The translations under genes were made by a program, and so were the position numbers. Below are positions 1 through 64,000 of a stretch of DNA of 64,000 bases, one piece after another. Source of the stretch: Candidatus Altimarinota bacterium (GTDB lineage: Bacteria; Patescibacteriota; Gracilibacteria; BD1-5; UBA2023). Numbering within the stretch: position 1 is the stretch's first letter; each line of letters begins with the position of its first letter. The notes under the pieces were generated by a model. The model was not told where the DNA came from. It did no database searches and was given only the letters and a program-made list of their open reading frames with translations. The DNA is taken from assembly GCA_028685185.1 (NCBI GenBank), contig JAQUEK010000003.1, forward strand, positions 1-64,000, read 5' to 3'.

Positions 1-107
1 ACAATTATCTATTTTTCAGATGATAATTATATTATGATATTTTCAAAATCTTAAGCTTTCAAAAATTCACTAAATTTATACATCTGAGTAGAAAGTTGCC
101 TGAGTCA

Positions 108-944
108 TTATATTGGACCCTGTCAATATTCTCAATTTTTGAGTATGAAAAAATTAAATATACTCTCATCTTTATTATATAATCAGAATATAAATCATAT
201 CAATATGAAGATTATATAATGAAATCGTCCGATAAATGCTGAATTTTTCATGATATCAACAACTTTTGCCCTATCATACATAATGAAAAATCCAAATCAA
301 AGAAAAATCAGTATATTCAGATAGAAATTATACATCAGCTTATCTGAAATATTATAGAATCCTCATAATAATCAGGTTATTCATCATATTACTATAGGCA
401 TGATTGCCCATATGAAGAATATAGAATAAATAAACACAGTAAATAATAAAGAAAGGATTAAACTGATTTTTTTGTAGGTGTATTGGTAAATAAATGTAAA
501 AAGCAGAATAATTGAAATTTCGACCTTTTGTCAAAAAGATACTCATATATCCTTATTGGATCAGAAAAAAAGCAAAAAATTTTCTAATATTCCTCAATCT
601 GAATCGAATATGTAATATATCCTATGTCACTTTAATCAATAGTATAACAAATCGACAATAGGAGGTATTATCATTATGAATGAAAAGAATATTATCAGCC
701 TTATGGCTTTCTTTATTGGAACTTCCAAAAAAAATGAAAAAGATAATATCAAAGATATTATTATGAATATGAATCCAGCAGTAGGATGCAATATATTGAA
801 CTCGGAAGTTATTTTCAGTCAAGCAGAAAACGATTCAAAATAATTTCTAAGATTTATTGAAAAAATCAAGCAAGCAAAATATAAATAGATTGAAATTTTT
901 GAATTTTCAGCATAAGAAAAGAAACTGTTAATTATTTTTTTCAT
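108..944 (-). CDS. polytopic membrane protein, unknown
   Basis: A 278-aa protein of unknown function. It begins with a short basic, polar stretch and then alternates hydrophobic segments (about six to eight predicted membrane spans) with short loops; eleven or so glycines are UGA. The start codon overlaps the end of the upstream gene (ATG 944, upstream stop 928), so the two are translationally coupled. I see no catalytic motif and no family signature. Confidence that it is a gene is high because the frame stays open with membrane-like composition; the function is open. Confidence 0.75.
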
Positions 945-1404
945 TATCTTTGAAATACTTATTTAAGTCTATATAATAGAAATCTGAGATCTGATGAGCA
1001 TATTTTTTCAATGAATTATAATTTCAAAAAAATTTCTTAAATTGTGCATCTGTCAATTTCAATATTGCCATATCCTTTTCATTTTTTGATTCCATATCAA
1101 ATCATCATCGCGATAGAAAACCTAAAATATCGTCATCTATATACGTCAATCTTATTCATCCTGAATATTTCTGATGAGATTTAATGTATTTAATAAGGTT
1201 TTCAGTGTAGCAATAATCTGCTGAACAGCCTTTTGAAATATAAAGATCCAATAAATTCAACTCATCGTTCGATAGATTGTCATTGAAGTTAAGATTGGCA
1301 GGTGTATTTGATGCTTTTTTTGTTTGATTGATCGATAGTGTATAGATTCAGCTTAACAATATTATTAAAAAAATAATTAAATATAAATTTTTTTTATTTG
1401 TCAT
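928..1404 (-). CDS. N-terminally anchored small protein
   Basis: A 158-aa protein. Residues 7-25 are a single hydrophobic segment after a Lys-rich start, so it is either secreted or held by an N-terminal anchor. The rest is polar and rich in Asp, Asn, Lys and Tyr, with two cysteines near residue 60. The last codons overlap the start of the downstream membrane protein gene, which suggests one operon and a shared role. No family recognised. Confidence 0.72.
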
Positions 1405-1432
1405 ACTAATGGTTTTTATTAAATATCAATTA

Positions 1433-2395
1433 TTAATAACATCAAACCGCAACTACAGGAGAGCTTTTCGTTCAATCTCAGCATTTCCATGATGTGACAT
1501 TATAATTTGCATCATAGGTTGCAGGGGTTTTTACTTGATATCAACAAGTTTCTGATAATGCCCTATAACTTACAGATCATGCATCACAAGCTTCACTTCA
1601 TACTCAGTTTATGCAAGTAATAGGATTTATATTACCTGTTCAATAGGATGCAGTTATGGAATGACCCATACTTGTACAATCATTTTTAATCGTACAGGAT
1701 ACATCAGTGGCAACCGTAGCATCTGGTGAAATAGGGCTTCAGATTGATTCAAAAGCAGGATAGTATGTAAAACTTGTATTTGTTGCACCATTCCATGTAA
1801 CAGTTGTTCAAGTCATGTAATTATATAGTGACCATCCTTTAGGACATTGAATCCTATATCATAGACAATCTAATTGATAAGAATTCGTTGGCAAAGTTAA
1901 GGTAGTATTATAAGGGGTAAGTTTTAATATATTATCACATCATGTTCCTTTTGATTTTCATATTTTACAGAAATTGCTTCATCTAGGGGTAAATCAGGAA
2001 ACAGTAGTTGATGCAGGATCAGAAATATTGTCTGTAATTATTTCTCATCAGATTCATGTACAATCGGCTGTAGAGTGATTTCATCAGAATAATGGTATTC
2101 ATCCAACAGGAGCATCTTGATCACAAACTATACTTGCTCAGTTTGATTTGCACCATTTTCAATTTGTTTCGCTAATTGTAGAGCTTGGAATAACTCAAGA
2201 TTTAAATGAACCATCATTATTGAATATTTTGGATAATGCTCAATTTGTATTTGTGTACCATGCAGATGTTATATTATATCAATCATTTACTACATCTGTA
2301 AAAACACTTACACTTCAAGCTGCATAAACTAATCAAGAAATAATAATGGAAGATATCATGATAGAACTGATATACTTATATATTCTAGTTTTCAT
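1433..2395 (-). CDS. secreted cysteine-rich protein
   Basis: A 320-aa exported protein. A basic N-terminus (MKTRIYKY) and a hydrophobic core end in VYAAG, a likely signal peptidase I site near residue 26. The mature part is rich in Thr, Ser, Asn and Gly and carries about 17 cysteines, many in CxxC-like spacing (WCKS, DCTG, RIQCPKG, WKCGDG), as expected for disulfide-bonded surface proteins. No catalytic motif seen. It is the first gene of the three-gene minus-strand run that ends at position 108. Adhesin or surface-layer function is a guess. Confidence 0.75.
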
Positions 2396-2481
2396 AGATT
2401 TTTCATTAGATATTAAAATAATTTTTTATTCATACTTATTATATTATATATAAGTTTATATGCAATATGAAAATATATAAT

Positions 2482-2510
2482 AAAAAACATGTTATATGAT
2501 ATGTTTTTTT
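2482..2510 (-). terminator. hairpin overlapping a gene end
   Basis: Arms AAAAAACAT and ATGTTTTTT flank a 10-base loop that contains the stop codon of the gene ending at 2492. Read on the minus strand the stem ends in a T run, so it is a plausible intrinsic terminator folded into the coding end. Confidence 0.6.
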
Positions 2511-3007
2511 ACTACTTCTAGAATATATCAGATATTTCATTTTTTACTTAGATCGGTTGAATATTCGGAATTTAATTCATCCATGATTCACATGTGATCA
2601 ACAGGATTTAAAATCAAGAAACAATGAAGTTCACTTAGTATCAGATATTCGGTATAGCATGTCTTATATTGTTCTTCCGTTATCTCAATGGCTCAGATAT
2701 CAAAAGCTGATTTAAGCAACCAGATAATATTTGTTCAATTCCTTAAATAATGATTTAGTCATACGTTTGCATTTTCTTTATTCTCAAATACCTTTATTAT
2801 ATCATCCATGAAGAACATCATTTGCTTATGGAAAACTGCCTCATCTAATCTCATGATATCAGATCAAACTTCTGATGGCACTAAAGTCTCGTATTTGGAT
2901 TCAACATCATCAATTAAATCTTTTACATTGACAGATCATAAGTTACTGTCTCATATTCTGAACTCTGGCAAAACATTGCTACAATTTGAATATAACATAT
3001 TCTTCAT
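2492..3007 (-). CDS. hypothetical protein, 171 aa
   Basis: A soluble, acidic, mostly helical-looking protein of unknown family. The ATG at 3007 follows an in-frame TAA directly upstream, so this is the first possible start. It has no signal peptide or membrane segment. It stands between divergent or unknown neighbours, and its end is folded into a terminator hairpin. Confidence 0.65.
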
Positions 3008-3092
3008 CGGTTAAGTTTGTTTCCTTATCGCTTAATTTTCGACTGATATTATCCAATATCTTTGCATTTACAAATCAATTTTAATTGTATCT

Positions 3093-3215
3093 GTGACAGG
3101 GTCAGAGATTAGTCTTACTAAAAGATATGCAAAAGACCTAATCTGAGAAAAGATTTACAAGAATACTATAACTGCATATTGAAATGATTTTAAAATTATA
3201 GAGGGGCAGAGATAA
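3093..3215 (+). CDS. short ORF, probable front part of a frameshifted gene
   Basis: A GTG-initiated 40-aa reading frame with normal coding composition and two UGA glycines. It ends at TAA 3213-3215. The frame one base back is open across the junction and continues directly into the ORF at 3239-3535. Joining them at the GGGG run at 3203-3206 gives one continuous protein of about 146 aa. See the finding on this junction. Confidence 0.45.
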
Positions 3216-3238
3216 ATGAATTATCAGAAAATACTGAT

Positions 3239-3535
3239 ATGGAGAAATATTTAGATATATTGCCAGAAGTACTATTAAAAACAGTCGAACTAGCTAGCAA
3301 CCCTATATATAAAGCTAACTTAGAGGGAGTAAGAGATGATCTTAAAATTTTACTTGAAATCACAGTCGAACTAACCATAAATAACAAAAAAGAGCTTAAA
3401 ATAAAGCTCTTTGATGTGTTAGATAGACTAATTTCTAACGATGATTCTATATTGGAGGTCTTAACTTGTAGCAATGTTCGAACTTTTGTGGAGAATTATG
3501 ATAGGGTAGTGGAGAAATATTGAGAGCTATTTTAG
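3239..3535 (+). CDS. hypothetical helical protein, 98 aa
   Basis: A leucine- and lysine-rich soluble protein, predicted helical, without known motifs. The ATG at 3239 is the only ATG available; the frame is open upstream to about 3193 and may really be the C-terminal part of a longer protein beginning at 3093. The frame contains one UGA glycine three codons before the TAG. It converges on the minus-strand gene ending at 3532, overlapping it by 4 bases. Confidence 0.6.
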
Positions 3536-3975
3536 GAATTCTGTGAATTAAGCGATAAAGTCATTAGTGTCATTGCTACACGTTCTTTTGTTTCTTTTTG
3601 GTATTCTGTTGCCTTTTCTCATAATTTTTCAACTTCTTCATTAATTCATTCTAGTACAATTTTTGCTGGTATATCCTGAGCATGTGCAAAATTGCAAATG
3701 TTTGATATTTGTCAATCTGTATCTAACATAATACCATCTTTATAACGATTTACTATATTTTTTACTAAACCATTAATATCTCATCTTTTGATTTCATTTA
3801 TTTTGAAGGACTGAACTCCACTACCAAATACTACGTATTTTAATCCACTAGGCGAAACGGCTAATGTATCAGTGCAACTAGTCAAAGGGTATTTTATATA
3901 TTTATCAATAACTAGCATATAGATTGAGTTAATAATTATTATTATAGAATATAAAGATATTATTATATTTGTCAA
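3532..3975 (-). CDS. membrane-anchored protein, 147 aa
   Basis: The best start is TTG at 3975 because no ATG exists in frame before residue 20; this start is uncertain. Residues 3-24 form one membrane span rich in Ile. The rest is soluble and ends in a Lys/Glu-rich helix. The C-terminal half, with an AQDIPAKIVLEGI stretch followed by a charged helix, loosely recalls SPFH/band-7 proteins, but the fit is weak. No other evidence of function. Confidence 0.6.
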
Positions 3976-4015
3976 ACTATTATTAAACTGGATATATATT
4001 TCTTTTAAAATAAAT

Positions 4016-4046
4016 AAAACTCCAGTTATTTACAAACAGGAGTTTT
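4016..4046. terminator. hairpin with A and T flanks
   Basis: AAAACTCC pairs with GGAGTTTT across a 15-base loop. Its A-run on one side and T-run on the other would serve the tRNA-Cys transcript on the minus strand. Confidence 0.6.
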
Positions 4047-4061
4047 ATTGTTTAATATACT

Positions 4062-4135
4062 TGGAGGTACCACCCGGAGTCGGACCGGGCTACGAGGCTT
4101 TGCAGGCCTCTGCATAACCGATCTGCCATGGCACC
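4062..4135 (-). tRNA. tRNA-Cys (GCA)
   Basis: Full cloverleaf by eye: acceptor GGTGCCA pairs with TGGTACC, anticodon stem GAGGC/GCCTC around loop CTGCAAA (anticodon GCA), T stem CCCGG/CCGGG. U73 is the cysteine discriminator base, and CCA is encoded. Confidence 0.93.
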
Positions 4136-4235
4136 ATTTATCGGTGGGATTATTATAAGTAAAAACAAAAAAATGCAATAAAAAATTGAAATTTCTGATA
4201 GGATATGTTACTTTTATGTTAAGCAATTAACTTCA

Positions 4236-4430
4236 ATGAATATGGAAGAGGAACATCATACATGTGACAAATATCATTTTTGCAAGATGATACATTCGTT
4301 GCCATCAGATAGTTCAGGGATTTTTCATAAGAGCATAATGATTTCCAAGTGCACTTGAAACTATAAATGACAGGCAATGGAAGTGATAAGATGTGCAGGA
4401 GCTGAATGTAAGAGAGAGATGGATAACTAG
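4236..4430 (+). CDS. small Cys/His-rich protein, 64 aa
   Basis: A 64-aa protein starting MNMEEEHH with cysteines spaced as C-x5-C near the N-terminus, one mid-protein, and C-x3-C near the end, plus several histidines: a possible metal-binding mini-protein. Two glycines are UGA. It converges on the lipoprotein gene and overlaps its stop by 4 bases. The opposite strand also has an open frame here but without a start codon, so I prefer this strand. Confidence 0.5.
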
Positions 4431-4984
4431 TTGGCTTTTGTCTTACATGAGAAGCTTTTCATGAGATTCTCATATTTAGTAGCATCTTTTATATCTGTTG
4501 AAAGTCAGATGGTTATAAGATAAACCTGCTTATCGCAGACTTTTGATGTCTGAAGGAATTTCCTCTTAGGTGTGCTTGTATTGTACTTCGCTTCGAAGGT
4601 GTATTGGTTCGATTCATCCTTATCAGAAAAATTTATCGTCTTCTCATCAAGTTTTGTGAACTCCACATAGCTTCATGAAGTAAGGGCATAGTTTATGATT
4701 GAATATTTCTTAGAAGTTATATCTTCGTTCAATTTCTCAGAGATCACAATAAGATTATTTGCAAATCATGAGCTTATATCAGAAGAACTTACCGCAAGCT
4801 CGATATTTCAGTTCTTAACATTCGGAAGCTGCTTGCTATCGACTATTGTCCAAGATGAAGGTATGCTCATACTGAATCATGTTCATGTATAATCCTTTAC
4901 ATTCGCATCTGTAGTAGTGCTTGTTGAAGATCCGCATGATGCGAGAAGGAATAGCGATATAGCTAAGACTATCGATTTTTTCAT
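4427..4984 (-). CDS. lipoprotein, 185 aa
   Basis: The N-terminus MKKSIVLAISLFLLASCG is a clear type II signal peptide with lipobox LASC (Cys17). The mature part has a PsbP/DcrB-like look (IPSSWTIV near residue 45, then alternating strands), a fold common in small surface lipoproteins, but this is a weak resemblance. It follows a membrane protein gene by 12 bases on the same strand, so the two form an operon. Confidence 0.78.
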
Positions 4985-4996
4985 ATTTCTCAAAAA

Positions 4997-5353
4997 TTAA
5001 ATTTTAAATCATAGGTGGATGAACACGAGAAATCCGTATGTTACGGTCAATATGGAGAGTATAACATATTTTATGCTCTTGTTTTCGCTATATAATGCTA
5101 ATCAATATGAGCATAGGTCATACAGGAATGTGAATGTGGAAAGAAGGAATATTGGGTAAGTTATGAAAAGCAGTTTTGAGGTGTATTCTATCTGGAATCA
5201 AGCCAAAACTCAAAGATAAAGGAAAAAGTATAATGTGGTGACGAAAATGAAGAAAATCTTTGATATCTCTAACTTAATTGAAATATAAAATGAGTTTTCA
5301 GAGGCGATTTTTTGTTTGATCTTATTAATTAAATCTGAGTTGATTTTCATCAT
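4997..5353 (-). CDS. small membrane protein, 118 aa
   Basis: The gene starts with a double ATG (5353 and 5350). A 27-residue charged N-terminus is followed by three or four hydrophobic segments. No motif recognised. It is the first gene of a two-gene operon with the lipoprotein, and is divergent from gatC with a 43-bp gap that must hold both promoters. Confidence 0.7.
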
Positions 5354-5396
5354 AAATAAATATAATTTAGTCTATTAGCCGTAATTATATAAAAAA

Positions 5397-5693
5397 ATGA
5401 TATTTACACAAGAACAAATTAAACATATTGCAAATCTTTCCAGATTGATGCTGAACGAAGAAGATATCCAGAGATATATGAAAGACCTCAATTCCATAGT
5501 ATGATATATTGATAAGCTCAATGAATTGAAACCTGAAGATCTTGTGGATATATCAGTTAATGATGACCTTATCATGCCTTTGAGGGATGATAAGGTCTGG
5601 CAGGGGATAATAGCAAGCAGAGAGGAATTACTTAATTGTTCGAGCAAGAATAAGATAAACCACTCCATAGCCATAAATAACATAATGCAATAA
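5397..5693 (+). CDS. gatC: Asp/Glu-tRNA amidotransferase subunit C
   Basis: A 98-aa protein with the GatC pattern: an N-terminal IKHIANLSRLML helix, then LNSIVGYIDKLNELK, then a PLRDD loop. GatC stabilises GatA in the GatCAB complex, which converts Glu-tRNA(Gln) and Asp-tRNA(Asn) into the amidated forms. GatA and GatB are not in the window. Its TAA shares one base with the recF ATG, so the pair is co-translated. Confidence 0.85.
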
Positions 5694-6772
5694 TGCTACA
5701 GACTTTAAGGCTTTTCCAATTCAAGAACCATTCAGATATCTCATTTGACTTCGAAGATATAAATCTCATATATGGTCCGAACTGATCATGAAAGACGAAT
5801 ATCCTGGAGTCAATTTATCTTCTTGTGAACGGAAAATTGCCATCAAACCATAATGTTTCGAATCTCATAAGCACATGAAAGGATAATTTTCTGGTTTGCT
5901 GAGGCTCTGTCAGTGATTTCATGCACAAGGAATTGAAGATGACATGAGAAAGAGAATCCAATAAGCTCAATTTCATAGTGAACAAGACAGTCTTTACCAA
6001 AGCGAAATATCTTCAATCGAAAAATGACATCGCGCTTTTCTTCTCTCCGATGGAGGTAAATATAGTATATCTAGGACCAACCCTTAGAAGGGATTTCCTT
6101 GATGAGGCAATATCCCTTGCATTCACCGAATTCACAAAGATCAGATCCGATTATATCAAGATACTGAGAAACAGGAACAGGCTTCTTAAGGATATTTCAG
6201 AATGAAAGGCAGCTAAGGCGGATCTTGTATTCTGGGACGATTCTTTCATAAGATCAGCGGCGAACTATTATCTTTATAGGAAAAGATTCATAGATTATGT
6301 GAAATCGAATATGGAGACATTCTCCAGACTTCTTTGATCCAAGTATGAACTGGAATTCTTCTATGAATCTAAGGTCGATCTCGATGATATCGGCTGATCC
6401 ATAAGATCATATTTGTCTAAAAACATAGACAGGGACATCATATTATGACACACTTACATCTGACCTCATCTGGACGATTTCTACTTCAATGTCATATTGC
6501 ATGATGAAAAGATGAAATCGCAGGATTACCTTTCAAGATGAGAGAATAAAAGCCTTCTGATATGACTTAAATTCCTTGAGATATCTTTTTTGGAAAGCAT
6601 ACATGAGAAAAACATCATATTATTGCTTGATGATATATTTTCCGAGCTGGATGATGTGCATGTTGCTCTGGTGATGGAAAAATGCCGTAATTACCAAACT
6701 TTTATTACATCTCAGAATATTCCGATATTTCCGCAGTTTGATGCCCAATTCAAAAAAATTAACATAAATTAG
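5693..6772 (+). CDS. recF: DNA repair/replication protein RecF
   Basis: A 359-aa SMC-like ATPase. Walker A GPNGSGKT lies at residues 28-35, and the signature LGPTLRRDFLDEAI is near residue 125. The Walker B/D-loop LLLDDIFSELD is near residue 310. RecF binds gapped DNA and loads RecA with RecOR. Length matches the family. It overlaps gatC by one base, an unusual partner, since recF usually sits beside dnaN. Confidence 0.9.
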
Positions 6773-6870
6773 AATTCAATTTACGTTATTGTAAAGTATT
6801 TAGTGTTTGCAACTTTCCTTTTTTTAATAATATGTATGCGGAAAAACAAATATTTTTTTAATATAATTGT

Positions 6871-8547
6871 ATGAAAAAAACATTCTCAATTTTAACCGTG
6901 TTTATCCTTTTCCTATCAAATATATCTACGATTTTTGCTGCAACCACAACCCCTACAGCAACCACAACTTCAAAATCAACATGAAAAGTGGATCATTTTG
7001 AAATTTCCACAAGCCCCGCAACAACAAAGATATGAGAAGCTGTAGATCTTACTGTTAAGGCCGTTGATTCAAGCTGAAATCAGATAAAGGATTATGTTTG
7101 AACCATATATATAACTGTAGATAATGATACTAAGGCAACTGTTCCTTACTCTGACTGATACCAGTTTCTTCCTGCAGACTTATGATCAAAGACATTCTCA
7201 AAATGACTTTCCTTCACAAAGGAATGAAAGATGAAGATAGTTGTTATGGATATAGATAATGAGAATCTTGAAGGTACCGTCGATGTCGATGTTGCTGCGA
7301 CTTCCCAGACTACAAGCACAAAATGAGAGATAACAATAACAAGCCCTGATAACTGAGTTATGCTGGCATGAGATAAGGTTACCGTAAGCTGAAGCACCAA
7401 GAAGAACAGTAAAATCCAATACTTCCTTAATCTTAAGAAGGTATATGAGAATCAGACTGACAACGATTGAAATTTCTCATATGAGTTGACATGATTGACT
7501 CAAAGCGAAAATGTCATAAACGTTAAGGTTTTGGATAGCTCTGACAGCATAATAGCTGAATCAGACAAAATCATCGTAAAACAAGAAGTAAGCTGACCTG
7601 TATACAAGAATATTTCAGTTAAGGAATGAAAGGAAGTATGACCTTGAACCCAAATAAGCGTTGAGGTTATGGCGGATCCTGCATTGACTGAGGTTACAGC
7701 TTCATTATGAGATTTCAGTCAAGCATTGAAAGAATGAACTCCAGGTTCTTATACGTGAACATTGACTGTTCCTGCTGAATTCTGAGATTACATGATAAAT
7801 GTTTCGCTTAAGAGTGCATTATGAAAGGTTACTACAAAGAACAACATATATGCCATAAAGGTATTGGATCAGAATATCTTCAAGGATGTAAAGACTCAGC
7901 TTTGAGACAAGAAGGTCACATTCACATTCACACTTAATCCAGACAAGGATGAAGTATCCAAATTCAAATTCAAATACGGTACATGAACTGATTCTCTTAC
8001 ATGAGAGGCTATAACTTTCGAAAAGAGCAAGATCAAGGATTCAAGCTGAGCATTGTCATGGTATATACCAAACCTAGAGATAAGCAAGTACTACTTCCAG
8101 ATAATCCCGCTAAACTGAAGCTGAGAGGAATTAGGATGAAAATCAGAGATAATCGATGCTGACCTATCATTGGCAAGTGCTTGAAAATGTTCAATATCAA
8201 ACATAGCTTGACTTAAAGCCACTAAGAAATGAGATGTATCAGAACTTACTTGGGATACTGCAACTGAAGCTACAAGCTATAATATATACAAGAAATGAGA
8301 GGATTGAAAATTTGTCCTTATTGAAAATGTTAAGACAAATAGCTATATGATAAATATCTCTTGAGATAAGGTTAAATATGAAGATTTCGCAATCAAATGA
8401 ATATGCGGAGATCAGGATAACCAAGGAGAATCAGCTGATTATTCAAATGTAACGAAAGTTCAGACAGGACCGGTTCAGATAATAGCTCTTATATTCCTTT
8501 CATTCGTTATAGGTTTCCTATACATCAGAAGAAAAAGATTTAACTAA
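6871..8547 (+). CDS. anchored surface protein with Ig/FN3-like repeats
   Basis: A 558-aa exported protein. A signal peptide (MKKTFSILTVFILFLSNIST) is followed by a Thr-rich linker and several beta-rich repeats of about 90 residues. The fibronectin III-like unit near residues 445-535 has LTWDTATEATSYNIY. A final membrane span is followed by the basic tail RRKRF, a sorting-type anchor without an LPXTG motif. It stands alone between recF and a terminator. Probable adhesin or stalk; ligand unknown. Confidence 0.8.
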
Positions 8548-8560
8548 TATATCAATATCA

Positions 8561-8591
8561 AAAAAACAGGAAGAATTCTTCCTGTTTTTTT
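8561..8591 (+). terminator. intrinsic terminator after surface protein
   Basis: ACAGGAAGAA and TTCTTCCTGT form a perfect stem followed by a run of T. Confidence 0.85.
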
Positions 8592-8706
8592 GATAGGATA
8601 AAGGTTTTTATAAAAAAACTTGCTTTTTATTTATTTTAGAATAACCTTTCAGAGTATTCATAGATTTATTTTATTTATACTTATTTTATTTTATATATTT
8701 TTTTTT

Positions 8707-8943
8707 ATGATTGGTACTATTAAAAGACTTATGGAAAAAGGTTTCGGTTTTATTGAATCTCCAGATTTAGTAAAGGAAAAAATCCAATGAGACATATTTT
8801 TTCATTTCTCAGCTTTAGAAGGTGGAATTGATACTTTTGACACTCTTAGAGAAGGTCAAAGAGTTTCTTTCGAAACTGTTGCTAAAAAAGACTGAAAGAA
8901 GCAAGCTGCTAATGTTCAGGTTCTATGAGAAGGAGACGAATAA
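8707..8943 (+). CDS. cold-shock protein
   Basis: A 78-aa single OB-fold domain with both RNA-binding motifs: KGFGFIE (RNP1, residues 11-17) and DIFFHFSAL (RNP2). It binds single-stranded RNA as a chaperone. By hand count only 3 of its 10 glycines are UGA, far fewer than in long genes here. It has its own terminator and about 110 bp of AT-rich leader, a typical site for cold-shock control, although no motif is evident. Confidence 0.92.
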
Positions 8944-8960
8944 TCTTTATCAAAGAAACA

Positions 8961-8991
8961 AAAAAATCCGTATTTAATACGGATTTTTTTT
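8961..8991 (+). terminator. terminator after cold-shock gene
   Basis: AATCCGTATT and AATACGGATT form a perfect stem followed by eight T; the A run on the other side makes it usable by the convergent dus gene. Confidence 0.85.
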
Positions 8992-9002
8992 ATTGTCTTT
9001 TT

Positions 9003-9980
9003 CTATATGATTATCTCATTTAGTTTACTATCAAGGAATTCAGAGTATTCTGACCTTATCTCATTCAAGACATTCTGCACATCCTGGAAATCATCCACCA
9101 TTACAAGCTTTTTCCTATAATTCTTGACTCAAGGGAAAGAGTGCAGATATTGGACCATATGCTTTCTGCTCTCAAGAGATCATTTCCTTCATTTCAGCTC
9201 TATAAGAATCCGAGCGTGCTTTTCCATGGTTTCAAGTATCTCTGATAATGTAGGCTTATATTCTCATGGAAGAAAGCACCAAGGATTTCAGAAGCTTTTC
9301 CTTCATATCATAAATCAATCAAGGTCCTTGATCTTATTCATTCAATCATCATAGCATTCAACATCTCAATTACCTATGACAGGAATTTTCAGGTTTTTTT
9401 TCAACTCATGGATTCAAGTCCAATCTGCGCTTCATTGGTAAGCCTGCTTGTATGTCCTACCATGAACTGTTATAAGATTCGCTCATGCATTTTCGAGTCA
9501 CTTAGCAAAATCTATCAGGTTTTCCCAGTTATCCCATCATAATCTTGTTTTTACTGAAACAGGGATTTTAACAGCCTTAGACATTTCCTCTATTATCCTG
9601 AAAGCGGTATCTGTATTTATCATCAGGCTTGATCAATGTCAGCTCCTTACCACTTTCTTTGCAGGACATCACATGTTCACATCGATTCCAGATATTCAAT
9701 AGGTTTCTATTATGATTGCGGCTTTTTTGAATATTTCAGGATCCTTTCAGAAAATCTGTATAATAAGAGGTTTTTCAATCTCATTATGAGGAAGTACTGA
9801 ATCAGCCAAAAATTTCGAATGAACTATTCAATCAGCACTGAAGAATTCACTGAAGCAAATAACATCCTTATTTATTCATTTTACCACCTGTCTGTATGCG
9901 CTATCTGTAAATCAATCCATCGGAGCTAGTGCTACAATGGGTCATTTTTTCGTTTGTTCTATCCAGAAATCCTTGTTCAT
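9003..9980 (-). CDS. dus: tRNA-dihydrouridine synthase
   Basis: A 325-aa FMN enzyme that reduces uridines in the tRNA D-loop. Visible motifs are the N-terminal LAPMDGFTD (residues 16-24), the NMGCPAKKVVRSG loop with the catalytic Cys, the TVHGR flavin-binding motif, and GNGD further on. Length is normal. It lies alone, converging on the cold-shock gene and divergent from a glycosyltransferase-like gene. The Dus subtype (A, B or C) cannot be told by eye; the pattern is DusB-like. Confidence 0.9.
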
Positions 9981-10162
9981 CCGTAATTGTGATATTAAAT
10001 GTTTTAAAGTTGATTTTTGCCTTACTTATGATACGATTGTGCCATATTATCTAGTTTTCGGTTCTAAATATTATTTCGTCAAGCCCATTTTATGGCAAAT
10101 AAATTTCATGTATGCTAATATATTAGTGTTTAGGTAATTTACAAATAAAAATAAAAACAAAA

Positions 10163-10687
10163 ATGAACATTGCATTGGAACAATCTAGCATGACTAGCAT
10201 AAAGCAAACTGCAAAGGCAAATCTGAAATCACAATATTCCATTCCGAAAAATATCTCGTTCATATGAATAATCGCGATAACTGATATCGAAAAGAGGGAT
10301 TTTTTGGTAAGGTGACTTTCAGAGATATGATTGAGTGCCATAGTATTGGGAAGTGATGAGATTTTTGGGGCCGAGAACATATTCTCAGCCCTTAAGATAA
10401 ACATGAACAGCTTGGCTTGATTTGATTTCTTCATATATGACAATGAACATGACTGAGTCGATGTAGTCAAATTCATGTCAGCATGAATAGTTCCGATAAT
10501 GCCTGAAAAAAACACCTTTTCATGAATATTGAAGGATTTCAATCCTATGAGATTCGAAGGAAACTGATTCTTCTACAAGAGAGATTCATCTTTCTGTATA
10601 TTCGAAAAGGTCATTGCGTACATAGAGAACATAAAATTCCCTGAAGATAAAAGGGTTCTTATGAAAAATGTGATAAGCGCTTTCTAA
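10163..10687 (+). CDS. glycosyltransferase-like C-terminal domain
   Basis: A 174-aa protein resembling only the C-terminal Rossmann half of GT-B glycosyltransferases of the glycogen synthase type: an AGIVPIMPE stretch, then DFNPMRFEGNGFFY, matching the VPIV...DFDP...GNGF pattern of that family. The N-terminal acceptor-binding half is absent, so it may not be catalytic. It has its own promoter region (180 bp) and terminator, which argues against simple decay. Confidence in the family is modest. Confidence 0.6.
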
Positions 10688-10705
10688 AAATAGCTTTAAC
10701 CTTCT

Positions 10706-10740
10706 AAAAGCCCTTCGTAAGTTCAAGCGAAGGGCTTTTT
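10706..10740 (+). terminator. terminator
   Basis: AAAAGCCCTTCG pairs with CGAAGGGCTTTTT across a ten-base loop. Confidence 0.85.
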
Positions 10741-10833
10741 AATTGCCAAGATAAGCCTGTATACATATTCGGCTTGCAAAAAATCCAATATTGATATAAT
10801 AAACCGAAAATACTATTTTATAAAAGTCAAAAA

Positions 10834-12192
10834 ATGTCAATGATAGTTTGCAGGGATTATTCAGATATGACTCCAGAGCAGATGGAAGCTGAACTTGATA
10901 ATTCTCCCGATCTGTTCATCATCAATGAGGTATTAAAGATAGATTCTTTAAATATACAATCCACGCTTGATAAGGTTTGGAAAAGGGTTAAAGAGATATT
11001 ATGACCTAAATGAGCGAATAGTGCAGCTGCTTCAAAGATCAGTGAACTATATGTCAAATCAAGATTTCAGGCATCCTGCACGGATCTGTTTTTCAGAGAA
11101 CCTCCTAGGGATTGATGCGAATGAGCGAGACAGTGACCGATAGCATGCATATATAGCCAAAGATCAGACCTTAACGGAAGGCCGGTTACTGATAAGGATA
11201 ATAAGCCGGTCCTTGATCTGAGCTTCGTGAATAATTCATATATCACAGCGACTTGAATCATAGATTTCATAGAGAGAGAACCTGAAAAATGGAGGCAATG
11301 CATATGAGATTTCAGATACAATAACAAAAAACTCACATTAGCGGATCATATAAAATTTCTTGCAAATGAAACTAAACTTATAAAAGAGCTTGCTGATGAG
11401 AATAATCCTGAATGAGTACATGTATCGAAGCTTTATCTTCTTATATATGATGCTGAAACCATTAGAAGGATATATAACAACTATAAGAAACTTGATACTG
11501 ACTGATGATATGAAGATGTTTTCGAGATGAAACTGACAAGAGTGAATTGAGTCAAATGAACATGAAAATTCTTCCTATGGAAAACTTTAAAGCACGATCG
11601 TTTCCTTTGAAATATAAGATCAGCCATTGAGGTTAAAAAATGACACATACTTATAGAAAGATTAAGGGATGAGCGAAGATGAATAGTTAAAAGTGTGCTT
11701 TGCAATGATTTCGGATTCTATAAGACAATCGAAGATTTCAGGAGGAATTGCGATGTATTATTGAAATGAAGGTTTGATAATCAATTCAATGAACTTAAGC
11801 AGTTCGCTGCATTCTGAGACACATTCATAAACGAATCCTTCTATGCGACAAGATGATTCGACTGATTAAATCATTATATAAACAAGCAATATGTTATAAA
11901 TTCACCGTTTACAAGTGCAGGCCAAATCGAACATGCTTTAAATAACAGGACTTTCAATGATATATATTTCTGAAAATGATCGAATGATATAACAAAAAGC
12001 CATTTGGATTCTCTTTTAAAGGAATCGGGATGACATTATAATGAGAAATTCACTCCTGTTATAGATAAGAATCCTGATGGTACGTATAATAGGGTAAGCA
12101 TGAATTTCGATACTTTTCTTATAGATTGACCTGATTATCTTGAGTTTGATATGAAACCAGATAAGACTTTCCGAGTTTGAGCATTGATATAA
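10834..12192 (+). CDS. hypothetical protein, 452 aa
   Basis: A large soluble protein of unknown family. Residues 65-125 carry a short Gly-rich segment with several Cys (FREPPRDGCEGARQ, ACIYS). The middle is helical and charged, and a second Gly- and aromatic-rich region lies near residues 300-400. No signal peptide. The frame ends at TAA 12190, but 23 further codons in the same frame look coding. It is followed by another unknown gene, and the two probably form an operon. Confidence 0.7.
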
Positions 12193-12264
12193 ATACAAGA
12201 TTACCCCTGATACATGGTCGATATAGTCAAGGCTATATGAGATTTTTATGGTAATATGAAATAA
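12193..12264 (+). other. in-frame coding-like tail after the TAA
   Basis: Directly after TAA 12190-12192 the same frame runs for 23 codons to TAA 12262-12264 with normal local codon use, including UGA glycines (DYPGYMVDIVKAIG). It may be the lost C-terminus of the 452-aa protein (a single CAA to TAA change would do it), a readthrough extension, or a 16-aa ORF from the internal ATG. Confidence 0.45.
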
Positions 12265-12275
12265 ATTAATTCAAA

Positions 12276-12791
12276 ATGGATAAAGATAATTTAGGGCTTC
12301 GCCTTATAAGATGATGAAAAGATGATTCAATTCCTGTCTCTGGTTATTGAGACATTGTAAAAACCAGTAAGCACTTGATAGATCAGATATTGTTGCATGA
12401 CTGATATAATATTGACTGCGATTTGGATTTCAGGATTTTAGAAGACAGCATTTTCGATACAGATAACATACTTGACCATATGTCAGATGTTGCAGAAAGA
12501 TTCCTATGAATCGAAAGGAAATATCTCAGGCTGAAAAGCGAAAAATACGACAGGAACAAATATCTGATATCCCTGATAATAGAAGTTGACGAGAAAAGAT
12601 CTTTAGTGGAGTGATGGGGTTGAATAAGCCTATATTTCAATATAAGATGAGAGAATAAATCCAGACAAAATCTCAATACCTCTATTTGAGTCGCTTATTT
12701 TCCTGTCTGAGCAGATGAAAAGGATATGAAGGATTATCCTAAAGAGGATCTTTTGAGATTTAGGGAATGAGATTGGTATCAGAAATCATAA
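12276..12791 (+). CDS. hypothetical protein, 171 aa
   Basis: An acidic soluble protein with a helical middle (residues 60-110) and Trp/Gly-rich C-terminal third (VEWGWISLYFNIRGENK). No family recognised. It lies 83 bp after the 452-aa unknown protein gene and before a terminator, so it is the last gene of that transcript. Confidence 0.7.
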
Positions 12792-12835
12792 TATTTTAGC
12801 TGTCATTATATAGGTATTTCCCATATGAAACCAAT

Positions 12836-12868
12836 AAATTAGCACCTGACAAAAAAAGTGCTAATTTT
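12836..12868 (+). terminator. terminator
   Basis: AAATTAGCAC pairs with GTGCTAATTT across an A-rich loop, followed by T. Confidence 0.8.
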
Positions 12869-12871
12869 TAT

Positions 12872-12899
12872 TTGACTTTTTGATTCACTGAAATATAAT
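12872..12899 (+). promoter_or_regulatory. sigma-70 type promoter of the ferritin gene
   Basis: TTGACT (12872-12877) and TATAAT (12894-12899) with a 16-base spacer, about 30 bp before the encapsulin-type ferritin ATG and directly after a terminator. Confidence 0.7.
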
Positions 12900-12929
12900 T
12901 ATGTACGTTAATATTTAACCTTTTGAATT

Positions 12930-13205
12930 ATGCTACAAGAAGATAGGAATACATTGAGCAATAAGACTCAAGACATGAAAAGGGCTATTGATTCTCTGAA
13001 TGAGGAGTTATGAGCAATCGATGCGTACATCCAAAGAGCTGATGCTTGCAGCGATAATGAATTGAAAGAGATACTTCTCCATAATTCCAAAGAAGAAAAG
13101 GAACATTCTGCAATGATACTTGAATGGATCAGGAGACAGGACGGTGAATTCGCCCATGAGCTTAAAGATAATCTTTTCATGGAATGAAAGATCGTCAAGC
13201 ATTAG
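12930..13205 (+). CDS. encapsulated ferritin-like protein (EncFtn)
   Basis: A 91-aa two-helix protein with the EncFtn pattern: AIDSLNEELGAIDAYIQR, then LLHNSKEEKEHSAMILEWIRR, then ELKDNLF. The Glu in EEL and the E-x2-H of KEEKEH supply the iron ligands of the decameric ferroxidase. Family members are normally cargo of an encapsulin shell. No shell gene flanks it; the neighbours are an unknown protein and an exonuclease. It has its own promoter. The C-terminus is short (MEGKIVKH), and no clear encapsulin-docking peptide is visible. Confidence 0.85.
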
Positions 13206-13221
13206 AAACTTTACTAATATT

Positions 13222-13242
13222 CCTTCCCTAATATAGGGAAGG
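13222..13242. repeat. perfect hairpin, CCTTCCCT/AGGGAAGG
   Basis: An 8-bp GC-rich stem with a 5-base loop in the 95-bp gap before the exonuclease gene. It is not followed by a T run, so it may be a leader structure or a processing site rather than a terminator. Confidence 0.4.
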
Positions 13243-13300
13243 TGTCTCTAAAGCCGGATGGGTTACTTAGTAAGGAAATGATTTATTTAAAACAAAATAT

Positions 13301-13789
13301 ATGAGAGAAATAATTTTTGCGGATTGAGAATTTCCTGGGCTATATCCTGATTGAACGGAATTTTTATCTTTAGCATTAATTAAAGAGAATGGAGATGAAC
13401 TATATTTTGAGATGAATACCCATTGAGTGATCAATGATTGGACCAAGGAGAATATATTACCCTACTTGAATGGTAATAAGATAAGCAGGGATCAGGCGAA
13501 ACAGAGAATAATCGATTTCGTTTGAGATAATAAACCTTACTTCCTATCCTATGTGAATTCATTTGATTGGATGTGAATATGCTGACTGTTTTGAGTGTTT
13601 GAGGTTCCATTTTTCTGGATTCCATTGGATTTTGCAACAATGTTGTATCAGTCTTGAATTGATCCAGAGACAAAACCTGAAGAACTGGCCTTGAAATATG
13701 ATATCCCTCTCGATAATCATAAGCCACACAACGCGTTGGATGATGCTAGATTGATAAGGGAACTATATTTTAAAATGTTTACTAAATAA
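13301..13789 (+). CDS. DEDDh-type 3'-5' exonuclease
   Basis: A 162-aa RNase H-fold exonuclease. ADGEFPG (residues 6-12) supplies the Asp and Glu of motif I, with Gly in place of the usual Thr. NSFDW near residue 87 gives the motif II Asp, and HNALDDARL near residue 147 gives the H-x4-D motif III. All four acidic residues are present. Size and form fit a small oligoribonuclease/RNase T-like nuclease. It precedes dnaK by 24 bp, so both are probably co-transcribed. Confidence 0.8.
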
Positions 13790-13813
13790 TTTATATTTTT
13801 AATTTTATATTTT

Positions 13814-15712
13814 ATGTGAAAAATTATTTGAATTGATCTTTGAACCACAAATTCTTGTGTTGCTTTCATGGAATGAGGTCAGCCTAAAGTTATACCAAAT
13901 GCTGAATGATGAAGAACTACTCCATCGATAGTCGCAAATAAGAATTGAGAGGTTTTGGTAGGTACAACGGCAAAAAGACAAGCTGTCGTAAATCCTGCAC
14001 AGACCATTTACAGCGCGAAAAGATTTATCTGAAGAAAATTCGATGAGGTTCAATCAGAGCTTAAGAATGTTCCTTTCAACGTAGTCAAATGACCAGGATG
14101 AGAATGTCTTATAGAATTCAATTGAAAGAACATAAGACCTGAAGAGATTTCAGCAAGGGTTCTTGAAAAACTGAAAGAAGATGCAGAAAAATTTCTTTGA
14201 GAGAAAATCACAGAAGCTGTAATCACCGTTCCTGCTTATTTCAACGATGACCAAAGACAATCTACTATAAATGCCTGAAAGATTGCAGGACTTGAAGTTA
14301 AGAGAATAATAAATGAACCTACTGCAGCAGCGCTTTCATATTGACTTGATAAGAAAAAAGAAGAAAAAGTCGCTGTATATGATTACGGATGAGGTACATT
14401 TGACATCTCTATCCTTGAAATCTGAGCAGAATGAACTTTCGAGGTTTTGGCTACGAATTGAGATACTCATCTTTGATGAGATGATTTGGACCAAAGGATA
14501 TTCGAATGGATCGTTGATGAATTCAAGAAAGACCAATGAGTTGATCTAAGAAAGGATCCCATGGCAGTTCAGAGGGTTAAGGATGAAGCTGAAAAAGCGA
14601 AAAAAGAGCTTTCAACGGTTTCTGAAACAGAGATAAACCTTCCATATATAACAGTTGATTCATCTGGGCCTAAGAACCTATTCATGAAGCTTACACGTGC
14701 AAAATTCGAGGAATTGATATATGATCTGGTTGAAAGATCTTTAGAACCTTGCAGGAAAGTATTGAAAGATGCTGGACTTCAAGCAAGCCAAATCGATGAG
14801 GTCATACTTGTTTGAGGTACGACAAGAATACCGCTTGTGGTCAAGAAAGTTGAAGAATTCTTCTGAAAGAAGACTAATTCATCTGTAAATCCTGACGAGG
14901 CAGTTGCTTTATGAGCGGCAATCCAGGCATGAATAATCACTTGAGATGTAAAAGATGTCCTATTGCTTGATGTTACTCCATTATCGCTTGGTATCGAAAC
15001 CCTATGATGAGTCATGACAAGGATGATTGAAAGGAATACTACGATCCCTTCCTCAAAATCACAGGTTTATTCCACTGCTATGGATAATCAGGATAGCGTA
15101 GAGATACATGTCCTTCAATGAGAAAGGGAAATGGCAAATGACAATAAATCACTATGAAGATTCATATTATCAGGAATCATCCCGGCTCCTAGATGAGTCC
15201 CTCAGGTTGAGGTCACTTTCGATATCGATGCGTCATGAGTTCTGCATGTTACAGCAAAAGACAAATGAACAGGAAAAGAACAGAAGATCATGATACAAGG
15301 TTCTACAGGTATGGATAATGCTGAAGTGGATAGGCTTATAAAAGAAGCTGAGGCTAATAGGGAAGCAGATAAGAAAAGAAAAGAATCCATAGAATCAAGA
15401 AATATGGCTGAATCAGCTATATATCAGGCTGAAAAAACCATGAAGGATAATGAATGAAAATTCGATGCTAAGCTTTGAGATGAAGCGAAGGAGAAATCTG
15501 AAGCAATCAAGAAAGTATTGGAGAATCAGGAAGCTACAAAGGAAGAATTGGATCCAGCGGTACAAGCCCTTCAGGATATCATGATGAAAATCTGACAGGA
15601 GATCTATTCTAAAACCCAAGCGGAATGAACCGATGATTGAGTTAAGGTAAAGGATAATAATCCAGATGAACCGAAGAAAGAAGATGACAGTGTTGAATGA
15701 GAAGTTGAATAA
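13814..15712 (+). CDS. dnaK: chaperone DnaK (Hsp70)
   Basis: A 632-aa Hsp70. The N-terminus MGKIIGIDLGTTNSC is the phosphate-1 motif; YDYGGGTFD (phosphate 2) and the VILVGGTTRIP adenosine motif follow. The substrate-binding domain and a helical lid end in an acidic tail of the usual EEVD-like bacterial type. It is an ATP-driven folding chaperone working with DnaJ and GrpE; grpE lies 20 kb away and dnaJ is not in the window. No CIRCE is visible upstream of the exonuclease-dnaK pair. Confidence 0.97.
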
Positions 15713-15761
15713 CAAACAACAAAAAAATCGCCAATTGATTGGCGATTTTTTTGTTGTTTGT
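15712..15761. terminator. long perfect palindrome, two-way terminator
   Basis: A 50-bp perfect inverted repeat: ACAAACAAC, A run, ATCGCCAAT, then its mirror ending in GTTGTTTGT. It sits exactly between dnaK (+) and the caspase-like gene (-) and provides a T run in both directions. Confidence 0.9.
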
Positions 15762-15763
15762 AT

Positions 15764-16762
15764 TTAGTTATTATCCTTTATGCTATTATCTCTCATATAT
15801 AATGTCAGACTTTCTGTTTTTATGATGGGTTGTTGAGGTGATCAGTTTTCAGTCATGATGGTATTAAGCCTTTCCTTTGAATTTGTGACCGTCTCTCATA
15901 TGGAATACTTATGTTTTCTGGATTTTCTATTGAACACCGTTGAGGAAAAAAGGGACTTATTATCAATTCACAGTGCAACTTCCTTATCACTTCATGAAAT
16001 GAGAATATCCTTTCTTCTGATGTCTTTTATCAGAGCTCATCAGAAACAAGCATCAATTATCAGCAATGCTTGCTGGTTTGGCTTTAAAGTATCATTTATC
16101 TCTTTTTGGGAAATTCTTGTTTTCGGGTTGAAAATATTTTTCTTCTTATCCTTTTTTGAATATTTGAAATCAGCTTCATAAGGCGAAATGTATCCTGTAT
16201 AGTCGGAATTCGTGAAATTTTCGGTAGGCATATTATCTTTGTCGAGAGCTATTCAGTGTCAGGAAAAATATACTATTATCTTCTTGTCTTGAGGTGTCAT
16301 CTCAGATATTTCAGACAGATATTTCAGTATATGGGCTTTTGTGGCTTTTCTGTTTTTGAGAACGAATATGTTTTTCTTGCTTATAAGATAATTTTTTCTG
16401 AAGAACCTGTTTATATCATCGACATCATTTTCAGATGCATCTATGGCAGTGAGGAATTTATACTTGCTTATTCAGATCAGAAGCACTCTTGTCTCTTTCG
16501 GGTCTATGTCTTTTTCAATCGCTTCCCTTATTTGTCATATTTTTCTTTTGAACTCACTTTCTTTTTTGAATCTTGCCAATTCTCTTTGGACAACATCTTC
16601 TTTTAGAGTCTGCTCGATAATGGAATTATCCATAGTGATTATTCTTGAAACCTCATTTTTCATATCTTCAGAAACTTTTCTATTCTCACCATCATGTACC
16701 AAAGAATCTCATCATGATAGCAATGAAAGCATAAGCGATGTTCATACGATAGCTTTTCTCAT
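15764..16762 (-). CDS. caspase-like peptidase (clan CD, C14)
   Basis: A 332-aa protein with an N-terminal hydrophobic stretch (LMLSLLSG) that could be a signal or anchor. It then has a caspase-like core: LLIGISKYKF near residue 90, VYFSGHG with the catalytic His near residue 169, and LLIIDACFGG with the catalytic Cys near residue 239. It is a cysteine peptidase of the metacaspase/orthocaspase type; substrates are unknown. No partner domain (WD40, TPR, NB-ARC) is fused. It lies alone between two terminators and lysS. Confidence 0.85.
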
Positions 16763-16882
16763 ATGTTTGATTAAGTGCTTATTATCTTATACGCAAATGA
16801 GCATTTATACTTATACCTGCTATAGTAAATTTAAGAATGCAGGAAAAACTTGATAGATGATGAAATGAAAATCAATTTTAGA

Positions 16883-18463
16883 TTATTTCTTGGATTCCAT
16901 ATTTTCCAAAATAGGTTTTGTCAGAGGAAAAAGAACACTGTCTCTTAAATTATCCTGACCTGTAAGAAGCGTCACTATCCTATCAATTCACATTCAGAAT
17001 CAGCTTTGGCAAGGCATTCAATATTCCATGGCAAGCACGAAATCATCATCTCATGATGTTGCCTCAGTATCTCATTCAGCACTTGCTTTTGCTTGGTCCT
17101 CGAAATTTGATTTCTGCAGTATCGGATCTACAAGCTCTGAATAAGCCTTGAGGATTTCCCATCAGTTTACAACAACTTGGAACTGTTCCACAGTATTCGG
17201 ATTTATATCGCTTATCCTTGCAAGAGGCTGCATAAGCTTAGGATAGTTATATATGATTGAAGGTCAGATTATTTTAGGTCTTAGGACTTTTTTGTATAGA
17301 TAATCGATAAGGGTTGTAACTCACATCTTATCCATTCATTCGAACTGTATTCATTTATCCTTGATATCTTTCCTTAATTTTTCCGCATCATCCTGTCAAT
17401 ATTTAATAATATCTATCCCAGATGCTTTCGTTACTCATTCTATATAATCTATTTTTTCCCATGGGGTTGAAAAATCAACATCACGGATATTTCATTCTTT
17501 ATCTTTGATTTTCACAATTTTGTCGATTTTCAGATTTTCAAAAAGATAGTCGAACATGGATTCAGTGAATCTCATATTATCCTCGAAATCCCAGTATACG
17601 GCATAATGCTCAACCATTGTGAATTCCTGCATATGAGAAGGATCAGATCATTCATTCCTGAAATCTCGCGCAATCTCAAAGACCTTTTCAAATCTTCATA
17701 CTGTTGCTTTCTTCAGGCTTGTTTCAGGAGATATATGAAGGAAAAAATCCGTATCATAATCGTTATGATGTGTTACAAAAGGTGCAGCAGCAGCTCAACT
17801 TGCAGAAGATCATAGAATAGGTGTCTCAATTTCAAGAAATCAGTTTTCGTGGTAGAAGTTTCTCATGATCCTTATAAAATCAGATCTGAATACGAACCTG
17901 TCATATGACTCCTGATTTGTTATAAGATCAAGATATCTTTGACGATATATCGCTTCCTGGTCTTGTATCCCATGGAATTTTTCAGGAAGGGGGCGGATTG
18001 CCTTTGATAGGAATTGAAATTCGTTCACGAAAATCGTAAGCTCTCATTTATGTGTCATGAAAAGCTCTCATCTGATTCAGATGAAATCTCCCACATCCAC
18101 AAGCTTCTCCATGAATTTGAATGCTGACATCTCTTCAGACAGTGTGTTTTTGATTTCAGTTCATGTATTTATGCTGCAATTTTCACGTGAGAACATTATC
18201 TGGATATCTCATGTTGAATCTTGAAGCTTTGCGAAAGATATCTTTCAGAAGCTTCTATATAGGGTTATCCTTCAAGCAGTAGTTATTCATACCTTGGTTT
18301 CAGCTATGATATCATTGATGTCGCGGAAATTTCCATTCTCTACGGAATTTATATCTGAGATCTTATCTTTTTTGTTGAATTTTGACGCATAAGGGATGAT
18401 TCATAAGCTTTTCATCCTTTGGATTTTCTCGATCCTTACTTTTGTCTCTTCGCCATATAGCAT
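16883..18463 (-). CDS. lysS: lysyl-tRNA synthetase, class II
   Basis: A 526-aa class II synthetase. The N-terminal OB-fold anticodon-binding domain covers about residues 55-150. Motif 1 (FLEIETPIL), motif 2 ([13 protein letters not shown]) and motif 3 ([21 protein letters not shown]) are all visible. It charges tRNA-Lys. A Gly/Glu/Asp-rich insertion (EGDTEATSGDDD) sits before motif 3, in the place of a loop that is short in many homologues. It stands alone with its own upstream region. Confidence 0.95.
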
Positions 18464-18575
18464 AAAACTGATGTTTATAAATAAAAGAATGGGCTTAGTT
18501 TAGCCATTTTTTTATCAAAGTCAATTATTTATGACAAAAAATGCTTTTTATTTTACAAATCTGAAAAATTGTTAA

Positions 18576-19076
18576 AATATCAGAATCATAACGGGCTATT
18601 GACTTGAATGAGATATTCCCTATATCCTTGCATCTTATATCATAGAGAAAGATATAAGGCCATTTGTGAATAATTGAGATTTCTATACCGGAATAAAAAA
18701 TTATTATTCAAGAGTAGATAAGGCTATAGCAAACCACGAATGAAGCAATTCTAAAAGCCTTCCATACGATAATTGAGAAAATCTCGGATTCATCCTTATA
18801 TGAATACTCATCTGATCATTGCTAAGGTTTGTAAAACACATATATAAGGCTATTTTTGTAGCCATAACTTCAATATTCGCTATTTTTTTCAGCCCTATTG
18901 CAATGTATGCTTTTTTGCTCGGTGTCCTTATCTGATTTTTTATAAAGATATCAACCATAATCCTGTTGATTTTATCTTCATGAAGGAGATGAAGCGGTTC
19001 ATGATGAGGAGGAAATTCCTGATGATGATTCAGCGGCGGATGATGAAGTTCATGATGATGATGAGCGTGAGATTAA
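18576..19076 (+). pseudogene. TPM/YgcG family remnant lacking its N-terminus
   Basis: The open frame begins directly after an in-frame TAA (18573) and has no credible start codon before its conserved part. It starts inside the TPM domain (GYGLEGDIPYILASYI), continues through the end of that domain, two membrane segments near residues 78-125, and the Gly/Ser-rich tail typical of YgcG proteins. The signal peptide and first half of TPM are missing, and nothing coding-like lies upstream. TPM proteins are membrane proteins of unclear function. The tail includes four UGA codons in a row. Confidence 0.7.
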
Positions 19077-19101
19077 TATTTGAAAAATATTTTGCAAATA
19101 A

Positions 19102-19153
19102 AAAGAGGATACGGTATACTCTTTACATATTAAATATTTATCTTTTAATATGT
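19102..19153. repeat. two adjacent inverted repeats before the HD gene
   Basis: AAAGAG-gATAC / GTATa-CTCTTT (19102-19124) is followed at once by ACATATTAAA / TTTAATATGT (19125-19153). The second ends 5 bp before the HD-domain start codon, so both could be operators or a leader structure. Confidence 0.45.
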
Positions 19154-19158
19154 AATTA

Positions 19159-19746
19159 ATGAATGAACAAAAAATAATAAACGAAGCTTTGAGATATGTT
19201 CTGGATCTGCTTGAAAAGGTTAATCATTATCCATATCATAATATAAACCATACGCTTGATGTCTATACAAGGGTGTGATATCTTTGCGACAAGGAATATA
19301 TCTATCTTGAAGAGAAGACTGATCTGCTTTTGGCTGCCCTGTTTCATGATACATGATTTACAGAAACATATTTCCAGAATGAGATAGTATGAGCTAAGAT
19401 TGCAAGGGAATATCTTGAAAAAATCAGCTGGAGGGAAGATAGGATAAAGAGCATTGAAAATATAATATTTGCTACAATAATGTTCAGCGAGGCCAAGAAT
19501 AAATCTGAGAAGATAATACAGGATGCTGATCTCGATAATCTTTGAAGAAGGGATTTCATGGTAAAGAGTCTACTTATTAAAAAAGAGCTTAAGATAATAG
19601 CAAGACAGGATATAACAATCCAAGATTGGTTCAAAAGCAGTTATAATCTTATGAGAAAGCAATCCTTCAAGACATTTACAGCAAGAAAAGAAAGGAATAA
19701 GGTGAAAAAGGAAAATCTTGATAGACTGAAGATGAAATTAATCTAA
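19159..19746 (+). CDS. HD-domain phosphohydrolase
   Basis: A 195-aa protein with the HD metal-binding set: YHNINHT near residue 30, LLAALFHDTGF near residue 65 (the HD pair), and IIQDADLDNLG near residue 125. Such proteins cleave phosphate esters, often of nucleotides. The C-terminus after residue 140 is a basic helical tail. It lies upstream of groES but is separated by the heat-shock promoter, so it is not part of that operon. Confidence 0.85.
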
Positions 19747-19796
19747 TTATCCTTTAAGATGTTACCATTTATCAGTAATATTTTGATTAAAAAAAT

Positions 19797-19835
19797 TTGA
19801 CTTTGAATTTAGCACGCATATAATATGCGTGCTTA
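19797..19835 (+). promoter_or_regulatory. groES promoter overlapped by a CIRCE-like operator
   Basis: TTGACT (19797-19802) and TATAAT (19819-19824) with 16-base spacing. The -10 box lies inside the 9-base spacer of TTAGCACGC-N9-GCGTGCTTA (19809-19835). This matches the HrcA operator CIRCE (TTAGCACTC-N9-GAGTGCTAA) in spacing and in most positions. HrcA binding there would block the promoter and de-repress groESL on heat shock. Confidence 0.8.
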
Positions 19836-19874
19836 TTTGTAGTGAGCGATTTTTATTTTTTAACAGTTTAACGT

Positions 19875-20165
19875 ATGAAGATACAACCGTTATCTGATAG
19901 GGTGCTTCTTAAATGAGTAGAAGCAGAGAATGTTACAAAAAGCGGAATTTTCATTCCTGAGAATTCAAATAAAGAAAGGCCTTATATGTATGAGGTAGTT
20001 GCTGTTTGACCTTGAAAAGAGATTGACTGAAAGATCGTAAGGATCGATGTGAAGCCTTGAGATAGGGTCATAAGCTGACAATATAGCTGAGATGATATAG
20101 AGATAGATAAGATGAAATATAAGATTGTTTGAGCTGATTATATTCTTGCTAAGATCGATGAATAA
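19875..20165 (+). CDS. groES: co-chaperonin GroES
   Basis: A 96-aa Hsp10. It has PLSDRVLLKG at the N-terminus, the mobile loop SGIFIPENSNKERP, and VKPGDRVI. It caps the GroEL ring. Length is normal, and it lies 100 bp upstream of groEL under the CIRCE-type promoter. Most glycines are UGA. Confidence 0.95.
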
Positions 20166-20265
20166 TTTAAATTAAAACATCTCTGTTTCCCTTTCTTGAT
20201 GTAAGAAAGATATCTTACAGGTATAGCAAGAAAAACAAATTTAAATACCTAACATAAAATCAAAT

Positions 20266-21909
20266 ATGGCAAAAAAAATAACTTTCTGAGATGAGGCAAG
20301 ACTTAAGATGTTTGTCTGAGTCGAAAAGATTGCAATGATAGTTGCTGCTACTATAGGTCCTAAATGAAGGAATGTAGTATTTTCCAAATGATACGGTGCT
20401 CCACAGGTTACAAATGATGGAGTTACGATAGCTAAAGAGATAGAGCTTGAAGATAAGATAGAGAACATGTGAGCGGAATTGGTCAAAGAAGCAGCTTCTA
20501 AGACAAATGATGCTGCTTGAGATGGAACTACGACTTCAGCTTTGCTAACTTATGCTATGATCAAGGAATGATTGAGAGAGATAAGATCTTGAATCAATGC
20601 GATCGAGCTTAAAAACTGAATGAAAAAGGCATGACATGTGATAGAGATGGAACTTGAAAAAAACGCTAAGATAATAAATACCAAAGAGGAGATAGAGCAG
20701 GTTGCAACTATTTCAGCACAGGATTCAGAGGTTGGTAAGATAATCTCTGAGGCTATGGAAAAGGTTTGAAAGGATTGAGTCATTACAGTTGAAGAATGAC
20801 AGACTTTCTGACTTGAAGTAGAACTTACCGAATGAATGAAATTCAGCAACGGATATATATCTCCATATATGATCACTGACTGAGAGAAGATGGAATCAAG
20901 GATAAATGATGCCAGAATCCTTATCACAGACAAGAAAATATCCTCTCTGAAGGATCTTCTTCCTGTACTAGAACAATTGGCATCCACATGAAAAAGGGAT
21001 TTGGTCATAATAGCTGAGGATATAGAATGAGACGCTTTAGCATGAATAATCCTCAATAAGCTTAAATGAGTGTTGAATATTTTATGAATAAAAGCACCTT
21101 GATTCTGAGACAGAAAGAAAGAGATGCTTAAGGATTTAGCTGTTCTCACATGAGCTACGGTTATTACCGAAGAATTATGATATAAGCTTGAAAATGCTTC
21201 GATAGAACACCTATGAAGTGCGAAGAATGTTTCATCGACAAAGGAGAATACCACTATCGTATGATGAAATTGAGATAAGGATCTTATAAAGAGAAGAGTT
21301 ATCGAGATCAAGAACCAGATAGAGAATTCCAAATCTGATTATGACAAGGAAAAGTTCTCAGAACGTCTTGCAAAGCTTGCAGGATGAATTGCTGTCATAA
21401 AAGTCTGAGCTGCAAGTGAGGTTGAGATGAAAGAGAAGAAATTAAGGATAGAGGATGCTCTAAACGCTACAAAGGCAGCCGTTGAAGAATGAATAGTGGC
21501 AGGATGATGAGTTGCTTTGCTTAAGGCATCGAAAAACCTAGATACATTCAAGACCTGAAATAAGGATCAGGATATCTGAGTACAGATAGTATCCAGAGCA
21601 CTTTCTTATCCTGTTAAGCAGATAGCTGAAAATGCAGGGAAAGAATGAGCTGTCATTGTCGAAGAGATCAGAAAAAATGAAGATATAAACTATTGATACG
21701 ATGCATCTGATGATACCTTCAAAGATATGATCAAAGCTTGAATAGTTGATCCTAAAAAGGTTACGAGAAGTGCGCTTGAGAATTCAATATCCATTTCCGG
21801 AATGTTCCTTACGACTGAGGCTGTGGTTTCTGATATTCCGAAAGCAGAAGATGATCATGCTCATGATGCCTGAATGGGTTGAATGGGTTGAATGTGAGGA
21901 ATGTATTAA
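20266..21909 (+). CDS. groEL: chaperonin GroEL (Hsp60)
   Basis: A 547-aa Hsp60. ATP-site motifs are TIGPKGRNVV and AGDGTTT near residues 30 and 85, and the C-terminus is a GGM-repeat tail (GMGGMGGMGGMY). It forms the folding chamber with GroES. The many invariant glycines encoded by UGA here are among the clearest evidence in the window for recoding. It ends before a strong terminator. Confidence 0.97.
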
Positions 21910-21921
21910 AACACAAAACAC

Positions 21922-21954
21922 CCACCAGAGTCATTTTATGACTCTGGTTTTTTA
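21922..21954 (+). terminator. groEL terminator
   Basis: CCAGAGTCA and TGACTCTGG stem followed by TTTTTT. Confidence 0.9.
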
Positions 21955-21977
21955 TTGTATCAAAACCAATAAAAAAA

Positions 21978-22157
21978 CTAATTCCAAAGCTTTTTTTTCA
22001 GGTTTTTAGCTCATCTCTTGACCTTGGAAACATAGCCTAATAATCTGTTTTTCGCATTTCCTAATGCTACTCTTCTTTTTCTGAGCGGTCCCATATGATT
22101 GAAGTTAGGAATAAAACATTTTTTGCATCTTGTTTTTATGCAATTGCAACAGGACAT
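21978..22157 (-). CDS. small Cys-rich basic protein, 59 aa
   Basis: The N-terminus MSCCNCIKTRCKKC packs five of its cysteines into twelve residues, like a metal knuckle; the rest is strongly basic and ends in KKKLWN. Glycines are encoded by GGA, GGA and GGC, with only one UGA. Its composition suggests nucleic-acid or ribosome binding, which is inference. It is convergent with groEL and divergent from pth. No family recognised. Confidence 0.55.
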
Positions 22158-22255
22158 TATACCTGTTTTTACAGCTAAATCAATTAATCGGATATAAAAA
22201 TTTGCAAGATTGAATTAATTAATATACTTAAATCAATTAATATCAAAATTTGGCA

Positions 22256-22789
22256 ATGAAGATAATAGTCTGACTATGAAACCCATGAACTGAATATTCC
22301 AAAACAAGGCATAATGTCGGTTTTATTTTTTTGGATTTCTTAAAGGAAAAATTGAATTTTGAAGACTTCAAGGATTCGAAATTCAAAGCAGTAGTTTCAG
22401 AGTGAGTTTTGAATTGAGAGAAATTGATTTTACTGAAGCCTATGACTTACATGAATCTCAGCTGAGAAAGCGTTGCGAATGCAATAAATTTCTACAAACT
22501 TGATTGCAAGAATGACATAATCGTTATTTTTGACGATATCAGCATGGATTTCTGAAAGATAAGATTTAGGGATAAATGAAGCGCAGGATGACATAATTGA
22601 ATAAAATCCCTTATTGAAAAGCTATGAACCGAGGAATTCAAGAGAATAAAAGTCTGAGTATGATTCGACCCTAAATATGATGTTTCAGATTGGGTTTTGT
22701 CTAAGTTTTCAAAGCAGGAATCCGAAGAGCTCTCAAATTATATATTAGAGGAATGCTATTCTTTATTTTTAGAAAAAATCAATATATAA
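22256..22789 (+). CDS. pth: peptidyl-tRNA hydrolase
   Basis: A 177-aa Pth, which recycles peptidyl-tRNAs dropped from stalled ribosomes. The signatures are GLGNPGTEYSKTRHNVGF (with the catalytic His) near residue 6, KPMTYMNLSGE near residue 65, and GSAGGHNGIKSL near residue 112. It leads an operon of four closely packed genes ending at 23802. Confidence 0.95.
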
Positions 22790-22790
22790 T

Positions 22791-23165
22791 ATGGAATCAA
22801 ACAATAAGCAATCCTCAAAAGAAGAGGAATCAAAGAAACTTAATTTCAAGGAAAAACAAGACAGATTAAGACAAAAAACATCTGAAAAGATCATTAAGCT
22901 AAAGGAACTTATTAGATCGTTATGACTGAATAATATAGATGAAATAATGAGATTTCTGGAAAACATAGAATCAGCTCTTGATTGATTGGATACCAATGAG
23001 CTTGAAAAAGTCGCACAGAAGATACAGGATGAGATACTTATCTCAATCGAAAAGGATAACAAGCTGCAATCATGAGTAAAACTTCAGTTCGCCTTGCTTC
23101 TGAACTGAGATAATTCTACGAGTGAAACCTATGATCCTGATGATGACCAATTTGCTTACCTATAA
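22791..23165 (+). CDS. hypothetical protein, 124 aa
   Basis: A charged, helical protein with a Lys/Glu-rich N-terminus and an acidic end (DPDDDQFAYL). It starts one base after the pth stop. No motif recognised; the operon link to pth and two more small helical genes suggests a shared cellular setting only. Confidence 0.7.
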
Positions 23166-23168
23166 ATT

Positions 23169-23558
23169 ATGGATGCACCGATAAATGATAACTTCAAGTT
23201 CAGACAATATCTTGAAGCCTCAACCCTGACCTTTGCAGAGAAATATGATATAGGCACTATATTCAACTGTCTCAGCAATGAACGGAAGATAAGGATAATA
23301 GATAATTGGCCATTGTATCTGGATCAGATATTGAAGATAAGGAATGAGACCAAGGAAAAAAGACGCGAGAATATAATGAACACCTTGAATAATATCAACA
23401 ATATAGTCAATGACGCGATATTAAGACAGAGGGATCAACAGGAAAAGAATAGGAGATTGGAAGCAGAGCAGCAAGAAATCAACAGAAATGCTCAGGTATT
23501 CGATCAAATGAGAAAAACAAATGATTTACAAAACTTAATTAAAAAGCAATATGAATAA
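23169..23558 (+). CDS. hypothetical coiled-coil protein, 129 aa
   Basis: Residues 60-125 form a long charged helix, rich in Glu, Arg, Gln and Asn, likely a coiled coil. The frame uses no UGA codon; its only glycine is GGC. It starts 3 bp after the previous stop and overlaps the next gene by 8 bp. Confidence 0.75.
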   Translation: MDAPINDNFKFRQYLEASTLTFAEKYDIGTIFNCLSNERKIRIIDNWPLYLDQILKIRNETKEKRRENIMNTLNNINNIVNDAILRQRDQQEKNRRLEAEQQEINRNAQVFDQMRKTNDLQNLIKKQYE

Positions 23559-23802
23559 TTTAAGCTTTAAAGAAGCCACCGACAGATTCATACCTAATTT
23601 CAGAAGGTTTCAGGATAAGCTTGGAAATGAGAATGAAGTTGTAATGAATCTTGAGCAGATGTTCAGGAAAGTATTTGATCTATGACTTATGGAATCGATA
23701 GGGAAGCATATAAATCTGGAGCTTTGACTTTGCATACTTAAGGATCAGGAGATAGACCAGAAAAAATTGAAGGAGATAATGGATACATTTAAAAACAGCT
23801 AA
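23551..23802 (+). CDS. hypothetical protein, 83 aa
   Basis: A small helical protein, last gene of the pth operon. Its start overlaps the preceding gene by 8 bp, and its stop codon lies inside the terminator hairpin. No family recognised. Confidence 0.7.
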
Positions 23803-23822
23803 GGTAAACCTTAGCTGTAAAA
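23795..23822. terminator. terminator overlapping the stop codon
   Basis: ACAGCTAAGG and CCTTAGCTGT form a perfect stem; the TAA of the upstream gene is in the left arm. Confidence 0.75.
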
Positions 23823-23829
23823 ATTAATG

Positions 23830-24534
23830 TTATATCAGTTCTATGTTTTCTGTGCGCTTTTCAATGAATTCATAAAGCTTTGACGGTTTATTTGCTGATT
23901 TCCTATCAAGCTCTCAAGTCTCTTTTATTATATCCAGAAAAAACAGCTTTTTTCTGAAATTCCTCTTATCAATGGTTTCTCATAGGATGGTTTCATAAAC
24001 CTTGTGAAGATAGGGTATCGTAAATTCCTTAGGTACTATATTTTTCACTATATCAGTATATTCCAAAAGATAATCAAGCCTTTTTTTCGCCACATTTATG
24101 ATATTCTTATGGTCAAAATGGAATCAGATCTCTATGGAATCGAGATTATTGTAATCTATTATCTGTATCTTTGTAAAATCAGCATTCTTAAGGAAATTAT
24201 CGACGCTGACCATGCAAAAATATGATATGGATATCACATGCCCTCTCGGATCCCTATTCGGGTCTCAAAAGACTGACAATTGCTCACAATATGCTCATTG
24301 TATTCAGGTTTGCTTTAATAATATCCCGCTTATATTATCTTCTAAGGATACTCACTTTTTTACTATTCATCATGGGAGTATATATTTCACCTTTTTATCT
24401 TCCGATTCTTTTATATCTAGTACTATACATAGTTTATTCTTATATATAGTGAATATAACTATGTCGATAGCTACTATTGGTATAGCCAAGGTAAATACAT
24501 TATCAGGGTATTCTTTATTTTGTGTTTCGTTCAT
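23830..24534 (-). CDS. NrtR-like regulator with degenerate Nudix domain
   Basis: A 234-aa protein with a Nudix fold at residues 10-140 and a winged-helix C-terminus (FTIPYLHKVYETILG, then DKRNFRKKLFFLDI, then SKLYEF), the architecture of NrtR, the repressor of NAD metabolism genes. In the Nudix box (PGGIVKKGVSLEDN...LLKQTG) the catalytic REUxEE residues are replaced (GILLKQ), so it should bind but not hydrolyse its ligand. It is divergent from the 53-aa/798-aa transcript, whose control region it may bind. Confidence 0.75.
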
Positions 24535-24687
24535 TTTTCAAAAATAAGCGTAAATATTACTCCGCTTTTAAAACATTATTTGTGAATATAAAATGTATAC
24601 AAAGGTATGCTTTAACAACATGTTTCATTATATATTAAAATATAAAAAATCAATATTAATTTGCTAAAAATTAAACTAAATTTAAAT

Positions 24688-24707
24688 TTAGTGTAAAAAT
24701 AACATTT
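24688..24707 (+). repeat. direct repeat copy 1, possible operator
   Basis: A 20-bp exact match to 24854-24873, with an internal TGT-N7-ACA dyad. The following leader and ATGAAAAC start also resemble those after copy 2. Confidence 0.6.
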
Positions 24708-24853
24708 ACTTCTGAAAAAAAATGAATATAATTACTGCATAATATTTTTTGAATATTATGAAAACAAATACTTTTTTGTTATATGTAGCTATATATAACG
24801 TATAAAATATTTATACTTGTCATAATAATTTTTTTTATTCTTATCGATATAAA

Positions 24854-24873
24854 TTAGTGTAAAAATAACATTT
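24854..24873 (+). repeat. direct repeat copy 2, possible operator
   Basis: A 20-bp exact match to 24688-24707, 77 bp before the start of the 53-aa gene. Confidence 0.6.
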
Positions 24874-24930
24874 GCATATATGAATATCAATAAGATTTAT
24901 ATATTTTATAAATATAATCATTGAGAATTT

Positions 24931-25092
24931 ATGAAAACAGCAAAAATATTCAGTGAAAACTCCAATTTTCAGTTTAACACAATAGAACAGAAAGAATTGA
25001 CTGATAATATATATGATATTCTCGATGCTGAATACAGACGTCTACTTATAATACATTCATTACTTGTTTCAATGCTGGAGTGCAAAAAATAA
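24931..25092 (+). CDS. small protein, 53 aa
   Basis: A 53-aa acidic N-terminal half followed by a short amphipathic or hydrophobic segment (RRLLIIHSLLVSML) and ECKK. There is no glycine at all. It is the first gene after the duplicated control block and lies 60 bp before the 798-aa gene, so the two probably form one transcript. Function unknown. Confidence 0.5.
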   Translation: MKTAKIFSENSNFQFNTIEQKELTDNIYDILDAEYRRLLIIHSLLVSMLECKK

Positions 25093-25152
25093 CAAGCAAA
25101 ATGTAGTCGGAATGAAAATCAATTCTGATTATTATTTATAATAATGTTAATT

Positions 25153-27549
25153 ATGGAAAAAACGGCAGAAAAGCTAATTTTGCAGCAGGATATAAGCAGT
25201 TCTGCATATTGAAAGAAGATTTATTTTTCTGGAATAGCTTCAAAGATAAAAAAAATTATCAAGGATACATTCTCATTCTCTGAACCACTTAAAGATACTG
25301 CATTGCCGAAAACAAATGAGTCATCAGTCATCAAGACAGTTTTCGCAGATTCTTTTAACGAAAACATTAATAAAGAATCTATTCAATTATCACCAAATAC
25401 AAGACAATTTTTTTTGACAGGGGACATCAAGGAACTGGAAATGATAGTTGCAGATACAAAAAAATCCATTGATTTTGCTTTACGTTTGGTTAAAAGGAAA
25501 ATATCAGAGCATTGATATAATGATAAGGTTAAAAGCATGGAGCAATCGATATCTGATCAAAAAGAAGAACTTACGCTGATGGAAATCCAATTGGAACAAA
25601 AAAAGAAAATGCTGCTATCTTGAAGCAATGCTGCTTTAGATGTCAGCATGAAGACAGATTGTATTGAAGATTTATCAGTTGAAGACAGTTTTATTTTATC
25701 TGATTGACTCAGATATTCTATTTGACAGACGATAACATATAAATCTACAAGTTGAGAATCATCGAATTATAAGATATTATGAAGGTCGGAACATGAGAAT
25801 CCATGATTAATTCTGCAAAAAATAGGTCATAAAAATAAATTTGCCATATCATGAGATAGGCTTTCAAATGTTTCTCATCCGAAAATTGAAAATATTATTC
25901 ATACCGTAAAAGAAAACAATGATCTTATATTGAAGCCTGAGATAACCAGTATGGAAGATAATGCGTTAATTATAAAATCAACAGATAATGAATCGGATAA
26001 ATGCATTTCCGAAGTTTTTCAAGATGATTCAAATGAAAACCAAAATATGGCAAGAAATTCAGAAATAAACAAAGAAAATCTTTCTTCAGGTAAGAAATGA
26101 ATATCTGATACTTTGGCAAATTTATGATTCAGATCATCAGAGATCAAAAACAAATTCTTCTCATTTCTATTGGATAAAGCAAAAGATACAGTAAAAGCAA
26201 ATGAGATAATGAGTCTATATTTTGAGAAATATTCGGAGATTTATGAAAAAGAAAGGAAAAGTATGGACTTATTGCAGAAAGAAACCAGCAAGACAAAAAT
26301 GATGAAATTCTCATGAATCTCAAAAGGTGTTTTAGATATCCTGAAATATTGAAGGGTGTTATATGACGTTGTTGATACGGTTTCATTCAGATCCTTTAAT
26401 CCATTCAGGAATATTACAGCATTGTCAATGCTTGCATGAAGAAGTGCCCAAGTGGCAAAGGAAACCAGACTATCTAATAAACATGTGATCGAACGAACTA
26501 GGATAAAAGATGAAAGCAAAGCTCATGATGAAGCTTGGCAAATCTATAATCATGCGATGGAGACAAAATGAGATTTCATAACAAGTGAGGATATTACAAT
26601 GTCATATAAGAGAAGTCTTATAAAAAATCTTCAGAAAAGACTCGAAAATTTAAATTCTGAGAAAACCTGATTCTTATGATCTCTGTTCAGATGAGATACA
26701 AGGAAATATATAAAAAGAATGAAAGAGAGGATAAAAAAGATAAATAATAGCAGGTATATGACAAGGGATCAGAAGATTGAGAATATATGAATATTTCTGA
26801 AAAAAAATGATGATTTACTGTCTGATCTCGATAGAATGGTAGGAAGTGATTGAACAGTTGATAATATAGCATATTGCTGACGTATAGTTGAAAAGGTTGC
26901 AAAATCTGTAGCAAGCCTGTTAACTTTGGATTCGATATGAAGATTAGCATATGCATGAGTTGATGCCATATGATTAGTAGAAATTAATGCTAATCCGGGA
27001 CAGCCTCAGATGACCCCGATAATATGAATACATGAATATTCAAAGGATTATTCAGATAATGATTTTTGAAGAACTCCTTATGTATATAAAACAGACATTA
27101 ATAGTATAGTTGATAGCATCAAAATGAATCAACTCTTTTCATCATTTGAGAATAATCAGATAAATGAAATTAATAATGCACAACTTACTGATATAGACAG
27201 AATCAATGAGGATGTCATCAGCAAAAACCCATCTGACTCAGTTATTTCTGATATACCTAATGAAAATATGAAAAGCCTATCTGATATCCCGGTATCAGAT
27301 CTGAATGATATAGATATTATTAATCCTGAAACAATCAGAATAACAAAAGGTTATTCAGTATGGAAGGTTCTTAGCGAACTTTTATCCTGAAATAAAGATT
27401 TTGATAATAATGAATTCATAAGCAAGGTTATAAGGACAATTGAGTCTGACCCCAAATCTTATTGATTGTATTCAGATGATATAAATATAGTTTCGATAGA
27501 TGATTTAAAATGAATGAAATGGAAAAAAGCGATTATAGAAAGCATTTAG
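25153..27549 (+). CDS. large unknown protein, 798 aa, LysM-like C-terminus
   Basis: The largest unknown gene here. An ATG 9 bp upstream (25144) is also in frame. The first third is polar and Ser/Lys/Glu-rich; residues 110-165 form a coiled coil. The middle (about 300-560) is helical and basic, with repeated KRMKERIKK-type segments. Residues 575-620 are Ala/Gly-rich and weakly hydrophobic. The last 70 residues (ITKGYSVWKVLSELL...) recall a LysM wall-binding module, but imperfectly. No signal peptide. Two membrane proteins follow. Confidence 0.75.
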
Positions 27550-27578
27550 CTTATATTATTTAGTAATATCATATCCTT

Positions 27579-27815
27579 ATGGATAATATAATATTTAAGG
27601 TTGTCTTCATTATTTTGTATATGTTTTTTTTGTTTTGAGTGTACCATTTTTTCATGTTTATGGCAAAAAGGCAGCATAAGCAGAACCTATCAAAAATCGA
27701 TAAATCATGACATCAATTGTTTGAAAGGAATTTCGAGAAGATATGATTAATGATAAGAATAACCCTGATTGTTTTTTTTATGATATCTATTTTTATACTT
27801 TTAATCTTTTTTTAA
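27579..27815 (+). CDS. small two-span membrane protein, 78 aa
   Basis: Two hydrophobic segments (residues 4-28 and 58-78) flank a basic middle (KRQHKQNLSKIDK). It begins 30 bp after the 798-aa gene and ends 1 bp before the next start, so it belongs to that operon. No family recognised. Confidence 0.7.
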
Positions 27816-27816
27816 T

Positions 27817-28335
27817 ATGATGCTTCAAGATAAAAATACCCTTCTTCTAAGAAGGCATAAGATAAAGCTTGTATATATTTTCTGAAAACTTATGATAATG
27901 TTTTCATTGTGCTTCTTGATAATGTTGTCTGTCGAACATTTCAATAGCTCTCCTGTATATGATAATGTGCTTCATTTCTATGTTATGCCGTTTTTGCTTT
28001 TAATTGTGAATCTGATACTTCTGGTTCATATCTATGATATCATATGATACTACAATAATATAATATTGATAGATGATAATAATATAATGATAATACAGAA
28101 TTCTCTTCTGCTGCGCGAAGATATAGAAGTTATAAGTCTTTCCCAGATAACCAAGATCAATATCATATGTCAATGAATCCTTCCGAATATATTATGATAT
28201 TGAAAGCTTGTAATAGAACAGCAAAGGACACAGACCAGACCATTGTTCCATATTCATAATCCATACTTAATATTGAACCATATAAACAGCAGGATAGATA
28301 AGATAAATAGGAATCTAGAATTGAATCCTTTGTAG
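27817..28335 (+). CDS. membrane protein with PH-like (bPH2/YdbS) layout
   Basis: A 172-aa protein: two membrane spans (residues 18-40 and 55-78), then a beta-rich soluble domain (ILIDDNNIMIIQNSLLLRE, then ISLSQITKINI). This fits the bacterial PH domain proteins of the YdbS/YdbT type, although the match is by layout rather than by a strong motif. Last gene of the operon beginning near 24931. The start is a double ATG. Confidence 0.6.
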
Positions 28336-28346
28336 CGCATGATAAA

Positions 28347-28374
28347 TAATCTCACGTTTTTAAGATGAGATTAT
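28347..28374. terminator. two-way terminator
   Basis: ATAATCTCA and TGAGATTAT stem around an 10-base loop between two converging genes. Confidence 0.6.
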
Positions 28375-28401
28375 CATATTATGAATCGACATGTTATCTT
28401 A

Positions 28402-30264
28402 CTATCTGACCAGCACATATCCATATATATTATACCATCTGTCTGAAGTCGGTTTTCAAGTATAAAGAGGATTACTGACCCAAATGCTATGTATGATAAC
28501 CTTGTATTTTCATTTTTTTCAGCTTATTTCGAACACTGCAACGCTTTTCTCCAAATCTTGCTTTTTTGAGTTCTTGTATTTATTTTTCAGGTTATCTATG
28601 ATTGCCCTCAAATCAATATCGTCTAATATCTCCTTTCAATTCCTTATTTCTAAAGATTGAGAAGTATAGTTATATTCCACATGTTCTCAGCTTGAAGTTT
28701 TTTCGCTATCCATATACAGGATTTTAGAATATCAGCTTGAATCGATCGGGAATAATTCTTTCTCTGGAATGGTAAAACTTACAATATCCGGCTCATATAT
28801 TCCTTGTCATCTTACATATGCCTTTACTTTTATCTCTTCCGTGATAACCCTTACGATTTCCCAGTTGTTCGTAGGATAGTTTCTTTTATATTCGGCTGTT
28901 TCAATTTTAGATTTTTGCTCTATCTTAGCATATTGTTCAGGAAATAGCTTTTTGATGCTTCTGCAGCTGTTGATCTCGCAAAGATAGCTTATGCCTGAAT
29001 ATATATCATTTGAAAGATCCGATTTTATATCTTCATAGTCTTTCAGCGGAATAATCTTTCAGCCTATTGATATTCATGCAATCTTGAGATTATTCTCAAG
29101 CATTGCTAATTGCCTTGATTCTGGCAGGGAATAGACCGACCATGGTCAGATCGATATTATTATCGTGAAAACCGTCAGTATAAGCGGGATGTAGGCTAAA
29201 TATTTCCTATTAGAAAATATGAGATATAAGGAAACAACTCAGAGCCATACACCGAAAACAACTATGAAATATCTGTTCATAGTTAAGTCATACTGTGCGA
29301 TCCTGAGATATATCGCATAAAAAAGCATGAAAAGCTGTGGAACCACAAAATAAGGGAACAATTTTCTGAATAAACCTATGAATCTGATGGTTTCATCGAA
29401 TATATAGGAGAACATGTATATCAGATATCCGAAGATGGAGAATCAGATGACCATCCAACAAACTTCTCAATTCGGCCATTGCTTGAAATCAAGCAGAACC
29501 TTTATCGAATATGCGTATAGGATTATGAAATAGACGCAGATGAATGGAATGGCTATATATTTCACCAAAAACGAATAGAACACATTCTGGATGAAATTGC
29601 TTTCATTGAAACTTTCCTTCAGAGGTATCTTGGTCAGTGCAAATATAGGGGTGATGAATGACAAAGCCACTATCGCCCAATCTCCGTATATCTTCGAATC
29701 CACTATTCATTTAAGGTCGAAAAGCACAAACACAGCACCTATTCAGATGCTTCAGAGCCCGAAAAGAACTCATCATAATATTGCGGAAATCAGGAAGACT
29801 ACGCTGGTATTATAGAAATAGCTGTAATAATTCTTTTGCATATCTTCTTTTCAGAACAATCTTCTTAAAAAAGGGGAGAAAAACAGGAATGATATTATTC
29901 AGGAAAGGGTCAATATGAAAAATATGACATTATCGAAGCTGCCGAAGTTCACATTGAATCAATCATAGAACATAAGTCAGAACAGCAATGATAGAAGTTG
30001 AAGGATGTTTTTCTTAAGTCTTGGCAATGACATGCCTTCCGAACAGAGATAGAATCATAGGCTCAAGAAAAATGCTATTATGACGGAAAATATAGCTTTT
30101 ATGATTCTCTCATTGATATCCTGCGTCAGTTTTCAGTGCAGATCGGCAAACAATAGGGCACTAAGTGCGACTATCATCAATATCGATAAGGGAAACCTTT
30201 TAACTATGGCAAATAAGCTTTCCTTTAAAGTTCAAACATTGAACATTGAAAATATCTTTTTCAT
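28402..30264 (-). CDS. DUF4153-type polytopic membrane protein
   Basis: A 620-aa protein with about ten membrane spans in residues 15-385. A long soluble C-terminal region (about 390-620) has YEDIKSDLSNDIYSGISYLC and beta-rich segments. The layout and motifs such as IYGDWAIVALSFITP fit the DUF4153 family of large membrane proteins, whose function is unknown. It is monocistronic and convergent with the 798-aa operon. Confidence 0.7.
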
Positions 30265-30365
30265 AAGCGAAAGATTAATATTAAAGAATCTAAACAATTC
30301 CATTTTCTACTATTTGCAAAAAAAGCAAATGATAATAGTTTTTTATATTGTAATCAGGAGCTTAG

Positions 30366-30398
30366 ATAAAAAATGCCCCAAGTTTTTACAAGGAGCAT
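30366..30398 (-). terminator. terminator of the nuclease gene
   Basis: On the minus strand ATGCTCCTTG pairs with CTTGGGGCAT and is followed by TTTTTT. Confidence 0.7.
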
Positions 30399-30418
30399 AT
30401 TTGTTTTTTACAATTTAA

Positions 30419-31087
30419 TTATTTAGCAATTAAATCTTTAATTTTAGCTTCAACCTCTTCTACCTCTAATTTAAGTCAAGTTAGGGTTTTCAATTCAGCT
30501 TGAATCTTTTTTAAGATCACAGGACTAAGTAAGATTTTTTGGATATTTTTATTGCTAAAAGCCTGAGTTTTTAGAAATAATTCTTCCACAGCTCATTTAA
30601 TGAAGCTTTCTTTATGAAAGTATTTAAACGAATCAAGAATTTTACTGCTTGAATTATCTTCAAGTAAATCTACTTCTAATATTAGATCATAATCGACTTT
30701 CTTTCAAAAAGATAAATAATATAATCTCCATTTCTTTAAATTCGTTAAAACAACATATTTAATTCATTCATTTCAAGCATAGCTTGTAGCTTGAAAAATA
30801 TGGTTACTATTTAAATCGATTGTAATACCTTTCACTTCAATTAAAAAAGTTAATTTATTATCAATCTTAACTCAATAATCGCAGTATTGTCATCTTATTC
30901 TATATTCTGTTGTAACATCAAAAAATTTATCATATCATAGAATTTCTCATAACATGTCATTTATTATATTTGAAGTATCGCTTTCATTTAAACCTTTCTG
31001 TTTTGCAACTTCAATAATTTTTTTGTATTTATTAATCGATTTTATTGCAAGCTCTTTTGATTTACTTGTTAATTCAAAATTTTTCAT
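30419..31087 (-). CDS. restriction-type (HSDR_N) nuclease domain protein
   Basis: A 222-aa protein with the PD-(D/E)xK core of type I restriction R-subunit N-termini: RIRGQYCDYGVKIDNKLTFLIEVKG near residue 65 gives the Asp and the E-x-K pair. ATSYAGNEGIKYVVLTNLKKW is the family's second conserved block. No helicase part, and no hsdM or hsdS nearby. The gene is very AT-rich and lies beside a tRNA with a duplicated 3' end, a classic spot for acquired DNA. Target unknown. Confidence 0.75.
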
Positions 31088-31154
31088 TTTTAATAGTTAT
31101 TATAAATAAGATATTTGTTCAATATTAAATGTTTTCATATTAGACCGTTTTTTG

Positions 31155-31178
31155 AAAAATCAAAATATTTTGATTTTT
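31155..31178. repeat. 24-bp perfect palindrome
   Basis: AAAAATCAAAAT is mirrored exactly without a loop. It lies downstream of the tRNA-Arg side on the minus strand and could act as its terminator. Confidence 0.5.
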
Positions 31179-31198
31179 AAGATATTTTAAATTCTTAA

Positions 31199-31220
31199 TT
31201 TGGTACAGCCGACAGGGATC
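31199..31220 (-). repeat. duplicated 3' end of tRNA-Arg
   Basis: These 22 bp match 31358-31379 exactly, which covers the CCA end, acceptor arm and part of the T arm of the tRNA-Arg gene. The rest of the tRNA is absent. This is the pattern left by an integration or duplication at a tRNA gene. Confidence 0.75.
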
Positions 31221-31357
31221 TTTTTTCTCCGTTTCACTTCTAAAAATGCCTTGCAACATAATGTGCCATTCAAGGCACATTATCTCAGCTCATACTTTGC
31301 TGAGGTTACTACGGTTTCGATTCCTGTTTCCGATTTTTTTAATTTTTTAATTTAACT
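31221..31357 (-). other. structured insert between tRNA end copies
   Basis: A 137-bp segment bounded by the two tRNA-end copies. It contains two consecutive perfect hairpins: ATAATGTGCC/GGCACATTAT with a 6-base loop (31258-31283) and CTCAGC/GCTGAG with a 9-base loop (31284-31304). No ORF is visible. It may be a small RNA, a processed precursor spacer or a miniature mobile element. Confidence 0.45.
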
Positions 31358-31359
31358 TT

Positions 31360-31434
31360 TGGTACAGCCGACAGGGATCGAACCTGTATCACAGCCTTCG
31401 CAGGGCCATATTCTATCCGTTGAACTACGGCTGC
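31360..31434 (-). tRNA. tRNA-Arg (GCG)
   Basis: The cloverleaf is complete: acceptor GCAGCCG/CGGCTGT, D stem GTTC/GAAT, anticodon stem TGGCC/GGCTG with loop CTGCGAA (anticodon GCG), T stem ACAGG/CCTGT with loop TTCGATC, discriminator A and encoded CCA. Most bacteria read CGN codons with an ACG tRNA edited to ICG; a G34 version is unusual. Confidence 0.9.
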
Positions 31435-31440
31435 ATAAAT

Positions 31441-31463
31441 AAAACCTGGCTAGGCCAGGTTTT
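31441..31463 (-). terminator. terminator after the basic protein gene
   Basis: AAAACCTGGC and GCCAGGTTTT form a 10-bp stem with a TAG loop, just past the stop at 31469 and before tRNA-Arg. Confidence 0.85.
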
Positions 31464-31468
31464 ATGGT

Positions 31469-31807
31469 TTATTTCGCTCTTGGCATTCAGTAGAAATCAA
31501 GTCATTTCGCATCTGTCATGGATTTTGTGAAGAAATTCTTTTTCTTTCATTTCACGAAAAACCCTCTGTCATCGATCAATCCTATTTCCATAAGATAATT
31601 AGGATCCTTGTTGTTCAATTTTTTCTTTGGGAAATTCTGCTTGTTTTCGTAATAATGTCTTCTTTGTTTGAAGCTTGTATTTTTTCTTGTTTGAGCATTT
31701 TCATTACCAGTAAAAACAGCCATAGCAGATTTCTTGTTCTTAGCCATTTTTCTGGATGCTGCTTGCTTTTTTACGATACTACCTTTTAGTCCGTGTTTAT
31801 TTGCCAT
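31469..31807 (-). CDS. small basic protein, 112 aa, ribosome-like composition
   Basis: A strongly basic protein (MANKHGLKGSIVKKQ, then KQRRHYYENKQNFPKKKL). The composition and N-terminus look like a ribosomal or RNA-binding protein, but I cannot assign a family. Glycines before residue 85 use GGN, while the last three use UGA. It lies directly downstream of tRNA-Gly(UCA) on the same strand and ends at a strong terminator, so the tRNA and this gene may be co-transcribed. Confidence 0.65.
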
Positions 31808-31866
31808 AGTTGGTAATATTATTAATAAAAAATAAGTAGGAAGAAGAAAAAAGAAAGAAGTTTACC

Positions 31867-31897
<31 letters not shown>

Positions 31898-31907
31898 TTT
31901 ATCAAAT

Positions 31908-31986
31908 TGGAGCGGGGGATGAGGTTTGAACTCACACACCCAAGGGTTGAAGCCTTAGTACACTCACTCTTTTATGTTACCCCCGC
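31908..31986 (-). tRNA. tRNA-Gly (UCA), reads UGA as glycine
   Basis: Acceptor GCGGGGG/CCCCCGC, T stem GTGAG/CTCAT with loop TTCAAAC, encoded CCA. The anticodon loop CTTCAAC gives UCA, closed by TAAGG/CCTTG (a sixth pair, C-G, is possible). G1-C72, C2-G71 and discriminator U73 are known GlyRS identity features, and C35 is kept. The D arm is atypical: weak stem and no GG in the loop. Total 79 bases. This is the tRNA that makes the recoding in this window work. Confidence 0.88.
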
Positions 31987-32047
31987 AATTTGTGAGCACA
32001 TTTTATAAAAAAAGTTCCTTTTGTCAAAAAAATTTGCTCACATTTTT

Positions 32048-33688
32048 TTATTTGAAATTTTCGTACAGGCTTTTTATCTGCGAATCGGTCCTGCTATTAT
32101 AGAATTCCACGAAGTTATCTATTCATGGATAATCATTATTTCTGTACAGTTCTTCTATCTCATTAAGAAGATAAAACAATTCCTGCAGGAAATTTTTGAA
32201 GCTCACCACAGTTCTTTTCTCATCGTCTGAATTGAAATCCATAGAATTGCTCTTTTCATCGTATGATAACAATCAGTTTGTTTGAAGATGATGAAGGAGA
32301 ACTTTTGCCGTAAGGAGATATTTCCTGTTTCAATCATTATCAAGTCTTGATAGATATCTTGTGAAATCGAGAGTAAATGTCTTAAGTATGACTTTTATCT
32401 CTGAAACCGGCAATAATTCCTTATTCCTAACATGCCTATCATACAGATGAAGCCAGTAGAACAGACTTGCTTTGGTTTCCTCTACTTCAGAATCCATTCT
32501 CGCTCAGAATGCATTATGTCAGTATTCGTGATAATTTGTCTCTTCAAGCGCTCATGATACGATCCTGCTCTTATCTTTCTTCAGCTCGTTCTCATCCATA
32601 TTGAATATCTTTGCCATCTTCGGACTATATTCATCAAAGAATTTGCTGAAGTTTCATTTTATGGTGAATATAAAATTTCAATGCTTATCCCTTAATTTAG
32701 GATCATTCGGGAAATTCTTCCCAAGATATTTCTTATATGAGAATTGTCACATCTCTATTATCGGCTCCACTTGGAATACAGTAACCCTATCCATTCAAAA
32801 TCATTCTCCATAGTATTTCTTCGCAAGTCATTCGAAAACCCTAGGGTCCAAATCTATCTTTTGCCTGAACATGATTGAAAACTCAGGATCTACGAAATTC
32901 TTATGAAGATAATTCTCCATAGGGCCTATGAATGCCATATCTCATTTTCAAAGCCATGAATTGACCTCATTAATCTCAGCCCCAACCCAATCGTCATATT
33001 CGTATGATCATTTGAAGCAAAGGGTTATGACTTTTCTCAGATATGCTCTAAGCTCGGGATTTTTGATATTGTCGAGGCTGCTATATGATATATTACTTCT
33101 TTCAAGCACTCACATGTAAGACTCAGGTTCTGATTTTTCAGGTATGCCGTAATATAGGGCATCTCAAAAGTCCTTTCCCTTCACATGCTCTATAGAATCG
33201 ACATATGTCTTGTACATGCTGTCGAAAAAATCGACTACTCAGCTTTCCAATACAGATTTTATATCCATTGCATTGATACCGGAAAAGTTCAATCATCAGT
33301 TATCGATAACAGAAAGCATCAAACGCATATATATCCTTTTCTTTTCATCGATAAGGCTTGTCAGCATATTTATATCTATCTTGCTTTGCATTGGATCGGA
33401 TGAATCTGTCGTAAATGTCGATAGGTTTGCAGATTTCAGGCAATTCATGAACATCTCGGATCTGTTTGTGAGGGAATATTTCTCTATGACTATCCTGTTT
33501 ATTATGGAATTGACCTTATCGTTGAAATCTATCAGATCATCCATTGATCTGATGCTTACAGAACTCAAATCAAGAAGCTCATTGTTTCAAAGAGCTTTGC
33601 TTATGAGTCCACTAACCGCAGAAGTCATCGATTTCGCATCTGTTTCTCCTGTTTGTGAATGAATTTCTCTGGCTGTTGCAATTTTCAT
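32048..33688 (-). CDS. zinc metallopeptidase, M49-like
   Basis: A 546-aa soluble protein. NYHEYGHNAF near residues 386-395 holds an HExxH zinc site, and VEETKASLFYWLH about 15 residues later supplies a plausible third Glu ligand, recalling the HExxGH...EECRA arrangement of dipeptidyl peptidase III (M49). Family placement is tentative. No signal peptide, so a cytoplasmic peptidase is likely. It is monocistronic and divergent from elp3. Confidence 0.65.
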
Positions 33689-33811
33689 AAAAGTACTTAT
33701 TTAAGTATAATTTAATAATATATAATTATTTTGATTTAAAAGTCAATTAATTAATTATTTTTGATTTTTCATCGCCTTATATATAATGATTTTTTTAAGG
33801 AAAACATTAAG

Positions 33812-35509
33812 ATGGAAATAAACAGGATTGAAATAATAGACAGGATATTGGAAAATCTCGTTACTGATGAGAATATAGTCACAAAAGAGGATTTCCATAA
33901 GATCAAGAATATCATATATAAGGAATATAAGCTTCCCAATGCTATTTCTAGCATTGCTATGCTAGAACGTTATAATGAATTGGTGAAATCATGAACCTAT
34001 GATTATAGCATAAGGGTATTTAAGCTTTTAAGGAAAAGAGCGATAAGAAGCCTTTCTTGAGTTTCTGTGATATCCCTTCTGTCAAAACCTTGGACATGCC
34101 CTTGAAAATGCATCTATTGTCCGACCTATGATAATCTGCCGAAAAGCTATATCGCGAATGAACCAGCCGTAATGAGAGCCCTTCTGAATAAATTCGATCC
34201 GATAAGGCAGATCCAGAACCGGCTCAGATCGCTTGAAATAACATGACATAATATCGAGAAATGCGATGATAGGATAATAGGCTGAACATGGAGCTGTTAT
34301 CTTGAAAACTACAGGGAAGAATTCATAAAGGACCTTTTCGATGCACATAATACCTATACAGATTTGAGGGATAATATAATTTCGACCAATATAGAATCAG
34401 ATAAGTTTGCAGAGTTTCAGATAAGAGAATGATTCGAAATAAAAAAATCATGATCCTTGGAAGAGGCAAAAAAGAGGAATGAGACTGCGCTTTCAAGAGT
34501 CATCTGAATCGCTGTCGAGACTAGGCCGGATTTTATAAACGCAGATGAGATAAAGAGACTGAGAAAATATTGAATAACAAGAGTTGAGATAGGATATCAG
34601 ACAACCATTGATGAGATAAACGAACTGAATAAAAGATGACATTGAAACAAAGAAAGCATCGAAGCGACAAAATTGCTTAAAGATGCAGGATTCAAGGTTG
34701 TCGCCCATATAATGCCAAATCTTCTGGGTTCCACTAAGGAACTTGATTTGAAAAGCCTAAGGAAAGTTTTCAATGATTCCGATTTCAGACCTGATGAACT
34801 TAAGATATATCCTATGGTGGTCACTAACAACAGTGAATTGACTGAAATATGGAAATCCTGATGATTCATCCCATATGATGATGAGACGCTTATAGATCTT
34901 ATGTCGGATATGCAGGGCATGATTCCTGAATATGTAAGATTGAACCGTATGTATCGCGACATACCTGCAGCAGACATTTTGGCATGATCACATTTAGCGA
35001 ATCTTCGCCAGATAGTAGATGAGAGAATGAAGCTGAAAGGATTGATAAGAAAGGATATTTCAGCTAGAGAGATAAGATTAAAGGAAAACGATCCGCTCAG
35101 CGCTATTCTTGATATCACTGAATATGAGGCTTCATGAGGAATGGAATATTATCTTCAGTTCATAGATCCTGTCGACAGGACCATCTTTTCCCAGTTAAGG
35201 CTTAGGGTTCCGTCACAGATTTTCACAAAAGAGAAGCATTTCATCGATGAACTTCAGGATTCTGCGATAATAAGGGAAGTCCATACATATTGAGATCAGC
35301 TGAAAGTTTGAGAGAAGCCTGATTGAACAGGGCAACATCTGTGATTCTGAAAACGCCTTACAGCAAAAGCAGAGGAGATTATAAGGGAAAAATATCCGCA
35401 AATAAAAAAAATGTCAGTAATAAGCTGAGTCTGAGTACGATGATATTATAAGAAAATCTGATACAGCCTGGATGGCGAATATATGGTCAAGCAGCTGTAT
35501 GAGATATAA
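33812..35509 (+). CDS. elp3: Elp3-family tRNA-modifying radical SAM/acetyltransferase
   Basis: A 565-aa protein with both Elp3 halves. The radical SAM domain has the CxxxCxxC cluster C96PGKC100IYC103, and the GNAT domain near residue 500 has GTGQHLGFGKRL. Elp3 starts carboxymethyl-type modification of U34 in tRNA anticodons. In UGA-recoding organisms wobble U34 modification could matter for the UCA tRNA, which is inference. ATG 33812 is preferred over a TTG upstream. It overlaps the next gene by 11 bp. Confidence 0.9.
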
Positions 35510-36206
35510 AGCCAGCCTTCATCTTCATTCGAAAGAGGATTTCATGGACTGAAAGATAATCGACTATGATATATTTGAGCTTATTGATGAGGCAAAAAAC
35601 AAGGATTTTGATATTCTGGCTCTGACATGCCATGAGAAATTCATATTTTCAGAGGAATACAGGGAATATGCCATGAAAAAATGAATCCTTCTTATTCCAT
35701 GAATTGAGCTTGCTCTGAATAAGACATTTTTCACTCAGGAACATATGCTTGTTCTGAATTGCGACAAGTCAGCAGAAACGATAAAAGATTTCAAGGATCT
35801 TGAAAAATATAAGCAAGAAAATCCATCTTGCTTTATCATAGCACCTCATCCTGGTTTTGATATCTTCAATTCCATTTCATTTAAGAATCTTATCCTTCAT
35901 ATTGATATTTTTGATGCGATCGAACATTCATGGTGCTATTCGGATTTGTGGAACAAAAACAAGGAAGCGATAAAGATAGCGCAAATATCAGATAAGCCCA
36001 TGATATCGACTTCAGATGTCCATTTCCTATGATTGCTAGATATGGATTATGCGATAATCGAAAGCGATTCTCTGGAAATAGGGGATATATTCGAAAACAT
36101 AAGGAATAAAAGATTTGAAAACATGACAAAGGAAAAACCTTTCCTAATGATAACGAAAACGGTCTTTACGATGTTTTGGAGGACTTTTTTCAGGAAAAAA
36201 AGATAA
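35499..36206 (+). CDS. PHP-domain phosphoesterase
   Basis: A 235-aa PHP protein. SLHLHSKEDFMD (residues 6-17) carries the HxH metal motif, LALTCHEKF the second, IPGIELAL the conserved Glu, APHPG the third histidine and STSDVHFL the final D-x-H. PHP enzymes hydrolyse phosphoesters (histidinol phosphate, nucleotides, RNA ends); the substrate cannot be named. It is coupled by overlap to elp3. Confidence 0.85.
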
Positions 36207-36262
36207 AACTGGATATTTGAATTCACTTTAATCAATCTGTCTATTGATTTCAAATATTTCAA

Positions 36263-36300
36263 GAAACAAAAAAACATCGCATGCGATGTTTTTTTGTTTC
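36263..36300. terminator. 38-bp perfect palindrome, two-way terminator
   Basis: GAAAC, seven A, then CATCGCATGCGATG and the mirror half, between the PHP gene (+) and grpE (-). Confidence 0.9.
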
Positions 36301-36311
36301 TTATCTGGAGA

Positions 36312-36881
36312 TTATTCCTGTCAGTTTCAGACAATGACTTTAGCATGCCTGATGACTTTATCTCACATCTTGTATCATTTTTCGAATTCCTGTATTATTA
36401 TGCCTTCTTTTCATGGAAGCTGGCTCATAACCTCATGAAGCTCTACATCAAGCTCATTTCATATAGAATCGAAAGATCTGATTCAGAGGTTTTCAAGTGT
36501 TTTGATTATTCCTGAATATGTCGATTTCACTCATTCGAAAACAGAATTTCCTTGAAGATCCTCAGGAGTTCATGTGATTATCCTATCAAGATTATCCACA
36601 AACGGCAATATCCTCAAGATTACATTTGAAGTTATATATGTTCACATATCCTGCTTATCCCTTTCAACCCTTCTTAAGAGGTTCTGGTAATCAGCCTGTG
36701 CTCTGGCGAGTGAATCCTTGGAAGAATTAAGCTCTTCGGTAACTTTTGAGAAATCCATATCAAGCTCTTCTTTTCTTTCATTGAATTCATTTTCCTCAAG
36801 ATCCCTTATCTCGTTTTCAATGGAATCGAAATCAGAATTTTCAGGAGTTTCACAATTTTGGTTTTCGTCTTTTGTTGTCAT
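36312..36881 (-). CDS. grpE: nucleotide exchange factor GrpE
   Basis: A 189-aa GrpE. A long acidic coiled coil (residues 15-80) is followed by the conserved ARAQADYQNLLRRVERDKQ and the beta domain with VELHEVMSQLPGKEGII and GYKMGDKVIRHAKVIVGNG. It ejects ADP from DnaK. dnaK is 20 kb away on the other strand, so the usual cluster is broken. No CIRCE is visible upstream; the gap holds the terminator of the upstream gene. Confidence 0.95.
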
Positions 36882-36912
36882 AAAAAATATGTAGCGTTAA
36901 AATATATTTATT

Positions 36913-36937
36913 AAAAATGCTCCAGCGGAACATTTTT
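36913..36937 (-). terminator. hairpin after the YtxH-like gene
   Basis: AAAAATGCTCC pairs with GGAACATTTTT with one mismatch, followed by T on the minus strand. Confidence 0.6.
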
Positions 36938-36951
36938 AAATCAAGGGGGGA

Positions 36952-37434
36952 TTATTTTTTTATCTTTTTCTTCGTATCCTTATAGGTTTCCTCTATTTTT
37001 CCCTTTGATTCATCCACAACTTCCATTATGATATCCTTAACTTCATGGTACAAGTCTCAAGCCTGCTTCTTTATATTCTCTATGTAATCCATCCTTTTTT
37101 CATAGACTGCAGATAATTCCTTCTCGATATCATCTTTTTTAGTTATTCATTTATCTTTCAATTCTTCGATGAATTTTTCAGCCTCAAGCCTGAAGCTTTC
37201 GACTTCTTTGGAAATCTTTTCCTTATATTCGTTCAAAATCTTCTTATTTTCCTCAGTAGACAGATTATCATTTAGATAGTTGAAAAGATCTTTATGAACC
37301 TGCACTATATCGGATTTGAGCTCTTCGAATTTACTATCGAATTTCTTCTTCTTATCCTTCTTGATAAATTTCGTAGCAATCAGTATTCAAGCCAGATATC
37401 CGACTCATAACATGCATAAGTTCCTGTTTCTCAT
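36952..37434 (-). CDS. YtxH-like anchored coiled-coil protein
   Basis: A 160-aa protein. One Gly-rich N-terminal membrane segment (MLGVGYLAGILIATKFI, residues 8-24) is followed by a long Lys/Glu helix. This is the layout of YtxH-type general stress or envelope proteins, a low-complexity family. It is upstream of grpE on the same strand with a terminator between. Confidence 0.65.
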
Positions 37435-37562
37435 ATTAAAAAGATTAAAAAGTAGTTAAAGCATTATATTTATTTTTTTCCCTTTTTCAAATTAACTCGT
37501 CTTTTTTGATTTAATTTCCAAAATATGATAGCATTGAAGTAATTATTTTTAATTAACCAATA

Positions 37563-38633
37563 ATGGCTAGCAGTAAAGATATAATCGAAAAATTCAAACT
37601 TCTCTTGACTGATATGATCAAGACTCAGATACCTGATATCCATATCTGCTCATGATTCGCACCATATATAAGAAAACATGACGGAAACATAGAATATCTA
37701 GAACAATATTGAACCATAGATAAGGAAGAGGTCTGATATATAATCGTTGAAATGATATGAGAAGATAGCTTCATGGAATTCAAAACGACGCTGGAAAAGG
37801 ATTTCTCATACTCTTTGAACGATGCGAAATTCAGGGTGAACATATTTCACGATTCGAGATGATATGCTATCGCGATAAGATATATCCCTGTCGATATCCC
37901 AAGCCTTGAGACCCTTAATATCACAAAGGAAGTGAAGGATCTGCTTCATAGATGAAAATGACTTATATTGGTGACATGACCTACATGAAGCTGAAAATCC
38001 ACCACATTGGCTTCAATGATACAATATATAAGCACTAATTTCAAGAAGCATATAATCACAATCGAAGACCCGATAGAATTCAATCTGAAAAGCAACAAAA
38101 GCCTTATTAACCAAAGAGAGATCTGAACTCATTCGGAATCGTTCGCTAAGGCAATCAAATCAGCGTTGCGTGAAGATCCTGATGTTGTAATGGTTTGAGA
38201 GATGAGGGATCCTGAAACAATAAGTGCAGCTCTTACATTGGCTGAAACATGACATTTGGTACTTTCCACCCTACATACTAATGATACGACCCAGACAATA
38301 GACCGTATAATCGATTCATTCCCGACCTGAGCGCAGAATCAGATACGGACTCAGCTTGCCATGAGCTTGAATTGAGTCGTGAGCCAGATCCTGTTGCCTA
38401 AGAAAGATTCGCCGAACAGGGTAGTGGCAAGGGAAATTCTTATAAACAACGATGCGGTCAAAAGTCTTATAATCTCATGAAACAACCACCAGCTATATAC
38501 GATAATCGAGCTTTCATCCCAGGAATGAATGATCCTTATGGATAAATATCTCCAATCTCTATATTCGAAATGACTTATCACGAAGGAAACATTCAACTCA
38601 AAGATAAGAGATAGGGACCTGACAAAAAAATAA
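37563..38633 (+). CDS. pilT: type IV pilus retraction ATPase PilT
   Basis: A 356-aa GSPII/secretion ATPase. Walker A TGPTGSGKST is near residue 140, the Asp box IEDPIEF near 175, Walker B EDPDVVMVGEMRDPE near 215, and the His box THTN-type LSTLHTND near 240. It powers pilus retraction. Other pilus genes are not adjacent; a cyclic-nucleotide-binding protein and a TraG-like ATPase follow, so it may serve a mixed surface apparatus. Confidence 0.93.
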
Positions 38634-38655
38634 CATTATAACTAATTACGGATAT

Positions 38656-39663
38656 ATGAGCGAAGAAGCTTTAAAATGAAACAAGAAAACCGAAAAGGAA
38701 TTGAAATGAAAGGAAAAAAGATCGTCTGAAATCAAAGGCGCTTTAAGTGATTTCAAGAATCAGATATGAATACAGAAGCAAAATCCTGTAATCGCCTATA
38801 TAGAAAAATTCGATGAATATTTCAAGAAGAACAAGAAACATCTGAAAAAATGAGAGGTTCTGTTTAGTCCTTGAATAGATCCGAATTTCTATATCGTGAA
38901 ATCATGAGCTTTGCTTATATTCAGTCATACTTCAGATTGAGATAAGAAAGAGATATGAAAAGTATATGAATGAGGATTTATTTGAGAATGAATAATCTTT
39001 TGAAGGAATCAGAAGGATGTCGAAGCTGTTTCTCTTGGATTCTCTGAAGTATTTTCTCTTACAGAAGAGGATTTAAAGGAATTCGAAAAGCAGAATCCGA
39101 GCGAGGCGATGGAAATCTATAAGCATATAATCGAGATAACAAATAAAAGGCTTTTGGATTCATGAAAAGAACTAGCTTCAATATATGATGCTACAAACAA
39201 ACTTACGGAACTATCGAAGCTATGAGAGAAATGATTCTTGAATGTAATGATGTATATAAAGAATCTGCTTTCAGCGGATTATATAATCTATGTCGAGAAT
39301 CATCCGGTAATCGATGGACTTTTCATCTATAAATACAACACTATATTAGAGAAGCTTTGAACGTTGAATAAGAAAGCATGAAGCGAAATCACCAAGGATT
39401 TGAATTGAATAATCACATCAAAGGATTTCTACAGGGAAAATCCGAACGACAACATTTTTGCCTTGCCTTTGAAGACCACGGATAAGCTGAAATGATATTT
39501 CATAATATGAAAACAGAATTCCATAACCGATAATGAGGTCAGGATATGAAACAACCTTTGATTTCTTATAGGATCTATAATAGAAAGCAATCAGGAAAAG
39601 ATAGAAAAAAAAGCTATGGAAATGAGAAAAAATGTTTTTGATAATAATACAAGTTCACTATAA
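38656..39663 (+). CDS. cyclic-nucleotide-binding domain protein
   Basis: A 335-aa protein. A charged N-terminal coil is followed by a cNMP-binding fold (LKKGEVLFSPGIDPNFYIVKSGALLIF near residues 74-100 and GGFIGEGIIFG near 115), then a helical linker and a GAF-like C-terminal half. No DNA-binding HTH is visible. It lies 22 bp after pilT, so it may regulate retraction in response to a nucleotide. Confidence 0.75.
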
Positions 39664-39736
39664 TAAAATGGTATTTGATTTAAAGTTTTTAGTCGTCTGA
39701 TTATAAGCTATAAATTGTAAACTATAAAAGCAATAA

Positions 39737-42142
39737 ATGGAAAAAGTAATTCTAGAGATAAGCGTCGACAGGAATAATGATAAATGAGTATATATCGCAG
39801 AACAAGTACTCAATATTTTTCATAATACCCTTGAGACAAATAAATACCTGTTCTGATATAAAAGATACAGGTCTCCTGAATTCACATTTGAAATAGCTAA
39901 CGTAAAATGAGCAATCCATTTTTTTTTCATAATAAATAGGGAATACAAGGATCTTCTCGAAAATCAGCTATATGCCCATTACCCTAATGTCGAGATAAAA
40001 GAAGTCGGTGATTATCTGGATATCACAAAGCCAAAATTCATCTGAAACCTTAAGCTGACAAACGATCATTATTTCCCTATAAAGACATATACCGATTTCA
40101 AAGAGGATATAGATCCATTTTCTTCGATAACAAGCTCATTGAACAAATGAACATCAAAGAATACCAGCTTCATACAAGTCAATTTCTCTCCTATCCATGA
40201 CGATACCTGGAAATATCAGAAAAGGATACAGACTGTATTGCTGAAAACCCCTAAATTCATCAAGAAGATATTATTATCTCCTTATTTTAAGTTCTTTAAG
40301 ATTCTTTTGCTGCCGATTTATTATTTTCTGCAATTGTTCGCTCTTCTTGTGAGCAATGAGAAGAAATGAAAAGAAAAGCCGTCAAAGGAAAAGGAAGCTG
40401 ATGCTACGATCATGAAAAAGCTTTCCTGATTCTGATATAAGACATCGATAAATATATGAGTTGAGACCGATAGCGAATTCGAGGCTAAGATAAATATAAA
40501 AGAAATGGTTACAGCGCTGAATTTCTTCTCCATCTCATGACAGAATTGATTCGAACTGGATAAGATAAGGAAAGATTCTGAAAATCTTATATTGAACAGA
40601 AAAAATGATAAGAAAATCATACTTAATAGCTGAGAATTGGCTGGACTTGTGCATTTGCCTACGTTATATGTTCAGACGCCATGAATAAATTGGATCACCA
40701 CAAAATCCCTAGAGCCACCTCAAAACCTGCCACTTCTGAATGAACATGAAGATATTTCACCGATGTGAACCACAAATTTCAGATGAGTTAAACTGGATTT
40801 CTGAATTCTTCCCGCAGATAGAGCAAGGCATATCTATATCATATGAAAAACATGAATGGGTAAATCCACCATACTTGAAAATATGATCTATGATGATGTC
40901 TGCAAATGAAAATGAGTCGCATTGATAGATCCGCATTGAGATCTTGCTGATACCCTTGTTTCAAACATACCGAAAAACAGGATAAATGATGTGATATTGT
41001 TCGATCCATCTGACTATAAGTATCCGATAGCATTCAACATGTTCGAAAATGTATCCAAAGAGCTCAGGCCATTGGTTGCATCCGGACTTATATGAATATT
41101 CAAGAAAATGTGGATAGATAGCTGGTGACCAAGGCTTGAACATATATTGAGGAACTGCATCCTTACATTGCTTGAGATTCCTGATGCTACGATCATGTCC
41201 ATACCTTTGATGCTTACAAATAAATCATATAGGGTAAAAGTGGTATCTAAAATCGAAGATCCTATCATAAAAAGATTCTGGGAACAGGAATTCGAGGTTC
41301 TTGATCCTAAACAGATGACAGAGGCGGTTTCGCCTATATTGAACAAAGTATGACAGTTCTTGTCTAATCCTATATTGAGGAATGTATTATGACAGCCGAA
41401 AAATCCGTTTTCTCTAAGGTGGATAATGGACAATAAGAAAATACTAATAGTGAATCTTTCAAAATGAAAGATATGAGAGGATTCGATGTGACTCCTATGA
41501 TCGATGATGGTTACGAAATTCCAGATTGATGCGATGTGAAGAGCAGATATCCCAGAAGATAAAAGAAAGGATTTTTATCTTTATGTAGATGAGTTCCAGA
41601 ATTTCGCCACAGACAGTTTTGCTACCATTCTATCAGAAGCAAGAAAATATAAGCTGAATCTGATAATGGCAAACCAATACATAGAGCAGATGAACGATCA
41701 GGTGAGATGAGCCATATTCTGAAATGTATGAAGCATTGTCAGCTTTCAGGTATGACCCGATGATGCGACGAAACTCGCGAATTCAATATGAGATGACAAT
41801 ACCATAAGCACTACAGACCTGATGAACATAAGGAAGTATGATATCTATACGAAGCTTCTTATCGATTGAATGCCAGCACGTGTTTTCAGCGCCACAACAT
41901 TTCCTCCTATAAAGGCAAAATCAACCATCGATGAATGAAGGAAGAATACGGTATTGAAGGTTAGCAGGGAGAAATATGCTAAACCGGTCGAATTCGTAGA
42001 AAAGAAAATCATAGATTTCAATAAGAAGATAATTGAAGAGGAGAAAAAATACAAAGCATCAGTGGAAGCCTTTAAGGAAAAAATCAAGGAAGAGAAAAAG
42101 AAAAAAGCCGATGATGAAAGAAATCAAAATTTGCAAAAATAG
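39737..42142 (+). CDS. HerA/TraG-type secretion ATPase
   Basis: An 801-aa protein. An N-terminal beta/alpha region and a membrane segment near residues 190-205 precede the motor domain. Walker A IGKTGMGKST is at 369-378, LIDPHGDLADTL follows, and Walker B FYLYVDEFQNF is near residue 620; LIMANQYIEQM is the TraM-recognition/AAA_10 type sensor motif. The C-terminus is a Lys/Glu coiled coil. It resembles T4SS coupling or VirB4-like motors that pump DNA or proteins. Possible partner of the VirB2-like proteins at 49-50.7 kb. Confidence 0.85.
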
Positions 42143-42156
42143 AAAAGGTGAATAAT

Positions 42157-42209
42157 ATGAGCGGGTATGTTTTTGTGGAAATAAGGCTCATCCCATCTTT
42201 ACAAAAACA
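42157..42209 (+). promoter_or_regulatory. structured leader before hsp20, pseudoknot-like
   Basis: ATGAGC (42157-42162) pairs with GCTCAT (42186-42191), and the GGG right after the first arm pairs with the CCC right after the second, an H-type pseudoknot. The loop segment TGTTTTTGT can instead pair with ACAAAAACA (42201-42209). Two mutually exclusive folds in a heat-shock leader suggest a switch or thermometer. Confidence 0.4.
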
Positions 42210-42237
42210 AAAATTATAATTCTAATTTTTTCAAGAT

Positions 42238-42666
42238 ATGTTCAAAATTTTTAATGTTTCTGAAAAGAAAGAACAGGATGATAACTCAATAGATGTTGAA
42301 ATAAGAGAAGATGATTTGGTGGAAGAGGATATATGACAAGTCGCTTTGGATATAATCGATCTTGAGGATTCAATAATAATAGTAGCACCTCTTGCTTGAA
42401 TAGCGATGGATGATGTAGATATCTCGATATCCAAGAACATATTGACGGTTTCTTGAGAGAGGAATAGGCCTATGTTCTATAACGATTCAGAAAAGATATT
42501 GGTAGAGGAATGTTTTTTCGGTCCGTTTTCAAGATCCATAATAATGCCAGAAAATCTTGCTTTCAATAAAATAAGGGCAACTATGGAAAATAACCTATTG
42601 GCTATAGAAGTTCCAAAACTTCAATTCAATTCAAAAACTATTAAAATTAACAAACTAGAAGGATAA
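42238..42666 (+). CDS. small heat-shock protein (Hsp20)
   Basis: A 142-aa alpha-crystallin domain protein. An acidic N-terminal extension (to residue 40) is followed by IIVAPLAGIAMDDVDISISKNILTVSG and the FGPFSRSIIMPENL segment, ending with a KIRATMENNLLAIEVPK strand pair. It is an ATP-independent holdase. The canonical C-terminal IxI motif is not obvious. Its TAA shares a base with the next ATG. Confidence 0.85.
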
Positions 42667-42947
42667 TGAGCTTTTTTAATAAAGATAAAAAAGAAGGGAA
42701 GCATGTTACTAAGTGAATAAAAAAAGTCGATACCATTATTACTTGACTTGTTTTGTGATGAATACTCGCTTCAGTTTATTGAATAAAGAAATATGAGGAT
42801 TCAAAAAAAGACAGCAAACCAGAACAGATAGAAAAGAAAGATTCAAAAACAATTCCATTGCCTAATGAGAAAAAGGCAGATAAACGGGATTGAATCCTAA
42901 AAATCATTTTTAAGATCATTTTAAAAAAGGCTCTATGAAAAAAATAA
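42666..42947 (+). CDS. single-span membrane protein, 93 aa
   Basis: A basic N-terminus, one Gly-rich membrane span (residues 23-40, TIITGLVLGGILASVYG), then a Lys/Glu/Asp-rich tail with a second helical, basic end. It overlaps hsp20 by one base and the next gene by 13 bases, so all three are co-translated. No family recognised. Confidence 0.7.
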
Positions 42948-43672
42948 CATTTATATTGATTTCAATATTGTCGCTTAACTCTTTTTTGGTTTCTCCTTCT
43001 TTTGCTGCATGAAGCAATAATGAGGAAACGATATTATCGAAAGCTAATGAATGCATAGAAGCTGCAAGCTCATGAAATGCGGCAAAATTATCACAGATCC
43101 AGAACCCGTTCAAGAAAGATAAGACATATCTTGCTTGCAAATGAAAATGAATCGAGATGCTTTACCAAGTCATGTTGGATCTTCTGTTCAGTGAAGTCGA
43201 TATTGAGATCGAGAAATATATATCATCATTGTCTTCAAGAAAATGAGATACCGATCTATCCAAGGAAGTCTGAGATAAATTTGCTCTAGATGCCTGAAGT
43301 CCAGACGATTATGCGACAAAATATAGCAATATATGTACGAATAAGATACTTAGCTACAGCATTAAATTCAAAAATAAATATCCGGATAAGAACATAAACA
43401 TAACTACAAATTATATAAACTGATATTTCTGAGGATGAAATTCCAAAAAATGCGTGAATCTGTATAAGAAGAAGATAGAAGCATATCAGAGCGTTGCTGA
43501 TAGTAAAATACAAAGAAATATCATAAATGCTATCACTGCTGACAAGAAAGCTTTTATGTCAAAAGTCAAAGAAAGCTGGGAAAGGCTTCTTACAAATTTT
43601 GACAGATATATCGGAAAATACTGAATAATAAAGGACCAATGGCCTCAGGCTACGAAAAAAGCACAAAACTAA
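42935..43672 (+). CDS. secreted protein, 245 aa
   Basis: The signal peptide MKKITFILISILSLNSFLVS ends at SFAAG near residue 26. The mature protein is helical with five cysteines (NECIEA, YLACKG, NICTNK, KKCVNL), likely two disulfides. It is exported and perhaps periplasmic. It overlaps the upstream membrane protein gene by 13 bp. Family unknown. Confidence 0.72.
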
Positions 43673-43681
43673 TCATATTAA

Positions 43682-44503
43682 ATGAACCCATCTCAAATTT
43701 TAAAAAAATATAACATCTTTCCAAAAAAGTCATTTGGGCAAAATTTCTTGATAAATGAGGATATTTTAGAAAAAATAGTCTCATTTATAGATTTGAAAGG
43801 TAAGAATATAATAGAGGTATGACCATGATATTGAGCCTTGACGGAAAAGCTTCTGCTAAAAGGGATTTCTGCAATAGACCTGGTTGAGCTTGATAAGAAG
43901 ATGGTTGAGATATTAGAAGATAGGATAAAGACATGAGATTTCAATCTTACAAGCTCAAAGCTCCGATTGAATAATATAGATATCCTTAAATATGAACCGA
44001 TATTCGATGATTATCTTGTGATAGCGAATATTCCATATTATATAACATCACCGATATTATTTCGCTTTCTGTATGATATTCCGAATAAGCCGACCGAAAT
44101 GATCATATTGATGCAAAAGGATGTTGCTGATAAGATAAGAAAGATCAAATGAAACAAATCTTCAGTTCTGAGTCTTTATGTTGAATATAAGTGTGTTGAG
44201 GTGAAAGAGATAATAAAGGTATGACCGTGAAATTTCATTCCGCCGCCCAAAGTAGAATCAAGCGTGCTTTACTTTAAATTAAGAGATGTCTGAGATAATG
44301 CTTTGGATAAGCATTTCATCGACATGATAAAATTATGATTCAGTGAAAAAAGAAAAAAACTGATATCGAACCTATCAAAGAGATTTGATCATAATAAGGT
44401 TTCTGCTATATTTGATTTGTTATGATTATCTGAAAATACCAGAGCCGAGGAATTAAGTTTGGATATCTGGATAAGATTGGTTGAGAATATGATCAAGATT
44501 TAA
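43682..44503 (+). CDS. rsmA: 16S rRNA dimethyladenosine transferase
   Basis: A 273-aa KsgA/RsmA. Motifs are KKSFGQNFLIN near the N-terminus, the SAM-binding IEVGPGYGALTEKLL, VELDKKM, and the catalytic NIPYYITSPIL. It dimethylates A1518 and A1519 in 16S rRNA. Length is normal. It is last in the pilT-to-rsmA plus-strand run. Confidence 0.95.
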
Positions 44504-44544
44504 ACAATAAAAAAGAAGGATTAATCCTTCTTTTTTATTGTTTA
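44501..44544. terminator. 44-bp perfect palindrome, two-way terminator
   Basis: TAAACAATAAAAAAGAAGGA and its exact mirror; it starts on the rsmA stop codon and ends 4 bp before the malic enzyme stop. Confidence 0.92.
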
Positions 44545-44547
44545 AAT

Positions 44548-45684
44548 CTATTTCAATAAGCTATCGGCTATGATATCAGGAATCTTCTTATCTAAGGGAT
44601 TCGGGATGATATGATCCTCTGTCGGATTTTCTACATAAGATGCTAGAGCCTGCGCTGCATTGAGCTTCATTTCATCGGTTATCCTTTTTATCTTGTATTT
44701 CAAGGCTCATTTGAATATTCCAGGGAATACCAATACATTATTTAGCTGATTAGGAAAATCTGATCTTCATGTCGCTATTATTCTTGCTCAGGCTGCTTTT
44801 GCTATGTCTGGCATTATTTCCGGAGTTGGATTTGCCATGGCGAATATTATAGCATCGGTGCTCATAGATTCAACATTCTCTTTGGTAATGGCATTAGGTG
44901 CACTTACTCATATGAATACATCGGCTCATTTTATGGCATCTGTTAGGTTACCCGAGATATTTTTCGGATTTGATATCTCAAGTATCTTGATTTTTTCTTT
45001 ATTCAGATCAGTCCTATCTTTTGATATTATTCATTTACTATCGCAAGCGACAATATTTTCCACTCAATACAGTTTCAATAATTTCAGAATAGCTGTTCAT
45101 GCTGCTCATAGTCCATTTATTACAATCTTTATTTCGTTTACTTTCTTTCCTGTTATCTTCAAAGAATTGATAAGTCACGCAAGGCAGACTATTGCAGTTC
45201 AATGCTGGTCATCATGCATTACAGGAATATCAAGCTCATTTTTCAGTCTTTCTTCGATCTCAAAACATCTTGGAGCAGATATATCTTCAAGATTGATTCA
45301 TCAGAAAGTAGGAGCCACAAGTTTACAGAATTTTATTATCTCCTCAGTGTCTTGTGTATCTATAACCAAAGGGAAAGCATTGATTCATGCGAATTCCTTA
45401 AAAAGCATGCATTTTCATTCCATCACTGGAAGTCATGCTTCAGGTCATATGTTTCAAAGTCATAAAACAGCGCTTCAATCAGATATGACAGCAACCGTAT
45501 TAGCTTTCAATGTATATTTGTAAGCCAATGTCTTGTCTTCTGCGATCTTTAGGCAAGCTGCAGCAACTCAAGGAGTATAGGCCAGGCTTAAATCCTCTTT
45601 AGTGTTAAGCGGCATCTTTGAAATAGTTTCAAGCTTTCATTCAAGCTTTTCATGTAATTTCAGACTTTCTTCGTAATAATTCAT
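44548..45684 (-). CDS. malic enzyme (NAD-type)
   Basis: A 378-aa short-form malic enzyme that converts malate to pyruvate and CO2 while reducing NAD(P). Motifs: LAYTPGVAAAC (with the catalytic Tyr), [17 protein letters not shown] (metal ligands), [15 protein letters not shown], and the Rossmann GLGAAGTAILKLL. No phosphotransacetylase extension, so MaeA-like single-domain form. It is the only central carbon enzyme in the window; ferment-like redox balancing is inference. Confidence 0.93.
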
Positions 45685-45757
45685 ATTATCTTTTTTATTA
45701 GTAAAAAATAGCTAGGATAATATGGAAAAAAGATAATATCCTTTCTCCAGAAATCCT

Positions 45758-45985
45758 TTAGATATTCAGATATGGGGACATTCACATGATTTCATGCAAT
45801 GTGGCAAATATTATTGTAAGTACAGCCAATCTCGGATGCCATTTGAAATTAATAATCCTGATCTGAAAATGCAAATTCAGGACAGCGACGCTCATAGTCA
45901 ATAGAATCAGAATATATGTGATGATTCACATATACATGATCACAGGCTTTCCTAAAATAAGAGTATAGGTAATGGTTTGTATCAT
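45758..45985 (-). CDS. small membrane protein, 75 aa
   Basis: Hydrophobic residues 15-38 and 52-68 suggest two spans. It lies 15 bp downstream of the RNase J gene on the same strand, so it is probably co-transcribed. No family recognised. Confidence 0.6.
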
Positions 45986-45999
45986 ATTCTGAAAAAATA

Positions 46000-47919
46000 T
46001 TATACGTATATGACTATAGGAATAACCATAGGCTCCCTTTCTATCTTGTAGGAAAGATATGATTCAACATCTTTCTTGATTATCTTGATAAGTTCCTTTT
46101 CCTCTATATCTGGAATATCTTTGACCGTAGTCTCGAATGAAGTCCTTGCTTTTTTGATTATCATCCTGTGAACTTCTCTAACCTCATCAAGATAAACCAA
46201 TCACCTTGTTTCAATCTTAAGAGGTCATAGGATATTTTTAGTTCTTTCATCTGCCTTGAAGACGATGATTACGGCTCCGGATTTCATCATCTGCGCTCTT
46301 GCATCGATTACATGGCTTGTTGCAATTCAGATTCACTGTCCATCAACTATGATTTCTTCAAGCTTTAATTTGAATTTTGATTTCCTAGCATTTCTTTGCG
46401 GATCGAAATCGATCATGGATCAGTTGTCTGCCAATATATTGTTCTTATCTGGAATTCATAGGCTCATAGCAGTTTTCTTGTGTGCAACCCTCATGAACAA
46501 TTCTCCATGGACTGGCATGAAATGTTTTGGTTTTATAAGATTTATCATTATTTTCTGCTCTTCCTTTGCTGCATGTCAGCTCGTATGGATATCCATTCAA
46601 TCTTTTGTATATAATGTAGCTCAAAGCCTTATCAGCTCATTCATAAGATTGACGACTCATCTTTCATTTCCAGGTACTGGAGTTGATGATAGTATAATGG
46701 AATCACCTGGCCTTATCTTGATGATAGGGTGCTCTCCGTATGCCATCCTGTAAAGTCCTGAGAATTCTTCTCATTGGCTTCAAGTCGTAAGGATTATCTG
46801 CTTATCATCAGGAACTGATTCTATAGCATTTGTAAGTCTTCTCATAGAATTAGGGTTGCATTTGATGAATCATAATTCTCTTCAGATCTTCATATTCTCA
46901 ACCATACTTCTTCAATTCAAGAAAACGGTCCTTCAATTTTTTTCTGCAGATTCAACGACCTGCTGAGCTCTTCATATAAGACTTGAGAAAGTCGCAACTA
47001 TAATTCTTCATGAAGCTTCTGAAATAAGCTTGTGAAGTTCGACTCAGATATCAGCTTCGGTCTTCGTGAATCATTCTTTCAATGAATTTGTGGAATCGCT
47101 TAGAAGAAGATCTATTCATCTTAATCAGATCTCTCATATTTTTGTAAGATCAGCTGGTTTGTCTATCGATGGTGTAAAATCAAATTTAAAGTCTCAAGTA
47201 TGCACTATTTTAGCGCTTGGTGTCTCAAGATATATTCAGCAAGCATCAGGAATGTTATGATTTTCTCTGAATAATTCCAATTTGAAATTTCAGATCTGCA
47301 TCACTCAATCTATATCCGGATTTATAACGTGCAATTTTGTCTTATCAAGGATCCCTGCTTCTTCAAGCTGTTTCTTTATAAGTCAGATTGTAAGCTTAGC
47401 TCAGTATATTGTAGGGAAACCTATAGCAGGCAATATATGCTTAAGTCATCCTATATGATCAAGATGTCCATGTGTAATGACAATTCATTTTATCTTATTT
47501 TTGATCGGAATCAGGAATGAGATGTCAGGAAGGCTATATTTTGCTCAAAGCATGTGATTTTCAGGAAACTGTATACCTGTGTCTATTATAAATATCTCAT
47601 TTTCATACTGTACCATGCTCATGTTCTTTCAAACTTCCTCATGTCATCAGATAACTACAAACCTTGTATGTCATTTTTCCAGAGGCGGTAATGTCTGAGG
47701 CCTAAGATTAGGGAAGATGCATGGAGTGTTTATGCTTTCGCTGAAATTACTAGGTCGACCATCTTCTCATTCTTTAGGAGCTTTGCTCTTTTGCGGGAAA
47801 TTATAATTGTCTTCGATAGTTGCTGAAAAGTCAGGGGTTTCAGCTGTAGTGTTTATTTTTTTGTCTCAAGAATCATCTCAAACTAAATCGGATTCAAGCT
47901 CAGTAAAAAAGTCATTCAT
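46000..47919 (-). CDS. rnj: ribonuclease J
   Basis: A 639-aa metallo-beta-lactamase/beta-CASP RNase. The first 85 residues are a polar extension. The core has GGHEEVGKNMSMV, THGHLDHIGG (zinc motif), HTGDFKFD, DSTNS, and further on SRA-type motifs with HTSGHAAKEEQ and KHFMPVHGE. It processes and degrades mRNA and rRNA by 5'-exo and endo activity. The N-terminal extension is rare in Bacillus homologues but common in other groups. Confidence 0.92.
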
Positions 47920-48143
47920 AAATGTAAATTAAATAATAATATTTTAAATTTTATTTTTGCTAATTAAAAATAATGTAATTTTGAAAAATTGAAGTTGAAA
48001 AATTTGAAGATATCAAATTATTGTAACTAATTAGCAATTTTTAATCCAAAAAATAATTTTTAGATTATCTAAACACCAATTAATGGAACTAGAATTTAAG
48101 AAATTGAGAAAACGAGAATTTTTAACTGGAATGATTATAAGCA
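47920..48143. other. 224-bp AT-rich gap
   Basis: No gene on either strand with support. It should contain the promoter of RNase J (minus strand) and the 3' end of the peptidase operon. A short plus-strand ORF from ATG 48080 runs into antisense of the peptidase gene and is not accepted. Confidence 0.6.
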
Positions 48144-48962
48144 TTAACGGACATAATACAAATATTTTTTCAAATTGATTCAAATCTTGGTGGAATCCCA
48201 ATTATAGGATTTCAACGTTGTGTTTCAGAACGAAGTGTCGAAAAACTCATCATTCATGAATATATACTTATTGAAAAAATTGTATTTATTCTTCAATATC
48301 TTATTCTTCTTTGCTTTCAGGGCGAAGTCTTCATTGTGGAAAATGTAGAATATGAAGCTTTCTGCAAAATCCTCATATTTGTTCGATAGTGCGTATCAGC
48401 TTACGAAATCTCATATTTTCGCATCTTTTTTCTTTATATTATATGCGATCCAGCTTATCCTGTAGAATTCATCGGAAACATCGAATCAATCATCATCATT
48501 CAGATAGTACAGATCCAATATATGTCATAGCTCATGCATGAATACTTTCACGGTCTCATCCTTCATCTTTATCTTACTTGATAGTATCAGTTTATTTCAT
48601 GAAACCTGTCATCTCGGTTCGATCCTGTTTCAGTCGATTACCAGATCCAAAGGTGTTATCTTATCCTTGAAATACTTTGAATCAATATTCAATTTCAATG
48701 TTTTCATCAGAGTATCATCGACCTTAAGATAATCTGGTTTGAAACTTATTGATAGATATGGCTTTTCCTGTTTTTTCTTTCATGTTTCAAATGAATCGAA
48801 AGCGGAACTGCTTTTCATAGTTTCTGTTGATGCGCTGTTAAGGTTATATTCACTAAGAGGGGAATTAGCTTTGTTATATCAGATGAAAAGCAACAAAAAA
48901 ACAATGGTGTACAGACCAAATTTTATAACATCATTTTTTTCTATCTTGAGTTTTCTTAACAT
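48144..48962 (-). CDS. anchored HExxH metallopeptidase, lethal factor-like
   Basis: A 272-aa protein with an N-terminal membrane anchor (residues 14-30). FMHELGHILDLYY puts HExxH at 143-147, and KYEDFAESFIFYIF near residue 197 gives the third Glu ligand. The HELGHxLD...EDFAE set is typical of anthrax lethal factor-like (M34/ATLF) peptidases. It is probably outward facing. It follows the four VirB2-like genes with 3 bp to spare, so it is part of that operon. Confidence 0.78.
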
Positions 48963-48965
48963 CTT

Positions 48966-49430
48966 CTAATTTGAAAGGGAAAATACCAAATTTATCGTTG
49001 CATTCATCAGTTGTTGCGAGATTATAGCAATCATGAATCATAATAATGACCATTTCAGGGCTCATTTCGCTTTTTTCATCTTTTCAGCTTCTCCTAATCA
49101 TAAAACGAAAAGCATTCAAGAAAATGCAACTCATCAGACAGCAAGGATTCATGCTGCTATGACCAATTTCTGAGTAGCATAGACTATCTTATTCTTAGCG
49201 ACTGAAACCGTATATCAAGCAGATCATCAGTTATTTGAAGATAATTTGAATATGTTTCACCAAAAACCATTTCAAGTGCTTTTATTCTCTTTTGCTTCCA
49301 AAGCTCACTTCGGCATGCAATTATTGAAGGAAGAAGTAACCGATCAATTGTAAGTACAATCAGCTGCATAAAGAAAACCATTTCATGAAAAGCTTAGGAT
49401 AATGAGAAATAGTATAAATATTCTTTTCAT
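48966..49430 (-). CDS. VirB2/TrbC-like pilin-type protein, copy 1
   Basis: A 154-aa exported protein. The signal peptide ends near FLYAADC. A Gly/Asn-rich region (SSNNGGSAGYTVS) precedes two membrane spans joined by a short basic loop (LGLGEAEKMKKAKGALKW), the layout of T4SS pilins and CPR TrbC-like proteins. Same layout as the next three genes. Confidence 0.7.
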
Positions 49431-49441
49431 CGATTTTTCAA

Positions 49442-49915
49442 TTAAAAATTAAATCAGGTCACTATCTTTATAACAACGTATGAAAGCGGTATTATGGCAA
49501 GTCATACTATAGCATAGGTCAAGGCCTTAACTGCCTTTTTCATCTCATCTTCCTTTCATTCCGCAGTAAACAGCATATATGCTATATATATGAACACGCT
49601 GACCGCTATGACTCACACCAATCAGAATATGTATTTTTCAATCACTTTTATGAAATTATCAGAAAAATTCACATTGTTCTTATTTACTCATAAGGAAAGA
49701 TCAACATGGTTGTCTCATGTTATAAGATTATCATTTTGCTCTCAAACAAGCATGTTTGTTTTGATTCATTTTCACTGCATATTGTTTTTAAGGCTGCTTT
49801 TGAAATTATCTATAAGTTCCTGTCAGTTGAAGCTTATCGCAAATGCTGAGCTTGATCAGAAAAGTAGGTATAACGACAATACAAGCATCACTGATATTTT
49901 TCTCAATTTTCTCAT
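49442..49915 (-). CDS. VirB2/TrbC-like pilin-type protein, copy 2
   Basis: A 157-aa protein with signal peptide (cleavage near SSAFA), a polar stretch with Asn/Gly, then two spans with the loop MLFTAEGKEDEMKKAVKAL between them. The A-EG-KEDEMKKA loop corresponds to AEKMKKAKGA in copy 1 and VEDKIKKAKN in copy 3, which supports common origin. Confidence 0.7.
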
Positions 49916-49917
49916 AT

Positions 49918-50310
49918 TTAATTTAAGGTTAGATTATTGACTATATCAACAAGGGCATATGATAGTATAGATACAAGCACTCAGACAATGGAATATATAA
50001 CTATGTTTTTCGCTTTTTTTATCTTATCTTCAACTCATAGAGATGAAATATACATTATTCATCCTATCATCATCGCTATTATGGCAAATATTCAAACATA
50101 TTTTATCAGTTCCTTTATTATTACTATGACGAAATAATAAGGTGTCTCATATTTTATGAATCATGATCAGGAATTGAAGCTTGGTAATCATGCATCATTC
50201 TTGAAATCGATGTCGTCCACGTTCGCATTTGTAAGAAAAGGAATGAATGACAAACTGGAAATAGATATATATAAAGCTTTCTTTAATATGCGGTTGATCA
50301 TAGTATCCAT
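49918..50310 (-). CDS. VirB2/TrbC-like pilin-type protein, copy 3
   Basis: A 130-aa protein with signal peptide ending near FLTNA, then two spans around the loop SSLGVEDKIKKAKNIV. ATG 50310 is chosen because it starts the signal sequence; the frame is open further up but that part is out of character. Its start overlaps the end of copy 4 by 28 bases. Confidence 0.7.
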
Positions 50311-50696
50311 ATTACTAATCTGATTATTGAATAAGAAAGAAGTGCTATCACAATAGCAACTATATTGTAAATTACTATATTCTTTCATTTTGTGACTTTT
50401 TCTGATGCTCATCCTGAGGCAATTATCATTATACCTCAAGATACCATGAACAGAACAGATATGGTAGGGAGGATTATAAGCAGTAGATTGGTTATAGTTG
50501 CCAAAAGAGCTTTTACATTATTTCATCCCTGAGTGTATTTTTTCGTGGAAGGAGATAAGCTTGATACATCGAATTTGAAACTCGAGGATCTCATATCGCC
50601 TGCGCTGGATTCTGTTGCATTGACTGTTGATCTTCAATAGAAACACAGCAATCATGCAAAAAATACGAATGCAAGTATTATTATTTTTTTCATCAT
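50283..50696 (-). CDS. VirB2/TrbC-like pilin-type protein, copy 4
   Basis: A 137-aa protein with signal peptide (MMKKIIILAFVFFAGLL), a Ser-rich stretch and two spans with the loop SGASEKVTKGKNIVIYNIV. First gene of the set; the promoter should lie in 50697-50842, shared with the divergent 119-aa gene. Confidence 0.7.
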
Positions 50697-50842
50697 AACT
50701 TAAACGATTAATTTAGCTTATATTATTATATTTTATTGAAAAAATCAAAAGAATTGATATTTTTTCCTATTTTTTCACCACAAAGTTGATTATTTTTTTA
50801 AAAAAATATAATTATCTCAATAGTTTTTAATCCTGAGGTTTT

Positions 50843-51202
50843 ATGAAAATATTCGTTTCAGTTTTATTCAATGCATTGATACTTTTCTTCATAACATATT
50901 TTTTGCCGGATGTGACATATTCAGGATGATGGAAATTATTCCTTATCTGATGATTGGTGCTTTGAGTGCTTAATTTTTTTGTAAGGCCGGTTTTGAAGAT
51001 ATTCTGATTTCCTTTCATAATTTTAACGTTCGGATTATTTATTCTTGTCATCAACTGAATAATCTTGTATCTGCTTGAACTTATAATCAAATCATTGAAT
51101 TTTCAAGGTGTTAACATTTCTATTCCTGGCGCTTTGAATTTCGTAATTGCAGTTGCAATTTTTACTATCTTCAATACAATCTACAACACTTTTATTAAAT
51201 AG
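50843..51202 (+). CDS. phage holin family 4 / YvlD-like membrane protein
   Basis: A 119-aa protein with four hydrophobic segments. VLNFFVRPVLKIFGFPFIILTFGLFILVIN matches the conserved core of the YvlD/mycobacterial 4-TM family by eye (quoted pattern: FVRP, PFIILTFGLF). Function unknown; members are envelope-stress linked in Bacillus. It leads the secG-SBP run. Confidence 0.8.
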
Positions 51203-51212
51203 AAATTTAACT

Positions 51213-51434
51213 ATGTTAGAAATTTTAAAAATTACACAAATTATCATAAGCGTGCTACTTGCATTGATAATCCTTATACAACAAAAGAAGAGCAGTCTTA
51301 ACCTTACGACTTTTTGAAATGAAGGTGGATGAAAATTCGAAAAGAGGTGACCAGAAAAAATTCTTCATAATACAACTGTTATATTGGCTGCGCTTTTTGT
51401 AGTTAATTCATTATTATATTTTTTCATGGCCTAA
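51213..51434 (+). CDS. secG: preprotein translocase subunit SecG
   Basis: A 73-aa protein with two spans. The LIILIQQKKSSLN segment and the Gly-rich loop (FGNEGGGKFEKRGPEKIL) are the SecG pattern. It assists SecYEG translocation. Most loop glycines are UGA. It begins 10 bp after the previous stop. Confidence 0.82.
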
Positions 51435-51456
51435 TTTTAACAAGTAAGCTTAAAAA

Positions 51457-53601
51457 ATGTCAATTTACCCAAAAATTAAAAAATATATTTTAATTTTATC
51501 TATATTTTTTTCTTTAGTAGTCTTTTCTCATTTGATCTATCTGTACTTGTATGAATGATCAAAAACAATTCCTAAGCAATGATGAACTGTAAGTATATGA
51601 TTCATAGGAAATCCCCCAAACCTTAATCCTTTGGATTTTTCAAATGACCCTAATAATGATTACATTCTGCAGTTTTTATATAGATCTCTGATAAGATATG
51701 ATATAAAGACGAAAAAAATGGAATGAGATCTTGCGAATTGTGATCTATGAAAAAACTTTTCAACCATAAAATGTTATATTAGGCCTGGAATGTTCTGGAA
51801 TGACTGAACTCAGATAACCAAAGATGATGCCATTTCAACTTATCTTTATCTTAAGAACCAGTGAACCAATAAAGCTTTAAAAGATCTGTTGAGTAATATC
51901 GATTTTACTGACAGATGAGACTATATAGAATTTTCATCTAAAAATGCCGATATTCTTCTGCTTGATGCTTTTATAATCCCTATAGTAAAAAAAGATCAGA
52001 TCGACAAGCTTATCAGCAGTTCATGATCGGTAAGTACTTTCAGATTCAATTCAAACTGAGCATATGATTTCTTGAAAAAAGAATATGACACTGAATATAA
52101 CAGTACGAAGATAACTTTAGATAAGAACACGAACCAGAACTTCAAAGATAACTATATCTGAAAGGTTGTTTTCAAATTCTTTCAGGATAAGAACTCACTT
52201 TTGAAGAATGAGAATTCCCTTAATGTAATTTTTCCTTCTGAAGATCAAGAATTGTTAGTATCTCCAAGATATAACAAATATAATTTCTTATTCCCGCAAT
52301 ACATATGACTTTTCCTTAATACCGAAAAATTAAGCAATAATGATCTAAGGAAGATGATACTTTTTCAGTTGGAAAATGCGAATTATCCAGAACTTGATAA
52401 GAAGAAATGAAAAAAGATAAATAATCCGTATCTATGAGATGAAAGAATTACTCCAGAGATCACAAACAAGAATTTCTCATCTATCTTGGCTTCATTATGA
52501 TTTTATAAGAAAGATGCCCTCATTAATGAGATTAATAAGAAATATGAAGAGATGTCAAAGACAAAAAACTGAGCTATGAATAATCAGACGAATTTCTATA
52601 TAAAGACACCAAGCGAACAGAAAAATTATTTTTATAATGGTGATCCTGAGATATTGATATCTTGAAATGTCCCTTCTGGAGTAGGATGAATATATGTAAA
52701 TGATTTCAAGCTAAAATCCTTCATACCATGAAATACAAAATTCTATTTCAGGGCTAGCAGTGAATTCAAGACATTGGCAGAATGAGAGAATACATATACC
52801 TTATATTTTGAGGTGAACTGAAAGAAAATAAAGAAAGAAGCGATAAAAGTCTATTATTACAAAAACAGTGCAACGCTTGAGGCAAAAAAAATTGAGGTGA
52901 ATCAGAATATCCAAACCGAAAAACCATTGACTTCAAAGGATCTGCAGAATCTGAACAGCGATAAGCAATCAGAGATACAGAAAGTTCAGAATCTGGATAA
53001 CCTATATTATTACGACAAGAACTACAGCAGATTTTCAATCAAATTAGATTTTGTCAATGAGTGAACATATTCTCCTTATCTGATAAAAAGGATTCAAGAT
53101 GAATTGAAGATACTTTGAATAGATGTAAAGGTTTCTGAAATCAATCAGAAAAAGATGCAAGATATAGTAAAATGAGATAAAAGCTATGATATGCTTTTGG
53201 TTTGAGTGAATCACTGACTTTATGATTATAACATTTTCCCATTTTTCCACTCATGACAAGCAAAAACCTGATTCAATTTCTCAAAGATAAAGAATGTTTC
53301 ACTTGATATGCTTCTGGAAAAGGAAAAATCATGACAATTAGAAAATGAGAAGCTAAATCAGATAAAAAAGGAATCTTTTGAGATTTTCAGAAGGGAAGCT
53401 ATTGTTAAAACATACTACAGCCCTTACTCATTCTTTTATATAGATAAGAACATCAAAAACATAATCGATGTCGATCTTTTGCCATACAGATATTATTCTT
53501 ATGATGTCATAGAGAATTCCTACATAAAAGAGGATAGGATAATAGATTTCAATAAGAAAAGCACTCAAGGTTTTATTGGTTGGTTAAAAGAAATCTTCTA
53601 G
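51457..53601 (+). CDS. family 5 extracellular solute-binding protein
   Basis: A 714-aa protein with an N-terminal anchor (residues 10-32) and the SBP_bac_5 pattern: GGTVSIGFIGNPPNLNPLDF near residue 42, then ANCDLGKNFSTIKCYIRPGMFWNDGTQITKDDAI. It should bind peptides or similar ligands outside the cell. A central insert with beta-sandwich character (residues 385-470) is unusual. No ABC permease or ATPase genes flank it. Confidence 0.85.
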
Positions 53602-53604
53602 ACT

Positions 53605-54504
53605 ATGAAATGAAATATTATAGTTCCATCTTGGGATCTTGTCACTAATGCCAGTGTTATAAAAAAATTCAATTTTATACCTTCTTTTTTATCGACCCTA
53701 TATCTAAGCATTGTAGTATTATATCAGATAGCCTTCACTTACGTATACATATTCAATCTCAAGGATGAATTCTTCTCTTGGGCTATACAGATAGTCCATG
53801 AATGATATGTGATTGAAATCCTTATAGGTTTCGGTATGCTCTTATTCATCTATATTTTCCTGACACCGATATCAGAAGGCTGAATGATTTGCCTGATCGA
53901 TTGATTCTATAAGAAAGACGGAAATAAATATAAGGTATCCTATTGATTATCAAGATGACTTTTGAACTTCTGGCCGATCTTTGAACTTCATAACTTTATG
54001 GCATTATTCAAATTGCTTTCAATTGTGACTGCCTATATATTCTGCCTCAGGATATTCTGAGAGGATTATGCGGTGACGATAAGTGTAATATTCTTCATTT
54101 ATCTGATCTTTTCACTTATAATGAATATACTTTTCGCCTATTCGAAATTCTTCATCATCTTCGAGGAGAAATGAGTATTTGAGGCAGCTAGCCTTTCAAC
54201 AAGGATGACTTTAAATAACATGTGAGTCACATGAAAGCTTTACTTCACTTTATTTTTGGTATATATAAGAGTGGTGCTTACGATAATAATGTTTCTTATA
54301 TTTCCATTGTTGGCTTCGCTTGTTTTCGCCTATATATCTTCCCAGTTCTTCTTCATATTCTGGATAACCCTTATAATATTGATATTCATAGTATTTCTGT
54401 TGTTCATAACGCATTTCAATTCGGTTCTGGAGATTTTCATAGATTGATTATGGTATAATGCGTATACGGAAAATAGAAAGACATTCGAAATGGAAGAAAA
54501 ATAA
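53605..54504 (+). CDS. polytopic membrane protein, 299 aa
   Basis: About six membrane spans; a soluble loop near residues 100-130 (FYKKDGNKYKVSYGLSRG). It follows the solute-binding protein by 3 bp. It is not a recognisable ABC permease (no EAA loop), though its place would suit one. The layout, including SLSTRMTLNNM, recalls DUF975/YesK-like proteins only weakly. Confidence 0.72.
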
Positions 54505-54610
54505 CTCATCCGCCCTGTCGAACACCTTTACCTTATAAGGGAATGAAATAAGAAATATCATTAAATAAAAAATACTTATTTACAAAATGAATATATTCTA
54601 TATAATAAAT

Positions 54611-54661
54611 TTGCCTGTGGAACAACTTTCCTCCTTTACGTTGTTTCCAGGCATTTTTTTA
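54611..54661 (+). terminator. strong terminator
   Basis: TGCCTGTGGAACAAC pairs with GTTGTTTCCAGGCA around a 13-base loop and is followed by seven T. Confidence 0.88.
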
Positions 54662-54664
54662 TTC

Positions 54665-54692
54665 AAAAAAAACTCATTTTTAATGAGTTTTT
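54665..54692 (-). terminator. terminator of the sufU-side operon
   Basis: AAAACTCATT pairs with AATGAGTTTT; it serves the minus-strand run ending at 54691. Confidence 0.75.
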
Positions 54693-55092
54693 ATCTTATC
54701 ACATCTGTGAAATCTTCTATTATTCAATCCTTAAGATAGCTATGGATTGCATTATGGGTAGCAAGCAGTCATAATGTCGCGGCATATTTCCTCCGTGGCG
54801 ATATTTCTCATACAAGACTTTTTATATGATTCAAATCAAAATCCAAAACCTCACTTATATCTAAATCAATTATGCTTTCACCGAAAATAGAAGCGCAAGC
54901 GGTTGTAATGATCGAAGTATTTCCGATGAATGAATAATCCTTTATGATGCCGTTTTCGATTTTCAGGAATATTTCTATCGTATCACCACAAAGCCTGCTT
55001 TCCTCATTATAGCGCACGCTGAAATCTTCCATCTCAAATCTGTTTGGAGGATTTTTAGAATAGGATGTTATTATTTCACTATATAGGGCCAT
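54691..55092 (-). CDS. sufU: NifU/SufU-type Fe-S scaffold
   Basis: A 133-aa NifU_N domain protein. LCGD holds Cys35 and Asp37; TTACASIFGE holds Cys66. The usual third cysteine (KCATL region) is replaced: here it reads RRKYAATLGLL. SufU accepts sulfur from SufS for cluster assembly or acts as a zinc-bound sulfur relay. The missing Cys is notable. It is last in the sufD-sufS-exonuclease-sufU run. Confidence 0.8.
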
Positions 55093-55100
55093 GTTTTATT

Positions 55101-55715
55101 TTAAAAGTTAAAATTTTCAGGCAAATCATATTTCTCAAATTCAGGTAACAGTTTCTTTCAATAAAGGAATCTGGAAAATGCTTCAGCTTCATATTTTGCT
55201 CAATTAAGACCGTTATGTGGTCTTGGTTCCATTGGAAGTCAGACTAATCAAAGCACATAATCTAGATTCAAGGATGATTGATTATTTTTCATTGGAATCT
55301 CTATCTTATTTTTTATAAGATAACTATATGCAATTGTATGTAGATCAAGAGTTCTATAATTTCAATTTAATAATCAGAAGTTATTTACAAGCCCCATTTT
55401 ATTAGCATTTTCCTCAATGAACCGCAAATCAAAATATCACACGTTATGTCATCATATTGTCCTATCATTGATTTTATTGCTCCATTGCATGAAATTATAA
55501 ATCAGATCCAATACTGTTTGTTTTGTTCTATCTGTAACTTGTTCAATAGTAAATCAATTTACTTCAAGTGCTCTTTCTTGTATGTCAGCTCATTCATAAG
55601 CCTTACATTCACCATAGAATTGGTTTCTAGGATTTTCAAATTCAACAGCTCAAATACTCAATAAAGAACCATTATATGGATCTGCTGAAGATGTTTCAAT
55701 GTCGAGTATGATCAT
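55101..55715 (-). CDS. DnaQ-like 3'-5' exonuclease
   Basis: A 204-aa protein. MIILDIETSSADP gives motif I (D-x-E), GHNVGYFDLRFIEEN motif II with the Asp. Motif III reads PHNGLNGAKYEAE, where the Asp of H-x4-D is Gly. The domain is intact otherwise, so activity is uncertain. It is sandwiched between sufU and sufS with gaps of 8 and 13 bp. Confidence 0.75.
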
Positions 55716-55728
55716 ATTAAAATATTAA

Positions 55729-56946
55729 TTATATTTCATTTAATATCCTTTCAAAAACCTCAAAAAACCTATCGATATCCTCTTTTGTATTATAAAGATA
55801 TATGCTTGCCCTAAGTGTGGTCTTAAGATCACAATGATCCATGAATGGCTCAGCACAATGATGTCATGCCCTCACACAGATGTCATTTTCAGCAAGAATA
55901 TCCGCAATATCGGTGGGATGGATTCAATCTGCAGCAAAAGTGAAAACTCAAACTCTGTTCAGAGATTTGTCGCTTCATATCAATTTCACTTTATCCCTTA
56001 TCTTTTCGTATTTTTCAAGAAAATGATTCATAAGCATATTTTCATTTTCCTCTATTTTCTCATATCAACCTATGGATTCTATATATTCCAAAGCTTTCAA
56101 CAGACTCACAGCTCCGATTATATTAGGCGTACCAGGTTCGAATCTATGAGGAAGCCCTGAAGCTTTGAATTCATCTTTTTTTACCCAATTGATCGCTCAT
56201 CCTCATCAGAATGCTGGAATCAGTTCCTTTAAAATCTCTCTTTTTCAATATAGAACACCTATTCATGTTTCAGCCATGACTTTATGTCCTGTGAAGAATA
56301 GGAAATCACAGTCCAAATCCTGTACGTCTATCTTGAAATGAGGAATTGCCTGACTTCAATCAATGATAAACATTATATCTTTACCTGATCATCTTATGAT
56401 TTCAGATGCACCTTTAAGATCGAATATCTGTCATGTCACATTTGACACATAAGTAAGGGAAACGACTTTGACATCCGAAGTCAGCTTATTTTTCAGATCG
56501 GACAAATCAAGACCGAAGCTCTCATCGACTTTCACATAATCTATCTCTATTCATATCTCTTCCTTGAGTATCAGCCATGGGACGATATTTGCATGATGTT
56601 CGACGATTGAAAGAAGCACCTTATCTCATCTTTTCAGCATTCATGATCTTTTAAGACTCAATGAAACCATATTCAATGCATAAGTAGAATTATAGGTATA
56701 ATTGATTTCAGATGCATGCGAGGCATTTATGAATTCTTTCACCTTTTCCTTTGATTTCTCATAAAGGCTCTCCGATCTTTCAGAAAGGCTGTAGGCTCAT
56801 CTGTGGATGTTCGCATAGTCGTTTTCCATGAAATTCTTAATCCCATCTATGACATAACTAGGTTTTTGAGTACTTGCAGCATTGTCGAAAAAAACAATTC
56901 ATGGGTTATTTCTGAAAATAGGGAAGTCTGATTTGAAATCTTTCAT
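55729..56946 (-). CDS. sufS: cysteine desulfurase SufS
   Basis: A 405-aa PLP enzyme of class [12 protein letters not shown] at the N-terminus, [18 protein letters not shown] with the PLP lysine near residue 222, [13 protein letters not shown], and the active-site [12 protein letters not shown] with Cys near residue 362. It moves sulfur from cysteine to the SUF scaffold. Complete. It follows sufD by 5 bp. Confidence 0.95.
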
Positions 56947-56951
56947 TCTTA

Positions 56952-57623
56952 TTATCTTAAAATATAATCATTAAATTTTTCATGTATCTCATTCTTGAAT
57001 ATATCATCATTCAAATTTTTAAAGCATGAATCAAAAAGGCTTTCAAGCATGATCAAAACAGCATTTTCCTTATCTATTCATCTTGATCTTAAATAGAAAA
57101 GCTTCTCATCGCTTATCTTCTCGATCTTCATGCTATGGCTTGATTTTGATTCATTGGAAGCGATCTTTAATCATGGAATCGATCTTATACTTCATTTTTC
57201 TCATAGGAATATATTGTTTTGCTTTATATTTCATGATGATCATTTCACTCATTTATTTATAATGATTTTTGAATCAATTTCAATTGAATCTTCATTATTG
57301 ACAAGGCTGACCATATTTAGATTTGATTCTGAGCCATCATTTTCAATGATGGAATAAATCTTGATCTTGGTATTATTCTCGCTTCAAAGAACCAATAGAT
57401 TGATATTCGATCTGGAATTGTACTCATGGAAAATCTCCAGATCAGCCTTTGAATTGATGCACGAAAAAATATTAAGGACTGATCATTTTCAGACCGTGAT
57501 GGTTTTTATCTTCAATGAATCATCGAAAATATCCACTTGAATATTTTCTCATATCTCTATTTTTTCTGATTCGGTTCCGGAAGTGAAATAGAATCAGGAT
57601 TTGGTTATCATCATAGTTGACAT
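56952..57623 (-). CDS. sufD: SufD-like Fe-S assembly protein, short
   Basis: A 223-aa protein, roughly half of a typical SufD. It has the beta-helix core and the C-terminal SHSMKIEKISDEKLFYLRSRGI, the block conserved in SufB/SufD. SufD pairs with SufB on the SufC ATPases. The shortened N-terminus is common in small genomes but still worth noting. It leads the left SUF run. Confidence 0.82.
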
Positions 57624-57690
57624 TTTTTAAAATAAAATTATATTAGCAAAGTACAAAAACAAAAATAACAAGCAAGACTAAGGGGAATAT

Positions 57691-57840
57691 ATGATTACCA
57701 AAACATTAGCAACAACAGCTTGTGCCTTGATCATGTTTTGCCATGCAACAGTCTTAGTTTATCCAGGCTTTTCCATGCCAGTTCTTTCAGGTCTTGTCGT
57801 AAAAAGATTCTTCGAACTGGTCATAGGTAAAACATGATAA
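57691..57840 (+). CDS. small membrane protein, 49 aa, strong RBS
   Basis: A 49-aa protein with two Cys in a hydrophobic N-terminal half (TLATTACALIMFCHATVLVY) and a basic end. It has AAGGGGAAT 6-7 bp before the ATG, one of very few good Shine-Dalgarno sites here, and a strong GC-rich hairpin just after. Its glycines are GGC, GGT and GGT plus one UGA next to the stop. This looks like a well-expressed small gene. No family recognised. Confidence 0.6.
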
Positions 57841-57852
57841 ACAACCCACTCC

Positions 57853-57877
57853 ATGGGGCCTTTTCTGAAGGCCCCAT
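57853..57877 (+). terminator. GC-rich hairpin after the 49-aa gene
   Basis: ATGGGGCCTT pairs with AAGGCCCCAT around a 5-base loop; the T tract after it is interrupted. Confidence 0.75.
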
Positions 57878-57881
57878 TAAT

Positions 57882-58199
57882 TTATCCTAAATTTTCCTCA
57901 ATCCATCCGAAATAATCCTTATTTCAACCTACAATCGGCATAATGATTATTTCTGGTATATCATAGGAATGGTTTTCCTTAATGAATTTCTCTAAATTAT
58001 CATAAAGATCTGATTTTGTCTTTATTAAGAGTAAGGTTTCATTGGATTCATCAATGTTGCTTTTCCACCAATAGAAGCTATTAATACCATCAATCAGCTG
58101 TACACATGCTCAAAGTTTATTCTCCAATATCTTTTTTGCGAGTATTTTTGCATTGTCCTTATTATCTATAGAGACAAAAACTTGGATATAGTTAGTCAT
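57882..58199 (-). CDS. cutA: CutA1-family protein
   Basis: A 105-aa trimeric CutA1. KILAKKILENKLGACVQLI, SFYWWKSNIDESNETLLLIKT and SYDIPEIIIMPIVGGNKDYFGWI are the family blocks. Linked to divalent metal tolerance in E. coli, although the true role is unclear. Last gene of the sufC-sufB-hydrolase-def-cutA run. Confidence 0.93.
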
Positions 58200-58229
58200 A
58201 TGATTCAAGAATTATTTTATAAAATCCAA

Positions 58230-58757
58230 TTATTTAGAGATGATTTTCTGGTATTCCTTCTCTGTTATAATGTCTTTTGTGCTATCTAAACGATCAAGAA
58301 AAACTAATCATTCAAGATGATCATACTCATGTTGGAAAATCCTTGCAATAAATCCTTCAAATTGGCATTTCTGACTATTTCAATCCCTGTCAGTATATTC
58401 CACTTCTATGCTTTTATTTCTAGGCACCATTGCACGGACTCAAGGTATACTAAGACATCATTCCCAATCTTTCAGGATTTCATCTGAATAGTATACGATT
58501 TCCGGATTAATTATTGCAGTTGGTTCCATTTTCGGTGCATCAGGATAACGCTGGCTTGGATTAGATGCAACTATGAATATCCTTATTGATTCATAAACCT
58601 GAGGTGCAGCAATTCAGACACCATTCGAATCCTTTACTGTATTTATCATGTCATCAATTAAATCTTGAATTTCCTTATTATTTATATTTTCTACAAAGCT
58701 AGCCTTTTTTCTAAGAACTTCATGTCCCAGCTGTGATATCTGAAGAAGTTTTGTCAT
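58230..58757 (-). CDS. def: peptide deformylase
   Basis: A 175-aa metalloenzyme that removes the formyl group from nascent proteins. All three motifs are present: GVGIAAPQV near residue 47, EGCLSIPG near 100, and QHEYDHLEG near 143. Complete and normal in size. It is 10 bp downstream of the hydrolase gene. Confidence 0.95.
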
Positions 58758-58767
58758 ATATTTAAAA

Positions 58768-59337
58768 TTAACCTAATAAAAATTCCAATAATTCAGGAAA
58801 TTCTCTTGTATTCATACTCTTGAGATTGAAATGTCACATGTTATCAAAATATTTGATATCTATATTCGGTATTTTTTCAATTAATTTATCAATACTGTAT
58901 TTAATTATATCCATATCATCATTTGAGGCGAATATTTTCAACCCTTTTGTTTTTTGAATTATATTTTTATCGATTTCAAAATCAGTAAAGAAATCAAAAT
59001 CTATTTCTCTTCATGTATTTATCCATGGTGCCACAAGAGCGACTTTTCCTACTTTGACATCATTTTCAGACAGCCATTTCGCTATGAATCCGGCTCACAA
59101 GGAATGACCGACAAGAATAGTATCCTCATTGATATTCCACATTTCAAGATACCTTTTCCAGTCTTCATATTCAGGAAGATATGGCTTCGGCATTTCTGGC
59201 GTTTGAGCTAAGATATCATTAACTATAAGCTGTTTTTGAAGCCAAGGAAACCAATGACAGTTTGATTCAGAATCTCATTTTGTTCAATAATAGTCTTCTT
59301 TATATGGCATTCAATGAATGATAATCGCTGTTTTCAT
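58768..59337 (-). CDS. RBBP9/YdeN-family serine hydrolase
   Basis: A 189-aa alpha/beta hydrolase. IIIHGMPY near the N-terminus, the nucleophile elbow GHSLGAGF near residue 78, and GHFNLK near residue 170 as the His. Typical of the YdeN/RBBP9 family. Substrate unknown. It sits between sufB and def in one transcript. Confidence 0.85.
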
Positions 59338-59360
59338 AATTCTAGATTATAAGATATAAT

Positions 59361-60719
59361 TTAAACTTCTAATTCCATTCATATTATCACATTCATCTCT
59401 GCAGCATATTCCATGGGCAATTCTCTGACAACAGGACTTAGGAATCAGTTCACTATCATAGTCTTCGCCTCCTTTTCTGAGATTCAGCGTGATTCCAGAT
59501 AAAAAAGCTCCTCTTCATTTATTTTTCATGCGCTTGCTTCATGAGCTACGGTACTTGATGAATTTCAGACTTTTATCAGAGGTATCGAATCATTATCAGA
59601 TCAGTCATCGATTATGAGTCAGTCGCATTCTATGTGGGAATATGAATTTATCGCACTTTCTTTTATTTCAAGATATCATCTGTATATGGATTTTCATCCT
59701 TTAGCTGAAATTGTCTTCGATAATATCTCAGAGCTCGTATTCTCTCATATGTGTATAACCTTCGCTCATGCATCGATCATCTGACCTTCGCTTGACATCG
59801 CTATGGAGATATGACTTGAAGAACTGTTGTTTCATAGGAGTACAGAGCATGGGTAAAGCATAGTGACTCAGGCTCACAGATTTCATCATACCCATTCCAT
59901 ATGTCAATTTTCCTGAATTATCGCTCTTTTAGTATTAAGGTTATATGTATTGCTGCTCCAATTCTCGACAGACGAATATCTGAGCTTAGCATCTTTTCAT
60001 ACGTATAGTTCCACACATCATGCATGCATTGAGAATTCAGAATATTTCGGAGCGCTGCATCATTCGATATAATGAGCCAGAGATCATTCTTCCAAAACTA
60101 TTATGGTATGCTCAAATTGTCATCATGCCCTCACATTCATCCTGAAATATGCTTGCAATGGTTCTTCTAATCTGATTCATTTAGGAATAAACAGGAAAGT
60201 TCATCCGCTCCAGCATGCTCAATGCAAAGCTGCAAATTTATGATCATTACTAGGAACGGCTTTCATGAAGTATCTTTTAACAAGCTCTGGGTGATTCTTT
60301 AAAGCCAGACTCATATCTTCAAATATTATTCAGAGATCCTCTAATTCCTTTTTCAGGCTATGATATACGACTTTGCTGTCATATTGAGCTCAGACTCAAG
60401 CAAGCATCTCTTTTTCAGCTTCAGGGATTCAGAGCTTATCGAAGGTATCCTTTATCTTTTCGGGAACATTATCCCAGCTGTTCGAATCAGAAATATCCGA
60501 TGCTCTTGCATAATAATTTATCTCATCCAAATCAAGATTGCTCAGATCCGGTCAGAAAGAAGGCATTTTCATACCTTTAAATATTCCAAAGGATTTTAGC
60601 CTTGAATCCAACATCCAAGAAGGCTCGTCATTATCTTCTGAAATCTTTCTTATGATTTCTTCATTCAAACCTTTTATTATCTTGGAATATGCTATGTCTT
60701 GAGCTTCATTTAAATCCAT
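59361..60719 (-). CDS. sufB: Fe-S cluster assembly protein SufB
   Basis: A 452-aa SufB with the beta-helix core: CSAPKYSEFSMHAGCVELYV, RAIIQENGHMEWVGGNLGAGVTMLYP, and the C-terminal HEASAGKINEEELFYLESRGI. It works with SufC and SufD. Full length, unlike SufD here. It follows sufC by 10 bp. Confidence 0.95.
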
Positions 60720-60729
60720 TTTTGTAGTT

Positions 60730-61512
60730 TTATTCGCATTTTAATTCCTTATTGCAGGATTCATCCAGGTTGCAGTAAGCACAAAATCAATGTTTCTCAA
60801 TTTTTCTTATCAGCTCGATTCATCATGAATCGATAACTTCTCAATCGCTTAGCACATAAGCGAAATCCACATCCAGAATCTCTAGCAATTTGAAATTATG
60901 GGTTATGAAAATCATTGTATTATCGGGATTTTTCAGCTTTTTAAGCTCTAGCGCCACAGTTTTGAAAGCATCGATATCAAGACCTGAATCTATCTCGTCA
61001 AGGATTATATATTTAGGTTCCAATAATTTTATCTGAAGAAGCTCTATCTTCCTTTTTTCTCATCCGCTGAACCCGACATTAAGATCTCTTTCCAGGAATT
61101 CTTCAGGGATATCAAGCTCATTCAGATAAGGTATGATTTTCTTCTTGAAAAGGAAAATGCTTGCATTTTTGAATTCAGCGTCAATAGATCTCCTATACTC
61201 ATTATAGATTGTTCTCAGGAATTCGAAAAGCCTTATTCATGGTATTTCAGGGATATTCTGGAAGGATAGGAATATTCAAGCTTTGCTTATCTCATCGCTC
61301 TTTCTTGAAAGAATATCTTTTCAATCCGCTGTGATACTACCTGATATGACCTTGTATTTCGGATGTCACATTATAGTCAGTGCAAGGCTGGATTTTCAGC
61401 TACCGTTCCTTCATAGCAGAAAGTATGTCTTTCATTTTTCAAAGTCCAGATTAATGTCTTTCAATATGTTTTTCATATCTACCCTTACAGACAGATTTTT
61501 TATTTCTAGCAT
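60730..61512 (-). CDS. sufC: Fe-S assembly ATPase SufC
   Basis: A 260-aa ABC ATPase. Walker A GRNGSGKS is at residues 34-41, signature VGFSGGEKRKIELLQ near 150, Walker B YIILDEIDSGLD near 172, and THN near 200. The C-terminus carries four cysteines (HGFCAYCNLDESC...CE), an extra beyond usual SufC and a possible cluster or metal site. It leads the right SUF run. Confidence 0.93.
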
Positions 61513-61606
61513 AAAAAAATTTAAATATTAAACCTATCTTATGACATAAGACTTAAATCATTCTAATTATTAGAGATAAAAAAATGATATATGAAATTTA
61601 TGGTAA

Positions 61607-62629
61607 TTATTTTGATTTGCAGATATCTCAATATTTCTTGTTCAGATCCATATTCTTAGCAAGCCTTGCTATGGCAGATCAATCACAAGCAACAACTTTC
61701 ACGAGAGAAGATCATTGTATTGCGTCTATTTTCAGTATTTCAGATAGGGCATCGTTATATTTTCATATCATGTAGTATGATCTGTATCTGATTCTCAAAA
61801 TATCGACATTGTTAGGATCTTTTTTTATATATTCATCTGATAGCTTTATCGTTTCAGGGATCTTATTCTTAGAATATGCAGCTTTTACCATTTCTATGGT
61901 GACTGCGCTTCATGATGGGATTACAGATGTACTGGTTGATGTGGATTTTACCGTACTGGTTGATGCGGAAATGTTTGAAGAAGTGCTCGAAGCTGTACTA
62001 TCAAGCAATTTTCATCTGTACGTAGGATTCTTTACTCTTATCCTTACAGATTTCGCAAATGGATTTTTTCAGAATTTTGTGATGTAGTATTGTGTTTTGT
62101 AATCAAGTGAAAATATTCACGCAACTCTAAGATTTAGGGAAGAATCATAATTATACAGGATCTTTGTCTTGAATGCGGTAACGCCTGCCGGATTATTGAG
62201 GTCATCTATGGATATGAAAAATGCGTTCGGTTCTATGAATTCGAATAATCATATTGCAGAGTTTGAATTTAGATTGTTCTCTGAAAAAATAGTTCATGAC
62301 ATAGAGCTTATCTTTTCTATGATTTTATTGTATTTATCGACATTGGTAACTTTATCTCAATCTGTTGTGCTGTTTATTGCAGGAACTGATGGGACATTTG
62401 CCGACGTGCTGTTTTTTGAGAAATTCTCAAGCTTTGCATTTAGCTCATCAAGCGTTTTCTTAAGCTTTTCATTTTCATTCTGCAATGCGCTTATCTTTTG
62501 TATGTTATTCTGGATGCTTACGTAATATTCATTATAGGTTTTTTTGAGATCGGATAGCTCATCAGCCTTGGCTATCTCTATAAGAAACGGTATTATAGCC
62601 AGAACGGCTAGTATTTTTTTTACTTGCAT
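61607..62629 (-). CDS. exported coiled-coil/TPR-like protein
   Basis: A 340-aa exported protein. The signal peptide (residues 1-22, ends KADEL) is followed by a coiled coil (30-75), a beta domain (95-200), a Ser/Thr-rich linker (STSSNISASTSTVKSTSTS) and a C-terminal helical repeat pair (SDEYIKKDPNNVDILRIRYRSYYMIGKYNDAL) of TPR type. The layout recalls YbgF/CpoB. A role in envelope work is inference. Confidence 0.75.
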
Positions 62630-62665
62630 AATAATAGTTTTAGGAATAAATCTAAGTTTAGCATA

Positions 62666-63304
62666 CTATATCGAAAAACCTCCTGAAATCAACCTATTTT
62701 TTATGGGCTTGTATGATTTTCTGTGTATAGGTGTGACTCAGAATTCATCCAGAGCAAGCTGGTGTTTTTTTGTTCAATATCATTTATGGATTCCGAAGAA
62801 ATGTTTTTTGTATTTTTTCCCTAATTCGACCATAAGTTCATCCCTATAGACCTTTGCGATTATCGATGCTGCCTTTATCTCATCTACGAGATCATCTCAT
62901 CGGATTATATATTCGGTCTTTAACGAAGTGTTCTTGAATTTATAATTGTCATTTCAATCAACAAGTATTTTTGATATGTTTTCCTCTGACATAGAAAGGA
63001 AAAAATTTGAAATAGCCCTTTCCATAGCCATTTTATTTGCATTTCTTATGTTTATCTTGTCTATGATCTTGCTGCTTGCCTCTCAGATTCAGAAATATAC
63101 CTTTTTCTCCTTTTTAAGGTTTTTCAATTCCTCAGATATCTCTTTCCTCTTTTTTGCTGATAATTTCTTGGAATCCTTAAGTTTTCTTATGACATCAAGA
63201 TTATCATTGAATTTCGGATCGAATCAGAAAACAGCAGCAACTACGGGCCCAGCCCAGCTTCATCTTCAAGCTTCGTCTATTCAGACCATTATTTTATTTA
63301 CCAT
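62666..63304 (-). CDS. rnhB: ribonuclease HII
   Basis: A 212-aa RNase HII that cuts RNA in RNA-DNA hybrids. VGIDEAGRGSWAGPVVAA gives the DEAGRG motif, ILVDGND the second Asp, DDLVDEIKAASIIAKVYRDELM the third and HKGYGTKKH the C-terminal tyrosine region. Complete. It precedes the exported TPR-like protein gene by 36 bp. Confidence 0.95.
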
Positions 63305-63377
63305 TTTAAAAATTTATTTGAAAAAACATTTAATACCGTTAATATAACAAAAAATTTATATTCTTCAACTAAAGTTT

Positions 63378-63917
63378 ATGAGCGATATTTTCAATGAGTA
63401 CAAAAAGCAGAAATCAAGAAGGAACATTGTGATAATTTCATTAAGCCTTGTATTTGCATTAAGCATAAATGCATTCCTTTTCGATACGAATGTCTGAAAG
63501 AAGATACAGACCTCAGTAAGGAACTATGATGATACATCCAAGGAAGAAGTGAAGAAAGATCTATATTTCGAATCTACATGAAGTTGAACTGATATCCTAG
63601 AGCTTAAAGCATGAACAAGCTTTTCTAAAGCAGATAGTCTGAACCTTTCAATCCTACTTAATCCTGAAGTCCTTAAATTAGCGGATTTCACATCTGATGA
63701 TAAGGATGTTCAGATAACAAAGATTGCAAATGATCCAGGAGTTTTTAATTTCACGATAAAATTCAAGGATCCTCAGGATATAAAATCATGAGATGTTCTG
63801 GCTAAGCTTCTGCTTAACAGACTGAAGCAGGAAAATACAAGCATCAATCTTGCTCAGACAATGTTTATAAGTGAAGGAAAGACATATGAGCTTACCAATG
63901 AATCAATGGATTACTAA
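63378..63917 (+). CDS. anchored protein with cohesin-like domain
   Basis: A 179-aa protein: basic N-terminus, one span (residues 17-36), then a beta-rich domain (TDILELKAGTSFSKADSLNLSILLNPEVLKL in its core, then KSGDVLAKLLLNRL). The domain pattern resembles cohesin/pilus-accessory modules seen in CPR surface proteins. Assignment is weak. Own terminator follows. Confidence 0.65.
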
Positions 63918-63930
63918 AAAATCCGAAAAT

Positions 63931-63968
63931 AAAAATCCGATTTATTATTAAAATCGGATTTTTTTTTA
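63931..63968 (+). terminator. terminator
   Basis: AAAATCCGATTT pairs with AAATCGGATTTT, followed by a run of T. Confidence 0.85.
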
Positions 63969-64000
63969 TTTTTATTTTGGTTGTTTTTTAAAATTTTTGT

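Follow-up and report, generated by a model that had tools for sequence, protein, structure and literature searches.

The 64,000-nucleotide stretch of Candidatus Altimarinota bacterium DNA analysed here (the window) carries the gene for a tRNA-Gly(UCA) that, judged from sequence, almost certainly reads UGA as glycine: it appears to be single-copy, charged with glycine by an alpha2-type glycyl-tRNA synthetase (GlyRS), and at work in a cell without release factor 2 (RF2). This recoding and the meaning of the codon are known biology; UGA as glycine has already been published for BD1-5 (PMC6851277) and corresponds to NCBI code 25. What may be new is the architecture of the tRNA, in which a six-pair anticodon stem, a GAG D loop and C38 are fixed. 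In the literature searched, from which the primary SR1 paper (PMC3619370) was absent, we found no description of a fixed Gracilibacteria architecture, nor of a MiaA motif lost in both recoding lineages (see below). We consider the explanation as a whole, which joins a UGA-reading glycine tRNA and a fixed body plan to a proposed part in decoding fidelity, very probable; the fidelity role taken by itself is graded separately below.

The tRNA-Gly(UCA) gene

The gene and its parts are positioned in the window as follows.

31908-31986, minus strand: tRNA-Gly(UCA) gene, 79 nt including CCA (ARAGORN; Rfam RF00005, 45.8 bits; DNA search of relatives)
31980-31986, minus strand: acceptor stem, 5' strand GCGGGGG, in which G1, C2 and G3, which belong to the glycine identity set, do not vary among 23 distinct relatives
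31974-31977, minus strand: D stem, 5' strand ACAU; paired to the GUGU strand in every sequence, covariation A-U/G-C and A-U/U-A
31964-31973, minus strand: D loop AAAAGAGUGA; GAG replaces GG and is invariant in 23 distinct relatives
31960-31963, minus strand: D stem, 3' strand GUGU; covariation
31953-31958, minus strand: anticodon stem, 5' strand CUAAGG, 6 nt, the canonical length plus one; six pairs in 23/23
31946-31952, minus strand: anticodon loop CUUCAAC (C32, U33, anticodon, A37, C38); invariant in 23 distinct relatives
31948-31950, minus strand: anticodon UCA (ARAGORN)
31940-31945, minus strand: anticodon stem, 3' strand CCUUGG; covariation
31936-31939, minus strand: variable loop GUGU, 4 nt (direct reading, alignment)
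31919-31935, minus strand: T arm GUGAG-UUCAAAC-CUCAU; in relatives, both members of three pairs are changed
31908-31918, minus strand: acceptor stem, 3' strand CCCCCGC, with discriminator U73 (31911) and encoded CCA (31908-31910), both invariant in the alignment

Read 5' to 3' on the minus strand, the tRNA is GCGGGGG-UA-ACAU-AAAAGAGUGA-GUGU-A-CUAAGG-CUUCAAC-CCUUGG-GUGU-GUGAG-UUCAAAC-CUCAU-CCCCCGC-U-CCA, with a linker of 2 nt between acceptor and D stems, a D loop of 10 nt and a normal T loop. An earlier note on this DNA had placed a UGA-decoding tRNA with an atypical D arm at exactly these coordinates, and both position and fold hold up: the Rfam tRNA model accepts the molecule at 45.8 bits against a gathering cut-off of 29, the lowest score of any of the genome's Rfam tRNA matches above the cut-off. 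The note's description is likewise borne out in its details, namely an anticodon loop reading UCA (C32-U33-U34-C35-A36-A37-C38), a weak D stem (ACAU/GUGU) beside a D loop without GG, an anticodon stem of six pairs (CUAAGG/CCUUGG, paired in all 23 distinct relatives), and G1-C72, C2-G71, U73 and C35. G3-C70 is present too, which completes the glycine identity elements (G1-C72, C2-G71, G3-C70 and U73, taken as criteria from PMC8629427); they are evident on direct reading and invariant among the 23 relatives. A fast Rfam scan of the whole window did not return this tRNA, probably on account of its filters.

Two further tRNA genes noted in the window are also on the minus strand. The tRNA-Cys(GCA) at 4062-4135, found by ARAGORN, has a three-pair D stem and U73 and is not among the genome's Rfam tRNA matches. 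The tRNA-Arg(GCG) at 31360-31434, beside the tRNA-Gly(UCA), replaces the usual ACG form, as reported for this entire bacterial radiation (PMC8629427).

Codon meaning, release factors and glycine supply

The meaning of UGA was examined in one gene of the window in particular.

13814-15712, plus strand: dnaK, with 39 in-frame UGA codons (Pfam HSP70, 4.1e-251)

At the 37 UGA columns that could be scored, 83% of the residues in 25 RF2-bearing relatives are glycine, and in every one of the 27 conserved columns (one residue in at least 80%) that residue is glycine. Across 25 long genes of the window, UGA accounts for 611 of 777 glycine codons (about 79%), against 60 UGG and 84 UGU/UGC codons in the same sample, and all 25 genes stop at UAA or UAG. 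RF2 (TIGR00020) scored above its cut-off in 0/33 genomes of the order and 0/32 of a second recoding family, f13, compared with 115/127 others of the class; the genome that holds the window has a single release-factor-family match, which scores under the prfB cut-off, and prfB has been reported missing from all BD1-5 genomes (PMC6851277). With RF2 lost, genes would end at UAA or UAG through RF1. For a BD1-5 relative, proteomics recovered 97 peptides unique to UGA as glycine and 3 unique to UGA as tryptophan (PMC4032931).

The genome's GlyRS, of the alpha2 type, would be the enzyme that charges tRNA-Gly(UCA) with glycine. Its own gene contains 15 in-frame UGA codons, so that synthesis of the enzyme depends on the tRNA that it would charge. 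The only other tRNA-Gly found in the genome is tRNA-Gly(UCC) (L037). As the sole GGN-reading tRNA-Gly found there, and with C32 and A38, it probably serves the four GGN codons by superwobbling, which is also the case in Mycoplasma mycoides (PMC10853795). Some relatives additionally have a tRNA-Gly(GCC).

Conservation and distribution of the architecture

We aligned 23 distinct tRNA(UCA) sequences from the same order as the window genome. For the four pairs of the D stem and the six of the anticodon stem, pairing holds in 100% of cells; registers slid along the sequence drop to 27-58%. Two D-stem pairs are altered on both sides (A-U to G-C; A-U to U-A), which shows the weak D stem to be a real helix. 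Two anticodon-stem pairs also change on both sides, among them the sixth and outermost, which goes from C-G to U-A in a single event (L022). Over the whole structure there are 8 co-varying pairs, where shuffled alignments gave a mean of 4.0 and one of 500 shuffles reached as high a count. The D loop always contains GAG and never GG, and the whole anticodon loop is invariant. By these sequence comparisons, the GAG D loop, the weak D stem kept by covariation, the six-pair anticodon stem, the 4-nt variable loop and C38 form a body plan that is fixed throughout the lineage.

Pairing potential by itself is unspecific, since at least six pairable positions beside the anticodon loop occur in 12 of this genome's 36 other tRNAs and are thus not rare; the six-pair stem is therefore argued from covariation and from the single inserted 5'-side nucleotide that distinguishes tRNA(UCA), with A26 remaining unpaired. 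Minimum-energy folding was discarded as evidence, the best fold being no cloverleaf for tRNA(UCA), nor for the ordinary tRNA-Gly(UCC). In the window genome these two tRNAs have identical T arms. We considered concerted evolution of these arms and rejected it, with 120/210 positions shared against 112.6 expected (p = 0.04, 21 genomes).

An exact search for the anticodon arm in named genomes returned 64 stretches, 61 of which are this tRNA, nearly all from Candidatus Gracilibacteria with one Candidatus Altimarinus and a few unnamed bins; the remaining 3, and one viral match, are not tRNAs. On the strength of the 61 matches, the organism of the window is a gracilibacterium. Patterns for anticodon arms of the Gracilibacteria type, of the f13 type or of the type of one f13 genome (G207) gave no matches in viral contigs, or matches that are not tRNAs. 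By DNA search, the tRNA is present in 50/59 relatives, and absences fall mostly in incomplete assemblies.

Possible reasons for the unusual arms

A U34 tRNA that reads UGA but not UGG has been noted as a potential ambiguity in these bacteria (PMC8629427). UGA is so much more frequent here than UGG or UGU/UGC (611 against 60 and 84 codons) that a U34 tRNA in abundance would do harm if unrestrained; in decoding about 79% of glycines, tRNA-Gly(UCA) would mainly risk misreading UGG (tryptophan) and UGU/UGC (cysteine). Position 38 could bear on this risk. MiaA is present in 20/20 genomes tested, and all known IPTase substrates carry A36-A37-A38 (PMC7200024). The genome's eight other A36 tRNAs retain that motif, and tRNA-Gly(UCA) alone departs from it, with C38, a nucleotide common to both recoding lineages; in f13 the motif is broken by G37-C38. 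As C38 breaks the motif that MiaA needs, A37 would stay unmodified and misreading of UGG and UGY would be held down. The six-pair stem and the probably unmodified A37 could together restrain wobble and near-cognate reading; lengthening the stem would then do the reverse of shortening it to four pairs, which favours readthrough of UGA (PMC13092985).

A fidelity role, in which stem and A37 guard against the reading of UGG and UGY, is plausible and compatible with the data, and we hold it tentatively, as less likely than not. The stronger version, in which a dedicated body plan of six pairs, GAG and a MiaA-evading C38 lets a U34 tRNA tell UGA from UGG, we think unlikely. The leading rival is that the odd arms have no decoding role and are a neutral or historical body plan fixed in the ancestor of Gracilibacteria and kept by ordinary folding and synthetase constraints; we give this about an even chance. 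Across the order, the UGA share of DnaK glycines ranges from 0 to 76% with no change in anticodon arm or D-loop motif; the architecture is thus not adjusted to load, and a scaling of architecture with UGA load was rejected on this ground. Such constancy speaks against a fidelity role in so far as a neutral body plan predicts it as well. The D stem, moreover, can be followed stepwise from GCUU/GAGC (L079, L080) through ACUU/GAGU (L077, L078) to ACAU/GUGU with pairing kept, and the sister lineage f13, which is built differently, makes do with five stem pairs and GG in the D loop, so that neither six pairs nor GAG is needed to read UGA as glycine. Against neutrality, there is almost no variation in GAG, in the anticodon loop or in the six pairs of the stem, while the T arm varies freely, a pattern that suggests a specific constraint; C38, too, recurs in both recoding lineages. 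The share of UGA is itself not a simple function of G+C content (dnaK, L302-L322): one genome has 0% at 31% G+C (G037) and another 76% at 25% (G031).

Family f13, which by elimination is probably Absconditabacteria, has a tRNA-Gly(UCA) whose anticodon stem has five pairs and whose anticodon loop reads CUUCAGC or AUUCAGC; its D loop contains GG, and in most cases CCA is not encoded. As the probable SR1 counterpart, it differs from the Gracilibacteria form, with its six pairs, GAG, A37 and CCA, at each of these points. Two separate origins of UGA as glycine, one for each type of tRNA, would account for the two builds, which are unlike in the length of the stem, in the D loop, at position 37 and in whether CCA is encoded, and the idea was raised by a DnaK tree that does not place the lineages as sisters. 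We nevertheless judge it improbable and set it aside: in a tree of concatenated RpoB and RpoC, with other phylum members as the root, the two lineages are sisters (100% SH-aLRT), a placement also published (PMC8629427, PMC8080830), and RF2 is lost in both. Given the RpoB+RpoC placement, the simplest course of events is a single recoding, after which the tRNA diverged. Contig C33 of one f13 genome (G207) has a phage-like stretch (L396:16647-19894), read with glycine at UGA, that encodes polynucleotide kinase (phrog_505) and possibly an endolysin. An array of seven tRNAs in this stretch contains a tRNA-Gly(UCA) of its own, whose anticodon arm, CUAAG-CUUCAAC-CUUGG, equals that of the window tRNA minus one G-C pair.

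The earlier note had suggested that the odd arms may keep the tRNA off normal codons, the possibility taken up above as a fidelity role, or away from release-factor competition. Its overall interpretation, glycine at UGA in a setting known from Gracilibacteria, stands on the glycine at 27/27 conserved DnaK columns, the complete identity set and the 61 named matches, but the part on release factors falls. RF2, the factor for UGA, is absent from the entire order (0/33) and from f13, and RF1 does not read UGA. With RF2 gone (prfB is missing in BD1-5; PMC6851277), such competition cannot explain the shape today. Nothing beyond the anticodon favours the idea; it could have mattered in an RF2-bearing ancestor, and we regard it as very improbable.

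Comparison with known tRNAs

PMC4695839 summarises the work of Campbell et al. (2013) on tRNA-Gly(UCA) in SR1/Absconditabacteria, where UCA, glycine identity elements and RF2 loss likewise occur together; in that summary the D and anticodon arms are noted as divergent from ordinary tRNA-Gly. Accounts of recoding in Gracilibacteria/BD1-5 (code 25; PMC4032931, PMC6851277) concern the same lineage and codon meaning and the same lack of prfB; they leave the shape of the tRNA undescribed, and in the genome studied here UGA is the main glycine codon. Six anticodon-stem pairs together with a small variable loop, as here, also occur in tRNA-Pyl and in mammalian mt-tRNA-Ser(UCN); tRNA-Pyl, like tRNA-Gly(UCA), is further without G18-G19 and decodes what was once a stop codon (PMC7609411). 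Unlike either, the present tRNA has a 2-nt acceptor/D linker, a ten-nt D loop, a normal T loop and glycine identity. The likeness is one of build only, not homology. An assignment as tRNA-Pyl (CUA, G73, a 3-nt variable arm and a short D loop) was rejected, the tRNA here having UCA, U73, 4 nt and ten nt, respectively; the six-pair stem and the missing GG are the only features in common.

Work on tRNA-Trp(CCA) with a four-pair anticodon stem (PMC13092985) ties stem length to bacterial UGA reading and covers the class of Gracilibacteria; by comparison, the stem of tRNA(UCA) is longer and its anticodon cognate. The window genome's own tRNA-Trp has a five-pair anticodon stem, matching the expectation of that study. 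The D stem of this tRNA-Trp(CCA) (L051) is GUUC/GAAU and hence contains U11-A24. This is the pair created by the Hirsh UGA-suppressor mutation in E. coli tRNA-Trp, and it could add to rare misreading of UGA as tryptophan.

ARAGORN labels the gene SeC because of its TCA anticodon alone, and a selenocysteine tRNA, which would share UCA, can practically be dismissed given a four-nt variable loop and a seven-pair acceptor stem (where tRNA-Sec has a long variable arm and an extended acceptor/T domain), the glycine identity set, and the hundreds of UGA codons in ordinary genes.

Implications

The body plan described here may help tRNA-Gly(UCA) to avoid misreading neighbouring codons, and the sixth pair, GAG and C38 are candidate parts for discriminating UGA from UGG. 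A differently built sister lineage, together with relatives in which UGA makes up 0-76% of DnaK glycines, provides natural controls. The tRNA also offers a strongly constrained natural model for the design of UGA-reading tRNAs. If the stronger version of the fidelity role is true, a single tRNA would supply most of the glycine of these bacteria without misreading tryptophan and cysteine codons, a mirror image of four-pair superwobbling.
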